A stretch of 47,645 nt of DNA from Actinomycetes bacterium. Lineage in GTDB: Bacteria > Actinomycetota > Acidimicrobiia > Acidimicrobiales > JAJZXF01. The position numbers were made by a program, and so were the translations under genes. Positions 1 to 47,645 of the stretch are shown here, one piece after another (positions within the stretch are counted from its first letter, which is position 1; every line of letters begins with the position of its first letter). The notes under the pieces are model-generated. The model saw nothing but the letters and a program-made list of their open reading frames with translations. It did not search any database and was not told where the DNA came from. The DNA is taken from NCBI GenBank assembly GCA_021802485.1, contig JAJZXF010000012.1:1-47645 (forward strand), in the 5' to 3' direction.

Positions 1-3000
1 AACCGTTAGGTCAAAAGCGTGTGCCAATCTCACCACGGCTTCTACGATCGCTTTGTCCGCGCGTTCCTTCACGATGTCCATGATGAAGGTTCGGTCGATC
101 TTCAGCACGTCAAGCGGCAGGTTCTTCAGGTATCCAAGCGAGGAGTAGCCCGTGCCGAAGTCATCGATCGCAAGCTTGATGCCGAGGTGTTGCAGCTCGG
201 CGAGGAGGGAAGCGGCCGCGTTCACATCGTCGATCAGGGCTGTTTCCGTGACCTCAAGCATCAGCGCCTCTGCGGGGAGCCCCGAGGCTTCGAGTGCCGC
301 AGCAACGACAGAGACGATCTCTGGCTCAGCGAGCTGGCGTGCAGATAGGTTGACTGATACATGGGCATGCGCTGCAGCGGGAAGTGATTTCCTCCACTCG
401 GCCATGGTTGAGCACGCTTGTTGCAGAACCCAGTTCCCCATAGCGACAATCAGGCCGGTCTCTTCTGCGAGCGGGATAAAGTCATACGGCGCGACCAAGC
501 CGCGGCTCGGGTGCCGCCAGCGCATCAGCGCCTCGACGCCAACGACCCGTGCTTCTTGGAGGGATGCGATCGGCTGGTAGAACACGGCCAGCTCGTGGCG
601 TTCCACTGCCCTGCACAGCTCGTCATAGGTCTGTAGCCGGCTGATGACCCGGTCTCTGATTCCCGCGTCGAAGATCTCTACGTGACCCGGGCCCTTGGTT
701 CTTGCCTGGGAGGAGGCTGTATCAGCGTCGCGGAGCAACTCCTCTGCAGAGGTGGCTTCCGGCTCAGTAAAGGCGACTCCGATACTTGCAGACACAATGA
801 TGCTCTCGTCGGCAGCACCGGTGATGGGTTCTGCGATCACTGCCGATAGAGCAGTAGCTATCCTTACTGCGGAGTCCGCGTCCAGGATATCGTGGCAGAG
901 TACTGCGAAGTCGTCATTGCCAAGCCTCGATATCGTATCGCCAGCCCTTGATGCCGCCCGCAGCCGCTGGGCGATCGTGGTGAGGACATGATCCCCGATC
1001 GCTGGCCCGTGTATGTCGTTCAGCAGCTTGAAGCCATCGAGATTGATTGCGAGCAGTGCCAGCCCTCCGGGCCTGTGTCGCGGCTTGTTGATTGCCTTGG
1101 ACAGTGTGTCCATGAAGCCAGGCCGATTCAGGAGTCCTGTGAGCTCGTCGTGGTTGACGCGGAACTTGAGCTGCTGCTGGGCCCTCGTGCTTTCGGTGAC
1201 GTCTGCGAAGGAGCAGATCACCCTCGGATGGTCCTCCCCATCGCTTTCGACGATACGGGTGTTCACGGAAAACCAAAGGCGCTGCCCGCTGTCGGTCATA
1301 GTCCCTATCACTGCGTTCTTGACTGGTTCTCCTGTCCTGAGCGTGGAGGCGATCGGGTAGTCCGACACGTGCAGTGGTGAGCCGCTGGTGCTCACGATAG
1401 GGTGCTGCCCTGCGAGTACAGCATCGCTGGTCTGGGTATCGAGCCGCGAGCCGAGGAGAAGGTTCGCGGTATCGTTCGCCTCGGTGACCCTGCCTTGGTC
1501 ATCGAAGCTGACGATGCCTTCTCCGAGCACGCTCGTGAGTGCTGTGTAGCGATCCTCGATCGTCCTGCGCTCTGCTTCGGCTCTTAGAAACTTGGTCATG
1601 TCAGAGCAGATCCCGACCCAGCCAATGTTCTGTTCCAACTCTCCGACCAGCGGTGCCACCGAAACACGTACTTGGAGTACATCGCCAGCTTTCGTGATAT
1701 GCCGCCGATCGCCGTTGCTGAAAGGGCCGTCGTCAAGTGTGTTTGCTGAGTTCGGATCCGCGGACATGCTCGTAGCGCTTCGGGATCGTCTTGGTGCACG
1801 CGTCCCGTGGGCACGCGTCCCGTGGCCAGAAGTGCGGCGAGTGTTTCTGGTGTTCATGTTATTGGACAGGACGTTTGCAACTGGCTTGCCTATCACCTCT
1901 TCAGCCGTCCAGCCATACGTGCGCACTGCGGCTTGGTTCCAGCTGACGATGTTGCCAGCAACGTCGACGCTGATGAGAGCATCGGACATGTTGGAGACGA
2001 GGTTGGCTTGGTAACGGTTCATCTCCTCCGCACGCTTGCGGTCCGAGATGTCGCGCAGGAGGACCTGGACAGCGGGCTTCTCGTTCCAGGTGGTGAAGAT
2101 CGGAATGGTCTCGATCTTCTGGAGATGGCCGTCGGGGAACTGGAACAGCATCTCTTCGGGGTCCCCAACGTCCCCCAGCTGTTTCAGGGCAGCAACCCGT
2201 TCGAGCAGGCGGACTTGTGACGTCGGGTGCACGTAAGCACCTATCCCCTTGCCGAGGATGTCTGCGACGCCGTGCTCACCAGCAACCTGGATCACAGCCC
2301 GGTTAGCGTAAACGATCACGGATCCGTCGTGGATGACCACCCCATCTGGGGTGTGGTCCAACAACGTGCGGTAGCAACTGGCCCAGTTGGCTGTCTCGCC
2401 CCTGGGCGAAGTGCTGCGATCATCCGCGCCCGCGTCATCAGCCCGAACGCGAACGTCCTCGAGCGTGTCAAGTGTCGATTGGCCAGTGCGCGCGTTGCGG
2501 GCGGGTGCGGGTTTCCGATTGGCGGGGTTTGTGCTGGTGCTGGTGCCGGTACGCCGCTGGTCGCGTTCGCTGCTGCGTCGGCCGTGTTCAGTAGCGTCTT
2601 CGCCTGCCTCGTCGTCCAAGTCTTTGAACGATAGTCCTTGGTGATCAAGGCGCACCACGCCGGTGCAGATTGTGCGCCGTGGGGAACTGGTGGATGTGAT
2701 GGATGATGCTGTTGGCGTAGCCTCCACGATGACGGCATGGCGCGCACCATCGGGACCCTCAATTGTCCATGTGAGCTGGTAGAAGTTCCATGGCGCACCC
2801 TCGGTCACGACGGTGGCTATAGGAGCGACGATCGAAGTCGCAAGATCCGCGACCTGATGGTCGGATGTGTCTTGATGATGGTCCCCATTTCGTGCGGCGT
2901 AGGGGGCTGAGCCCGCCCAGATGCTGAAGCCCGTCTCGCCGGGTCGATAGCCCATCAGTGACTCCAGAGGGGCATTCCATGAAATATGCCCTCTGGCATC

Positions 3001-3279
3001 GATGGACCATGTAATAGCCCTCTCGCCCCTCACGTTGGCAACGGTGCCGCTTGGCGCTTTCGCGTCATGTACGTGAACGGCCGAGCTGAAGCTATCTTGG
3101 CGGGCACCCTTGGTCGCTACCGTATTGAACGCATTGTTGAACGACTTCACGACCGCGCCGGCATCGCGACCCACCGCCGCCTTGGTCGCCCTGGTCACCA
3201 TGGCAGTTTGCCCGCGTTTGCGCGGGGTATGACCGCCGGTGTATTCAGTTGTCCTCCTCCCAGGCTCGATGCCAGCCAT
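1..3279 (-). CDS. Multi-PAS GGDEF/EAL cyclic-di-GMP protein, 3' end outside window
   Basis: The reading frame stays open from the ATG at 3279 to base 1 (1,093 codons, no stop), so the C-terminus lies outside the window. In-frame TAG lies just upstream of the ATG. PAS-like segments fall near residues 95-200, 303-400, 427-560 and 578-700; no transmembrane segment is evident, so it is probably a cytosolic sensor. A GGDEF domain begins with HDELTGLLNRPGFMD (about residue 710), but its signature reads RLGNDDF instead of RxGGDEF, so cyclase activity is doubtful. The EAL domain (from about residue 895) has VEALMRW, NLSARQL, LEVTET, DDFGTGYSSL and LKIDR, the residues expected of an active c-di-GMP phosphodiesterase. 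Inference: a PAS-regulated phosphodiesterase with a regulatory or dead GGDEF. It is divergent from queA. Confidence 0.93.
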   Translation of the reverse strand, partial: MAGIEPGRRTTEYTGGHTPRKRGQTAMVTRATKAAVGRDAGAVVKSFNNAFNTVATKGARQDSFSSAVHVHDAKAPSGTVANVRGERAITWSIDARGHISWNAPLESLMGYRPGETGFSIWAGSAPYAARNGDHHQDTSDHQVADLATSIVAPIATVVTEGAPWNFYQLTWTIEGPDGARHAVIVEATPTASSITSTSSPRRTICTGVVRLDHQGLSFKDLDDEAGEDATEHGRRSSERDQRRTGTSTSTNPANRKPAPARNARTGQSTLDTLEDVRVRADDAGADDRSTSPRGETANWASCYRTLLDHTPDGVVIHDGSVIVYANRAVIQVAGEHGVADILGKGIGAYVHPTSQVRLLERVAALKQLGDVGDPEEMLFQFPDGHLQKIETIPIFTTWNEKPAVQVLLRDISDRKRAEEMNRYQANLVSNMSDALISVDVAGNIVSWNQAAVRTYGWTAEEVIGKPVANVLSNNMNTRNTRRTSGHGTRAHGTRAPRRSRSATSMSADPNSANTLDDGPFSNGDRRHITKAGDVLQVRVSVAPLVGELEQNIGWVGICSDMTKFLRAEAERRTIEDRYTALTSVLGEGIVSFDDQGRVTEANDTANLLLGSRLDTQTSDAVLAGQHPIVSTSGSPLHVSDYPIASTLRTGEPVKNAVIGTMTDSGQRLWFSVNTRIVESDGEDHPRVICSFADVTESTRAQQQLKFRVNHDELTGLLNRPGFMDTLSKAINKPRHRPGGLALLAINLDGFKLLNDIHGPAIGDHVLTTIAQRLRAASRAGDTISRLGNDDFAVLCHDILDADSAVRIATALSAVIAEPITGAADESIIVSASIGVAFTEPEATSAEELLRDADTASSQARTKGPGHVEIFDAGIRDRVISRLQTYDELCRAVERHELAVFYQPIASLQEARVVGVEALMRWRHPSRGLVAPYDFIPLAEETGLIVAMGNWVLQQACSTMAEWRKSLPAAAHAHVSVNLSARQLAEPEIVSVVAAALEASGLPAEALMLEVTETALIDDVNAAASLLAELQHLGIKLAIDDFGTGYSSLGYLKNLPLDVLKIDRTFIMDIVKERADKAIVEAVVRLAHAFDLTV
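1796..1825. repeat. Perfect 15-bp tandem duplication inside a PAS-domain loop
   Basis: The 15-mer gcacgcgtcccgtgg occurs twice head-to-tail (1796-1810 and 1811-1825). In the minus-strand gene it encodes two copies of the pentapeptide HGTRA, so frame is kept. It lies in an Arg/Ser/Thr-rich insert (about residues 480-515) between conserved halves of the third PAS-like domain. Confidence 0.9.
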
Positions 3280-3445
3280 TGCTAGCTAATCGGCACGGTC
3301 CTTCGAGAGCTTGAGCTGTTCTGTCGGAGTGTGCAGGAGCATTGCGCCTTGGCTCGAACCGATTGGCTTGAAAGCGGTCGTGGCGATTGCGGATTGGTTA
3401 CATTGGATTCGGACAGCGTGCGAGATAGTGGCAGTATTGCACGGC

Positions 3446-4651
3446 ATGGCAAGCGTGGCTTTTTCATCACCGGGACGGGACCAGGCGGTCGGCATTGACG
3501 TCGCTTCACTAGCGGGCGATTCGAGTGTTTCAGACCGGTTCAGCTACGCATTGCCAGCGGATCGGATCGCTCAGGAGCCAGTAGAGCCAAGGTCCAAGGC
3601 GCGTCTCATGGACGCAAGTGGTTTGTGCGTGGTCCATCGCAGGGTTTTCGATCTTGCGAGGGTGCTCTCTCCAGGCGACGTTCTGGTGCTCAACAGGACA
3701 AGGGTCGTGCGATCGCGGCTCGAGTTGCGAAAGCAGAGCGGTGGGGCAGCTGAACTCTTGCTTCTGGAGGAGGTTGAGGGCCCAGAGCGCGATGTCGTGC
3801 CGCTGGGGTCCTCGTCTGGCGGGCGTGAGGCGCTGTATCGGGCTCTGGTGAGGCCGGGCCGGCGGATCAGGGCGGGCACGGTCCTGGAACTGGCAGGCGA
3901 GCAGGTGGCGGTCGTCGAGAGCGAGGCGTTGGGAGCAGACAGATCACGGCTCGTGCGGATCCTCGATACCCGCATTATTGACACTTGCGGGCTCCTTGCG
4001 CTCCCACCGTACATCCACAAACCGCTTGCGGACCCGGCTCGTTACCAGACCGTTTACGCTACCTCGCCGGGATCGGTTGCAGCCCCGACGGCCGGGCTGC
4101 ACCTGACCAGGGAACTGCTCGCGGAGTGTGTCGCAAGAGGTGTGAAGGTTGCCGAAGTGGATCTCGCAATTGGGATAGCGACGTTCAGGCCCGTCGAGGT
4201 CGAAGACGTTGCAGATCACGTGATGCATGCAGAGCACTACAGCGTCCCGGAGGAGACCATGAATGCATGTGCCGTGGCCGACAGGGTTGTAGCGGTCGGA
4301 ACGACGACGCTCAGGGCGCTCGAGACGGTCGCTCTGAGCGGCGAGCTCTGCGGCACCACCAGGCTGTTCGTGCATGGCGAGTTCCAGTTCAAGGTTGTTG
4401 ACCTCTTGCTCACGAACTTCCATCAGCCGCGTTCCTCGATGCTCATGCTTGTAGACGCGTTTTACGGTCCGCGCTGGCGGGAGCTGTATACGACGGCCTT
4501 GTCCAGCGACTACCGCTTCTTGTCATTTGGGGACGCGATGCTGCTCGGCCGGGGAGCCGGGAGGATGGCAGTCGCCGAGGAACGAATTGCGACGACAGTC
4601 CCGGAATCCAACAAGAGCGGGACAGCTCATGGATGCTCGGGAGCGCGCTGA
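3446..4651 (+). CDS. queA: S-adenosylmethionine:tRNA ribosyltransferase-isomerase QueA
   Basis: QueA transfers and isomerises the ribosyl group of SAM onto 7-aminomethyl-7-deazaguanine in tRNA, giving epoxyqueuosine. Family segments seen: FSYALPADRIAQEPVEPRSK near the N-terminus, VLVLNRTRVVRSRL, APTAGLHLTRELL, VGTTTLRALE and TNFHQPRSSMLMLVDAF. With the ATG at 3446 the protein is 401 residues, slightly longer than usual because of a poorly conserved 25-residue leader; the open frame extends upstream to 3311 but without family similarity. No strong Shine-Dalgarno is visible. The next gene, tgt, acts one step earlier in the same pathway, so the two probably form an operon. The last 20 residues are non-conserved. 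Confidence 0.95.
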   Translation: MASVAFSSPGRDQAVGIDVASLAGDSSVSDRFSYALPADRIAQEPVEPRSKARLMDASGLCVVHRRVFDLARVLSPGDVLVLNRTRVVRSRLELRKQSGGAAELLLLEEVEGPERDVVPLGSSSGGREALYRALVRPGRRIRAGTVLELAGEQVAVVESEALGADRSRLVRILDTRIIDTCGLLALPPYIHKPLADPARYQTVYATSPGSVAAPTAGLHLTRELLAECVARGVKVAEVDLAIGIATFRPVEVEDVADHVMHAEHYSVPEETMNACAVADRVVAVGTTTLRALETVALSGELCGTTRLFVHGEFQFKVVDLLLTNFHQPRSSMLMLVDAFYGPRWRELYTTALSSDYRFLSFGDAMLLGRGAGRMAVAEERIATTVPESNKSGTAHGCSGAR

Positions 4652-4738
4652 GATGCTATGGCGAAAGAGCATGTATGGCCTTTGCCGTGGTCTGTACGTG
4701 TGCGTGACGTTCTGGTCGCCGACGTCGGAACGCATGTC

Positions 4739-5872
4739 ATGAGTCAAACTCCGCGGCTCGAGATGATCGTGGATTCGCTGGACGGAGCGGCGCGTGCGGG
4801 TTTCGTGCGTACCCAGCGAGGCTCGTTCGCGGTGCCGTGTTTCATGCCGGTTGGCACGCGGGGCGTTGTGAGGTCGCTTTCGGTCTCGGATCTGGAATCG
4901 CTCGGCATCGAAGTGATGCTCGCGAACACGTATCACCTCGCACTGCGGCCAGGAGTAGACATCGTCGAGGAGATGGGTGGCATCCATGGCTTCACGGGTT
5001 GGAGTGGCCATGTGCTGACAGACAGCGGGGGGTTTCAGGCGTACTCGCTGCCATCGAAGATTGACGAAGACGGCATTACCTTCAAGTCGGTCTACGACGG
5101 ATCAGCATTTCGGATGACACCTGAGTCAGCGGTGGATGCCCAGGAGCGCCTCGGTTCGGACATCCAGATGGTTCTGGACGTCTGCCCGGCTCTGCCGGCG
5201 AGCTCGGCCGTTATTTGGGAAGCGGTTCAAACGACGCTCGGATGGGCAGAGCGCTCGCTGAACGCTCACTCCTCGTCATCTCAGGCGATCTTTGGCATCG
5301 TCCAAGGTGGCATCGATGTCGATGCTCGCAGTTGCAGTGCCAAGCGCACAGCGGAGATGGGCTTCGACGGGTATGGGATCGGTGGGCTCTCGGTAGGCGA
5401 GGACCGTGCAGACATGCTGCGCGCACTGGAGGCGACCTTGAGCGAGCTCCCTGACGATCGTCCTAGGTACCTGATGGGGGTGGGGGACCCGGTGGGGTTG
5501 ATTGAAGCGGTCGCTCTTGGCGTGGACATGTTCGATTGCGTCATCCCGACCCGGCTTGCACGCCACGGGACCGTCCTGACCAGCTCCGGGCGGATGTCGC
5601 TGCGCAACGCGAAGTTCGCGAAGGATCCACGTCCCCTGGACGAATCCTGCGTGTGCAGCACCTGTGTGAGCTCGTCGCGGGCGTACCTGCGGCATCTGCT
5701 ACTTGTATCGGAACCGACCGTGCTACGTTTGTTGACGGTTCATAATCTGGTGTGGATGATGCTTTTGATGCGTTCGGCCCGGGAGGCCATTCGCAGTGGG
5801 ACCTATGACGCGATGCGCGCAGAGATTGCAAGCGTATGGCGGGGTTCGTCTAGGGCACGCACCGTTGCGTGA
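4739..5872 (+). CDS. tgt: Queuine/preQ1 tRNA-guanine transglycosylase
   Basis: Tgt exchanges guanine-34 of GUN-anticodon tRNAs for the queuosine precursor preQ1. The substrate-pocket motif TDSGGFQ lies near residue 95, the catalytic Asp motif DMFDCVIPTR near 263, and the zinc site CVCSTC with the downstream His of YLRHL near 304-318. GIVQGGID and GIGGLSVGE are also present. The start at 4739 (MSQTPRLEMIVDS) gives 377 residues, the normal family length; an in-frame ATG at 4658 would add 27 residues without family character. The gene follows queA by 87 bases. This supports bacterial-type queuosine synthesis, although no preQ1 biosynthesis genes are in the window. Confidence 0.95.
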   Translation: MSQTPRLEMIVDSLDGAARAGFVRTQRGSFAVPCFMPVGTRGVVRSLSVSDLESLGIEVMLANTYHLALRPGVDIVEEMGGIHGFTGWSGHVLTDSGGFQAYSLPSKIDEDGITFKSVYDGSAFRMTPESAVDAQERLGSDIQMVLDVCPALPASSAVIWEAVQTTLGWAERSLNAHSSSSQAIFGIVQGGIDVDARSCSAKRTAEMGFDGYGIGGLSVGEDRADMLRALEATLSELPDDRPRYLMGVGDPVGLIEAVALGVDMFDCVIPTRLARHGTVLTSSGRMSLRNAKFAKDPRPLDESCVCSTCVSSSRAYLRHLLLVSEPTVLRLLTVHNLVWMMLLMRSAREAIRSGTYDAMRAEIASVWRGSSRARTVA

Positions 5873-5953
5873 ACTAACCTCAAATCCTGCGCCGGGGTGC
5901 TTGCCTCCCAGGTCTTGCCGACATGAACATGTTAGAAGGGTAGCGTCATCGAA

Positions 5954-6580
5954 TTGATCGATTATCACGGGATTGCGGTTGCCGCGGCTCCAGCGGCACA
6001 GCACTTGTTGCTCGCCGCTGCCACAAAGGCCAAGGCCGCGGCGCCTCAATCATCCCCGTTCAGCTCGCTGCTGCTCATTGGGGTTTTTGTCCTGATCGCG
6101 TACTTCCTCTTGATGCGGCCCGGAAAGAACCGAGCACGTGCTCAGCGGGCTATGCACGAGAGCATGTCGGTGGGTGACCAGGTCGTGACGAACGGCGGGC
6201 TTGTTGGTGAGATCGTCGAGGAGGCAGGGGACCGCCTCATCATTGAAGTGGCTCCAGATGTGACGGTCGCGGTGATGCGCCAATACGTTGTTCAACGCAT
6301 CCCAGCTAGCCCGGCGAGCGATAACGAAGCTCTTGATGCCTCTGGCGTTGGCTTGAGTGCTGAGGATGACCGATACGCCTACGACGATGACGCTGAAGTT
6401 GGCCATGACGAAGTTGCTGATAGCGACGATACCTACGACGAGGACGTAGGCGCTCACAATGACGAAGTTGCTGATCGCGAGGATGAGTCCGACGGTGGCG
6501 CTGGCACGGGCCATGACGACGAGACCGGCGGTGCCGCCCACGGGCGCACGGGTCCCGAGAGGCCAGGACAGGATCAATGA
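5954..6580 (+). CDS. yajC: Preprotein translocase subunit YajC with long acidic tail
   Basis: YajC is a small single-pass protein that associates with SecDF. Starting at TTG 5954, a hydrophobic segment (about residues 37-55, SLLLIGVFVLIAYFLLMRP) is followed by the conserved cytosolic stretch MSVGDQVVTNGGLVGEIVEE (about residues 71-90). Residues 120-208 are an unusual Asp/Glu-rich tail with an internal repeat of the type DEVADxxD, nearly doubling the usual length of about 110 residues. A weak Shine-Dalgarno (agaaggg) lies 12 bases before the TTG, so the start is not certain. The stop overlaps secD in ATGA, indicating translational coupling. Confidence 0.9.
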   Translation: MIDYHGIAVAAAPAAQHLLLAAATKAKAAAPQSSPFSSLLLIGVFVLIAYFLLMRPGKNRARAQRAMHESMSVGDQVVTNGGLVGEIVEEAGDRLIIEVAPDVTVAVMRQYVVQRIPASPASDNEALDASGVGLSAEDDRYAYDDDAEVGHDEVADSDDTYDEDVGAHNDEVADREDESDGGAGTGHDDETGGAAHGRTGPERPGQDQ

Positions 6581-8103
6581 AGGCAAACCGTTTGCTCGTG
6601 AGCGTGATCGTGTTCACCGCGATTTCCTTCGGAGCGATGGTGGGGACCCTCTCAGCGGGGCTCGCGCCGAAACTTGGCCTGGACCTCGCGGGTGGTATAT
6701 CGGTGGTGCTGAAGCCAGCCCACAAGGTCAACTCAAGCGTTCTGACTGAGGCGATCAACATCATACGCAACCGTGTGACAGGCCTTGGGGTGACACAGCC
6801 GAACATCGGAAGCCAAGGCAGCGATATACTAGTGGAGCTGCCCGGAATCAAGAACCGCGCAAAGGTCATTCACATCATCGGAGAGACCGCTCAGCTCTTC
6901 TTCCGCCCGGTGCTATGCGCAGCGCCCGTCTACAGCCCGCCAGCGAAGAAGGCTGGGGCCAAGCCAGCTGCATCTCCTGGTCCGCTCCCGTCGAGCTGTC
7001 CCTCGACCTACCAGGACAGCGCGGCGAACCTGAAGGTGAACACGGCCAACAGCACTCCGACATCCAGTCCACCGCCCGACCCCGCCTTGGCCGCGTACCC
7101 TACCACCCCGCCTAGCCAGGACGTTGCCAGCAAGCCGGTGTTGCTCTACTATCCCGCCTTTCACCAGCGGTATCTTCTTGGCCCCGCGGGCGTGACTGGC
7201 AATGCGCTGAAGTCTGCGACAGCGCAGCTTTCGTCGGGAGGATCATGGGAAGTTGCCTTCAAGCTCACCGGCTCTGGCTCTCCGAAGTGGGATGCTCTTG
7301 CAAAGGCAAACTTTCATCAGATGGTCGCGGTTGACCTGGACGGCAAGATCCAGTCCGCTCCGCTGATCCAGCCCGGCCAAGCAGCGTTTACCAGCTTTAA
7401 CGGCTCGGGCGTCATCAACGGCACGAACTTCACCCAGGCGACAGCGAAGAGCCTCGCTCTCGTCCTGCAGTACGGCGCGCTTCCAGTGCGCCTGGTTCGC
7501 CAAACGGTCCAGTCCGTATCGCCAACCCTTGGCAAGTCATCGCTGATCGCGGGGCTCGCGGCAGGGCTTGTGGGTCTGCTGCTCGTGATGCTCTACATGA
7601 TCTTTTACTACCGCGGCCTCGGCGTGGTGGTGATCCTGGGGCTTGCGACAACTGCAGCGTTGCTGTGGGCGATCATCTCGTTGTTGGGGCATACAAGCGG
7701 TCTGACGCTGGACTTGTCCGGGGTGGTGGGTATGGTCGTGTCGGTCGGCATAACAGTGGACTCCTATGTCGTGTACTTCGAGCGCTTGAAAGACGAGGTG
7801 CGCGCGGGACGATCCGTTCGATCCTCAGTCGACAGGGGTTTTGCCAGAGCGTACCGGACCGTTGTCGCGGCGGACCTTGTATCGCTCATCGGTGCGGTGC
7901 TCTTGTACCTGCTGTCGATCGGCCCGGTGAAGGGATTTGCCTTTTTCCTCGGGTTGTCGACGGTGCTCGACCTCATCTCAGCGTTCTTCTTCACGCGGCC
8001 GTTCGTAATCCTCCTTGGCCGTAGCCCGAGATTCACGCAGGCACGGATGCTCGGCGTAGCATCTGGGCTGGCTGCTGCGCCAGCACCGGAGGGGATCGCA
8101 TGA
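6577..8103 (+). CDS. secD: Protein translocase subunit SecD
   Basis: SecD with SecF uses the proton gradient to help pull secreted proteins through SecYEG. The protein has an N-terminal transmembrane helix (residues 7-27), the conserved LGLDLAGGISVVL motif, a periplasmic P1-type domain containing a Pro/Ala/Ser-rich insert (about residues 125-185, typical of actinobacterial SecD), and a C-terminal membrane domain. The latter has VVGMVVSVGITVDSYVVYFERLKDE, where D is the expected proton-relay residue, and GFARAYRTVVAADLVSLIGA. Length is 508 residues. Four-base ATGA overlaps join it to yajC upstream and secF downstream. Confidence 0.96.
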   Translation: MKANRLLVSVIVFTAISFGAMVGTLSAGLAPKLGLDLAGGISVVLKPAHKVNSSVLTEAINIIRNRVTGLGVTQPNIGSQGSDILVELPGIKNRAKVIHIIGETAQLFFRPVLCAAPVYSPPAKKAGAKPAASPGPLPSSCPSTYQDSAANLKVNTANSTPTSSPPPDPALAAYPTTPPSQDVASKPVLLYYPAFHQRYLLGPAGVTGNALKSATAQLSSGGSWEVAFKLTGSGSPKWDALAKANFHQMVAVDLDGKIQSAPLIQPGQAAFTSFNGSGVINGTNFTQATAKSLALVLQYGALPVRLVRQTVQSVSPTLGKSSLIAGLAAGLVGLLLVMLYMIFYYRGLGVVVILGLATTAALLWAIISLLGHTSGLTLDLSGVVGMVVSVGITVDSYVVYFERLKDEVRAGRSVRSSVDRGFARAYRTVVAADLVSLIGAVLLYLLSIGPVKGFAFFLGLSTVLDLISAFFFTRPFVILLGRSPRFTQARMLGVASGLAAAPAPEGIA

Positions 8104-9542
8104 GAGTCCCCTTGAGCAAGGGCGGCAGGTCGGCAGGCGGGGCGAGGGTGAATCCCGATGATGGGGCGACTGCGTCCCAAGCGGGCGCGACGCGGCCGAA
8201 CGCGTTTGTGCGCCTTTACCGGGGGGAGACGTCGTATGACTTTGTAGGCCGCAAGAAGATTTGGTTCCTGATCTCGGGGTTGATCATCCTTGCGGGCGTC
8301 GCATCCCTTGCAACCCGGGGGCTCAACCTTGGGATCGACTTCAGGGGAGGCACGTCTTGGCAGGTCAATGCTAACGGCATGAGCGTCGGTACCGCTAGGT
8401 CCGTTCTGTCGAAGATGGGGCTGCGGGGAGCTACAGCGGTCTCACTCGGGGCCGGCTCTAGCCGTAAGATCGAGGTTCAGGCGGACCTGCTTGCGGAGCC
8501 GGCTGCAAAACGGGACGCTACTGAAAAGGCGGTGTCAGCTGCTCTCGCAAAGGCGACGAAGCAGAGCCCGTCGGCTGTGACGCTCAAGGATGTGGGGCCT
8601 ACGTGGGGCGGTCAGGTGACGTCCAAGGCTGAGCTCGCTTTGATCGTGTTCTTCATCGCGATCGCGCTGTACATCACGTTCCGCTTCGAGTGGAAGATGG
8701 CTGGGGCCGCGCTTATCGCAGTGGTTCACGACATACTGGTGACAGTTGGGATCTACTCGCTCGCTGGTTTCCAGGTCACTCCGGACACTGTCGTAGCCTT
8801 CCTGACGATTCTCGGCTACTCGCTCTATGACACGATCGTGGTATTCGACAGGGTGCAGGAGAATGCGAAGGGGCTTGGGGCCTCTGGCCGTATGACGTAC
8901 GCGAGCACGGTCAACCTTTCGATGAACCAGGTCATGGCGAGGTCTTTGAACACCTCACTGGTTGCGGTGCTGCCTGTTGCCTCGGTGCTCTTCGTCGGAG
9001 CGTACGTCCTTGGCGCGACGACGCTGCAGTACTTCGGGCTTGCGCTGTTCATCGGCCTTATGACCGGAGCGTACTCGTCGATCTTCATCGCGTCTCCGCT
9101 GCTCGCTGGGTTCAAAGAGCGTGAACCGCGCTACGTCACGATACGGCAGAAGCTGCAGGCGAGGGGCGATGCGGCGCTTGCGCTGACGCCGCTCGCTGCT
9201 GCTAGCAGCACGCTTGGAGGCAGCGATACCTCCGGGCGCCGCTCCGAGGCCGCTCGGAGGTCTTCGAATCAGAGAAGGGCGGCTGCGCGGGTCGCAGACG
9301 CGAGTGCGAGGCGGGCGGCCCCAGATCTGCTCCGACCCAGCGGCGACGGGCTTGTTGCAGGTACCAGCGTCGCTGGAGATGGTGCGGGATCGATCGTTCA
9401 ACCTGGCCCAGTGGGGGACTCCGCAGCGCGCTCTGCCCCGCGAGGACATAGCGGGCCCGCTCGCAAGAGCGCTTCTGGCGCTGCACGTTCCAGGCCAGCA
9501 AGGACGGCGCCGAAGCCAAGGAAGAAGCGGCGGAAGCGCTAG
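8100..9542 (+). CDS. secF: Protein translocase subunit SecF with basic C-terminal tail
   Basis: SecF is the partner of SecD. The N-terminus carries FVGRKKIWFLISGLIILAGV and LGIDFRGGTSWQV, the SecF signature, followed by a small periplasmic domain and five further membrane helices including VAFLTILGYSLYDTIVVFDRV and NQVMARSLNTSL. The conserved domain ends around residue 345. The remaining 130 residues are low-complexity, rich in Ala, Ser and Arg, and end in a Lys/Arg cluster. The length of 480 residues is therefore well above the usual 300-400. The gene overlaps secD by four bases; rel begins 20 bases after its stop. Confidence 0.95.
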   Translation: MRVPLSKGGRSAGGARVNPDDGATASQAGATRPNAFVRLYRGETSYDFVGRKKIWFLISGLIILAGVASLATRGLNLGIDFRGGTSWQVNANGMSVGTARSVLSKMGLRGATAVSLGAGSSRKIEVQADLLAEPAAKRDATEKAVSAALAKATKQSPSAVTLKDVGPTWGGQVTSKAELALIVFFIAIALYITFRFEWKMAGAALIAVVHDILVTVGIYSLAGFQVTPDTVVAFLTILGYSLYDTIVVFDRVQENAKGLGASGRMTYASTVNLSMNQVMARSLNTSLVAVLPVASVLFVGAYVLGATTLQYFGLALFIGLMTGAYSSIFIASPLLAGFKEREPRYVTIRQKLQARGDAALALTPLAAASSTLGGSDTSGRRSEAARRSSNQRRAAARVADASARRAAPDLLRPSGDGLVAGTSVAGDGAGSIVQPGPVGDSAARSAPRGHSGPARKSASGAARSRPARTAPKPRKKRRKR

Positions 9543-9562
9543 AGCGGCAGTAGCCTGGAACT

Positions 9563-11899
9563 GTGGCTACAGTCAAGGACGCCCTGAACCTAGTTGAGCT
9601 GGCTGCAGGAAAGTCCGCTTCCGGCACGCTGTCGCGGCCTCGCGATGGATCGGAAACCCGCGTCGCCTCCCGGCCCCGGGGATCTGGCATGAATCGGCAT
9701 CCAAGTGTCGACGATGCTGACTGGGAGGGTGTCGCGGCACTTCTCGATTTGATCGCAAAGGATCTTGATCCCTTCGATGAGGAGCAGGTCATACGGGCCT
9801 ATGTTGTAGCGAAGCGCGCCCATGAGGGCCAGTTCCGCCAGTCAGGCGAGCCGTATATCGTCCATCCACTTTCGGTCGCTATGCTCGCTGCTGAGGTTGG
9901 CCTCGACGAGGACGGGATAGCGGCCGCTCTCCTACACGACGCAGTCGAGGACACGGGCGTCACGATCGAATTCCTCGAGAGCGAGTTCGGCCAGAGCGTT
10001 GCAGCAATCGTGGACGGTTTGACGAAGCTGGACCGGATGCGCTTTGACTCCAAAGAGGCCCAACAGGCAGCGACCGTTCGCAAGATGATCGTCGCGATGG
10101 CGAACGATTGGCGCGTGCTTGTGATCAAGCTCGCGGATCGCCTGCACAATATGCGCACGATCGCAGTCATGCCGGAGTGGAAGCAGCGCCGCACAGCGAG
10201 CGAGACCCTTGACGTCTATGCCCCGCTTGCCCATCGACTTGGGATGCAGGAGATGAAGTGGCAACTCGAGGACCTCGCGTTCGCGACCCTGCATCCGAAG
10301 GAGTACGCGGAGATCGAGCGTATGCTCGCGACGAGAGCGCCAGAGCGTGCGAGCTATATCGAGCGTGTGGTGGCTTCGATCCGAAACGGCCTCGGTTCCA
10401 ATGGCATCGAGGCGCGTGTTACAGGCAGGCCGAAGCATCTGTGGAGCATCTACGAAAAGATGGTGGTCAGAGGGAAGTCCTTCGACGAGATCTTCGACCT
10501 CGTCGGTGTCAGGGTGGTCGTGGAGTCGGAGAAGGACTGCTGGGCCGCTCTCGGCACGGTGCATGGGATGTGGAGCCCGGTGCACGGCCGTTTCAAGGAC
10601 TACGTCAACTCACCGAAGTTCAATCTCTACCAGTCGTTGCACACGACCGTCATAGGCCCGCAGGGTAAGCCGATCGAGGTGCAGATCCGCACCGCTGGAA
10701 TGGATCGTAGGGCCGAGTACGGGGTCGCAGCCCACTGGGATTACAAGGAGCATCGGGATGCTCGCTCTAGCGCAGTACCTGCGGAGAGCGCCTGGCTGCG
10801 GCGTATTGTGGACCTCGACACGGAGATGTCGGACCCGCGTGAGTTCCTCGAGGGCCTCAAGGGTGATCTCGTAAAAGACGAAGTCTACGTCTTCACGCCG
10901 AAGGGCAAGGTGATAGCGCTTCCCGCTGATTCGACGCCGATCGACTTCGCATACGCGGTCCACACCGAGGTGGGCCACAGGTGTATCGGAGCAAAGGTCA
11001 ACGGGCGCCTGGTAGCGCTTGGATCGCCTCTCAAGTCCGCTGACACGGTCGAGATCTTCACTTCGAAGGTCGAGTCCGCGGGACCATCGGTGGACTGGCT
11101 CAAGTTGGTTGTAACGCCACGTGCTCGCAACAAGATACGCCAGCGTCTCAGCCGCGAGCGCAGGGATGACGCAATGGAGGCCGGTCACGAGGAGCTGTCG
11201 CGAGCCTTGGCACGCGAAGGGGTCCCTGGTAGCAGGCATGCGGTTGCTGAGGCACTGAGATCGCTTGCAACGTCAATGAACTACACCGGGCTGGATGCTC
11301 TGTATGCCGCGATCGGCAGTGGGCACGTAACAGCAAGGTCAATTGCACGGCGCATAGTGCGGGACATGAACGCGAGCGACGATCGTGACCGGTCGCCGAT
11401 CACCGCTCGCAGTGCGAACCGGTCCGCTCAGGCAGGGGCATCGGGCGTGTATGTCGAGGGGCTCGACGACGTCATGATACGGCTAGCTACGTGCTGCACG
11501 CCGGTGCCGGGGGATGAGATCATGGGGTTCGTGACTCGCGGTCGGGGGGTTTCTGTGCACCGGGTGGACTGTTCGAACGCGATAGCTCTTTCGAGCGAGG
11601 CGCGTGAGCGCTTGATCGAGGTCGAATGGGACTGGCATGCTGGCAGCACGTTCTTGGCAATGATTGAGGTCCGCTCTCTGGATCGTTCACGGCTCCTTGC
11701 AGACGTCGCGAAGATCCTCTCGGAGCATCACGTGAGCATCGTGTCGAGTACAAGTTCCACAGGCGCAGATCGCAGGGTCCGGATGCGGTTCGAGTTTGAG
11801 ATGGCTGACCAGGTTCACCTGGAGTCGGTTCTCGCTTCCCTCGCGCGTCTCGACGGGGTGTTCGACGTTTATCGAGTACTGCCGGGGAAGAAGGCATGA
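9563..11899 (+). CDS. rel: Bifunctional (p)ppGpp synthetase/hydrolase, RelA/SpoT family
   Basis: This long RSH protein makes and degrades the alarmone (p)ppGpp. The HD hydrolase domain shows YIVHPLSVA (about residue 95), LLHDAVEDTG (about 125) and KLADRLHNMRT. The synthetase domain shows HGRFKDYVNSPK and YQSLHTTV (about 341-362), EVQIRT and AAHWDYKEH. The RFKD charge pattern is the RxKD type of bifunctional enzymes rather than the ExDD of monofunctional RelA. A TGS domain (about 442-500) and a C-terminal ACT domain (about 698-778) follow. The start is GTG 9563; a later ATG at 9690 (MNRHPSVDD) is an alternative that removes a 42-residue non-conserved leader. The end overlaps hisS (ATGA). Confidence 0.96.
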   Translation: MATVKDALNLVELAAGKSASGTLSRPRDGSETRVASRPRGSGMNRHPSVDDADWEGVAALLDLIAKDLDPFDEEQVIRAYVVAKRAHEGQFRQSGEPYIVHPLSVAMLAAEVGLDEDGIAAALLHDAVEDTGVTIEFLESEFGQSVAAIVDGLTKLDRMRFDSKEAQQAATVRKMIVAMANDWRVLVIKLADRLHNMRTIAVMPEWKQRRTASETLDVYAPLAHRLGMQEMKWQLEDLAFATLHPKEYAEIERMLATRAPERASYIERVVASIRNGLGSNGIEARVTGRPKHLWSIYEKMVVRGKSFDEIFDLVGVRVVVESEKDCWAALGTVHGMWSPVHGRFKDYVNSPKFNLYQSLHTTVIGPQGKPIEVQIRTAGMDRRAEYGVAAHWDYKEHRDARSSAVPAESAWLRRIVDLDTEMSDPREFLEGLKGDLVKDEVYVFTPKGKVIALPADSTPIDFAYAVHTEVGHRCIGAKVNGRLVALGSPLKSADTVEIFTSKVESAGPSVDWLKLVVTPRARNKIRQRLSRERRDDAMEAGHEELSRALAREGVPGSRHAVAEALRSLATSMNYTGLDALYAAIGSGHVTARSIARRIVRDMNASDDRDRSPITARSANRSAQAGASGVYVEGLDDVMIRLATCCTPVPGDEIMGFVTRGRGVSVHRVDCSNAIALSSEARERLIEVEWDWHAGSTFLAMIEVRSLDRSRLLADVAKILSEHHVSIVSSTSSTGADRRVRMRFEFEMADQVHLESVLASLARLDGVFDVYRVLPGKKA

Positions 11900-13188
11900 G
11901 GGACGCGTTCCGGGCGCCATCGGGCACCCACGATGTCCTGTTCCCTGAGTCTGCGCGCTGGGAGACGCTCGTCGCCGCGTTCTCTTCGCTGGTCGGTCGT
12001 GCTGGATATGGTCTTGTGATAAGCCCGATGTTCGAGGATGAACGCGTCTTCCTCCGCGGCATAGGCGCGGGCAGCGACGTTGCTTCGAAGGAGATGTACA
12101 GCTTCGAGGACAGGGGTGCGAGAAGGCTGGCATTGAGGCCTGAAGGGACGGCATCGGTGGTGCGAGCGTTCGTGCAGCACCGGCCTGCATCGGTATGGAA
12201 GGCCTGGTACGTGACGCCAGCGTTTCGCTATGAACGTCCCCAGGCCGCGCGCTATCGCCAGCATCATCAGCTCGGCATCGAGGCGATTGGGAGCGAGGAT
12301 CCGGATCTCGACGTCGAAGTGATTGCACTCGCCGCGCAGTTCTATCGACACGTCGGTCTTGAGTCAGTAGAGCTTCGGCTGAACTCGATGGGATGTGCGC
12401 AATGCCGGCCAGGCTTCGAGCGCTCGCTGTTCGAATGGTTGGAGGCCAACGCGGCGCAGCTTTGTCCTGAGCACTCTCAGCGCTGGAGCGCGAACCCGTT
12501 GCGCGTACTGGACTGCAAGAACGAACTGTGTCTGGGCGCAACCGCGCAGGCGCCGCAGATATGCGACGCTCTTTGCACTGACTGCGATCGCCACTTCGCT
12601 AGAGTCAAGGAAGGCCTTGATTCGCTTCGCGTTGCGTACCTGAGCGCACCGCGGCTCGTGCGTGGCTTTGACTACTACACTCGCACCACGTTCGAGTTCT
12701 CGTCGCCGAGTCTTGCTGCGGCTCAAAACGGCGTCGGTGGCGGTGGGCGCTATGACGGCTTAGCAGAGGCGTTGGGCGGTCCAGCTGCCCCAGCGGTTGG
12801 CTTCGGGATCGGAATCGAGCGGCTCCTTCTCGCCTGCGATGCACAAGACAGCTTTCCAGTCCCCGAGGACCGTATGGATGTATTTGTGATCGACCTCACT
12901 GGCGGTCGGGTTGCGCGTGAGCTGACCCACGAGCTGCGCAACGCGGGCGTGCGAGCTGACCGGGCCTTTGACGAGCGCTCGCTCAAAGCTCAGATGAGGG
13001 CCGCTGATCGTTCTGGTGCCAAGCTCGCGGTCATAGTCGGTCCGAGCGAGCAAGAGGCTGGCAAGGCTGTCGTGCGCCAGATGATGCCCCGGCTTCGCGA
13101 GGAGTCTGATGCGCGACGTGACGACGCTCAGGAGTTGGTGGACTCAGATGCGGTGGTTGAACGCGTCCTCGAGATGCTCCGACGATGA
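11896..13188 (+). CDS. hisS: Histidyl-tRNA synthetase
   Basis: Charges tRNA-His with histidine. Class II motifs are present: LALRPEGTASVVRAF, motif 2 as FRYERPQAARYRQHHQLG (about residues 110-128), the histidine-binding segment LVRGFDYYTRTTFEF, and motif 3 VGFGIGIERLLLA (about 298). A C-terminal anticodon-binding domain follows from about residue 328. The 430-residue length is normal. The start overlaps the rel stop (ATGA) and the end overlaps rarA (ATGA), so it is translated within the operon; no T-box leader is possible in this arrangement. Confidence 0.97.
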   Translation: MRDAFRAPSGTHDVLFPESARWETLVAAFSSLVGRAGYGLVISPMFEDERVFLRGIGAGSDVASKEMYSFEDRGARRLALRPEGTASVVRAFVQHRPASVWKAWYVTPAFRYERPQAARYRQHHQLGIEAIGSEDPDLDVEVIALAAQFYRHVGLESVELRLNSMGCAQCRPGFERSLFEWLEANAAQLCPEHSQRWSANPLRVLDCKNELCLGATAQAPQICDALCTDCDRHFARVKEGLDSLRVAYLSAPRLVRGFDYYTRTTFEFSSPSLAAAQNGVGGGGRYDGLAEALGGPAAPAVGFGIGIERLLLACDAQDSFPVPEDRMDVFVIDLTGGRVARELTHELRNAGVRADRAFDERSLKAQMRAADRSGAKLAVIVGPSEQEAGKAVVRQMMPRLREESDARRDDAQELVDSDAVVERVLEMLRR

Positions 13189-14558
13189 GCGTGGGTCATT
13201 CGCCGGCCGACGACCTTTTCTCAGCGGCTGCGACCCGGAGTCTCGCTTCGGGTGGGCCACTCGCTGCAAGGATGCGGCCGCGAAGCCTGGATGAGATGGT
13301 TGGCCAGGCACATCTGCTGAGGCCGGGCGCCCCGCTAAGGGTGCTCATCGACACAGATCGGCTCTCTTCGGCGATTCTTTGGGGATCGCCTGGAACCGGA
13401 AAGACCAGCCTTGCGAGGATCATGGCGAGGACGACCCGTTCCGTCTTCGTCGCTATGTCTGCGGTCTCGGCCGGCGTTCGCGAGGTGAGGGAAGTCCTGG
13501 ACGAGGCTAAACGCCGTCTGGGGGAGCATGGCGAGCGCACCGTGTTGTTTCTCGACGAGGTTCATCGCTTCAACCGTGCCCAACAAGACGTCCTGCTCGA
13601 GGGGGTCGAGGACGGGCTGGTGATTTTCGTTGGCGCGACGACTGAGAACCCATTCTTTGCCTTGAACGCTCCATTGATGTCCCGCTCCAGCCTGTGGCGG
13701 CTCGAGCCGTTGGGGATGGAGGACCTCGCGGAGCTGGCGAGGCGCGGCTTAAAGGAGGAGAACGCGACTGCAGATGCCGATGTTATCGAGACCATCGCTG
13801 CATCAGCGGGGGGAGACGGGAGGGCGTTGCTCACGACCCTAGAGACCGCAGCGCGCCTTGCGCACCAGCGTGCTGGGTACGATGAAGGCTCGCTCGCGCA
13901 CGTAGAGCGTTCGGACGTTGAGCAGGCGGCGAAGACGGCAATTCCCCGCTACGGCGCTGACGAGCACTACGATATCGCAAGCGCGTTCATCAAGAGCATT
14001 AGGGGCTCGGACCCTGATGCAGGGCTTTACTGGCTCGCGAGGATGCTCAATGCAGGAGAGGACCCTCGTTTTGTCGCTAGGAGACTCGTCATCCTTTCGA
14101 GCGAGGACATTGGCATGGCGGATTCGAACGCGCTCGTCGTCGCAGAGGCTGCAGCGAGGTCCGTCGACCTGGTTGGGATGCCTGAAGCCGCGTTGAACCT
14201 GGCCCATGCAGTTGTGCACCTTGCGTGTGCGCCGAAGTCGAACCGTGTCACGATGGCCTTAGCAGCCGCGACCGCTGACGCTACGCGTTCAGCGAATGCA
14301 AGGGTCCCAGTGCACCTGAGGGATGCGCATTACAAAGGCGCACGAGTTCTGTCTCATGGACAGGGCTACATCTATCCCCATGACGCTGACGCGGGCGATC
14401 GCGTCCAGGTCTACTTGCCCGAAGAAGTAGCGGGTGCTGTGTACTACGAACCCGGTCCGCACGGACGGGAGCCGCAGGTTCGAAGTCGCCTGGAGGCGTC
14501 TCGCCCCGAGCGTGTTCGCAGAGGTGAGTTCACCGGCGGCGGGTCCGCTTCACGCTAG
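13185..14558 (+). CDS. rarA: Replication-associated recombination protein RarA (MgsA), AAA+ ATPase
   Basis: RarA is a clamp-loader-like ATPase acting at stalled replication forks. The N-terminus PLAARMRPRSLDEMVGQAHLL is diagnostic. Walker A is GSPGTGKTS (about residues 67-75), Walker B is VLFLDEVHRF (about 120-129), sensor 1 is GATTENP (about 150) and the arginine finger lies in LMSRSSLW. The C-terminal helical and tetramerisation domain contains DPDAGLYWLARML and YPHDADAGDRVQVYLPEE. The length of 457 residues is normal. It overlaps hisS by four bases and ends 13 bases before alaS. Confidence 0.95.
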   Translation: MSVGHSPADDLFSAAATRSLASGGPLAARMRPRSLDEMVGQAHLLRPGAPLRVLIDTDRLSSAILWGSPGTGKTSLARIMARTTRSVFVAMSAVSAGVREVREVLDEAKRRLGEHGERTVLFLDEVHRFNRAQQDVLLEGVEDGLVIFVGATTENPFFALNAPLMSRSSLWRLEPLGMEDLAELARRGLKEENATADADVIETIAASAGGDGRALLTTLETAARLAHQRAGYDEGSLAHVERSDVEQAAKTAIPRYGADEHYDIASAFIKSIRGSDPDAGLYWLARMLNAGEDPRFVARRLVILSSEDIGMADSNALVVAEAAARSVDLVGMPEAALNLAHAVVHLACAPKSNRVTMALAAATADATRSANARVPVHLRDAHYKGARVLSHGQGYIYPHDADAGDRVQVYLPEEVAGAVYYEPGPHGREPQVRSRLEASRPERVRRGEFTGGGSASR

Positions 14559-14561
14559 GAT
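14556..14561 (+). promoter_or_regulatory. Possible internal -10 element for a near-leaderless alaS transcript
   Basis: TAGGAT, formed by the rarA stop codon and the next three bases, fits the TANNNT pattern of an actinobacterial -10 and sits 10 bases before the alaS ATG. A transcript starting about 7 bases downstream would have a 5' leader of only a few bases. The same hexamer occurs before aroE (18994-18999). No convincing -35 is seen; this is inference. Confidence 0.25.
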
Positions 14562-14571
14562 CGCTTCTGCA

Positions 14572-17322
14572 ATGAGGTCCACCGAACTCCGCGAGGCCTT
14601 CACCGGGTACTTCGCATCCCGCGGGCATCTAATAGTCCCATCAGCGAGCCTGATCCCTCACGACACGAGCGTGATGTTTACGATCGCGGGCATGGTTCCG
14701 TTCAAGCCGTACTTCCTCGGCGAGGAACAGCCACCCGCTTTGAGGGTGACGAGCGTGCAGAAGTGCTTCCGCACGCTCGACATAGAGGTGGTGGGGACCA
14801 CCGAGCGGCACTGCACCTTTTTCGAGATGCTCGGCAACTTCAGCTTCGGGGACTACTTCAAGCCCGAGGCGATCTCGTTTGCGTGGGAGTTTGTGTCGGA
14901 GGTTCTCGGGATTGACGCTGATCGGCTCTGGGTTACCGTGCACCACTCGGACTCTGATGCGGAGGAGATCTGGAGAGACGCGGTGGGCGTGCTACCGGAA
15001 CGGATCCAGAGGATGGGTGAGGAGAACTTCTGGCGCATGGGTGATGTCGGTCCCTGCGGTCCATGTTCCGAGCTTTACTTCGATCGAGGGCCTGAGCACG
15101 GTGCACCAGGGGGGCCTGCGCACGGTGCGCCAGATCGTTTCGTCGAAATATGGAATCTCGTCTTCATGCAGGCTGATTCTCTTGCGGATGGCTCCATGGC
15201 CGAGTTGCCGACTAAGTGCATTGACACCGGGGCGGGCCTCGAGCGCATGCTACCGATTTTGGATGGCGTGGACTCGATCTTTGCCACGGACGTGTTCTTG
15301 CCGGTCATAGCCGCTGCAGAGGAGGCCGTTGGGCGTCACTATGGAAGGGATGCGGCCTCGGATGTCTCGCTAAGAATCCTTGCAGATCACGCACGCGCGA
15401 TGACCTTTCTCATCTCTGATGGCGTGTTGCCTTCAAACGAAGGGCGGGGATATGTCCTGAGAAGGGTTGTACGGCGCCTTGTGAGGACCGCGTCGCAGCT
15501 TGGAGCTGGAAAACCGGTGGCAGCTGACCTGGTGGGTTCGGTCGTTGCCACCATGGGCTCTGCATACCCACAGCTGGTAAAGGATAGTGACTTCATCGCT
15601 GGTGTCGTGTCTCGCGAGGAGGAGCGCTTCCTGCGCACGCTTGATACGGGCGCGGGATTGCTGGCCAACGTGCTGAGCTCGGGCGAGGGGCGCGTGCCAG
15701 GCGATGTAGCGTTTCGGTTGCACGACACCTACGGCTTTCCTGTGGAGCTGACTACGGAGATCGCAGCCGAGAATGGGGTTGCGGTCGACATGGATGGTTT
15801 TCAGGAGTCGATGGAGATACAGCGGTCCATGTCACGCAAGGCCGCGAGCGTCACTGGCGACGCCCGCTTAGCGCAGTACCGCGAGATCTTGGAACAGTTC
15901 GCAACGACCTGCTTTGTCGGCTACGAGCAGGCGTCGATCGAGGCCCGGGTGCTCGCAGTCGTGCCATGCGGACAAGAGGATGCCTGGACAACAGAGGTCT
16001 TCATCGACTCGACGCCGTTCTATGCTGAAAGCGGCGGGCAGGTTGGCGACACGGGCACGATCGTGACTGGGACTGGAGTCGCTACGGTCGTCGACACGGT
16101 ATCGGTGCTTTCGGGCCTCGTGTGCCATCGTGCGGTCGTCAAGGGGGAGCTGTTAGCAGGGCAGTCCTGTGTCGCCTCGATCGATGCCGAGCGCCGTGAG
16201 GCGATACGGCGCAACCACACCTCGACGCATTTGCTCCACTGGGCTCTGCGCAATGTTCTCGGGGACCATGTGCGCCAGCAAGGGTCGCTCGTGGCCCCTG
16301 ATCGCCTCAGGTTCGACTTCAGCCACTTCGAGGCGTTGAGCGCCGAAGAGATCGCCGAAGTCGAGAGGCTGGTGAATGCAGAGATCCTCTCAGATCTGGA
16401 GGTGAGGACGACCACGATGTCCCGCGAGGATGCGCAGGCTCAGGGAGCGATAGCGTTTTTCGGGGACAAGTATGGAGATGTAGTGAGGGTGGTCAGCGCT
16501 GGTAGCGGCTCGGTCGAGCTTTGTGGAGGTACGCACGTGTCTTCGCTCGGGACGCTTGGCTCGGTGATCGTGGTCTCAGAGGGTTCCATCGGCGCGAACA
16601 CCCGCAGGCTCGAGGCCGTGAGCGGATGGGCAGCGCTCTCGAGGTCGCGCGCCGCTATCGATCAGTTGAACCAGGTGAGTGGGATGCTCAAGGTTCAGCC
16701 CGAGAATATCGTGGATGCACTGGAACGCATTGCGGAGCGCCAGAGGCGACTCGAAAAGGACCTCCGGTCGATGCAGCAGGCACGGATTGCCCATGAGGCG
16801 GCTGCGATCGTGAGCGATTCCCATCGGATGCAACCTAGCGCGGCTGCTCCCACCGGGCGAGCGCCCGCGGCCAGCGCTCGGGGGACCGACGATCCCTCGA
16901 GCATCACAGGAGATGCCGCAGGGGATCACCACGGGGCCACTAAGACAGCTGGTGGCGGGCGGGCGTGGTCCCGGGCGGTGCACGGTGTCTCAGTCGCGCG
17001 CCGTGATGGCTTCGATGTCGACGCTCTCAGGGAGATTGCGGTCACGGTTCGCGACACACCAGGCTGTAAGGGCGCCTTTCTTGCTGGCACGCCGGACGGG
17101 AAGCGCGTCGCTCTTGTGGCCGCGCTTGGTGACGGTACAGGCCTCGAGGCGTCGAAGCTGGTGTCCCTAGCGGCGCGCGTGGTTGGCGGCGGCGGTGGTG
17201 GGGCCCGCGACCTTGCTGTTGCTGGCGGCAAGGACGCTGGCAAGATCGACGATGCGCTTGATCTTGCGACGAGGGAGATCGAGCACGCATTCGACGCAGC
17301 GGGGACCGAGTCGCAAGGGTGA
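14572..17322 (+). CDS. alaS: Alanyl-tRNA synthetase
   Basis: Charges tRNA-Ala and edits mischarged Ser/Gly. The catalytic domain starts at MRSTELREAFTGYFASRGH and contains the class II segments TFFEMLGNFSFGDYFK and DTGAGLERM. The editing domain has its zinc-site residues in NHTSTHLLH (about residue 548) and CGGTHV (about 650). A coiled region follows, then a Gly/Ala/Ser-rich insert of about 55 residues (about 750-805), then the DHHA1 (C-Ala) domain ending in VVGGGGGGARDLAVAGGKD. The start at ATG 14572 gives 916 residues; the frame is open further upstream but overlaps rarA and lacks similarity. The insert makes it slightly longer than the usual 870-890. Confidence 0.97.
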   Translation: MRSTELREAFTGYFASRGHLIVPSASLIPHDTSVMFTIAGMVPFKPYFLGEEQPPALRVTSVQKCFRTLDIEVVGTTERHCTFFEMLGNFSFGDYFKPEAISFAWEFVSEVLGIDADRLWVTVHHSDSDAEEIWRDAVGVLPERIQRMGEENFWRMGDVGPCGPCSELYFDRGPEHGAPGGPAHGAPDRFVEIWNLVFMQADSLADGSMAELPTKCIDTGAGLERMLPILDGVDSIFATDVFLPVIAAAEEAVGRHYGRDAASDVSLRILADHARAMTFLISDGVLPSNEGRGYVLRRVVRRLVRTASQLGAGKPVAADLVGSVVATMGSAYPQLVKDSDFIAGVVSREEERFLRTLDTGAGLLANVLSSGEGRVPGDVAFRLHDTYGFPVELTTEIAAENGVAVDMDGFQESMEIQRSMSRKAASVTGDARLAQYREILEQFATTCFVGYEQASIEARVLAVVPCGQEDAWTTEVFIDSTPFYAESGGQVGDTGTIVTGTGVATVVDTVSVLSGLVCHRAVVKGELLAGQSCVASIDAERREAIRRNHTSTHLLHWALRNVLGDHVRQQGSLVAPDRLRFDFSHFEALSAEEIAEVERLVNAEILSDLEVRTTTMSREDAQAQGAIAFFGDKYGDVVRVVSAGSGSVELCGGTHVSSLGTLGSVIVVSEGSIGANTRRLEAVSGWAALSRSRAAIDQLNQVSGMLKVQPENIVDALERIAERQRRLEKDLRSMQQARIAHEAAAIVSDSHRMQPSAAAPTGRAPAASARGTDDPSSITGDAAGDHHGATKTAGGGRAWSRAVHGVSVARRDGFDVDALREIAVTVRDTPGCKGAFLAGTPDGKRVALVAALGDGTGLEASKLVSLAARVVGGGGGGARDLAVAGGKDAGKIDDALDLATREIEHAFDAAGTESQG

Positions 17323-17897
17323 GCGTAGATAGCCTCGTGAACTCAGGGATCATCGGAAGGGAACCGAGCGGGAGGTGCGGGGTCGTCGGTTTTTCGGAGG
17401 ACCCGTCGCAGCGCTCCAGAGCGATTGGGCTCGATCTTGGATCAAAGAGGATTGGCGTCGCGGTGAGCAACCCGGCGGGAACCATGGCGTTTCCACATTC
17501 GGTTCTGGAGCGTGGTCGGAGTGTCCATGATGATTATCAAGCACTGAAGCAGCTGGTAATCGATTTGAATGCGACAGCGGTCATCGTGGGTCTGCCGCGT
17601 TCTTTGAACGGCGACATCGGTCCTGCAGCGACAGCGGTGATTGAAGAGGCCATTGCGCTGTCCGCTGCAATTGGTCGCGACGCAATCCTGGTCGATGAGC
17701 GCATGAGCACCGTCGTTGCGCACAAGGCGATGCGCAGCACGGGGCGCTCCCCGCGCCAGAGGAGGTCACGAGTGGACGCGGCTGCTGCTACGGTCATCTT
17801 GCAGTCGTGGCTTGACCGCAGCGTCTCGGGCATTGCGGCGAGCGACGCTTTAGCGCATGCGCACCATGTGGCAACGGATGCCCCGGATCCCGGCTAG
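17319..17897 (+). CDS. ruvX: Putative Holliday junction resolvase / pre-16S rRNA nuclease YqgF
   Basis: The RNase H-like fold family YqgF/RuvX takes part in 16S rRNA 5' maturation. The first catalytic Asp lies in AIGLDLGSKRIGVAVS (about residue 39). VIVGLPRSLNGD, LVDERMSTVVA and the C-terminal RVDAAAATVILQSWL with the last acidic residue are also present. Length is 192 residues including a 34-residue leader that is not conserved. The GTG start overlaps the alaS stop (GTGA), as is common for alaS-ruvX-mltG neighbourhoods. Confidence 0.93.
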   Translation: MSVDSLVNSGIIGREPSGRCGVVGFSEDPSQRSRAIGLDLGSKRIGVAVSNPAGTMAFPHSVLERGRSVHDDYQALKQLVIDLNATAVIVGLPRSLNGDIGPAATAVIEEAIALSAAIGRDAILVDERMSTVVAHKAMRSTGRSPRQRRSRVDAAAATVILQSWLDRSVSGIAASDALAHAHHVATDAPDPG

Positions 17898-18990
17898 GCA
17901 TTCTCTGGCTAGGAGCCGGAGTCGGGCCTCCCGCGCTCAGGGCAGTGCTGGTCGAACTCGTCGGGTATCTCGCCTGACGAGGGCAGTGGTCGCGGCACTC
18001 GCTGCTATTATGCTCGTCGTTTCCTCTGGTGCTTTGTGGTACCAACTACAAGCGGATCCGCTTGGGGGCACTGGCGCTACAAGGCTTGTGGCTATCCAGC
18101 CCGGTTGGACTGTGACCCGGGCGGCTCAGGAGCTCAAGGCGGACAAGGTGATCGGGAGCGTTTCAGCTTTTCGTGCCTATCTCATTCTTACGGGAGGCGT
18201 AGTAGTGAGCCCGGGTACGTACGTGATGCGCGAGCGGGAGCCCTTTGGTGCAGTGAAGGCTGCACTGTTGGAGGGGCCACCGGTGAAGGCGCTCGTGGTC
18301 CCGCCCGGTGGAACGATATCGCTCATTGCGAGGCGCGTGGCTCGCATTCCCGCCCACACAGCGGCCGCGTTCACATCAGCCGCGACGAGCGGCCGCGTGC
18401 GCTCGGCTTACGAGCCGGCGGGCATCGACAACCTGGAAGGCCTCCTGTATCCTGCTACGTACTCGATCGGCATCAAAGAGGGTCCCGTCGCAATGCTCAA
18501 GGCGATGGTGGCGCGATTTGACGCGGAGGCATCGCTGTTGCATCTGACCCAGATGGCGGCACGCCTCGGGGTGACGCCCTATGAGGCGGTCATCGTTGCG
18601 TCGATCGTGGAAAAGGAGGCGTTGCTGCCGGCTGACAAGGCAAAGGTCGCACGGGTCATCTACAACCGTCTAGCAGCAGGCATGCCTCTTCAGATGGACT
18701 CCACCGTCTACTACGGCCTGGCGGCTGCTGGACGGCCTGTGAGCCGGTTGACAACCGCGGACCTGAGGTTCCCGTCGCAATACAACACCTATGCTCAGGC
18801 CGGCCTGCCGCCTACGCCTATAGCCTCGCCAGACGCCTCCGCGCTCCGTGCAGCTCTGAACCCCGCGCCGGGAAAGTGGATGTACTTTGTAACCGTCTCT
18901 CGCAGCGGGAAAGAGGCGTTCTCTGTGACGTATTCCGAGCAGCTGGCTAACGAGCGGATCGCTCGTAGCCGGGGGCTCCTCGGTGGTTGA
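17857..18990 (+). CDS. mltG: Endolytic murein transglycosylase MltG (YceG family)
   Basis: MltG is a membrane-anchored lytic transglycosylase that cleaves nascent peptidoglycan strands. A basic N-terminus precedes one transmembrane helix (about residues 43-62), then a LysM-like region and the YceG catalytic domain. The catalytic Glu is in ASIVEKEALL (about residue 250), followed by VARVIYNRLAAGMPLQMDSTVYYG and YNTYAQAGLPPTPIASP. Length is 377 residues. The start overlaps ruvX by 41 bases; in-frame ATGs at 17866 and 17878 would shorten the overlap and are equally possible. Confidence 0.94.
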   Translation: MRTMWQRMPRIPARHSLARSRSRASRAQGSAGRTRRVSRLTRAVVAALAAIMLVVSSGALWYQLQADPLGGTGATRLVAIQPGWTVTRAAQELKADKVIGSVSAFRAYLILTGGVVVSPGTYVMREREPFGAVKAALLEGPPVKALVVPPGGTISLIARRVARIPAHTAAAFTSAATSGRVRSAYEPAGIDNLEGLLYPATYSIGIKEGPVAMLKAMVARFDAEASLLHLTQMAARLGVTPYEAVIVASIVEKEALLPADKAKVARVIYNRLAAGMPLQMDSTVYYGLAAAGRPVSRLTTADLRFPSQYNTYAQAGLPPTPIASPDASALRAALNPAPGKWMYFVTVSRSGKEAFSVTYSEQLANERIARSRGLLGG

Positions 18991-19017
18991 CGCTAGGATC
19001 GCACGACTGGATGCGAT

Positions 19018-19953
19018 GTGATTAACGAGAACGCGGACTCTAGCGATCAGGCGCAAATCACGAATGGCGGTCCCTTGTCCTTGCGGGAGAACAGCACGAG
19101 CGCTGTTTGGCCGCGTGCGTCTACCCAGGTAGCGGCTGTGATAGGCGACCCAGTTAGGCACTCGCTGTCGCCCGTGCTCCTGAACGCGGCGTTTATGCAG
19201 CGTGGGATGGACTGGGTGTACATCGCGTTCGAGGTCCCGAAAGGCGCGGGTAGCGCCGCGGTAGAAGCTGCGAGGACCCTTGGGATTAGGGGGATGTCGG
19301 TGACGATGCCGCACAAGGAGGCTGTGTTCGACTCCTTGGATGGTGTAAGCGAAACCGCTGGCGTGCTTCGTGCGGTGAACACGATTGTTGCCCGTGGCTC
19401 GAAGCTTTTCGGCGAGAACACCGACGGCGAGGGTTTCGTCAACGCCTTGCGAGAAGCGGTCGACTGGGACCCAGCGGGTCGAGACTGCATAGTCTTCGGT
19501 GCGGGCGGAGCCGCGCGGGCAGTAGTGCTCGCACTTGCATCCAGGGGTGCCGCGAGCATTGGTATTGTCGGTCGCAACAGCGTTCGCTCTGCGGCTGCGG
19601 TGTCGCTCGCTGGCGCGGTGGGACGGATCGCGGTTGCTGAGGAGGTAGCGGCTGCTCAGTTGATCGTGAACGCGACGCCGGTTGGGATGAGCGGCCTTGC
19701 AGGCGGTCACGATGCCAGGCTGCTTGTGAGGCCGGAGGATCTGGGTTCGGGTCAGGTGGTCGTGGATCTTGTATACCAACCGAGGATCACGCGGCTGCTC
19801 GAGACTGCACACTCACGCGGAGCGACGGCCGTTGGCGGGGTCGGCATGCTGGTACACCAGGCAGCTATCGCTTTCAAGCTGTGGACAGGTGAAGAGGCGC
19901 CGCTCCAGGCGATGTGGGACGCTTTGTCGTCTGAAGGCCCAAAGGGGTCCTGA
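19018..19953 (+). CDS. aroE: Shikimate dehydrogenase
   Basis: Reduces 3-dehydroshikimate to shikimate with NADPH in aromatic amino acid synthesis. The shikimate-binding motif is PVRHSLSPVLLNAAF (about residue 46), the catalytic Lys is in VTMPHKEAVF (about 102) and the catalytic Asp in GENTDGEGF (about 137). The dinucleotide-binding loop GAGGAARAV is near residue 162, and NATPVGM follows. The chosen start is GTG 19018; the first 35 residues are not conserved. A TAGGAT hexamer at 18994 might be a -10. It is the last gene of the housekeeping run. Confidence 0.94.
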   Translation: MINENADSSDQAQITNGGPLSLRENSTSAVWPRASTQVAAVIGDPVRHSLSPVLLNAAFMQRGMDWVYIAFEVPKGAGSAAVEAARTLGIRGMSVTMPHKEAVFDSLDGVSETAGVLRAVNTIVARGSKLFGENTDGEGFVNALREAVDWDPAGRDCIVFGAGGAARAVVLALASRGAASIGIVGRNSVRSAAAVSLAGAVGRIAVAEEVAAAQLIVNATPVGMSGLAGGHDARLLVRPEDLGSGQVVVDLVYQPRITRLLETAHSRGATAVGGVGMLVHQAAIAFKLWTGEEAPLQAMWDALSSEGPKGS

Positions 19954-20000
19954 ACCGCAAGATCGGCCAGATGAATCAAGCTGAGCTATGAGACACCCGA

Positions 20001-20031
20001 GCAGTGCTGTGGTAGTCTAAGCAGTGCTGTG
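20001..20031 (+). promoter_or_regulatory. Direct repeats flanking a -10-like hexamer upstream of the surface-protein cluster
   Basis: The 11-mer gcagtgctgtg occurs at 20001-20011 and again at 20021-20031, exactly 20 bp apart (about two helical turns). TAGTCT at 20013-20018 between them fits a -10 element, and a short hairpin (GGCGGC/GCCGCC, 20040-20059) follows in the would-be leader. This looks like a regulated promoter for the gene at 20089, with same-face binding of a dimer or pair of activators. No factor can be named. Confidence 0.35.
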
Positions 20032-20088
20032 TTTGCCAAGGCGGCACGTGAGCGCCGCCAAGGGCCCAAGGGTTGCGGGGAGGACGCT

Positions 20089-21146
20089 ATGAACATATCT
20101 CGGAAGCTGCGGACAGGGGGGGGCTTGGCCAGCGATCCAGTCGATCCCGGACAGGACCGCCTCGTGGAGAGGGGTTCATTCGATCTGGGTCCCGAGGAGT
20201 CGTCGGGATTCTCAGTGCCTTGGTTCTGGTCGGCCTTGCAACCGTAGTTCCGCGTAGCACGCCTGTTGTGGGTGTCTTGAGGCTTCAGCGCAAGCAGCGC
20301 GATCTTCGCCCGACGCTCACTTCCAGGTCGATCTCACAGCCTGCTCCGATAGCGCTCTGGTCCGACTCTTCGTCTCTATACTGGTCCGGAGGCTTTTCAA
20401 GCGCCAGTGGCATGGTGCACTCCAACTCAGCAATGACCTTTGCCGGAAGCGGGTTGAGCTTGAACGGACCGGTCGAGTATGCGACGAGCCTCAGCATCGT
20501 CGGTGCGAAGCCGTCTTTTTCCAAGACGCCAAGCAAGGTTGCTCCCTATGGGCCGACGATGAACTACAACCTCGGTCTGTATGCTCCAGGCGGCGAGCAG
20601 GCTCTATCCGCAGGCAGCTCATATTTCAATGAGACCTCAACATGCTCTTCTTCTCATGGCACCTGGTTCGTCTGGGGCTCTCTTTCTCCTGGTCTTTACT
20701 GGGTGCCGTGCAACGTCGTGTTCTTGGGCGTCGCTCAGTCCATGAGGATCACCGTCGTTGCTACAGGAACCATCAGCGTAGTTGGTGCCTTCGAGAGCTT
20801 CAGCTCGTACATGGACAATCTCATGCTTGCAACCACATCGAACTCGCCGCTCGCACTCATGCTGACAGGCGCTGGGGTCTCTACGAAGGGATACCTCTGG
20901 GACCCGACGGGAGAAGTGTGGATCACCGGCGCTGGTGACTCGCTCGTGTGCGGAGCGATTGGCGCAGGCATTATCGTCACAGGGCTCGGACTCAGCATCG
21001 ACGGGACATCCTGTCCGGTGATACCGCCGGTGGTCTTCTCCAAGCCCATCTACCATGCGCTTCCTGCTCCGATATACGTGAACACAGCGTCGCTTCCACC
21101 GCAGCCAACACCGAGAGGCACCCCAATGGTGCTCCCTGCGCCCTGA
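20089..21146 (+). CDS. Exported beta-helix-like protein, reading frame broken at a G8 tract
   Basis: The ATG at 20089 has a strong Shine-Dalgarno (ggggagga, 4-5 bases upstream), but its frame ends after 52 codons at 20247. The long frame (to 21146) is entered by a -1 shift at the G8 tract 20116-20123. It then gives a basic leader, a hydrophobic segment VVGILSALVLVGLATVVP, and about 290 residues rich in Ser, Gly and Val. These contain SGMVHSNSAMTFAGSGLSL, APYGPTMNYNLGLYAPGG and SPGLYWVPCNVVF, resembling the beta-helical VHSN-type proteins found near actinobacterial pilus-like genes (recollection, not searched). A TTG at 20073 is in the long frame but lacks a spaced ribosome-binding site. It may be one half of a split gene with the next ORF. 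Confidence 0.6.
20116..20123 (+). repeat. G8 homopolymer at the frame junction
   Basis: Eight consecutive G's lie nine codons after the ATG at 20089. In that frame the bases read G GGG GGC, which fits a -1 slippery heptamer X XXY YYZ. With nine G's the gene would be open through to 21146; with eight it stops after 52 codons. Slipped-strand phase variation, programmed frameshifting, or a sequencing error all fit. Confidence 0.85.
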
Positions 21147-21220
21147 TGGCGCGCATACGTCAAGCGCCTTTCCAAGTGGCGCCAACACCGAGAGGCACCC
21201 CGGCGTTGCTCCCTGCTGTC
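21104..21220 (+). repeat. Imperfect direct repeat, 77-bp offset, splitting two ORFs
   Basis: The 21-base block beginning gccaacaccgagaggc at 21104 recurs at 21181; about 33 of the first 40 bases match by hand count, and similarity fades after that. Both copies encode PTPRGTP, but in different frames because 77 is not a multiple of three. Deleting one unit would fuse the ORF ending at 21146 in frame with the ORF running to 23896. Confidence 0.8.
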
Positions 21221-23896
21221 AGCGATCCATACGAACCAGCGGCCTCTGCGATGCAGGGGGTGCCGATCCTGAACTCGTCCTCAGCGCAGACCCAGTACGG
21301 GCCTACCCCAAGTGTTTTCCAGCCCTTCCAGGGGACGAGTTACCATTCGCAGCTGAACTCAACCGGTGTCGCTCTCAGTCCTCCAGACCCAGTGATAGCG
21401 ACAGACGGGGAAACTGTCGCAGAGGCGGTCAATGCCACGTTGAGCTGGTACCCCACCTCTCCCGGAGCTGGTCAGTCAGGCGTGTTGAATCTCAACTCCC
21501 TTTTCAACCAAACTTTCCTGGACAGTACCTACGGCGCGTTTGGCCCACTTGGGGGTCCGGGCCCAAACGGAGAGACCTGTAGCAATTTCGCAGACCCGCG
21601 CTTGTTCTACGGTAGGAATACCTGGTTCCTGACTGGCCTGCTTGTCGCGGCATGTCCCGCCACGTTCCACTACACGGCGGTTGTAATTGGCGCGACAAAT
21701 GATCTTGCTGCGAACACCGCGGCGGGATGGGCCTTCTATGTGATCGACCAGAACACCCCGGATTACACTAAGAGCCAGCAGGGGTTCTATCACTGCTGTT
21801 TCGACCAGCCCCGTATGGGAGTGAATACGAGTGATGTCGTTGTCACGTTTGATGTGTTTCACAACCCAGATGGTTCTTCACGACACCCCTACCCGTGTTG
21901 GCAGTCTCCCAAGAATAAGGAACAGATATGGGCGCTCGCGAAGGTGGATCTTGTCAACGCGGCGGACGCGGCCGACAGCGGTGGTTCTGGATCGAACATG
22001 TGCAATAACTGCGAGTCATCACAGATACTTTGCAAAGGCCCAAGCTGCCGCTATGCGTTTCCGGTATCTGGCTCGCCCTTCATTGTTTACAATGCTTCTC
22101 AAGCCAGCGGCGGGACGGGCCCATACTTTGGGCTCATGGCACTAACTGGAACGCCGGGTGTCTTTCCGGGTATCGCCCTTACGCTGGCTACGGATAAAGC
22201 CTATGGGATTCCGCTGACGTCATGCTTGAGCGACTCGTGGCCAGGCCCGTGCGCAACGACTGAACCACCGCGAGCGGTCAACGCGGCGACGAAAGCCTTC
22301 CGGATTCCCCAAGGACCTGGCGGGCCACTAACTCCCCAAATTGATGACGACAGGGTGCTCTCTGCTGCGTATGAGGCCAATCCATACCCTGGTATTATTG
22401 GCGAGATATGGGTGAGCGGCAACACGGGCTGCGATCCCGGGGGCTCTGGTGCACCTTTGACGATATGCGCCTACGTGTTCAAGATTGCAATACTCTCGTT
22501 TACTCCGGGAGGGGAGAATTCAGCTACTCCGGGAGGGGAGATTTTGGCGTGGCTTACTCGGCAGTTTCTTGTAGGGAGTCCCGGTGTCAGCTTCATGTAC
22601 CCTGCTGTGGCATTGGACGGTTGCCAAGCAGATATTCCCTCTTCTTTTGATTGTCCCGAGAACCTCTACATCTCGATGACCGAGGCGGGTAACTCGGTCA
22701 AGAATACCTCTGTGAGCAGCTACCCATCAGCGGTGGTGGCTACGGTGCCAGGCGATCTCGTGCTTCACAACGTGGTGATATATTCGTATCCGTTGCAGGC
22801 GTTCTCGATGGTGACGCTGCAACCGGGGCTTCAGAACGACGGGACTTGGCTTGCCCAAGGATGGCCTGCCAATAAGAATTGCGATGGTAGCGATCGTTGG
22901 GGGGACTACCTGGCGGCCTTTCCCGATCCCAGTCGTGCGAACCTCGTGTGGGTGGTCTCAGAGGACGTGGTGTCGAATACCCCAGTTGCTGTGAACAACA
23001 GTTGTACTGGTGGGCTGACGACCTGGGCTTACGGTTGGAGTACCACGATAGCTGAGGTCTCCTTGCGGCCAACGCCGACATTGTCAAGCAAGGGCCTATG
23101 GATGGCTACTGCGGGTGGTGATGTGCTCACTTTCGGTCAAGCGGCAAACGTCGGCTCGAACGCTGGCCCAGTGAAGACCCTCGACGAGCCAGTAGTTGGC
23201 ATGGCTGCTAGGCCGCATGGCAATGGCTACTGGCTCGTGGCATCTGATGGTGGCGTCTTCGCTTACGGCGATGCGGCCTTCTACGGCTCGATGGGCGGCG
23301 AGCATCTCAACAAACCGATGGTCGGCATCGCTGCAACCCCGGATGGCAACGGTTATTGGACGGTGGCATCTGATGGTGGCGTCTTCGCCTACGGCGATGC
23401 TGTGTTCCACGGCTCGATGGGCGGCAAGCACCTCAACAAGCCAGTAGTTGGCATGGCTGCTACCCCGGATGGCAACGGTTATTGGACGGTGGCATCTGAT
23501 GGTGGCGTCTTCGCCTACGGCGATGCTGTGTTCCACGGCTCGATGGGCGGGCAACCGATAAGCGCACCGATAGCTGGTATGGCATCCCCACAGGCTGGTG
23601 GTGGCTACTGGCTTGTCGCGAAAGACGGCTACGTCTATGCCTTCTTCGGTTCCTCGACATCACCGACAACGACAGTATCGCCAATCAGCGACGTGGCAAG
23701 CATCGTCGCACCCCGCTCTGCGGGCGGCACGGACAGCGCCTGTTACTACGTGGTTGGTGTCTATATGCACGTCTATGTAGGCGGCGGCAGCGCCTGTGTC
23801 GCCGACACCAAGAATTGGTACGAAACGCTAAACACCACTCCAGGGTGGCCAGGTTTCTTGCCCAAGCACCCGATCGTTGGCGTTGCAGCTGAATAA
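21146..23896 (+). CDS. Large propeller-like surface protein with 42-residue C-terminal repeats
   Basis: The frame starts at an ATG overlapping the previous stop (TGATG) and gives 916 residues without a signal peptide. Residues about 40-620 resemble secreted sialidase-like proteins: PDPVIATDGETVAEAVNATL, then NFADPRLFYGRNTWFLTGL, with many Cys, Asn and aromatic residues. I cannot assign a catalytic activity. From about residue 650 there are 42-residue repeats of the type GYWTVASDGGVFAYGDAVFHGSMGG: four clear copies and about two degenerate ones, probably beta-propeller blades. Lack of an export signal is odd for such a protein and supports the idea that it was once, or still is, joined to the upstream ORF, which has the hydrophobic N-terminus. 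Export by reinitiation alone seems unlikely. Confidence 0.75.
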   Translation: MARIRQAPFQVAPTPRGTPALLPAVSDPYEPAASAMQGVPILNSSSAQTQYGPTPSVFQPFQGTSYHSQLNSTGVALSPPDPVIATDGETVAEAVNATLSWYPTSPGAGQSGVLNLNSLFNQTFLDSTYGAFGPLGGPGPNGETCSNFADPRLFYGRNTWFLTGLLVAACPATFHYTAVVIGATNDLAANTAAGWAFYVIDQNTPDYTKSQQGFYHCCFDQPRMGVNTSDVVVTFDVFHNPDGSSRHPYPCWQSPKNKEQIWALAKVDLVNAADAADSGGSGSNMCNNCESSQILCKGPSCRYAFPVSGSPFIVYNASQASGGTGPYFGLMALTGTPGVFPGIALTLATDKAYGIPLTSCLSDSWPGPCATTEPPRAVNAATKAFRIPQGPGGPLTPQIDDDRVLSAAYEANPYPGIIGEIWVSGNTGCDPGGSGAPLTICAYVFKIAILSFTPGGENSATPGGEILAWLTRQFLVGSPGVSFMYPAVALDGCQADIPSSFDCPENLYISMTEAGNSVKNTSVSSYPSAVVATVPGDLVLHNVVIYSYPLQAFSMVTLQPGLQNDGTWLAQGWPANKNCDGSDRWGDYLAAFPDPSRANLVWVVSEDVVSNTPVAVNNSCTGGLTTWAYGWSTTIAEVSLRPTPTLSSKGLWMATAGGDVLTFGQAANVGSNAGPVKTLDEPVVGMAARPHGNGYWLVASDGGVFAYGDAAFYGSMGGEHLNKPMVGIAATPDGNGYWTVASDGGVFAYGDAVFHGSMGGKHLNKPVVGMAATPDGNGYWTVASDGGVFAYGDAVFHGSMGGQPISAPIAGMASPQAGGGYWLVAKDGYVYAFFGSSTSPTTTVSPISDVASIVAPRSAGGTDSACYYVVGVYMHVYVGGGSACVADTKNWYETLNTTPGWPGFLPKHPIVGVAAE

Positions 23897-23904
23897 GAGC
23901 AAGG

Positions 23905-23993
23905 CAGGCTGTCGCAAAATGGCCCGAAACAGCGGTCTCCGAAGGCAAAACCCCAGGTGGCGTTCCGCTCCAAATGCATTTTGCGACAGCCTG
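23905..23993. mobile_element. 89-bp MITE-like element with 17-bp perfect terminal inverted repeats
   Basis: caggctgtcgcaaaatg at 23905-23921 is the exact reverse complement of 23977-23993. The element is flanked by the 4-bp direct repeat AAGG (23901-23904 and 23994-23997), as expected for a target-site duplication. It has no coding capacity. The termini resemble those of DDE insertion sequences, so it may be mobilised in trans. The alternative is a transcription terminator for the gene ending at 23896, but the 55-base loop and flanking repeats favour an element. Confidence 0.7.
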
Positions 23994-24112
23994 AAGGAGG
24001 CGGTAACCAGATGCTCACCCATGATTCTCCCAGTAGCCCGAGAATCGCCGAGTTGTTCTTGTGGTGGATGGATTCTGGTGGTCTTGAGCACCGAGAAAAG
24101 GGGCGTGGGAAG

Positions 24113-26491
24113 ATGACCCGACGGCGCTGGAGGGATCTGGGATTGGCACCTATCGTCGCTGCAGTTGCAACTGTTGCGCTGCTCGCAGTAAGTACTGCGC
24201 CAGCATTTGCACAGCCGGCAAGCTGGACGGTTACCCCGACGCCCAGCATCACCTCGGGGTTTTGGGTCGGGTTCGGTGGCGTTTCCTGTGCTGGTGCTAA
24301 TTTCTGTGCTGCAGTTGGAAGCTATGTTTTGAACTCGACCGACACGCCGCAGACCCTGATCGAGACTTGGGATGGCGCGAAGTGGTCCCTCAGCGCGAGC
24401 AAGGACTCATCCTCGTCGGAGAGGAACGGGCTTGCTCGCGTTGACTGTGTAAGCGCCACGTTCTGTGTTGCGGTCGGAGATTCGTCTTCAGGGTCAATCC
24501 TCTATCCGACCTACCACACGCTCGTCGAGACCTGGAACGGGACGAGCTGGTCGATCACGCAAAGTCCCAATCCGTCTTCTACCGAGACCGCGACGCTATC
24601 GGGAATCTCATGTGTAAGCATTACGGACTGCAAAGCGGTTGGTTGGTACGACAACGCCTCGGGAATCGCACAGACCCTTGCGGAGACCTGGAACGGCACA
24701 ACCTGGTCCATCACGCAAAGTCCCAATCCGTCTACTACCGCGACCGCGGCGCTATCGGACGTTTCATGTGCGGACTCGGGCTACTGTACCGCGGTGGGTA
24801 GCTACAACGCGCCTAATGCGATGCAAACCCTCATCGAGACCTGGAACGGGACCAGCTGGTCCATCACGCAAAGTCCCAATCCGTCTGCTACCGAGAACGC
24901 AGTTCTTCGGGCCATCTCGTGTACGAGCCAGAGTTACTGCGTAGCGGTTGGCCGCAACGACGCTGCTCCCAGCATGAGACAAACCCTCATCGAGACCTGG
25001 AACGGCGCCAGCTGGTCCATCACACAGAGCCCTGATACTTCTGCGTCGACATCGAATGTGCTGTATGGCGTGTCGTGTGTGTCTGCTCAAGGTTCGACAT
25101 CGTGTGTTGCGGTGGGTTACTACGAAGGCCAAGGCGGTTGGCAGACCCTTATTGAGAGCTACGACGGAGTCTCCTGGGCAATCACTGAGAGCCCGAACTC
25201 GTCGGCAAGCCACCCGGCCAGCTTAGACGGGGTCACTTGTACCTCTTCGAGTAGCTGCTTTGCGGTCGGAGGAGCGCACTATGACGCTCTCGTACTAACC
25301 GGCTCATCTGTGCCCGCAACCCCGTTTAACGTCACGACCACATCGCTTCCCCAGGCGGTGGTGGGCCAGAGTTACTCGGCTAGGCTCGGAACAACTGGTG
25401 GTGTGTCGCCATATACGTGGTCGCTCTCCAGCGGATCCCTTCCACAGGGCCTTTCGCTATCTGCATCAGGTGTGATCTCAGGAGTAGCGACGAAGCCTGG
25501 CACCTACAGCTTTGTCGTTAGCGTCACGGACTCGAGCAGTCCACCCCAGTCCACCAAGGGCACTGTTCCCATCACCGTTGCTGACGCTCCTGTGCTCTCA
25601 GCAAAGGGCTACTGGGAAGTGGCCTCCGACGGAGGGCTGTTTGCCTTCGGCGACGCTCACTTCTACGGATCTATGGGTGCAAAGCCCCTCAACAAACCAA
25701 TCGTCGGCATCGCTACAACCCCAGATGGGAAGGGATATTGGGAGGTCGCCTCAGACGGAGGGCTGTTTGCCTTCGGTGACGCTCACTTCTACGGATCCAT
25801 GGGTGCAAAGCCTCTCAACAAGCCAATAGTCGGCATCGCTACAACCCCTGATGGAAAGGGATATTGGGAGGTCGCCTCAGACGGAGGGCTGTTTGCCTTC
25901 GGTGACGCTCACTTCTACGGATCCATGGGTGCAAAGCCTCTCAACAAGCCAATAGTCGGCATCGCTACAACCCCTGATGGAAAGGGCTACTGGGAAGTGG
26001 CCTCCGACGGAGGGCTGTTTGCCTTCGGCGACGCTCACTTCTACGGATCCATGGGTGCAAAGCCTCTCAACAAGCCAATTGTCGGCATCGCTGCTACCCC
26101 AGATGGGAAGGGCTACTGGGAGGTCGCCTCGGACGGAGGGCTGTTTGCCTTCGGCGACGCTCACTTCTACGGATCTATGGGTGCAAAGCCCCTCAACAAA
26201 CCAATTGTCGGCATCGCTACAACCCCTGATGGAAAGGGATACTGGGAGGTCGCCTCAGACGGCGGACTCTTTGCCTTCGGCGATGCCCACTTCTACGGAT
26301 CGATGGGTGCGAAGCCTCTCAACAAGCCAATTGTAGGCATCGCAGCAACCCCAGATGGCATGGGCTACTGGGAGGTTGCCTCAGACGGGGGGCTGTTTGC
26401 ATTCGGCGACGCTCACTTCTACGGATCCATGGGTGCAAAGCCGCTCAACAAGCCAATCGTCGGAATCGCTACATATGTGGTGGCTGGATGA
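24113..26491 (+). CDS. Secreted protein with two seven-fold repeat arrays joined by an Ig-like domain
   Basis: From ATG 24113 (ggggcgtgggaag just upstream) the protein is 792 residues. A Sec signal peptide, LAPIVAAVATVALLAVSTAPAFA, precedes QPASW. Residues about 45-400 hold seven repeats, each centred on SCxxxxxCxAVG followed by QTLIETWNGTSWSITQSPNP; the regular Cys pair suggests one disulfide per blade of a seven-bladed propeller. A putative-Ig (He_PIG-type) domain, AVVGQSYSARLGTTGGVSPY to VVSVTDSSSPP, covers about 410-490. The C-terminal 294 residues are exactly seven 42-residue repeats (GYWEVASDGGLFAFGDAHFY...). No anchor is visible; probably secreted or envelope-attached. Function unknown; adhesion or polysaccharide binding is a guess. 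The frame is open upstream to 23957, but that part arises from the MITE. Confidence 0.85.
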   Translation: MTRRRWRDLGLAPIVAAVATVALLAVSTAPAFAQPASWTVTPTPSITSGFWVGFGGVSCAGANFCAAVGSYVLNSTDTPQTLIETWDGAKWSLSASKDSSSSERNGLARVDCVSATFCVAVGDSSSGSILYPTYHTLVETWNGTSWSITQSPNPSSTETATLSGISCVSITDCKAVGWYDNASGIAQTLAETWNGTTWSITQSPNPSTTATAALSDVSCADSGYCTAVGSYNAPNAMQTLIETWNGTSWSITQSPNPSATENAVLRAISCTSQSYCVAVGRNDAAPSMRQTLIETWNGASWSITQSPDTSASTSNVLYGVSCVSAQGSTSCVAVGYYEGQGGWQTLIESYDGVSWAITESPNSSASHPASLDGVTCTSSSSCFAVGGAHYDALVLTGSSVPATPFNVTTTSLPQAVVGQSYSARLGTTGGVSPYTWSLSSGSLPQGLSLSASGVISGVATKPGTYSFVVSVTDSSSPPQSTKGTVPITVADAPVLSAKGYWEVASDGGLFAFGDAHFYGSMGAKPLNKPIVGIATTPDGKGYWEVASDGGLFAFGDAHFYGSMGAKPLNKPIVGIATTPDGKGYWEVASDGGLFAFGDAHFYGSMGAKPLNKPIVGIATTPDGKGYWEVASDGGLFAFGDAHFYGSMGAKPLNKPIVGIAATPDGKGYWEVASDGGLFAFGDAHFYGSMGAKPLNKPIVGIATTPDGKGYWEVASDGGLFAFGDAHFYGSMGAKPLNKPIVGIAATPDGMGYWEVASDGGLFAFGDAHFYGSMGAKPLNKPIVGIATYVVAG
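25607..26488 (+). repeat. Seven tandem 126-bp repeats
   Basis: Seven head-to-tail units of exactly 126 bp (42 codons) run from 25607 to 26488, ending directly at the stop codon. Protein identity between units is nearly complete (differences at IATT/IAAT and PDGK/PDGM), and the DNA differs mainly at synonymous sites, indicating recent expansion or gene conversion. The homologous units of the upstream gene (about 23100-23600) are more diverged. Confidence 0.95.
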
Positions 26492-26532
26492 CCGATCGAG
26501 ACTCTCCAGCGGAACGGTTCGGAGGCTGAACT

Positions 26533-28065
26533 ATGAGCCACAGAGACCACAGGCGCATGGTTGGAGTCCTGATGATGCTGTGCGTAGTCGCAGTCTTCGT
26601 CGTCAGCTGCAGCAATGCTGGCCTTGCGCGCTCGAAGCAGAAGGCTCGGAGCAAGGCCACCTCAGCAGCGTCGGTTCCACTTTCCTGGCGGGCGATTTCA
26701 CCACCAAGTAAAGTAGCAGGTGGTTTTCTTGCAAGCGTCTCGTGTGTGTCGCAGAAGTTCTGCGTCGCTGTCGGAAGCGCACCGAGTGCTCCTTCTCCGG
26801 GTCCGCCCCATGAGTACATGCCCCGGACCCCTCCTAAACTTGTCAGCTATGGCACACAGAACTATCCAGGTAGCGCTGTCATAGAGACCTTCAATGGAAA
26901 CTCCTGGCATGACGCCCACATACAGGGGCCTGTCGGCAACAGTGCACTGAGTGCGGTTTCATGCGTATCAAAGAGGTTCTGTGTAGCTGTGGGTTTCGGC
27001 CCTACCGGAGCAGTGATTGCCACCTTTCGAGGCAAGAGGTGGAGCATGACCCAAGCCGCTTCATCAAAACGAGCAAATAGCGGCGTTGTCTTGAATGCAG
27101 TGTCATGCGTCTCGGCGAAGTTCAGCGCCGCGGTGGGCTATGGAGGAGCTGACATGGGCGGAGACCTGCCTCTTAGCGAGACGTTTGACGGAAGCTCATG
27201 GCGAGTCGTGGTTGGGAGCCACGAGTTATCCGTGCCGCGATCACTGTCGAGCATGTACGAGCCGTATATTAGCGGTGAATACGGATGGTATTACGTCGAG
27301 GGACTGAACGGCGTCTCCTGCGTATCTTCGAAGTTCTGTGTTGCCGTTGGATCGGCCGGGGTTCGTAGTGATACCTCCACTGGTGGCAGCTTCCCAATGG
27401 TGGACGCCTACAACGGAAAGACCTGGAAAACCAGTCTCGAGCCGACGGCAATACATGAGCCTTTGGGTCTACGGACTCGAGGAGGCTCGGATGTGGGCCT
27501 AGTGGGTATCTCGTGCAGCTCAGCCAAGTCGTGTGTAGCAGTGGGGTCTTGGGAGCAGCCGCGTTGCATGTGTATGACGCCTCGGGTGACCGGCGGTTGG
27601 AAGCCGCCAGTCGTCACTTCCGTTGTCGAGACCTTCAACGGCAGGAGTTGGTCGGCAGCATCGACGCCTCTCTTCAACCGTGTAGTCCTTGATGACGTGT
27701 CGTGCGAGGGACGGTCTTTCTGTGTCGCTAGCGCTGCGCCTGGGATGTACACCGCATGGAAATGGATGAAGCCTGGTGTTCTCAGAACGCCGGTTTCTGC
27801 TGAGATCTTCAATCACAACAGGTGGCAGGTATCGACCGTGCCGTTAGCTCCTCCGATGACTGGCATTGACTACTATGGGCTCTCATGTGTTCCAGACCGG
27901 GGGTCGGTATGGTGTATGGCGGTCGGCAAAGCCTTTGAGCTGGCTCAAGTTGGAAAGGGTCAGCGCCTCCCCGGACTAGAGCGGCGGTACTACTTCCCCG
28001 AACCAAGGTTGCTTCATCCTGAAGTCGCAGTCGAGACCCTGTCATCAGCACGCGCACCGTCTTGA
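26533..28065 (+). CDS. Lipoprotein with seven Cys-pair repeats, copy 1
   Basis: The 510-residue product begins with a lipoprotein signal, MVGVLMMLCVVAVFVVSC, with the lipobox Cys at residue 26, so it should be anchored on the outer face of the membrane. The rest contains seven repeats of the form VSCVSxKFCVAVG, related to those in the N-terminal half of the preceding protein. In the third repeat the second Cys is replaced (KFSAAVG). Predicted fold: seven-bladed beta-propeller; function unknown. A good Shine-Dalgarno (ggagg, 8 bases before ATG) is present. The gene lies 41 bases after the preceding gene and is probably cotranscribed. Confidence 0.85.
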   Translation: MSHRDHRRMVGVLMMLCVVAVFVVSCSNAGLARSKQKARSKATSAASVPLSWRAISPPSKVAGGFLASVSCVSQKFCVAVGSAPSAPSPGPPHEYMPRTPPKLVSYGTQNYPGSAVIETFNGNSWHDAHIQGPVGNSALSAVSCVSKRFCVAVGFGPTGAVIATFRGKRWSMTQAASSKRANSGVVLNAVSCVSAKFSAAVGYGGADMGGDLPLSETFDGSSWRVVVGSHELSVPRSLSSMYEPYISGEYGWYYVEGLNGVSCVSSKFCVAVGSAGVRSDTSTGGSFPMVDAYNGKTWKTSLEPTAIHEPLGLRTRGGSDVGLVGISCSSAKSCVAVGSWEQPRCMCMTPRVTGGWKPPVVTSVVETFNGRSWSAASTPLFNRVVLDDVSCEGRSFCVASAAPGMYTAWKWMKPGVLRTPVSAEIFNHNRWQVSTVPLAPPMTGIDYYGLSCVPDRGSVWCMAVGKAFELAQVGKGQRLPGLERRYYFPEPRLLHPEVAVETLSSARAPS

Positions 28066-28193
28066 TGTTGTGCCTTGCGGCCAATACGGTTGGCGAAGCC
28101 GCTCAACAAGCCAATCGTCGGCATCGCTGTTGGAGATGTGGTGGCCGGATGACAAATCGAGACTCTCCAGCGGAACGGTTCGGAGCCTGAACT

Positions 28194-29825
28194 ATGAGCC
28201 ACAGATACCACGGGCGCATGGTTGGAGTCCTCATCATGCTGTGCGTACTCGCAGTCTTCGTCGTTAGCTGCAGTAATGCTGGCCTTTCGCGCTCGAAGCA
28301 GAAGAACCGAACCAAGGCCGCCTCAGCAGCGTCGGTTCCACTTTCCTGGCGGGCGATTTCACCACCAAGTAAAGTAGCAGGTGGTTTTCTTGCAAGCGTC
28401 TCGTGTGTGTCGCAGAAGTTCTGCGTCGCTGTCGGAAGTGCACCGAGTGCTCCTTCTCCGGGTCCGCCCCATGAGTACATGCCGCGAACCCCTCCTAGAC
28501 TCCCCAGCTATTCCTACGGCGCACAGTGGCTCAGCGGTGTCTGGCGCACAGCCCGGGATCACCCTCCCAAACTCCTCAGCTATTCCAACGGCGTCGGGTC
28601 TGTGAACGGCCCACCGAGCTATCCAGGTAGCGCTGTCATAGAGACCTTCAGCGGAAACTCCTGGCATGATGCCCGCATACAGGGGCCTGTAGACAACAGT
28701 GCACTGAGCGCGGTTTCATGCGCATCAAAGAGGTTCTGCGTAGCTGTGGGTTTCGGCCCTACCGGAGCAGTGATTGCAACCTTTCGAGGAAAGAGGTGGA
28801 GCACGATCCAAGCCGCTTCATCCAAACGAGCAAATGGTGGCGTTGTCTTGAATGCGGTGTCATGCGTGTCGGCGAAGTTCTGCGCCGCGGTGGGCTATGG
28901 AGAAGCTGACATGGGCGGAGACCTGCCCGTTACCGAGACGTTTGACGGAAGCTCCTGGCGAGTAGTGGTTGGAAGCCACAAGTTGTCCGTTCCGCGATCA
29001 ATGTCGAGCATGTACGAGCCGTATATTAGCGGTGAATACGGGTGGTATTACGTCGAGGGGCTAAACGGTGTCTCGTGTGTATCTTGGAAGTTTTGTGTTG
29101 CCGTTGGATCGGCCGGGGTTCGTAGTGATACCTCCACTGGTGGCAGCTTCCCAATGGTGGACGCCTACAACGGAAAGACCTGGAAAACTAGTCTCGAGCC
29201 GATAGAGTACATACGTCAACCACCTTGGGATCTATGGTTGCGAAAAGGCCATGCTATGGGCCTAGTGGGTATCTCGTGTAGCTCAGCCAAGTCCTGTGTA
29301 GCAGTGGGGTCTTGGAGGAGTCCAGCTTGCACGTGTATGGTCGCTCAAGTGGCCGGCGAAGGGAGGCCGCCAGTCGTCTCTCCCGTGGTCGAGACCTTCA
29401 ACGGCAGGAGTTGGTCGTCGGCATCAACTCTCCTTACCCACTACGTAGTCCTTGATGACGTGATGTGCGAGTCATGGTCTTTTTGTGTCGCTAGCGCTGC
29501 TCCTGGGATGTACACCGCATGGAAGAAGCCCGGTGTTCTCAGAACACCGGTTTCTGCTGAGATCTTCAATGACAACAGATGGCAGGTCTCGACCGTGCGG
29601 TTAGCTCCCCCGATGACTGGCATTGACTACTATGGGCTCTCATGTGTTCCAGACCGGGGGTCGGTATGGTGTATGGCGGTCGGTAAAGCCTTTGAGCTGG
29701 CTCAACTTGGAAAGGGCCCCCGGTACGTCCCCGGACTAGACCCGCGGTACTACTTCCCCGAACCAAGGTTGTTTCATCGCGAAGTCGCAGTCGAGATTGC
29801 GACGCCAGCACGCGCACCGTCGTGA
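28194..29825 (+). CDS. Lipoprotein with seven Cys-pair repeats, copy 2
   Basis: Paralogue of the previous gene, arisen by tandem duplication: 543 residues, the same lipobox (VVSC, Cys26) and the same seven repeats. It differs by an insert of about 29 residues near residue 107 containing PKLLSYSNGVGSVNG, and by keeping the Cys lost in repeat 3 of copy 1 (KFCAAVGY). In copy 2 repeat 6 reads MCESWSFCVASA. The Shine-Dalgarno ggagg of copy 1 is ggagc here, so translation may be weaker. Its promoter region is a remnant of the 126-bp repeat gene. Confidence 0.85.
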   Translation: MSHRYHGRMVGVLIMLCVLAVFVVSCSNAGLSRSKQKNRTKAASAASVPLSWRAISPPSKVAGGFLASVSCVSQKFCVAVGSAPSAPSPGPPHEYMPRTPPRLPSYSYGAQWLSGVWRTARDHPPKLLSYSNGVGSVNGPPSYPGSAVIETFSGNSWHDARIQGPVDNSALSAVSCASKRFCVAVGFGPTGAVIATFRGKRWSTIQAASSKRANGGVVLNAVSCVSAKFCAAVGYGEADMGGDLPVTETFDGSSWRVVVGSHKLSVPRSMSSMYEPYISGEYGWYYVEGLNGVSCVSWKFCVAVGSAGVRSDTSTGGSFPMVDAYNGKTWKTSLEPIEYIRQPPWDLWLRKGHAMGLVGISCSSAKSCVAVGSWRSPACTCMVAQVAGEGRPPVVSPVVETFNGRSWSSASTLLTHYVVLDDVMCESWSFCVASAAPGMYTAWKKPGVLRTPVSAEIFNDNRWQVSTVRLAPPMTGIDYYGLSCVPDRGSVWCMAVGKAFELAQLGKGPRYVPGLDPRYYFPEPRLFHREVAVEIATPARAPS

Positions 29826-30197
29826 TGCTGTACCTGGAGGGCAACATGCCTAGCAAAGCCGTCGAACTTCGTTTCAGGACCCCCAGCGTTAGCCTTGTGT
29901 CACCTGAGCCTCGGCTCGTTTGAGGCACTGGATCTCGGCCGAGCGCTCTGCCAGGTCGCCTCCGATGGGGACTCTTTGCCTTCGGCGCTGCGCGGGCGGT
30001 CCCCCCGACTGGATTTGCTGGCGAGAGATCGCGATGTCCTTGCTCTACTCCGCTCGAGATCGGTGTTGCTGGAGTGGGATAGGCGCTGGCATCCAAGGAC
30101 CTGCGCCTGTGGCGGGGTGGCGCTCGACTATCCTGTGGATTGCGGTTTCGCAACAGCAAGGTTTAGAGCAAACAGAAAAGGTGATGTGGGTTAGAAG
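29826..30197 (+). pseudogene. Non-coding stretch with a decayed 126-bp repeat fragment
   Basis: No intact gene is seen in these 372 bases. At 29953-29987 the sequence aggtcgcctccgatggggac, followed by tctttgccttcggcg, closely matches the VASDGGLFAFGD-coding part of the 126-bp repeats (compare 26247-26284), but one base is missing so the frame is lost. Bases 29826-29870 resemble the spacer after lipoprotein copy 1. This looks like the eroded downstream end of the repeat-protein cluster. Confidence 0.65.
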
Positions 30198-31370
30198 GTG
30201 ACACTGGCGCAGCGTTCCGTAGAGATCAGCACACCGTCGAACATGTTCGTCAAAGACAGGTACCAGGACTTTCGCAACGTCGATTTCGTCTTGGTGCTTT
30301 CGACGTTGGCCATGGCTGCGATCGGCACGATAATGGTGTACTACGCGACGCGTGCACAGCTCGTGTTGAATGGAGTCAGCGCGCATTACTTCCTGGACCG
30401 CCAGGCGGTTTTCGTGTGCATCGGCATCGTGCTCATGTTCGCGACGATGCTTATCGACTACCGGCACTACGAATCCCTGGCACCGCTAGCGTATAGCGGG
30501 GTCTTGCTGTTGCTGCTTGCAGTTATCACGCCCCTTGGTTCGAGCGCGCTTGGCTCGCAGCGCTGGTTCCAGTTGGGTCCGGTGCAGGTCCAGCCATCGG
30601 AGGTCGCTATCCTTGGGGTGATTCTTGCAGTCTCCGCGTACTTCGCCAGAGACCCGGGGGAAGAAGGCCTGGCGTTCAAGCGCGTTCTCATCGCGCTCGT
30701 CATCGGTGGGATACCGACGTTCCTGGTCATGATCCAGCCCGACCTTGGCTCCGCGATCGTGATGGGAATCGTGCTGATCGCTATGGTGATAGTTGGAGGC
30801 ATACGGATGCGGCATCTATTGCTGCTTGCGATTGTCGGGGTGGCTTCTGTGTATCTCGCTCTGCACGTCGGCATTCTGAAGCCCTACCAGATGCAGCGGC
30901 TGCTCAGCTTCATTCACCCTACGCACAATGTGCAGGGGGCTGCTTACAACCTCGCAGAGTCGAAGGCAGCGATTGGCCACGGCGGACTCATGGGCACCGG
31001 TCTTGGCCATGGCGCTCAGACGAACTTGGGTTTCGTGCCATCCGAGCAGACGGACTTTATCTTCACCGCGGTCGGCGAGCAGCTGGGCTTCGTGGGTGGT
31101 GCGGTCGTCATCGGGCTGTTCGCTTTGATCATCTGGAGGATCCTGCGTGCTGCCCAGCGTGCGACGGACACTTTTGGGAGACTCCTGTGCGCAGGCGTTG
31201 TGGCGCTCCTTGCATTTTCTGTGTTCGAGAACACGGGCATGACCGTCGGGATAATGCCAATTGCAGGGATCCCGCTTCCTCTCATGAGCTATGGGGGTTC
31301 AGCGATGCTTACATTCTTTGTCTCGATCGGCCTCGCGCTGAACGTCGGGATGAGGTCGGGCAGATCCTAA
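30198..31370 (+). CDS. rodA: SEDS-family peptidoglycan glycosyltransferase, RodA-like
   Basis: RodA polymerises lipid II into glycan strands for wall elongation. The 390-residue protein has about ten hydrophobic helices. Family segments are GSQRWFQLGPVQVQPSEVA, MIQPDLGSAIVM, NVQGAAYNLAESKAAIGHGGLMGTG, PSEQTDFIFTAVGEQLGFVG and the C-terminal GIPLPLMSYGGSAMLTFF. The usual position of the functional Asp falls in the PSEQTD block. The start is GTG 30198; an ATG at 30243 is an alternative. No class B penicillin-binding protein, the usual partner, is adjacent. A second SEDS gene lies nearby on the minus strand. Confidence 0.9.
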   Translation: MTLAQRSVEISTPSNMFVKDRYQDFRNVDFVLVLSTLAMAAIGTIMVYYATRAQLVLNGVSAHYFLDRQAVFVCIGIVLMFATMLIDYRHYESLAPLAYSGVLLLLLAVITPLGSSALGSQRWFQLGPVQVQPSEVAILGVILAVSAYFARDPGEEGLAFKRVLIALVIGGIPTFLVMIQPDLGSAIVMGIVLIAMVIVGGIRMRHLLLLAIVGVASVYLALHVGILKPYQMQRLLSFIHPTHNVQGAAYNLAESKAAIGHGGLMGTGLGHGAQTNLGFVPSEQTDFIFTAVGEQLGFVGGAVVIGLFALIIWRILRAAQRATDTFGRLLCAGVVALLAFSVFENTGMTVGIMPIAGIPLPLMSYGGSAMLTFFVSIGLALNVGMRSGRS

Positions 31371-31552
31371 GAGCCTGGGCAGCGCGGATACCTGCTGAGC
31401 ACTGGCCTTGTTCCGCTCAGGCGTGTGGTAGTAGGGCAAGCTAGCATTGGGGGCGACCGAGGTGAGAGGAGGCGAGTCTGGCGAGCGCTGAGGAAGCTGA
31501 GATAGGAGAAGCCCCCCGGCAAGACGGCCCAACGGACATCGGAACACCTCGA

Positions 31553-31948
31553 ATGTGCCAGGTGGCACTCGCCGGAGTGACTATGGACCTGCCTGACGCA
31601 TATCCGGTGATTGTTCTGAGGGAGATCGATCCGCCAAGGCGCGAGCTGAAGATACCCGTTGGGCTCGCTGAGGGTACCGCTATAGCCTATGGGTTCCGTG
31701 GCATCGAGACGCCACGACCGTTGACCCACGAAATGCTCTCAAGCGTTCTGGACCGTTTCGGAGTGCGATTGGAGGCAGTCCGGGTTATAGCAAAGGTCGG
31801 GCGAGTTTACTTTGCGGAGATGGTCATGACGTCGCCTTCTTCGGGCCCTCAGGTGATCCCGTGTCGGCCATCGGATGGTTTTGCGCTAGCGCTGCGCCAG
31901 GAGATACCGGTGCCGTTGCTCGTGGTGGAGGAGGTGTTGGAGGCCTGA
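31553..31948 (+). CDS. DUF151 / bifunctional-nuclease-domain protein
   Basis: The 131-residue product has the DUF151 pattern: LAGVTMDLPDAYPVIVLRE, RELKIPVGLAEGTAIAYGF, RPLTHEMLSSVLDRFGV and CRPSDGFALALRQEIPV. DUF151 proteins have been linked to nuclease activity in plants and are widespread but poorly understood in actinobacteria. The ATG at 31553 has no clear Shine-Dalgarno. The frame is open upstream, and a strong agaggagg (31465-31472) lies five bases before an in-frame CTG at 31478, which would add 25 residues; a non-standard start is possible. The last 125 bases overlap the antisense 3' end of the FtsW-like gene. Confidence 0.82.
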   Translation: MCQVALAGVTMDLPDAYPVIVLREIDPPRRELKIPVGLAEGTAIAYGFRGIETPRPLTHEMLSSVLDRFGVRLEAVRVIAKVGRVYFAEMVMTSPSSGPQVIPCRPSDGFALALRQEIPVPLLVVEEVLEA

Positions 31949-33299
31949 CGGCCACGGTTCGGGCACCCTCGTCGGAGATTCGCATGAGTAGGGCGACCAG
32001 GACGTAGTTCGCAAGGAGGGAAGAACCGCCGTAGGCGACAAAAGGTAAGGCCATGCCTGTTAATGGCAGGACCCTTATTACGCCCGCAAGGATGAAGAAC
32101 GTCTGGAGTCCGATGGTGACGGTCAGGCCTGCAGCTACGAGCTTTGCGAAGTCGGATCTTGCTGCTCTCGCGATCCGAAGGCCAGTTCCGATCAACGCTA
32201 GGAATGCCATCAGGACGATCGTTGTCCCGAGCAACCCCATCTCCTCGCCGATCGCTGCGAATATGAAGTCGCTTGTCACGACGGGAATGACATCCGGGTG
32301 GCCGAGGCCGAGGCCGGTTCCCGCCAAGCCGCCACTACCGAAAGCATACTGTGCCTGCACGAGCTGGTAGCCGGTGGTAGCAGAGTACTTCCAAGGGTCG
32401 ATCCAAACAGCAATTCGTTCATTGACCTGTGTGAACAGATGAGCGCCTACAAATGTTGCTGCTACGAACAGGATGGCTCCGATTGCGAGGTAGGAGGTCT
32501 TCCCAGTTGCTGTCCAGAGCATGAATAGGAATACGCAGAATACGAGAAGCGAGAACCCAACGTCACGCTCTGCGGTCATGATGAGGATCGAGACCCCCCA
32601 AGTCAACAGCAGCGGTGCGATCGGGCGTGGATCGAGGACAAGGAAGTTCCCGACACGGGTGGTCGGTGTCGACAGGAGCTCTCGCTTCTCGGCCAGGTAA
32701 GAGGCGAAGAAGATACAGATCCCGATCTTACCGATCTCTACGGGCTGGAATGTGAATGGACCGACCTTGACCCACAAACGCGCGCCGCCGATATCGACAC
32801 CGAAATGGGGAACCAGCGGAAGGAAGAGTAGCCCGATACTAGCAAAGGCTATGAGGTAGCGATAACGCTCCAGATCTCGTGAGTGACGAATGAGAACCAG
32901 CGTCGCAACGTAAGCGAACACTCCGATCGCGGTCCAGCCAGCCTGGAGCGTCGCCTCGTGGTAGTCGAGGCGTGTGATGATCACGTAACCGAGGCCATTG
33001 AGGAACGCGACGATAGGCAGCATGACGGGGCTGGCTCCGGGTGCTAGCCACCGGTTGGCGAAGTGGGGGACCAGGGAGAGCCCGAGTATGACCCCGAGGA
33101 GCGGGCCGATGTCATCGGGCATGTGCGCAGTCGTGCCAAGTGCCGCGAGCACGTACGCCGCGACTGTTATCAAGGCGGCCATGAGCAAGAGCATTAGCTC
33201 GGCTCTGCGTTTCGGGTTGTTCCAGAAGCCGGAGGGAGTGCTCGTCGAGGCAGCACCCACGGACGCCGTCGGTGCGCCAGCTGAGGATGATCGTCGCAT
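31824..33299 (-). CDS. SEDS-family glycosyltransferase, FtsW/RodA-like
   Basis: A 491-residue polytopic protein with about 10-12 hydrophobic helices. Family segments: GGARLWVKVGPFTFQPVEIGK, GYQLVQAQYAFGSGGLAGTG, PVVTSDFIFAAIGEEMGLLG and the C-terminal LTGMALPFVAYGGSSLLANY. It makes glycan strands from lipid II, for division (FtsW) or elongation (RodA); the sequence alone does not decide. The extended N-terminal membrane part (two extra helices) is typical of actinobacterial FtsW/RodA. The C-terminal 40 residues after MRISDEGARTVAV are Pro/Ala-rich and are read from the strand opposite the conserved end of the DUF151 gene. It is divergent from ppk. Confidence 0.9.
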   Translation of the reverse strand: MRRSSSAGAPTASVGAASTSTPSGFWNNPKRRAELMLLLMAALITVAAYVLAALGTTAHMPDDIGPLLGVILGLSLVPHFANRWLAPGASPVMLPIVAFLNGLGYVIITRLDYHEATLQAGWTAIGVFAYVATLVLIRHSRDLERYRYLIAFASIGLLFLPLVPHFGVDIGGARLWVKVGPFTFQPVEIGKIGICIFFASYLAEKRELLSTPTTRVGNFLVLDPRPIAPLLLTWGVSILIMTAERDVGFSLLVFCVFLFMLWTATGKTSYLAIGAILFVAATFVGAHLFTQVNERIAVWIDPWKYSATTGYQLVQAQYAFGSGGLAGTGLGLGHPDVIPVVTSDFIFAAIGEEMGLLGTTIVLMAFLALIGTGLRIARAARSDFAKLVAAGLTVTIGLQTFFILAGVIRVLPLTGMALPFVAYGGSSLLANYVLVALLMRISDEGARTVAVRPPTPPPPRATAPVSPGAALAQNHPMADTGSPEGPKKATS

Positions 33300-33427
33300 C
33301 TCTCAAGCACCATACCGCGTTCGGGGTTGTGTCGGAGCGCAACGTCCCTGCGAGGGCCTTTGGCCTTTGGCGCTGCGAGTCGCGAGTCTTGGAGCCCTTG
33401 GGGATGTAACCTTGGAACTGGTGACTG

Positions 33428-35680
33428 GTGGCTGGTGAGCGAAGACATGGCGAGCAGAAACCTTCCGAGCGAAGGTCTGCGCTAGCGGGCAGTGTGGCGA
33501 GCCGGGTGCGAGCGGGCGCTGCGGTCCACTCTGACGGCTCGATCGGCGTACCTCCGGGTGCCGGTGTGATTGCCGGTGCAGGTCGTGTCAGCAAAGGCGC
33601 TCCAGGAAACGAGCGACTATTGAACAGAGAGCTCTCGTGGCTCGATTTCAGTGCGAAGCTCTTGGAGTTGGCAGAGGACCCAAAGATCCCGTTGCTGGAG
33701 CGTGTGAAGTTCCTGGCGATCTTTTCTCAAGGTCTGGACGAGTTCTTTCAAGTGCGCGTAGCGGGCCTTTTGGACCAGGTCGATGCTGGCCTTCGGAACA
33801 GGTCGCCTGACGGTCTCACGCCTGCTGAGCAGCTCCGAGCTATTAGGGAAAGGGTTTTGGCTCTGGTCGCATGGCAGGGGAGGATATGCTCCAAACAGGT
33901 CGTCGCGGGCCTCTGTTCAGCAGGCGTCAGCATTGTCGACAGGAGCGATCTTGATGAAGCCGACAGGTCGTACCTCGCAGAGGTGTTCGAGGCCCGCATC
34001 TTTCCGGTCCTTACGCCGCTGGCCGTGGATCCCAGCCATCCGTTCCCCTACATTTCGAACCTATCGTTGAACCTGGCGGTCATGGTGGCCGATCCGGTCA
34101 CGGGCGAGCAGCGTTTTGCCCGTGTGAAGGTGCCACCGTTGCTTCCGCGATTTGTCGCAATGCCTGACGGCGTTCGCCTAGTTCCTTTGGAACAGGTGAT
34201 CGCAGCTCACTTGGACTCGTTGTTTCCGCGGATGACAATTGGATCGCATCACGCGTTCAGGGTGACCCGCAACGCGGACTTGGTGGTGGAAGAGGACGAA
34301 GCAGATGACCTGCTCGCGGCACTCGAGACCGAGTTGAGACGGCGAAGGTTCGGGCGGGCCGTCAGGCTCGAGGTTGACGAGGCGATGGGCCAGGACGTGC
34401 GGGACTTGCTGGCTCGCGAGCTCGAGATCACCGCTGAGAGTATTTACGATTGCTCGGCTCCGGTGGACCTGGGCGGGCTCTGGGCAGTGTATGCGATAGA
34501 CCGACCTGATCTGCACGAGGAGCCATGGGCTCCGATGACCCAGCCAAGGCTTGCGACACCGGGCGACGAGCCGGTGGATCTGTTTGCGGTCTTGAGGGAA
34601 CGCGACGTTCTGGTGCATCACCCCTATGACTCATTCGCAACGTCTGTAGAGGCTTTCATCGCCCAGGCAGCAGCAGATCCTGCTGTGCTTGCGATCAAGC
34701 AGACCCTTTACCGTACTTCGGGCGATAGTCCTATCGTCGGTTCACTGATCAGTGCTGCAGAGGCGGGAAAGCAAGTCGTCGCGGTTGTGGAGGTGAAAGC
34801 CCGCTTTGACGAGCAGGCCAACATCCACTGGGGAAGGGCGCTCGAGGAGGCTGGCGTTCATGTGGTCTACGGGCTCGTGGGCTTGAAGACGCACTCAAAG
34901 GCCGCCCTCGTGGTACGGAGGGAAGATGACATCGTTCGCAGGTACGTCCACCTTGGCACCGGGAACTACAACTCGAAGACTGCTCGGATGTATGAAGACC
35001 TTGGCCTGCTCTCGGCGTCTGAGGAGCTTGGTCAGGACCTCGGGGATCTGTTCAATTTTCTCACAGGCTACAGCCGCCACGAGACCTACAGGAAGCTGAT
35101 CGTTGCACCGCAGTCACTGCGCGAGCGAGTCGTCAGGCTGATCGACGAAGAGGCGCGCGCTGGCGCAGAGGGGAGGATCGTTATCAAGGTGAATGGTCTA
35201 ACCGACCCCGAGGTTATCGAGCATCTCTACAGCGCATCCGATGCTGGTGTGGACATCGATCTTGTGGTGCGCGGGATCTGCTGTCTGCGTCCGGGAGTAA
35301 GGGGTCTGTCCGAGCGGATCAAGGTTCGCTCGATAGTGGGAAGGTTCCTCGAGCACTCGCGGGTCTTTCGCTTTGGTGGAGTCGGAGGCCGTCCATTGGA
35401 GTTGCTGATCGGCTCGGCAGACCTTATGGAGCGCAACCTTGACCGGCGGGTAGAGCTTCTCGTTCCGATCTCGGATCGTGAAATCCAAGACAGAATCGTC
35501 GAGATGCTGGAGCTGAACCTTGCAGAGGACTACCAGGCATGGACACTCGGTCCGGATGGCTCATGGAGCAGGGTTGCGTGTCTGAACGGGATCAGCACGC
35601 AACGCCGATTGCAGGAGATGGCGCGTGAACGAGCCCGAAGGCGTAGGGAGGCCGATACGCTAGGCACCGGAACAAGCTAA
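33428..35680 (+). CDS. ppk: Polyphosphate kinase 1
   Basis: Ppk1 reversibly transfers the terminal phosphate of ATP to polyphosphate. The N-terminal domain begins at LLNRELSWLDFSAKLLELA. The catalytic domains show GLKTHSKAALVVRRE (autophosphorylated His at about residue 488), RRYVHLGTGNYNSKTARMYED, and the second His in FLEHSRVFRFG (about 644). SADLMERNLDRRVELLVP closes the active site. The start at GTG 33428 yields 750 residues; the first 60 residues are not conserved, so a later start is possible. It stands alone, with the divergent SEDS gene upstream and a convergent gene downstream. Confidence 0.95.
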   Translation: MAGERRHGEQKPSERRSALAGSVASRVRAGAAVHSDGSIGVPPGAGVIAGAGRVSKGAPGNERLLNRELSWLDFSAKLLELAEDPKIPLLERVKFLAIFSQGLDEFFQVRVAGLLDQVDAGLRNRSPDGLTPAEQLRAIRERVLALVAWQGRICSKQVVAGLCSAGVSIVDRSDLDEADRSYLAEVFEARIFPVLTPLAVDPSHPFPYISNLSLNLAVMVADPVTGEQRFARVKVPPLLPRFVAMPDGVRLVPLEQVIAAHLDSLFPRMTIGSHHAFRVTRNADLVVEEDEADDLLAALETELRRRRFGRAVRLEVDEAMGQDVRDLLARELEITAESIYDCSAPVDLGGLWAVYAIDRPDLHEEPWAPMTQPRLATPGDEPVDLFAVLRERDVLVHHPYDSFATSVEAFIAQAAADPAVLAIKQTLYRTSGDSPIVGSLISAAEAGKQVVAVVEVKARFDEQANIHWGRALEEAGVHVVYGLVGLKTHSKAALVVRREDDIVRRYVHLGTGNYNSKTARMYEDLGLLSASEELGQDLGDLFNFLTGYSRHETYRKLIVAPQSLRERVVRLIDEEARAGAEGRIVIKVNGLTDPEVIEHLYSASDAGVDIDLVVRGICCLRPGVRGLSERIKVRSIVGRFLEHSRVFRFGGVGGRPLELLIGSADLMERNLDRRVELLVPISDREIQDRIVEMLELNLAEDYQAWTLGPDGSWSRVACLNGISTQRRLQEMARERARRRREADTLGTGTS

Positions 35681-35697
35681 GCCGCAAGGAGCTGAGC

Positions 35698-36249
35698 TCA
35701 GGCGCCCTCCAGGATCCTCTTCATGTTCTCGAGTTCGGTTCGCACCTGGCGGCGACCGTTGCGATTGAGGTCGTCAATCACCTCGTCGGGGATGCCTTCC
35801 GGGAGTGATGCTGCGGTGGACAACTCCAGCCTCACAGCTTTGACATCGCGATCGCGCGCAGCATTGTCGTTGGCGTGGTCCTGGAATGCGGACAGCCTGA
35901 TGGTGAAGATCTCGCTCGCTTCGATCTGTGTGCCCACAACGGTCACGGTGTTGGCGACGAGCCGGTGTGGATGGGCTTCGGTCACGCAGAGTTCGCATCT
36001 CATTAGGGCCTGAGTGGGGGTTGCGCCTGGGTCGATGTCGAGATCGAACACGTACCTGTCGCCGGGACCAGGTCCCGCACGCGTGCTGCCCGCATCCAGC
36101 TCCGCGTCTGCAGTTCGATCGCTGATCTTCGCGATGTGGTGGACGGCCGGATTGTAAAGAGGCAGTTTCATGAAATCGACCCGAAGCATCCACGCGGCCG
36201 CCTCCGTGCAGCGAACTATCGTTGAGTCTGCGTGCTCAAGCTTGCTCAT
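35698..36249 (-). CDS. SRPBCC-like (polyketide cyclase/START fold) protein
   Basis: The ATG at 36249 has an excellent Shine-Dalgarno (aaggagg, 8 bases upstream), giving 183 residues; the open frame upstream belongs to the preceding gene's region. The N-terminus ADSTIVRCTEAAAWMLRVDF and LPLYNPAVHHIAKI resemble the first strand and helices of SRPBCC ligand-binding proteins. It probably binds a hydrophobic ligand, but this is inference. The start overlaps the 3' end of the membrane protein gene by 14 bases, so the two are translationally coupled and may act together. Confidence 0.65.
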   Translation of the reverse strand: MSKLEHADSTIVRCTEAAAWMLRVDFMKLPLYNPAVHHIAKISDRTADAELDAGSTRAGPGPGDRYVFDLDIDPGATPTQALMRCELCVTEAHPHRLVANTVTVVGTQIEASEIFTIRLSAFQDHANDNAARDRDVKAVRLELSTAASLPEGIPDEVIDDLNRNGRRQVRTELENMKRILEGA

Positions 36250-37399
36250 CGTGGGCGCCTCCTTGGGGGTTGTCGTGCTGGCGATCGGGACGGACATCAG
36301 CCATACGCCGCAGCACCTCCATCTTGCGCCGACGTGATGCACCCGGCTCCACGCGGAGTGAGACATAGGTCGCGGCCCCGACTGGGATTGGAAGCCAGAA
36401 GTTCAGGAGGCGCCACCCAAGGACCCCGAGCAGGGCAATTGCCCCAGGGGTTCCAAAGGCCACGAGGCCAAGGGGAAGCACCCACTCGATAACGCCTAAG
36501 CCGCTTGGTGTTACTGGGATCGCGGCGAGAATATTAGCAAGACCGTACGCTACAAGCAGGGCTATTGGCGATACAAAGCGCCCGAAGGCAGCAAGCATGG
36601 CCCAGAGGGCGGTCGCGTCGAACAGCCAGTTTGCAGCAGCCCATGCTGTAGCCCTCATCAACAGGTTGCGGTCGGAGCGAAGGACCTCTAGGCGTTCGGC
36701 AAGGCGCAGGATGCCATTTGCAACCGACTGTGGATCGAGGAAGGGGACTCTGCGTGCAAGGCGTGCCAGAAGCTCCGCTGATCCTTGCTTGCCCTTTGTG
36801 AGAAGCGCCATCAGGCCTGCGAGTGCTCCTAGGAGAACAGCTGCAGAGGCTATCGCAAGGAAATAGTACGAATGGTGACTCGGGCTGCGTAGGCCGTAGA
36901 GCGGGATCGAGACGATCAGACTTGTCCAAAAGAGCGCGTTTAGCACGACAGCGGAGCCGACCCCCTGCGTTGCTAGCGCGAATGCCGCGTCAGGTCCGCT
37001 TACTCCAGCCTCGCCGAGGAGCCTGTAGCCGAGAATGGTGCCGGGTGCAGTCCCGCCAGGAAGGACATGACTCGCGGCGCTTGTCGACATGTCGATGCGC
37101 AGCAGGCGCGAGTAGCTTGGCGAGTCGTGCGGGAGCACAGCCTGAGTGAGCTTCGCATAAGCGAGAAATGCTCCAGCTTCGAGTGCCAATGCGGAGGCGA
37201 TGAGAAAGACGTTCGCATGACCGAGTTGGTAGACGACATTGTGGACGTTGCCAAACTTGGGTAGCACAACGAACTCGACCACAATGACCAGGATGAATAG
37301 CGTAAGCCCGTGGCCGAGCAAGCGTCTTGTGAGTTCAACGGACCGCCTGCGCGCCGGACGATTGTCGGAGCGCGCACGTTCTGCGTGTGAGGAAGTCAC
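36236..37399 (-). CDS. Lysylphosphatidylglycerol synthase TM-region / UPF0104 membrane protein
   Basis: The 387-residue protein has about eight hydrophobic helices. Family segments are SASALALEAGAFLAYAKLTQ-like helix 2, SHVLPGGTAPGTILGYRLL, ATQGVGSAVVLNALFW, WLFDATALWAMLAAFG and IPVTPSGLGVIEWVLPLGL. These match the membrane (flippase-like) half of MprF and its stand-alone relatives such as AglD. There is no soluble aminoacyltransferase domain, so lysyl transfer is not expected; a lipid or lipid-linked sugar transport role is inferred. The start is GTG 37399. It is divergent from a polyprenol-phosphate mannosyltransferase, which fits lipid-linked sugar metabolism. Confidence 0.85.
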   Translation of the reverse strand: MTSSHAERARSDNRPARRRSVELTRRLLGHGLTLFILVIVVEFVVLPKFGNVHNVVYQLGHANVFLIASALALEAGAFLAYAKLTQAVLPHDSPSYSRLLRIDMSTSAASHVLPGGTAPGTILGYRLLGEAGVSGPDAAFALATQGVGSAVVLNALFWTSLIVSIPLYGLRSPSHHSYYFLAIASAAVLLGALAGLMALLTKGKQGSAELLARLARRVPFLDPQSVANGILRLAERLEVLRSDRNLLMRATAWAAANWLFDATALWAMLAAFGRFVSPIALLVAYGLANILAAIPVTPSGLGVIEWVLPLGLVAFGTPGAIALLGVLGWRLLNFWLPIPVGAATYVSLRVEPGASRRRKMEVLRRMADVRPDRQHDNPQGGAHDEQA

Positions 37400-37554
37400 C
37401 CGGCTATGGTGTCACGTGCAAGCGGTGCCTTGCTCGCTACTTTGCTCGCGGGGTTCCCGACAGGTTGCCGACGAAGGCGTGTGCTGTGATCGTTAGGCAT
37501 CCAAGGATCCTAATGACCTCTGAGGCTTGACGGCGATGCCGGACGGCTTTCCGC

Positions 37555-37560
37555 TATGCT
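37555..37560 (+). promoter_or_regulatory. -10-like hexamer placing transcription start at the GTG start codon
   Basis: TATGCT lies 6 bases before the GTG at 37567, so transcription would begin at about the start codon (leaderless mRNA). TTGACG at 37527 resembles a -35 but the 22-base spacer is too long. There is no Shine-Dalgarno in front of the GTG. Confidence 0.35.
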
Positions 37561-37566
37561 TCATGC

Positions 37567-38382
37567 GTGCGTGTGCTGGTCGTGTTGCCTACCTATCAAG
37601 AGGCATCCAATATCGAGAACGTGCTGCGCAAGGTTCGCAAGTCTCTGCCGGATGCGACGGTGCTGGTCGTGGACGACTCTAGTCCCGATCACACCGGGGA
37701 GATAGCAGAGAAGTTGGGACAAGAGATTCGCGGCGTCGAGGTCCTCTCCCGTCCGGCGCGTGCCGGTCTCGGAAGTGCATACCGGGCGGGTTTCGCGTGG
37801 GGCCTTGAAAGGTCGTACGAGGCGTTTATCGAGATGGATGCCGACCTGTCCCATGACCCCGAAGCGCTGCCAGATCTGCTTACTCCGTTGGAGAACGGCT
37901 TTGAAGTGGTCGTCGGTTCGAGGTACGTCCCGGGCGGCTCGATTCCGTACTGGTCGTGGCATCGCAGGCTTCTATCTCGAGCTGGGAATGTATACGCATC
38001 CGCTTTGCTTCATTTGAGTGTGACCGACCTTACATCAGGATTCCGTGCTTATGCGGGAAGCGTGCTGCGAAATATTGACCTTGATCACGTACGCGCTGAT
38101 GGATACGGCTTTCAGATAGAGATGGTCTACAGGGCGGTACGCGCTGGCGCGGCGGTCACCGAGGTGCCGATCAGGTTCGTAGATCGCGTCAAAGGCGAGT
38201 CGAAGATGTCGATGCACACGATTGTGGAGGCGTTGGGGCTCGTGACATGGTGGGGTTTGAAGCGGTTGTGGTCAGGACCCGCCCGCGTCCTGGAACGTGG
38301 ACAGGAGCGATCGCAGCAGGTAGCTTCTCCGAACACCTCGGCTCCAAACCCGAAGAGTCGTCCAGAGCGTTCCGGGCGCTGA
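37567..38382 (+). CDS. Polyprenol monophosphomannose synthase (GT2, Dpm1-like)
   Basis: Transfers mannose from GDP-mannose to polyprenyl phosphate, supplying a lipid-linked mannose donor for cell-envelope glycans. GT2 motifs are seen: LVVLPTYQEASNIENVL, VLVVDDSSPDHTGEIA, RAGLGSAYRAGFAWGL, FIEMDADLSHDPEALP (DXD-like metal site), VVGSRYVPGGS, SGFRAY and GYGFQIEM. Length is 271 residues, without the membrane domain of longer homologues. Start is GTG 37567. The last 30 residues are low-complexity and the stop abuts a repeat linked to insertion-sequence debris, so the C-terminus may have been altered by insertion. Confidence 0.92.
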   Translation: MRVLVVLPTYQEASNIENVLRKVRKSLPDATVLVVDDSSPDHTGEIAEKLGQEIRGVEVLSRPARAGLGSAYRAGFAWGLERSYEAFIEMDADLSHDPEALPDLLTPLENGFEVVVGSRYVPGGSIPYWSWHRRLLSRAGNVYASALLHLSVTDLTSGFRAYAGSVLRNIDLDHVRADGYGFQIEMVYRAVRAGAAVTEVPIRFVDRVKGESKMSMHTIVEALGLVTWWGLKRLWSGPARVLERGQERSQQVASPNTSAPNPKSRPERSGR

Positions 38383-38494
38383 TCTCTTTGTTTGTGAGCG
38401 CAAACTCGGCCTTCCAGGGCCGAGATAGCGAACACCGGACTGGACTGGTAGGCGGTGGCGACGCGTGCCGCTTGCTCACTGCGGGATCTTCTGG
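38381..38494 (+). repeat. 114-bp repeat, copy A (IS200/IS605-type debris)
   Basis: This block recurs in the same orientation at 45219-45332 with about 13 differences in 114 by hand count. It contains a hairpin, CTCGGCC-ttccag-GGCCGAG, whose stem partly keeps pairing in the second copy. It precedes a TnpB relic, and copy B precedes an IS200/IS605-like right end, so both probably belong to related elements. Confidence 0.8.
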
Positions 38495-38585
38495 CGAGCG
38501 ATGTACTTGGCGATAACCGACAGAGGCGCCACCACAGGACCCGGCAAACTACGACGGCGACCAGAAGTGTGCTTTCCACAGGAAC

Positions 38586-39107
38586 TTGGAGATGTGCCGG
38601 GGGAACTCCTTGCACAGGATACGCACCGACACACCCTTCAGGCTGTTCACGAGGATCGAGATCTGCACGGTGGGCGGGTGCTCGACCTACCTCGCAGAGA
38701 AGACTGGACTCGACATCGAGTACCTGAACGAGTCCGGGTTTACAAAGACATGTCCTGTATGTGCAGCACGCAACCGACCATCTGGGCGGGATTACCGGTG
38801 CAAGGTGTGTAACTTCACCTGTCACCGAGACGCACTAGGAGCGATCAACATCCTCCAAGAGGCGATACATGGGGACTACGTCGCTATAGGAGCGGATGCA
38901 GTCATCCGAGTCACGTATCTCCGGGACGCCTTGCGTTGGTCACCTAATCAGCGTAACACACACCGTATGGTGCAGTGCCGAAAGGCCATAACCCTGGGTA
39001 GTGCCCAGAACCAGGCCTCGGCGGGGGAGACCCTGTCTAGCAAGGCGAAGCTAGCAAACTCATCCACCAGCTCCCTGGAGCGAGTTCCGTTGGTCGCGGT
39101 AGCGTGA
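38586..39107 (+). pseudogene. tnpB: TnpB (IS200/IS605 OrfB) C-terminal relic
   Basis: The translated segment has FTKTCPVCAARNRPSGRDYRC followed by KVCNFTCHRDALGAINIL. This is the zinc ribbon (two CxxC pairs) and last RuvC motif of TnpB, the RNA-guided nuclease of IS200/IS605 elements. YLAEKTGLDIEYLNES just before it also fits. The N-terminal 250 or so residues with the other RuvC catalytic residues are missing and the upstream part is scrambled, so it is inactive. The relic ends at the start of the response-regulator gene. Confidence 0.85.
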
Positions 39108-39115
39108 GGGACGCG

Positions 39116-39871
39116 ATGCCAGGCAAACCAAGCCAGACGGCAGGGGCACAATCCCCGTCCGTGAGCGCGGGGAGGTTCACGGAGGGGGCCCGTGTCCTTG
39201 TTGTCGATGACGAGCCTTACATCACGGACCTGATCTCTACTGCGCTCCGATTCGAGGGTTTTCAGACCGCGGTGGCGCTCAACGGCACGGAAGCGCTGAA
39301 GCTGCTCTCGGAGAACACGTTTGACATGGTGGTACTCGATGTGATGTTGCCTGATATCGAGGGCACGGAGGTCTGTCGGAGGCTGCGTGAAAGCGGGCAC
39401 CAGGAGGCGGTGCTGTTCCTCACAGCCCGAGATGCGTCAGAGGACGCGGTTGCGGGGCTGAGGTCAGGCGGTGACGACTACATGACCAAGCCGTTCAGCT
39501 TGGAGGAGCTCGTGGCCCGCATCCAGGCAGTTCTTCGTCGCACGCGGCCGGGAATTGGTGCCGAGTCTTCGCGGCTCGTGTACGAGGACCTGGTAGTTGA
39601 CGAAGAGACCTTCGAGGTTTGGAGGCAGGGATCTCCGGTCGTGCTGACTGCTACGGAATTTCACCTGCTGCACTTCTTGATCTCGAATGCCCGAAGGGTA
39701 CTTTCGAAGTCGCAGATAATCGAGAGCGTGTGGGGGTACGAGTTCGAAGGAGATCCAAACATTGTTGAGACTTACGTAAGCTACCTTCGCAAGAAGATCG
39801 ACTGCTTCGACCCGCCTTTAATCCAGACGATCAGGGGCCTGGGCTACAGCCTGAGACTCCCACGGGACTAA
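39116..39871 (+). CDS. OmpR/PhoB-family response regulator
   Basis: The receiver domain begins at [16 protein letters not shown], with the phosphoacceptor Asp in [10 protein letters not shown] (about residue 75), the Thr in LFLTARD and the Lys in [10 protein letters not shown] winged-helix domain follows, with [40 protein letters not shown] and [12 protein letters not shown]. The ATG at 39116 has gaggga 4-5 bases upstream and gives 251 residues; a GTG at 39104 overlapping the TnpB relic's stop is the alternative. The kinase gene starts one base after its stop. The upstream region is IS debris, so its original promoter may have been replaced. Confidence 0.95.
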
Positions 39872-39872
39872 C

Positions 39873-41357
39873 ATGTCGCTGAGAAAGCGCCTTATTGCTG
39901 GAATGGTGCTTCTCGTCCTTGTGGGCCTTGTAGTCGCGGATGTACTCACGTATAACTCGCTCCGGTCGTTCCTGTACGGCAAGGTCGATGACCAGCTACT
40001 GGTTGCTCGGTCGCGCGCGTACGCCTATGTGATCAGGTCTCTGGAGGCACGTCGCGTTCCTACGTACGCGGTGATCGGCAAGCGCGTTGACCCGGACGTC
40101 TACGTTGAGGTGCTCGATGGCGCGGGCCACGTGGTCTTCAGGCGGCCGTCAGGGCCACCGATCAACCAGGACCCCGAGCCTGTATTGCCGAAGCACTTGC
40201 CTGTCAGCCGCGAGACCGTGAGCCTGTATTTCGGGAGGCACCACGGCCCCTACCATCCAGAGAGGGCATCCTTTGAGATGCCGGCAGTCGGCCGCGGCTC
40301 GGGTCCGTACTACCGTGCTCAGGCGGTATCGATACCCGGTGGGACCATAGTCGTCGCGACGGACTTGCACTCGCTCAAGGAGACACTTTCGTCGTTGAAG
40401 GCTACAGAGGAGGCGGTTACCGGCGTTGTCCTGCTCGCAACCCTGATCATTGCTTTTTGGCTCGTGAAACTCGGCCTGAAGCCTTTGGATGACATGACCT
40501 CCACCGCAGGTGCGATTGCTGCAGGCGACCTGTCCCGGCGCGTCAAGCCGACTGCACGCAACACAGAGGTTGGCCGTCTTGGCGCCGCGCTGAATGCAAT
40601 GCTCAGCCAGATCGAGGCCGCGGTCGCGGGCAGCCGCGCGTCGGAGGGTAGGCTTCGCAGGTTCGTTGCGGATGCCTCCCACGAGTTGCGCACGCCGCTC
40701 ACATCGATCCGTGGTTACGCAGAGCTGTTCAGGCGCGGCGGCTCGAAGGACCCCGAAACAGTCGAGCGGGCAATGAGCAGGATCGAGCACGAGGCTTCAC
40801 GGATGGGAGTGCTGGTGGACGAGCTGCTTCTCTTGGCACGATTGGATCAAGGTCGCAAGCTGGAGATCTCACCGGTGGATCTAGGGCATGTGGCTGTCGA
40901 TGCCATGGAGGACGCACGGGCGGTGGCACCGGATCGCACGCTTAGCATTGATGTTGGCGAGCGTGTGATCGTGGCGGGTGACGAGCACAGGTTACGACAG
41001 GTAATGGGTAACTTGGTCGACAACGCGTTGATTCACACTCCCGCGTCCGCTGCGGTGCACGTGGTCGTGCGGAAGTCCCGTTCAGGCGATATGGGGGTTG
41101 CGACGGTATCCGACGAAGGGCCTGGGCTAAGCGCCGAGCAGTGCGAGCGTGTGTTCGACAGGTTCTACCGGGCATCCAGCGCGCGCACCGGCGCGGGGAC
41201 CGGGCTCGGGCTCTCAATTGTGGCCGCGATTGCAACTGCTCTCGGCGGTAGGGCTACCGTTGAGTCCGAACCAGGACGCGGTGCTACGTTTGGCATCGAG
41301 GTCCCGATCTTTGGGAGCGAGCGCCGCGGTCGAGGACCTTCAAGTGTTACTCAGTGA
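39873..41357 (+). CDS. Sensor histidine kinase
   Basis: A 494-residue membrane kinase partnered with the preceding regulator. Helix 1 (about residues 8-27) and helix 2 (about 187-207) enclose an extracytoplasmic sensor region of about 155 residues containing [16 protein letters not shown] domain follows ([19 protein letters not shown]), then the H-box [19 protein letters not shown] with His about 270. The ATPase has N-box [16 protein letters not shown]1 DEGPGLS, F-box VFDRFYR and G2 GTGLGLSIV. The signal sensed is unknown. Its 3' end overlaps convergent menF by 11 bases. Confidence 0.95.
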
Positions 41358-42834
41358 TCGCACGTATCGTGCTTTCGAGCTTGAAGTTGGTCTCATCCAG
41401 TTCACTTTGCGGATGCGAGCCAGCGACTATGCCTGCGCCAGCGGTCATCCGCGCAACGTTTCCAGCAAGCTCTGCGGAGCGAATTCCGAGCATCCAGGTG
41501 CCGTCGCCGCCAGAGTCCATCCAGCCAACCGGCCCAGCGTACAAGCCACGGTCGAAGCCCTCTAGCTCATCGATCAAGCGAAGTGCGATGTCGCGTGGCG
41601 TCCCAGCGACTGCAGGGGTTGGATGCAGCAGTGATACGAGTTCGAGGCTGCTTGGGAGATCGTCTAGCGCATCAGGCTGTGCTTTATTGTAACGATTGAG
41701 GTGTCCGACGATTCGGGTTCCAAAATGCGACACCGATCGGAGGTGCACGAGGTCCGGTGTCGTAGGCACGTGGAGTGATTCGCATACCAGCTCGAGCGCT
41801 GCTGCTACCGCGTCTACGACCAGGCGGTGCTCCGAAAGGTCCTTCCGGCTCAGATGTTCGGGACCCGTGCCTTGTTGTGAGTCGCTCACCGCACGTCGAA
41901 AGGTGCCAGCTAGTGGATGGGAGCGTACGAGCGGGCCGGAGCGAGCGACAAGCAGCTCCGGACTTGCCCCTACCGTCCCCTCGATAGCGAAGATCGCCGA
42001 GGCAGGCTCGAGGTCAGCGAGACGCGAGGCGATGCGTGCTGGGGACAGCTTCTCGGTGCTTCTCACCTCGACCTGGCGAGCAAGGACGACCTTTTCAAGG
42101 TTCGCTCCGCGAATCGAGCTTGGCATCCCGGGGGTCATCGAGAGCGGGTCGTTGTTGCGTTCTTCGCTGTGTGGCCTCTGCTCAATGAGATCGAGTGCGC
42201 TTGCGACGATATCGAGGAAGTGCTGTGGGGAGAGGACATCGGCAACTTCGAAGGAGTTGCTCACGTGCGCCCAAAGGCCGCCTTGGGTCATCTCCTTGAC
42301 GCCGAGTTGCTCTAAGTGTTCGTGCAAGAGCTTCTCGTGGTCACTGGAGCCTGTTGCGGTTATGACAGCCGCAGCGGATGTCGCTTCAGTTGGGGCGAGC
42401 GCGGGGGCCTGGCCTGGGTACAGCGCTGGGCTGGTATCCTCGGGGTTAAAGCTGATCAAGAGGACTTCGGGTAGGAGCAGGCGCGCTGGTGCGGATCTGT
42501 CGAAGGGCATTGCTGCGAGGACGATCGGTGGAGCGGGCGGCCGTACGTTCACAGAGTTACCGCTGCTCATGGATCCAGGAAGGACCCCACGTACGGGTAT
42601 CGACTTGAGCGACGACAGGACGTTTCGAAGCGCTACGGGATCTTCGAGACCAGAGTGCAGGTCGAAGGTGAGTGCGACGCCCCTCGCGACGAGGACCATC
42701 TGGCCATAGCTCAGATAAGAACAGTCATCTGGGAACCTCGTTCGTAGATCGCGAACGATATCGCTGTCGATCTCCAAGATCGTGACTTGAAGATCGCTGG
42801 TGTGGATGGTCTCCTGCGCGCGCTCAGGCCGCAT
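41347..42834 (-). CDS. menF: Isochorismate synthase (menaquinone pathway)
   Basis: Converts chorismate to isochorismate, the first committed step of menaquinone synthesis. The C-terminal chorismate-binding domain shows [53 protein letters not shown] and [20 protein letters not shown], the expected Mg2+ and substrate residues. The first 210 residues are weakly conserved, as usual in this family. Length is 495. Pathway context (menG overlapping by 11 bases upstream) favours menaquinone rather than siderophore synthesis. Confidence 0.93.
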
Positions 42835-43666
42835 TGGGGTCTTGAGGGTCGCGAGCGCTGTTGCGGCGAGCAGCGAAGAGTTGGACGACGCCTCCTGTAA
42901 TGACGTGCCGCTCTACCAGGTCGAATCCCGAGTCAAAGATGATCTTCATCAGCTCACGGGGCTCCGGCAGGTATGCGACCGAGCGAGGGAGGTACTGGTA
43001 CGCAGATCGATCGGAGAGCAGGGCGCCAAGAGCGGGCACGACCTTCGTGAAGTAGATCCTGTGGCAGAGCCTCAGGATCGCATTGGACGGCGTCGAGACC
43101 TCTAGAAGGCAGATGCGCCCTTGCGGGCGTAGGACCCGCGCTGCCTCAACGAGGGTGCCTTGGAGGTCTGAGAAGTTCCGTAGAGCGAAAGCGGATGTCA
43201 CTCCGTCTACCGACGACGCCGCTAGCGGCAGTGCGGAGGCGTCAGCCTGGAGGACGCTGTAGCGACCTGAAGGGGTGCGCGAGCGCTGCTGGCCGTGAAA
43301 GAGCATGCCCCAGGAGATGTCAGCGCCGATAGCGCGATATCCGTGTCGCTCCAGCTCGTTGCAGATGTCGCCGGTTCCGCTGCCGATGTCGACCACCCGA
43401 GCTCCGGGTTCGAGTTCAAGCGCCTCGACGACTCTGCGCCTCCAGCCGCGGTCGAGGCCAAATGTCATGATTGTGTTCAACAGCTGGTACCGAGCAGCTA
43501 TTCGGTCAAACATTGCCTGGACAATGCGTCGCTTCTCCTCCCCGGACGGCAGGCGAGATGAGCTGGTCTTGACTTCGCGATGGCGTGTTTGGTGGTCGCT
43601 CGCCGCGGTACTGGGTTCCCGGGTGGTCCGACCGCCCGGGTCCAGGTGGTCGTCGAAGGTGGTCAC
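42824..43666 (-). CDS. menG: Demethylmenaquinone methyltransferase (UbiE/MenG)
   Basis: Methylates demethylmenaquinone in the last step of menaquinone synthesis. The family signature VQAMFDRIAARYQLLNTIMT is near residue 50, the SAM-binding VVDIGSGTGDICNEL near 92, then QADASALPLAASSVDGV, AFALRNFSD and EVSTPSN. The start is GTG 43666, overlapping the stop of the upstream membrane protein gene (GTGA), and the end overlaps menF. The first 42 residues are hydrophilic and not conserved, so a later start is possible. Length is 280. Confidence 0.95.
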   Translation of the reverse strand: MTTFDDHLDPGGRTTREPSTAASDHQTRHREVKTSSSRLPSGEEKRRIVQAMFDRIAARYQLLNTIMTFGLDRGWRRRVVEALELEPGARVVDIGSGTGDICNELERHGYRAIGADISWGMLFHGQQRSRTPSGRYSVLQADASALPLAASSVDGVTSAFALRNFSDLQGTLVEAARVLRPQGRICLLEVSTPSNAILRLCHRIYFTKVVPALGALLSDRSAYQYLPRSVAYLPEPRELMKIIFDSGFDLVERHVITGGVVQLFAARRNSARDPQDPNAA

Positions 43667-44070
43667 CTAAACCAGATCCGCTCGTAAGAGCGGCTCTGTG
43701 GATGCACCAAGAGCGCAAGCAATGCTACAGCGAAGACAAGGCTCAAGATCCCTGCCATGCTGGAGAGCAGGGCGAAGCGGTAAACCAGCACCATGAGTGC
43801 AAGGCGTATCGCGCTGAGAACGACTGCTGTGACCCAGGCCCACTTGCGGCTGTTAGCGATACCGACTGCAGGCACCAGGTTCACTGCAGCGATGATCACA
43901 GTCGTCAACGCGATATTACCGAGTAGGCCGGCAGAGGTCGCAAACAGGAGGTCGAGGATAGCGAAACCCGCGTTGATGTAGAGCAGGATGACTGCGATCT
44001 GCAGTGTCTGGGGTTGGCTTCGATCGAACCATTGGCGAGGCTGGTGCTCGTTTGGGGAGTACGGGTACAT
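43663..44070 (-). CDS. Small polytopic membrane protein, unknown function
   Basis: From the ATG at 44070 (MYPYSPNEHQPRQWFDRSQP) the product is 135 residues with about four hydrophobic helices: IAVILLYINAGFAILDLLF, IALTTVIIAAVNLVPAVGIA, WAWVTAVVLSAIRLALMVLV and MAGILSLVFAVALLALLV. The pattern resembles small actinobacterial four-helix proteins with no known role. aagggg directly precedes the ATG and AGAATA could serve as a -10, so the mRNA may be leaderless. It overlaps menG by four bases and probably leads the menG-menF operon. Confidence 0.7.
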   Translation of the reverse strand: MYPYSPNEHQPRQWFDRSQPQTLQIAVILLYINAGFAILDLLFATSAGLLGNIALTTVIIAAVNLVPAVGIANSRKWAWVTAVVLSAIRLALMVLVYRFALLSSMAGILSLVFAVALLALLVHPQSRSYERIWFR

Positions 44071-44181
44071 CCCCTTATTCTGCCAGCAAGCCGTACCGGC
44101 GCGACAGCGCGGCTGCCGAGCGGTTGTGGTTGGCATGCGCGAGGAGCACGGCGTGGCTCGCTAGGCCCTAACCTGTACACG

Positions 44182-45048
44182 ATGACCGGCGTACGGAATA
44201 GAACTGGAACCGAAGCCCGCACTGGCGCTGGTGCGGGCGCTGGCGCGAGGACCAGGGCCCGTACCACGCTTTCTCCGCTGCGGGCCCTTTCCGGCCTGCG
44301 CGCGCTGCAGGAGTCTCGTTCTAGCGCAGCTTTCGATCGAGATCGTGGGGGCCCCGATCATCACCATCGCGACATTCACGGCGGAGGAGCGAGGGCGGCA
44401 ATGTTTGGCATCAGCGATGGGCTGGTAACGAACGTCACCTTGATCCTCGGCATGATTGGCGCTCGTCCTGGGCCGGGGGTGGTGCCACTGGTTGGCCTGG
44501 TTGCGCTGGTCGGCGGGGCTTTCTCGATGGCGATCGGTGAGTACGTGTCGATGCGAGCCCAGTCCGAGCTGTTTGAAAGGGAGATCGAGCTCGAGCGCAA
44601 CGAGATACGCAGGCGCCCCGAGGGAGAAAAGCGCGAGCTTGCTCGCATATATGAAGGCCGCGGCTTGGACCCGGTTATGGCCCGTGACTTAGCAGCGGAG
44701 ATGATGCGGAATCCCGACATAGCGCTCGAGACCCACGCGCGCGAGGAGTTGGGTATCGATCCGAAGCGTTTGGGATCCCCGATACAGGCCGCGCTCTCAT
44801 CCTTCGCGACGTTCGCGATTGGAGCCTTGCTCCCGTTGCTGCCATGGCTGGCCGCTACCGGCACGGCCGCAATAGCTGCATCCCTTGCGATCGGCGCTCT
44901 GTCGTCTATTGGTGTCGGTGCGGCCCTTTCTGTGTTCACAGGGAGATCATGGATATGGTCTGCAGCCAGGCAGCTGTTTCTTTCGACGGTAGCTGCCGCG
45001 GTAGCCTTTGGCCTCGGCTCGCTGGTCGGGGTCGCGGGCCCGCTGTAA
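44182..45048 (+). CDS. VIT1/CCC1-family membrane transporter
   Basis: From ATG 44182 the product is 288 residues. An odd N-terminus rich in Gly, Ala, Arg and Thr (about residues 8-40) leads to GPDHHHRDIHGGGARAAMFG and ISDGLVTNVTLILGMIG, the first helix of the VIT1/CCC1 family of iron/manganese transporters. A cytosolic Glu-rich region follows (EYVSMRAQSELFEREIELER, RNPDIALETHAREELG), where metal-binding Glu residues are expected, then three more helices. Likely role: metal efflux or storage-linked transport. The His cluster may also bind metal. A TAACCT hexamer at 44171 suggests a leaderless or short-leader transcript. Confidence 0.88.
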   Translation: MTGVRNRTGTEARTGAGAGAGARTRARTTLSPLRALSGLRALQESRSSAAFDRDRGGPDHHHRDIHGGGARAAMFGISDGLVTNVTLILGMIGARPGPGVVPLVGLVALVGGAFSMAIGEYVSMRAQSELFEREIELERNEIRRRPEGEKRELARIYEGRGLDPVMARDLAAEMMRNPDIALETHAREELGIDPKRLGSPIQAALSSFATFAIGALLPLLPWLAATGTAAIAASLAIGALSSIGVGAALSVFTGRSWIWSAARQLFLSTVAAAVAFGLGSLVGVAGPL

Positions 45049-45218
45049 TCCGCCCTACTTGTGCTAGTAGCGACGTGCTCAGAGCCTCGGAGGTCTGGAT
45101 CGGTCCATATTCGGCCTGCACTTTCTGAAATCCTGTCGAGTGGGTAGCGCTGTGGGAGTTCAGCGTGGTCGTGGTGAGCCTGGGATGACGTGCTGAGCCT
45201 CCGTGGTCAAGGGTGCTT
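45049..45218. other. Intergenic, no feature recognised
   Basis: These 170 bases between the transporter stop and the 114-bp repeat hold no convincing ORF. They may be the left part of the IS remnant, but no terminus could be fixed. Confidence 0.4.
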
Positions 45219-45688
45219 GATCTCGTTGTTTGTGAGCGCAAACTCGGCCCTTCATGGCCGGGATAGCGAACATCGGACTGGGCTGGTAAACGGTGGCGAC
45301 GCGTCTTGCTTGCTCACTGTGGGATCTTCTGGTACCAACAAGAGCCTGCTCGACTTAGAGGGAGCCGCGTCCATGTGGCCGGCGTTCGCACCTCACCTCC
45401 AAGAAGCCGGAGGGATGGCGAGGTCGAGCAGTACCAAGCACCGAGGCCGGGGTTGTCGTTCGCGACGATCAGCGGCGCGCATCACAGCCCGTCAAAAACG
45501 GCGCAGTCGTGGTGCGACAGAGGTGTTCGGCGGCATTCCGGTACCGGTCCACGCCACCACAGCTACATCGGTGGCGGCATGAACAACATGCCTCGGGAAC
45601 CAGGCGCTCCCTACGGCCTGCCAGCAGTATCGGCAGGAGACAGGGCGTCGACACGGAATCCTGGCCCTTGAGGGCCGGGAGGCTTCAA
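45219..45688 (+). mobile_element. IS200/IS605-type remnant with right-end hairpin
   Basis: The segment starts with copy B of the 114-bp repeat (45219-45332), shared with the TnpB-relic locus. It ends with an 8-bp hairpin, CCTGGCCC-ttga-GGGCCGGG (45660-45679), followed by aggcTTCAA (to 45688). A subterminal hairpin ending in TTCAA is typical of the right end of IS200/IS605-family elements, the place where omega-RNA is encoded in active copies. No transposase or TnpB domain can be read between, so this is a non-autonomous derivative or a decayed copy. Confidence 0.6.
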
Positions 45689-45960
45689 AGATGCAGAGCG
45701 GGCTGCGCTACCCGTGAAGGCTCCCGAGGACCTTCCGGTAGCGGATCCAGCTGCAAACCTGGTGAACGGTCCCAGGAATGACAGATCGGAGCTAATCTGT
45801 CCGCTCTTAGCCCGAAGTTCCCCCCGGCCCCACCAAGAGCAGTTCGTATGACCTGGTCACGGAGGCTCAGGGCCAGAAATACATGCGAACGCGTAGTCAT
45901 ATGAGACACGCGGTTGCCCAGGTGGAGATGTTACGGGCGTATCACTGGGGGAACTTCGAC
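45689..45960. other. Non-coding stretch with a stem-loop
   Basis: No gene is supported in these 272 bases. A long imperfect hairpin pairs GCTACC...GAAGG (45707-45720) with CCTTC...GGTAGC (45731-45742), which may be another element end or a terminator. Nothing else stands out. Confidence 0.4.
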
Positions 45961-46557
45961 TTACTCTTGGGAAGAGGCCCCCCTCGTCGCGTGCTGATAG
46001 ATGGGGGCGGTGGGGGCCGGTGGCCGGCACCAGACCAAAGCGAGGAGCTCTTTGGCTGCCATCTGATCCATCAGCTGGTGCTCGCTATTGCGAAGTTCCA
46101 ACGCTGCGTTCAGCGCGGCAATAAAGTGCGCTGCTTCACGCTCTTCCGGCTCGCGGTCGCCAAGCCAGGCCGCGACGTCTGACCATCGCCAGAGCCGGTT
46201 GCGCTCGCGCCCGTGGGAAAGCGGCACCGGGAAACCACCAGGACCGCGCTTGCCCTCGATGAGCAGCCGGACGCTCTCTCGCGAACGCTTAAGGCGCTCG
46301 GCGATCTCTGCCATGGTCACGATATCATCGGGCTCGACACGCCTGACGCGCAATGACGGTACAGACTCGACCTGGTGGATCGCGCTCAGCAATGCGGCGG
46401 AGAAGGATGGAGCCTCGCGAATGAACTCGCCGTAGCCGATTCGGTCGCTGACGCCGAAGGTGGCGTCGTCACAGCCGGCTTCGAACAAAGCACGGGCGAC
46501 ATCCTCGTTGGTCAGATCTCCCTCGATCACCAGGGTAAACTCGTTGTTAGCCATCAT
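45961..46557 (-). CDS. Helix-turn-helix protein, putative antitoxin/repressor
   Basis: From ATG 46557, preceded by a strong Shine-Dalgarno (aaaggaga), the product is 198 residues. Residues 7-75 (FTLVIEGDLTNEDVARALFE to LRVRRVEPDD) form an N-terminal domain of unknown role. Residues about 79-130 hold a MerR/excisionase-like HTH: IVTMAEIAERLKRSRESVRL, then GPGGFPVP and LWRWSDVAAWLG. I recall this architecture as the partner of small HPKKE-type proteins in toxin-antitoxin-like pairs. Here the upstream gene is exactly such a protein, overlapping by 11 bases, and a dyad lies at their promoter, so autoregulation is likely. Confidence 0.75.
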   Translation of the reverse strand: MMANNEFTLVIEGDLTNEDVARALFEAGCDDATFGVSDRIGYGEFIREAPSFSAALLSAIHQVESVPSLRVRRVEPDDIVTMAEIAERLKRSRESVRLLIEGKRGPGGFPVPLSHGRERNRLWRWSDVAAWLGDREPEEREAAHFIAALNAALELRNSEHQLMDQMAAKELLALVWCRPPAPTAPIYQHATRGASSQE

Positions 46558-46789
46558 CGTTCTCCTTTCTTTCGCAGGCGTAAACGGCACGGCGGATCTG
46601 CTTGGCATGGTTCGCTGGCACCCGCGGCGTCGACCAGATTCACGCGAGGCAGTCATGGCCTTCTTTCTCACATGTCACCTTGCCCCAGGGATGGCCTGGT
46701 CGAGGTGCCTGAACACGCCACCCGTGGGCTTCGGCGAAGTCCAACGCCTCCTCGACCTCCTTCTTCGGGTGCCGAGGCCTGGGCGACAC
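46547..46789 (-). pseudogene. Small toxin-like protein interrupted by an in-frame TGA
   Basis: Starting at GTG 46789, the frame reads MSPRPRHPKKEVEEALDFAE followed by AHGWRVQAPRPGHPWGKVTC, then EKEGHDCLA and TGA (46640-46642). After that it continues in the same frame as IWSTPRVPANHAKQIRRAVY up to TAA (46547-46549). The continued part matches what I remember of intact relatives, so the ancestral length was about 80 residues and one substitution (for example CGA to TGA) truncates it at 49. HicA-like or another small RNA-binding toxin is a guess. The downstream HTH gene overlaps its end. Confidence 0.65.
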
Positions 46790-46827
46790 GTTGACAGTTT
46801 ACAACGGACTGTTGCGTGGTGTCAACG
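46789..46827 (-). promoter_or_regulatory. Leaderless promoter embedded in an 8-bp dyad
   Basis: On the minus strand TTGACA (46825-46820) is followed, after an 18-base spacer, by TAAACT (46801-46796); six bases later the GTG start at 46789 coincides with the expected transcription start. CGTTGACA (46789-46796) and TGTCAACG (46820-46827) are perfect inverted repeats covering the -35 and the start region, a natural operator for the HTH protein encoded downstream. Confidence 0.75.
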
Positions 46828-47007
46828 CGACGACTCTTGGCAAGACCTCCCGGCGTTGATCCGGTAAGGGGATTCATCCGCAAAGCGGCCAACCAACCGC
46901 CGCAATGGCGTAGATCGTTGGAGAGCCACATGCATTGAACTCCGTGCGGCCGAAATCCCCTTCCCCATGAGCGTCAGCCCGCCGCGGATCCCTATAATCA
47001 CCGACAT
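46828..47007. other. Spacer after orphan orfA, no gene supported
   Basis: In a complete IS3-type element the catalytic orfB would follow orfA here on the minus strand. The 61-codon frame present (46822-47007) shows no integrase features, so orfB has been lost. Confidence 0.5.
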
Positions 47008-47376
47008 TCATGTCTGGAGGCCCAAATTGTTTTGGGGCTCGATCACCATGTTTGCGCGGGCCAACTCCACTTCGAGCTTCTCGACACGAGCGGAAAGCTC
47101 AGCATTCTTGCGGACGATGGGGTCGGTCGGCTTCCGTCCTACCTTTGGAATGGATCCGGTCTGTATCACCCGGCGCGATTGGCTGATCGACGACGAGTAG
47201 ATCCCCGATCGCCGAAGGTAGGACCCTTTGGACCCGTCCTCGGGAAGTGAGTCGTAGTAGGCAACGGCTCGACGCTTGAAGTCCTCCGGAAACGTCCTCT
47301 TCTGGCCTGGCTTCCAGATCGGTAAGTCTGGCTCGACCGGCTGTTCAGCTCCCTCAACGGGATTCTTCGATTGCAA
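47008..47376 (-). CDS. Orphan IS3-type transposase OrfA (HTH subunit)
   Basis: TTG at 47376 has aaggag 8 bases upstream and gives 122 residues. RTFPEDFKRRAVAYYDSLPE with SYLRRSGIYSSSISQSRRVI is the DNA-binding helix-turn-helix part of IS3-family OrfA. A leucine-zipper-like helix follows (VRKNAELSARVEKLEVELAR). The end NNLGLQT departs from the usual KKxxALLG. No DDE-domain orfB follows, so it cannot transpose alone; it is probably a relic, although the frame is intact. Confidence 0.75.
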   Translation of the reverse strand: MQSKNPVEGAEQPVEPDLPIWKPGQKRTFPEDFKRRAVAYYDSLPEDGSKGSYLRRSGIYSSSISQSRRVIQTGSIPKVGRKPTDPIVRKNAELSARVEKLEVELARANMVIEPQNNLGLQT

Positions 47377-47645
47377 CGTTCTCGCTCCTTGGTCACCCTC
47401 GTGGCTCAGACATTTCGGGTTGGGAACTGTCCAAGCCAAGGTTGGCACAGAGGGGAGGCAGGAAACAGGAAGGGAACCCTCTTGTTGTGCAAGAGCTGCG
47501 CTCATCGTGCGCACGCGGACGTGAACGCAGCAGAAGTGCTCACGTCTCGTGGCTAGGTTGGCGAAGCCACATGGCGCGGGGTGGGAATGCCGTTGAACCA
47601 TCGCCCGAAGCCTCGGTTACGACGACGCAAGACAGATGTTGGGGC
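47377..47645. other. Upstream region of the orphan orfA
   Basis: No gene is supported. CTCTTG-ttgtg-CAAGAG (47479-47495) is a perfect 6-bp inverted repeat and may belong to an IS terminus or a promoter operator. The left end of the element could not be fixed. Confidence 0.4.

Follow-up and report, generated by a model that had tools for sequence, protein, structure and literature searches.

In Actinomycetota, an acidic C-terminal tail on YajC and a basic one on SecF are a common feature, and the SecF tail closes with a Lys/Arg tip that is conserved independently of YajC. In size, the YajC tail covaries with that of YidC, a pattern more suggestive of ribosome docking in common than of a private clamp between YajC and SecF. 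We know of no agreed function for YajC, widespread as it is, and models treat SecDF as a device that pulls from the periplasm; should actinobacterial SecDF also reach the ribosome, under tuning by YajC, the SecDF-YajC complex would gain a cytosolic role. The literature that we searched, mostly without subscription papers, held no description of the SecF tip or of the YajC-YidC tail covariation.

The yajC-secD-secF genes of the window

The window is the whole stretch of DNA analysed here (47,645 nucleotides), and the features described below lie on its forward strand in the order yajC-secD-secF. The yajC ORF (5954..6580, 208 aa) has a TTG start codon, and its stop shares bases with the secD start in an ATGA at 6577; a second ATGA at 8100 joins the stop of secD (6577..8103, 508 aa) to the start of secF (8100..9542, 480 aa), so that the gene overlap described in the initial annotation holds at both junctions. 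This is the arrangement of a SecDF-YajC operon, and the genes, their order and their folded cores are those of the known system (structures 3aqp/5yhf and 5mg3), with matches to PF02699, PF21760, PF22599, PF02355 and PF07549 and to PDB entries over the SecF core. E. coli SecF (5mg3_F, 323 aa) matches residues 38-356 of the window SecF and T. thermophilus SecDF (3aqp) matches residues 45-342; both end near the start of the long charged tail.

The window YajC has a single transmembrane helix (residues 35-54 in the structure model) followed by the YajC domain, which matches PF02699 over residues 38-113 (E 1.2e-19, 70.4 bits against a curated cut-off of 28.2); helix and domain, assigned from Pfam and the structure model, occupy 6065..6292. 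The Asp/Glu-rich extension of about 90 residues that had been claimed is a tail of 93 residues (6299..6577), a length set by the profile boundary, with a net charge of -26. Its final 92 residues hold 20 D and 10 E, only 4 R and not a single K, for a net charge of -26 and a calculated pI of 4.05, and it is predicted to be of low order, with AlphaFold pLDDT of 47-58 in the tail blocks versus 86-97 in the domain. Within it, a 54-nt (18-codon) unit stands in two tandem copies that are 78% identical (6378..6485).

SecF belongs to its family on PF02355 (186.5 bits, cut-off 20.5) and Sec_GG PF07549 (32.9 bits, cut-off 20.3), with the SecD_SecF_C match at residues 148-340 (E 4.2e-55); it is not a member of PF02096, the YidC/Oxa1/Alb3 fold, only PF02355 and PF07549 matching at E <= 1. 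The tail after TM6 (9111..9539) has 143 residues, where an Arg/Lys-rich extension of about 130 had been claimed, and contains 7 K and 24 R versus 7 D and 3 E (net +21, calculated pI 12.0); residues 406-470 have pLDDT below 50 (AlphaFold) and are predicted to be disordered. The two tails are therefore of opposite charge and both predicted to be of low order, as the initial annotation held. The SecF tail ends in the tip RKKRRKR (9519..9539), the sole run of 7/7 Lys/Arg that the genome was found to have immediately ahead of a stop codon. Seven MRN codons followed by TRR occur at 54 sites in the 2.86 Mb genome, at 32 of which the stop is genuine, and none but the SecF end encodes 7/7 Lys/Arg, which is more than chance would be expected to give.

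SecF has six transmembrane segments with its C-terminus inside, and YajC is N-out and C-in; on this established topology both tails should lie in the cytosol, and the window SecF carries the long, basic, low-order C-terminal tail that characterizes YidC/Oxa1-type docking tails. SecD has a C-terminal tail without a basic tip and serves as a same-operon control.

Distribution of the tails and tips

For comparison, 147 yajC loci (including the window) were hand-chosen among genomes with a YajC match, the frequency of such matches in the sets drawn on being 36/40, 186/198 and 159/197. Dropping 14 loci in which SecF or a tail was missing or cut off left 133 actinobacterial genomes with both the SecF and the YajC tail readable; "order" below means the window genome's own. 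A congener (G001) has both tails (YajC -22, SecF +21), its YajC tail being built on a different repeat, a 24-nt unit in 3.5 copies; such tails occur in most of the phylum as well, and a genome-specific oddity was rejected.

We defined a SecF basic tip as at least five K/R within the last 10 residues. It is present in 48 of the 49 order genomes, 38 of 42 in the rest of the class and 28 of 42 in the rest of the phylum; the corresponding counts for SecD are 0/49, 0/41 and 2/24. The consensus of the SecF end in the order is approximately PPRPRKKxRR, although the tail spans 26-246 aa. Among named genomes (Streptomyces, Mycobacteroides, Acidimicrobiia), 80 loci were fetched, of which 61 had both tails readable, and the tip was found in 64 of the 75 with complete SecF.

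YidC was sought in 60 genomes and in the window's own; 58 matched, and after one truncated sequence (G044) was dropped 57 remained. Its basic tip is present in 28/29 order, 17/20 class and 3/8 phylum genomes, and the YidC and SecF tips of one genome can be nearly identical (PQPKPRKKKKR and PPRPRKKKKR in G006; QPRPRKKKRK and PPRPRKKRRR in G019). The YidC of the window genome itself ends in GGAKDGKA, with only three K/R in the last 10 residues.

YajC tail charge in relation to SecF and YidC

The initial annotation proposed that the tails of YajC and SecF may attach to one another and so keep the SecDF-YajC complex together, an idea that is undercut by their independent occurrence and that we now consider quite improbable. 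The opposite charges speak for it, as do the lineages (several) in which both tails are long and a raw correlation of net charge with rho of -0.32 to -0.39 (p < 0.05) in four groupings out of the five (order -0.32, all genomes -0.35). Each tail is nevertheless found without the other: at thresholds of -5/+5, 61 of the 133 genomes have both, 49 only the SecF tail, 9 only the YajC tail and 14 neither (Fisher p = 0.17). In three families (f43, f51 and f62) most sampled members have the SecF tip beside YajC tails of 2-11 aa, and the most acidic YajC tail found (-38, G018) accompanies a SecF tail of just 26 aa.

The SecF tip also survives without a convincing YajC, in G003, G024, G142, G163, G077 and G228. 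SecF was found in 21 of 26 YajC-less genomes queried; absence was judged with PF02699 and alignment A2, the latter giving only weak partial matches (E >= 0.004), in 9 of the 21, so that a very divergent YajC may have escaped detection. The tipless SecF proteins among these 21, with at most four K/R in the last 10 residues, come from G033, nine f82 genomes and G248. Where YajC is undetectable, the YidC tail still carries +23 in G003, which also has a SecF tip, and +14 in G033; the basic tails can therefore exist without an acidic one.

By independent contrasts, the YajC-SecF association in net charge is near zero in the order (r = -0.11, p = 0.44) and in the class, and r = -0.17 (p = 0.051) over all; charge density shows a raw correlation in the order (rho -0.35, p = 0.014) that contrasts do not reproduce. 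Some subsets give higher values: -0.35 (p = 0.016) in the order with G036 and G018 removed by hand, -0.31 (p = 0.047) in the phylum rows, and -0.38 (p = 0.003) in the 57-genome YidC subset, which includes eight phylum genomes chosen for extreme tails and whose order rows alone give -0.28 (p = 0.14). Given the independent occurrence, the SecF tips without detectable YajC and the near-zero contrasts in the order, a private YajC-SecF pair was rejected.

YajC tail charge tracks YidC better than SecF. The contrasts in net charge give r = -0.60 (p = 8e-7, n = 57), in a post hoc test whose eight phylum rows were picked with the YajC and SecF tails known; the order alone gives -0.62 (p = 3e-4, n = 29), and r is -0.57 without G018. 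Once the three tail lengths enter the regression, the terms for charge are no longer significant, and the two proteins show no correlation in charge density: the link runs through length and total charge, not density.

Two controls bear on whether a general spread of long disordered tails could be the sole cause of the link. SecD tail net charge does not follow that of YajC (the tail lengths correlate weakly, rho 0.31 over all), and by contrasts the tail charge of bS16, a ribosomal protein, is unrelated to that of YidC, SecF or YajC (|r| <= 0.27, all p > 0.05). The bS16 and YidC tails of the order do correlate in raw charge (rho = -0.51, p = 0.005), a value that contrasts reduce to -0.23 (p = 0.24). 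In length the two correlate by contrasts (r = 0.37, p = 0.045). We rejected a general spread as sole cause on these two controls, neither of which decides between length and charge.

Possible roles of the tails

We tentatively propose, as a reading that falls a little short of probable, that the SecF and YidC tips dock translating ribosomes and that the YajC tail loosely counterbalances them by its charge, tuning this docking. Across Actinomycetota, accessory subunits of the Sec holotranslocon carry long tails, presumably cytosolic, that evolve fast but keep the sign of their charge, those of SecF and YidC being basic and ending in a short Lys/Arg tip and that of YajC being acidic. Like the basic tails of YidC and Oxa1, the tips may act as flexible hooks, docking ribosomes at the holotranslocon by way of ribosomal proteins or rRNA; the YajC tail might compete with rRNA for them. 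The suggestion in the initial annotation that a tail binds the ribosome or nucleic acid is plausible for the basic tail.

A close likeness is with the ribosome-binding tails of YidC2, Rhodopirellula and Oceanicaulis YidC and mitochondrial Oxa1, which are likewise long, Lys/Arg-rich, of low order and placed on a holotranslocon protein; the sections available of PMC10741985, PMC8595059 and PMC10572626 describe basic YidC/Oxa1 tails binding ribosomes or ribosomal proteins. In actinobacteria a similar terminal tip sits on YidC and SecF of one genome; the difference is the presence of such a tail also on SecF, which lies outside the insertase family and whose ribosome binding is putative. For the YajC tail, the accessible part of PMC10250230 offers HMGB1, whose acidic, disordered D/E-repeat tail autoinhibits a nucleic-acid-binding protein; the low-complexity YajC tail could similarly vie with nucleic acid for binding to a basic protein, although HMGB1 finds its partner in the same chain and the putative partner of YajC would be in trans. 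According to the portion available of PMC8546722, E. coli YajC modulates the YidC-SecYEG interaction, which favours the docking reading, and an S. mutans tail pull-down did not recover YajC, which counts against it, as do the confounding of charge with length, the basic tails in genomes lacking a detectable YajC and the end of the window genome's own YidC. A stronger version, in which YidC and SecF tips are interchangeable parts of a balanced cytosolic set, YajC tail length evolves to match YidC and YajC is an electrostatic gate on docking, seems to us improbable.

Largely neutral tails are a rather doubtful alternative: disordered tails would lengthen by tandem duplication in GC-rich genomes, with the charge sign loosely kept for solubility. 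The different repeat units of the window and its congener would fit, as would the increase of SecF tail length with GC (r = 0.43 by contrasts), a YajC-YidC association in size and not density, and the absence of both tails in the two genomes read of a reduced-genome family (f46), its only representatives. Such drift sits poorly with a tip held at the very end of SecF across the class despite a variable linker, with a charge sign that is constant in most tails and with SecD and bS16 not tracking YajC. We regard as unlikely a membrane role for the basic tips, in which they would rest on the head groups of anionic lipids and secure the C-in topology (positive-inside rule), the acidic YajC tail having no specific partner. 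The tips do terminate cytosolic tails of polytopic proteins, and that of SecF is independent of YajC, but SecD, which shares this fold and also ends in the cytosol, is tipless in 90/90 order and class genomes with a readable tail, and a tip at the end of up to 246 aa reaches beyond what topology needs.

It is barely credible that YajC regulates secDF by translation arrest through its long C-terminus, which runs up to the start codon of secD. A small membrane protein whose hydrophilic end overlaps secD would suit this, and the available text of PMC7897499 and PMC10987492 places ApdA and ApdP upstream of secDF2, but YajC tail ends are unconserved, and RAPP-like motifs, sought within the final 25 residues wherever the tail had 10 aa or more (4/48 order, 0/17 class, 0/37 phylum), are not above shuffles (means 4.0, 0.6 and 1.25). 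With the motif in 4 of 102 tails, a Sec-linked arrest peptide of the ApdA/ApdP/ApcA type was rejected.

A further result against our reading comes from the same-operon control: across 24 genomes of the phylum rows, SecF and SecD net charge are negatively correlated (rho -0.79).

Charged tails in the yajC-secD-secF operon

The window carries an ordinary operon of yajC (5954-6580), secD (6577-8103) and secF (8100-9542), each recognized by a Pfam family match, and both junctions share a 4-base ATGA overlap. The charged tails that the initial annotation had described are confirmed. The YajC C-terminus bears an acidic tail of 93 residues (net -26), and SecF ends in a basic tail of 143 residues (net +21) with RKKRRKR as its last residues. 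AlphaFold models the YajC tail blocks with low confidence (47-58) and SecF residues 406-470 at below 50; solved SecF structures end near the start of this tail. When one searches the window's own genome for seven Lys/Arg codons directly 5' of a stop (a degenerate pattern with 54 matches, 32 with a true stop), only the SecF end is recovered. Arrest-peptide activity was considered for the YajC tail and found no support.

The YajC tail includes a tandem duplication of a 54-nt unit, and the tail of the congener G001 (net -22) is made of 3.5 copies of a different 24-nt unit; the two have composition in common, rather than sequence. The SecF tail evolves the opposite way: within the order its length varies from 26 to 246 aa and its end is conserved, with a consensus near PPRPRKKxRR; its three final positions each hold K or R in 45/49 genomes.

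Other repeats lie in the window, namely a 126-bp (42-codon) unit repeated in two tandem arrays, at 23189-23550 and 25603-26473 (about 2.9 and 6.9 copies), and a third array, with a 156-bp unit, at 24521-25023. From its translation, SecD has a Pro/Ala/Ser-rich insert of ~70 residues inside the P1 region (about 6930-7140).

Spread across Actinomycetota

We read 147 yajC loci and kept the 133 in which both tails are complete: 49 genomes from the same order, 42 from elsewhere in the class and 42 from elsewhere in the phylum. A basic tip, defined as at least five K/R among the last 10 residues, occurs on SecF in 48/49, 38/42 and 28/42 of these, respectively, and by the same definition on SecD in 0/49, 0/41 and 2/24. 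Among named genomes, including Streptomyces, Mycobacteroides and Acidimicrobiia, 64 of 75 complete SecF proteins have it. Acidic YajC tails are also common, ranging across order and class from none to 144 aa. Charged tails are therefore a habit of the phylum, with the window near the upper end, and no local oddity.

In two loci of family f85 (L179, L180) the SecF tail is acidic overall (net -21, -12), yet the basic tip is kept (RRKRR, RRRRR). Another SecF end, close to TKGPGSGKKKKKKR, occurs in several families of the phylum (L146, L147, L148, L150, L151, L155, L158, L174), alongside very acidic YajC tails (-12 to -35).

Dependence of the YajC and SecF tails

The initial annotation proposed that the two tails bind each other and hold SecDF-YajC together, a pairing that the comparison largely refutes. 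With thresholds of -5 for YajC and +5 for SecF, 61 of the 133 genomes have both tails, 49 SecF only, 9 YajC only and 14 neither (Fisher p = 0.17). Most of the members sampled from families f43, f51 and f62 have the SecF tip beside a YajC tail of 2-11 residues. SecF was found in 21 of 26 genomes examined that had no match to PF02699, the Pfam YajC family, and an alignment search of those 21 gave no convincing YajC. The tip is kept in G003, G024, G142, G163, G077 and G228, and in G271, G281, G312 and G272, whose SecDF frames are long and probably fused; it is absent in G033, nine f82 genomes and G248. The raw net charges show a weak correlation, with rho at -0.32 for the order and -0.35 for all genomes. 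Phylogenetic independent contrasts, computed on a tree of SecF plus SecD, give r = -0.11 for the order, -0.07 when the class is added and -0.17 (p = 0.051) for the full set. Covariation over all is modest for YajC acidic against SecF basic residue counts (r = 0.26) and for tail lengths (r = 0.31). Neither of the two tails depends on the other.

The f82 genomes (G233, G247, G261, G270, G280, G290, G300, G310, G320) are high-quality actinobacterial genomes with no YajC detected, and their SecF ends soon past TM6. Two f83 genomes of like quality (G234, G291) gave neither YajC nor a SecF match.

YidC as a third tail

In place of that pairing, one sees a wider pattern, open to testing, in which three tails are charged: those of YajC, SecF and YidC, the last encoded elsewhere in the genome. 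Measured in 57 genomes, the YidC tail is long and basic, with a basic tip in 28/29 order, 17/20 class and 3/8 phylum genomes, and in some its end nearly equals the SecF motif. The window's own YidC tail spans 203 aa from the profile boundary (net +15) and is without a strong tip. In a post hoc test by contrasts, YajC and YidC net charges gave r = -0.60 (p = 8e-7) over all 57 and -0.62 (p = 3e-4) in the order, against -0.38 and -0.28 for YajC and SecF in the same set. Omitting the extreme G018 (SecF tail 26 aa, YajC -38, YidC +31) leaves r = -0.57. The bS16 C-tail, our control in these 57 genomes, showed no comparable charge link by contrasts, although its raw correlation with YidC in the order is nonetheless -0.51. 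The YajC-YidC link is one of length plus total charge: charge densities are uncorrelated, and adding tail lengths to the model removes the charge effect.

Because basic tails of YidC2, Rhodopirellula/Oceanicaulis YidC and Oxa1 are reported to bind ribosomes or ribosomal proteins (PMC10741985, PMC8595059, PMC10572626), and E. coli YajC reportedly modulates the YidC-SecYEG contact (PMC8546722), we infer that the SecF and YidC tips dock ribosomes, with the YajC tail as a counterweight competing for both, much as the acidic tail of HMGB1 is described as competing (PMC10250230). Against docking with a counterweight, basic YidC tails are kept in G003 and G033, where no YajC is detectable, and we also count against it the S. 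mutans tail pull-down, in which, as described in PMC8546722, YajC was not recovered. The tips may instead serve lipids rather than the ribosome, or the tails may be neutral drift.

Elsewhere in the window's own genome, a 141-aa open frame (L217, 370-792, minus strand) has a strongly basic C-terminus, TRKRRNKKR.

Follow-up and report, generated by a model that had tools for sequence, protein, structure and literature searches.

MITEs of the IS1182 type are already known. MITEPye1 of Paracoccus yeei is 159 bp in length, has 18 bp IS1182-like inverted ends and 4 bp duplications, and occurs in intergenic positions in a single species, with one to three copies per chromosome that are 96–100 % identical (PMC11578231). 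In Methanosarcina acetivorans, MITEs of 160–169 bp with ends of 25–26 bp are paired with ISMac2, a member of the IS1182 family, and one of the two ISMac2-paired MITEs has a 4 bp duplication (PMC3852290). The Rickettsia palindromic elements are about 150 bp long and fall into ten families; nearly half are located in genes, where they can be translated (reviewed in PMC10969869).

Here, we describe an 89 bp MITE from the draft genome of an Actinomycetes bacterium of the order Acidimicrobiales. Like MITEPye1, it is non-autonomous and intergenic, with IS1182-like ends and 4 bp duplications. However, MITEPye1 plus its duplication amounts to 163 bp, which is not a multiple of three, whereas the corresponding length here is 93 bp. 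The distribution also differs, as the one to three chromosomal copies of MITEPye1 in one species compare with nine copies in one genome, and seven genomes from four families of one order, for the present element. The ISMac2-paired MITEs share an IS1182-type partner with it, but differ in length, ends and archaeal host. Rickettsia palindromic elements are similarly short, palindromic, mobile and able to sit in frame; in contrast, we found one secure in-frame case in the genome under study and one in another, and the element is open in six frames, with clear 4 bp duplications and a named helper family. A constant, frame-neutral and stop-poor 89 bp form present in four families is unusual.

The element and its insertion site

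The window, the whole 47,645 nt stretch of DNA that was analysed, is the entire contig C101 of the draft genome (G000; 2.86 Mb, 152 contigs), hereafter the host genome. The original prediction of perfect 17 bp inverted ends flanked by an AAGG duplication was confirmed (Table 1). The arms are 100 % complementary and enclose 55 nt, and 8 nt separate the upstream stop codon from the element.

Table 1. Coordinates of the element and neighbouring features in the window
Feature	Position	Strand	Remarks
89 bp MITE	23905..23993	+	One of nine copies in the host genome
Left terminal inverted repeat CAGGCTGTCGCAAAATG	23905..23921	+	1/17 mismatch to each end of the L245 IS1182-family element
Right terminal inverted repeat	23977..23993	-	Perfect complement of the left repeat
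Oriented interior	23922..23976	+	Conserved in relatives: TGGCCC, GGgCAaaaG.CCaGgT, GCTCG (alignment, conservation profile)
Target duplication AAGG, left copy	23901..23904	.	
Target duplication AAGG, right copy	23994..23997	.	First four bases of AAGGAGG
Likely Shine-Dalgarno AAGGAGG	23994..24000	+	10 nt before ATG 24011; read from the sequence
Upstream 982 aa frame	20948..23896	+	No Pfam match; stop TAA 23894-23896
Downstream frame, 826 aa from ATG 24011	24011..26491	+	He_PIG Ig-like domain

The original prediction overlooked that the likely ribosome-binding site of the downstream gene begins with the right AAGG. We infer the effect of the insertion on the neighbouring window genes from this arrangement. 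Before the insertion, a gap of 21 nt that included the ribosome-binding site would have separated the two genes, and the insertion would have pushed them 93 bp apart. The AAGGAGG of the downstream gene was probably left whole because the insertion duplicated the target AAGG.

The description of the neighbours as surface-protein genes is plausible: the downstream protein carries the He_PIG domain and a hydrophobic segment near the N-terminus, whilst the lack of a Pfam match leaves the upstream frame without such backing. The downstream gene has a second possible start at 24113, followed by a signal-peptide-like stretch. DGGVFAYGDAVFHGSMGG-type repeats were observed near the C-terminus of the upstream frame.

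Dispersed copies, relatives and a candidate helper

The host genome contains nine copies of the element on nine contigs, which are 97–100 % identical; five are identical, and the others show one to three changes across the 89 positions. The sequences flanking the nine copies are unrelated between sites. Eight of the nine have perfect 4 bp duplications (AAGG, CACG, CAAG, CACG, CTTC, CTTA, CATG and TCAG) and the ninth has one mismatch. The element is small (89 bp, <500 bp) and lacks a transposase gene, its terminal inverted repeats match over 17 bp at 100 %, and perfect duplications accompany dispersed copies both in the host genome (8/9) and over all tabulated sites (20/40). The sole reasonable reading is that it is a genuine MITE that was recently mobile. 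These copies also speak to the earlier suggestion of a DDE-transposon derivative, which is borne out by their 4 bp duplications and by the matching ends of an IS1182-family insertion sequence, and they exclude a single-copy, conserved terminator.

Two assembly features were noted alongside these copies. On contig C142 (L005, around 1500), a MITE copy lies within an apparently decayed transposase frame with several stops and no Pfam match. Contigs C15 (L028, 1-122) and C84 (L034, 1-122) have their first ~120 bases in common; this is probably the terminus of a further multi-copy insertion sequence at which the assembly broke.

The original prediction also proposed that the element may supply a hairpin terminator for the upstream gene. 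A role for the intergenic element as a conserved terminator or regulatory RNA would be in keeping with a predicted transcript that folds at -39.5 kcal/mol, 8 nt past the stop codon. The fold score (z -4.35) is, however, as expected because of the inverted ends alone. Terminator and promoter scans of the window site found nothing, and the site lacks the GC-rich hairpin with a short loop and a T-run that defines an intrinsic terminator: the arms enclose 55 nt, with no T-run on either side. An Rfam search of the element returned a single match, below threshold; covariation was slight along the arms, and RNA-like covariation beyond them was not seen. Since nine unrelated sites carry the element with target duplications, a conserved terminator is contradicted, and we give the terminator or RNA reading almost no credence. 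It is also very improbable that the element is REPIN-like and depends on a RAYT (Y1 transposase) for its movement. Its small size, its paired inverted ends and its survival in several genomes within one order would suit such an element, but half of the sites show a perfect 4 bp target duplication and the ends are common to a DDE-type IS1182 element. Target duplications of this kind are not known from REPINs.

Amongst 99 genomes of the same genus and order, a DNA match to the MITE was found only in the sister species G001, which has four 89 bp copies at 72–75 % identity. An order-wide scan for the 17 bp ends revealed many more in G178, the genome richest in copies, as repeated 89 bp elements whose interiors have diverged yet remain co-linear. 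With a covariance model based on 22 elements, the family was detected in four families of the order and in at least 7/397 of its genomes, a lower bound given that the filters were strict and at most 11 candidates were scored per genome; the weakest match, in G252, was partial. Pairing ends at distances of up to 400 bp, with no length preset, gave 33 pairs, 27 of them exactly 89 bp. The remaining lengths were 48, 88, 98, 105, 156 and 182; those of 156 and 182 are composites. Thus, although the sequences diverge by up to about 30 %, almost every copy found measures exactly 89 bp. Perfect 4 bp duplications were present at 20/40 tabulated sites, against 0.18 expected, and are mostly of the form CNNG (first base C in 16 of the 20, last base G or A in 19).

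Searches of plasmids and phages gave no match for the element, and scanning public genome and viral contigs for exact 16-mers returned mostly chance matches without a partner end; the real relatives were FK2.bin64 (which is G001) and MAS3.bin81. Separately, the public genome JANYDH (Actinomycetes bacterium 336R_metabinner_51) contains many copies of a different repeat that includes this 16-mer (about TTTGGCGTTGGGTTGTTGTCAACAGGCTGTCGCAAAATGTGGGTG); sequence is conserved to either side, and a partner end is frequently missing (L073, L085, L092-L094, L096, L097, L117, L127, L131, L137, L148, L153, L158 and L168).

A search for a full-length insertion sequence with the same ends had been proposed as a check, and one with nearly the same ends was found within the order, though none in the host genome. 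This 2239 bp element is present at L138 in MAS3.bin81, the one public genome picked up by an exact end match, and at L245 in its counterpart G370. At L245, each end has 1/17 mismatch to the MITE and the flanks are CTCG/CTCG, a duplication of the CNNG type. The resemblance is limited to the ends: the interior is unrelated to that of the MITE and encodes a 517 aa transposase and a DUF6788 frame. The transposase, read from L138, has DUF772 and DDE domains and scored 286 bits against the NCBIfam IS1182 cut-off of 270. The DUF6788 frame lies on the strand opposite to the transposase (L138, 4617-5390). Because the L138 copy has a different right flank with no duplication, and 98 bp of its left flank are common to L245, we counted L245 alone as a clean insertion. 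G370 carries both the 2239 bp insertion sequence and an 89 bp element with the duplication CGAG.

Seven IS1182-type elements from plasmids were compared to see whether such ends are a mark of the family. Independent actinobacterial IS1182-family elements of Pseudarthrobacter and Rhodococcus have ends that differ from those of the MITE at 3/17 positions, with 4 bp duplications: L339 (1741 bp, end GAGCCTGTCGCAGAATGG, TTCG/TTCG) and L342 (1734 bp, end GAGGCTGTTGCAGAATGC, TACG/TACG). Three other plasmid elements showed a shorter likeness to the MITE ends and were located in CTAG.

An IS1182 transposase was present in G370 and, as fragments for which we found no matching ends, in G001. None was found in the draft genome of G178, nor in that of the host, although five MITE copies there are identical, and the 12 DDE_Tnp_1 transposases of the host genome lack matching ends. 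Such MITEs usually, but not necessarily, share a genome with their helper. A missing helper is weak evidence because the genomes are drafts; an insertion sequence may have collapsed and dropped out of the host assembly, or the genome may no longer carry the helper. Overall, we hold with high confidence that this is a genuine MITE, most likely derived from the IS1182 family, and we infer mobilization by IS1182 in the host genome. In the proposed mechanism, an IS1182-family DDE transposase supplied in trans would recognize the 17 bp ends, move the 89 bp unit and make a 4 bp staggered cut with a preference for CNNG, the target being duplicated upon insertion. The window copy would have inserted past one gene's stop codon and ahead of its neighbour's ribosome-binding site.

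Frame neutrality, stop codons and copies within genes

With its 4 bp duplication, the element adds 93 bp, or 31 codons; a length divisible by three, as looked for in elements of the Rickettsia type, was found in nearly all copies. All host-genome copies lack stops in any of the six frames. Over 38 elements, dinucleotide shuffles predicted 105 six-frame stops, whereas 36 were observed; 21 of the elements were stop-free in all six frames against 1.8 expected. Because the elements are related, the test was repeated on the tree, where 22 stop gains were counted against 49.8 +/- 6.4 when the same substitutions were placed randomly (0 of 1000). Shuffling bases within columns gave P 0.013 for total stops and P 0.0015 for stop-free elements. 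In 72 flank segments of equal GC, stops occurred at 3.28 per 89 bp, against 1.04 in the elements, and the most depleted trinucleotide pair in the elements was TGA/TCA. Of 264 composition-matched trinucleotide sets, 5 were even less frequent than the stop set, and the ones listed are TA-rich, so part of the stop deficit reflects general TA avoidance. The G001 copies have 3–4 stops each.

Most sites, that in the window and several more among them, lie between genes. One in-frame gene insertion is secure: on contig C29 of the host genome (L004, C29:2606-5695), a copy continues the reading frame of a DUF6922 gene that neighbours an AbiEii nucleotidyltransferase gene (Pfam E 4e-11 and 3e-10). Where C29 has ..GRKRVGDVFR-(31 residues)-EDFFGNRSLPV.., the G289 homologue has ..GWGKVEQVVG-EDYFGNRSLPV.., which looks like an empty site of the C29 insertion at the protein level. 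Comparison with empty sites in relatives had been suggested as a check; at the DNA level, a search of G001 with joined flanks gave partial matches only, away from the junctions, and thus no empty site, and the window's own insertion site was not found in relatives. The two C29 genes resemble a type IV toxin-antitoxin pair. In G370, a degenerate copy (L306) forms an in-frame part of an AMP-binding enzyme (E 2e-39), whose PDB relatives are about 25–30 residues shorter at that position. On C89, the frame across the element resembles a winged-helix protein, but with an upstream stop and no Pfam match, and appears decayed. These cases (one secure, one degenerate and one decayed frame) are too few to show selection for frame keeping.

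Two explanations of the constant length and the lack of stops were weighed. It is possible, if somewhat short of evenly likely, that the family has been selected to be frame-neutral, with 31 stop-free codons adding a peptide and leaving the gene unbroken, as in Rickettsia palindromic elements; such selection would add to the explanation as an IS1182 MITE and does not replace it. This reading accounts for the 27/33 pairs that converge on 89 bp, for the stop deficit and the 21/38 stop-free elements, for the 22 stop gains against 49.8 +/- 6.4 on the tree, and for the depletion of TGA/TCA alongside flanks of equal GC with three times more stops. The C29 copy, absent as 31 residues from the G289 homologue, and the degenerate L306 copy, at a position where PDB relatives are shorter, are also consistent with it. 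On the other hand, the insertions look mostly intergenic, the rarer matched sets (5/264) assign part of the signal to TA avoidance, the elements have common ancestry, the G001 copies each carry stops, and the length variants of 88, 98, 105 and 48 follow no clear frame rule.

There is close to an even chance that the length is instead set by the transposase, through helical phasing or synapsis of the ends and binding sites in the interior, with the lack of stops a by-product of conserved GC-rich sequence. The interior blocks are conserved and oriented, as expected of binding sites, the sites are mostly intergenic, and other IS1182-type MITEs (159, 160 bp) are not frame-neutral with a 4 bp duplication. 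Against it stand the stop gains on the tree, fewer than expected from the same substitutions, and the depletion of TGA/TCA, which TA avoidance leaves unexplained. Such a constraint explains the observations about as well as selection for harmless gene insertion. The specific proposal that selection has kept the 89 bp length across families, as 31 codons stop-free in six frames that spread through genes by adding peptides, strikes us as somewhat less likely than not.

Implications for the family

A single length held across several families despite up to about 30 % divergence is unusual for IS1182-type MITEs. A stop-free insert of 31 codons may let the MITE enter genes without breaking the frame. 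Were both its length and its lack of stops under selection, the family would represent a further bacterial case, outside Rickettsia, of mobile DNA adapted to coding sequences, and one in a GC-rich lineage with a helper family open to direct testing.
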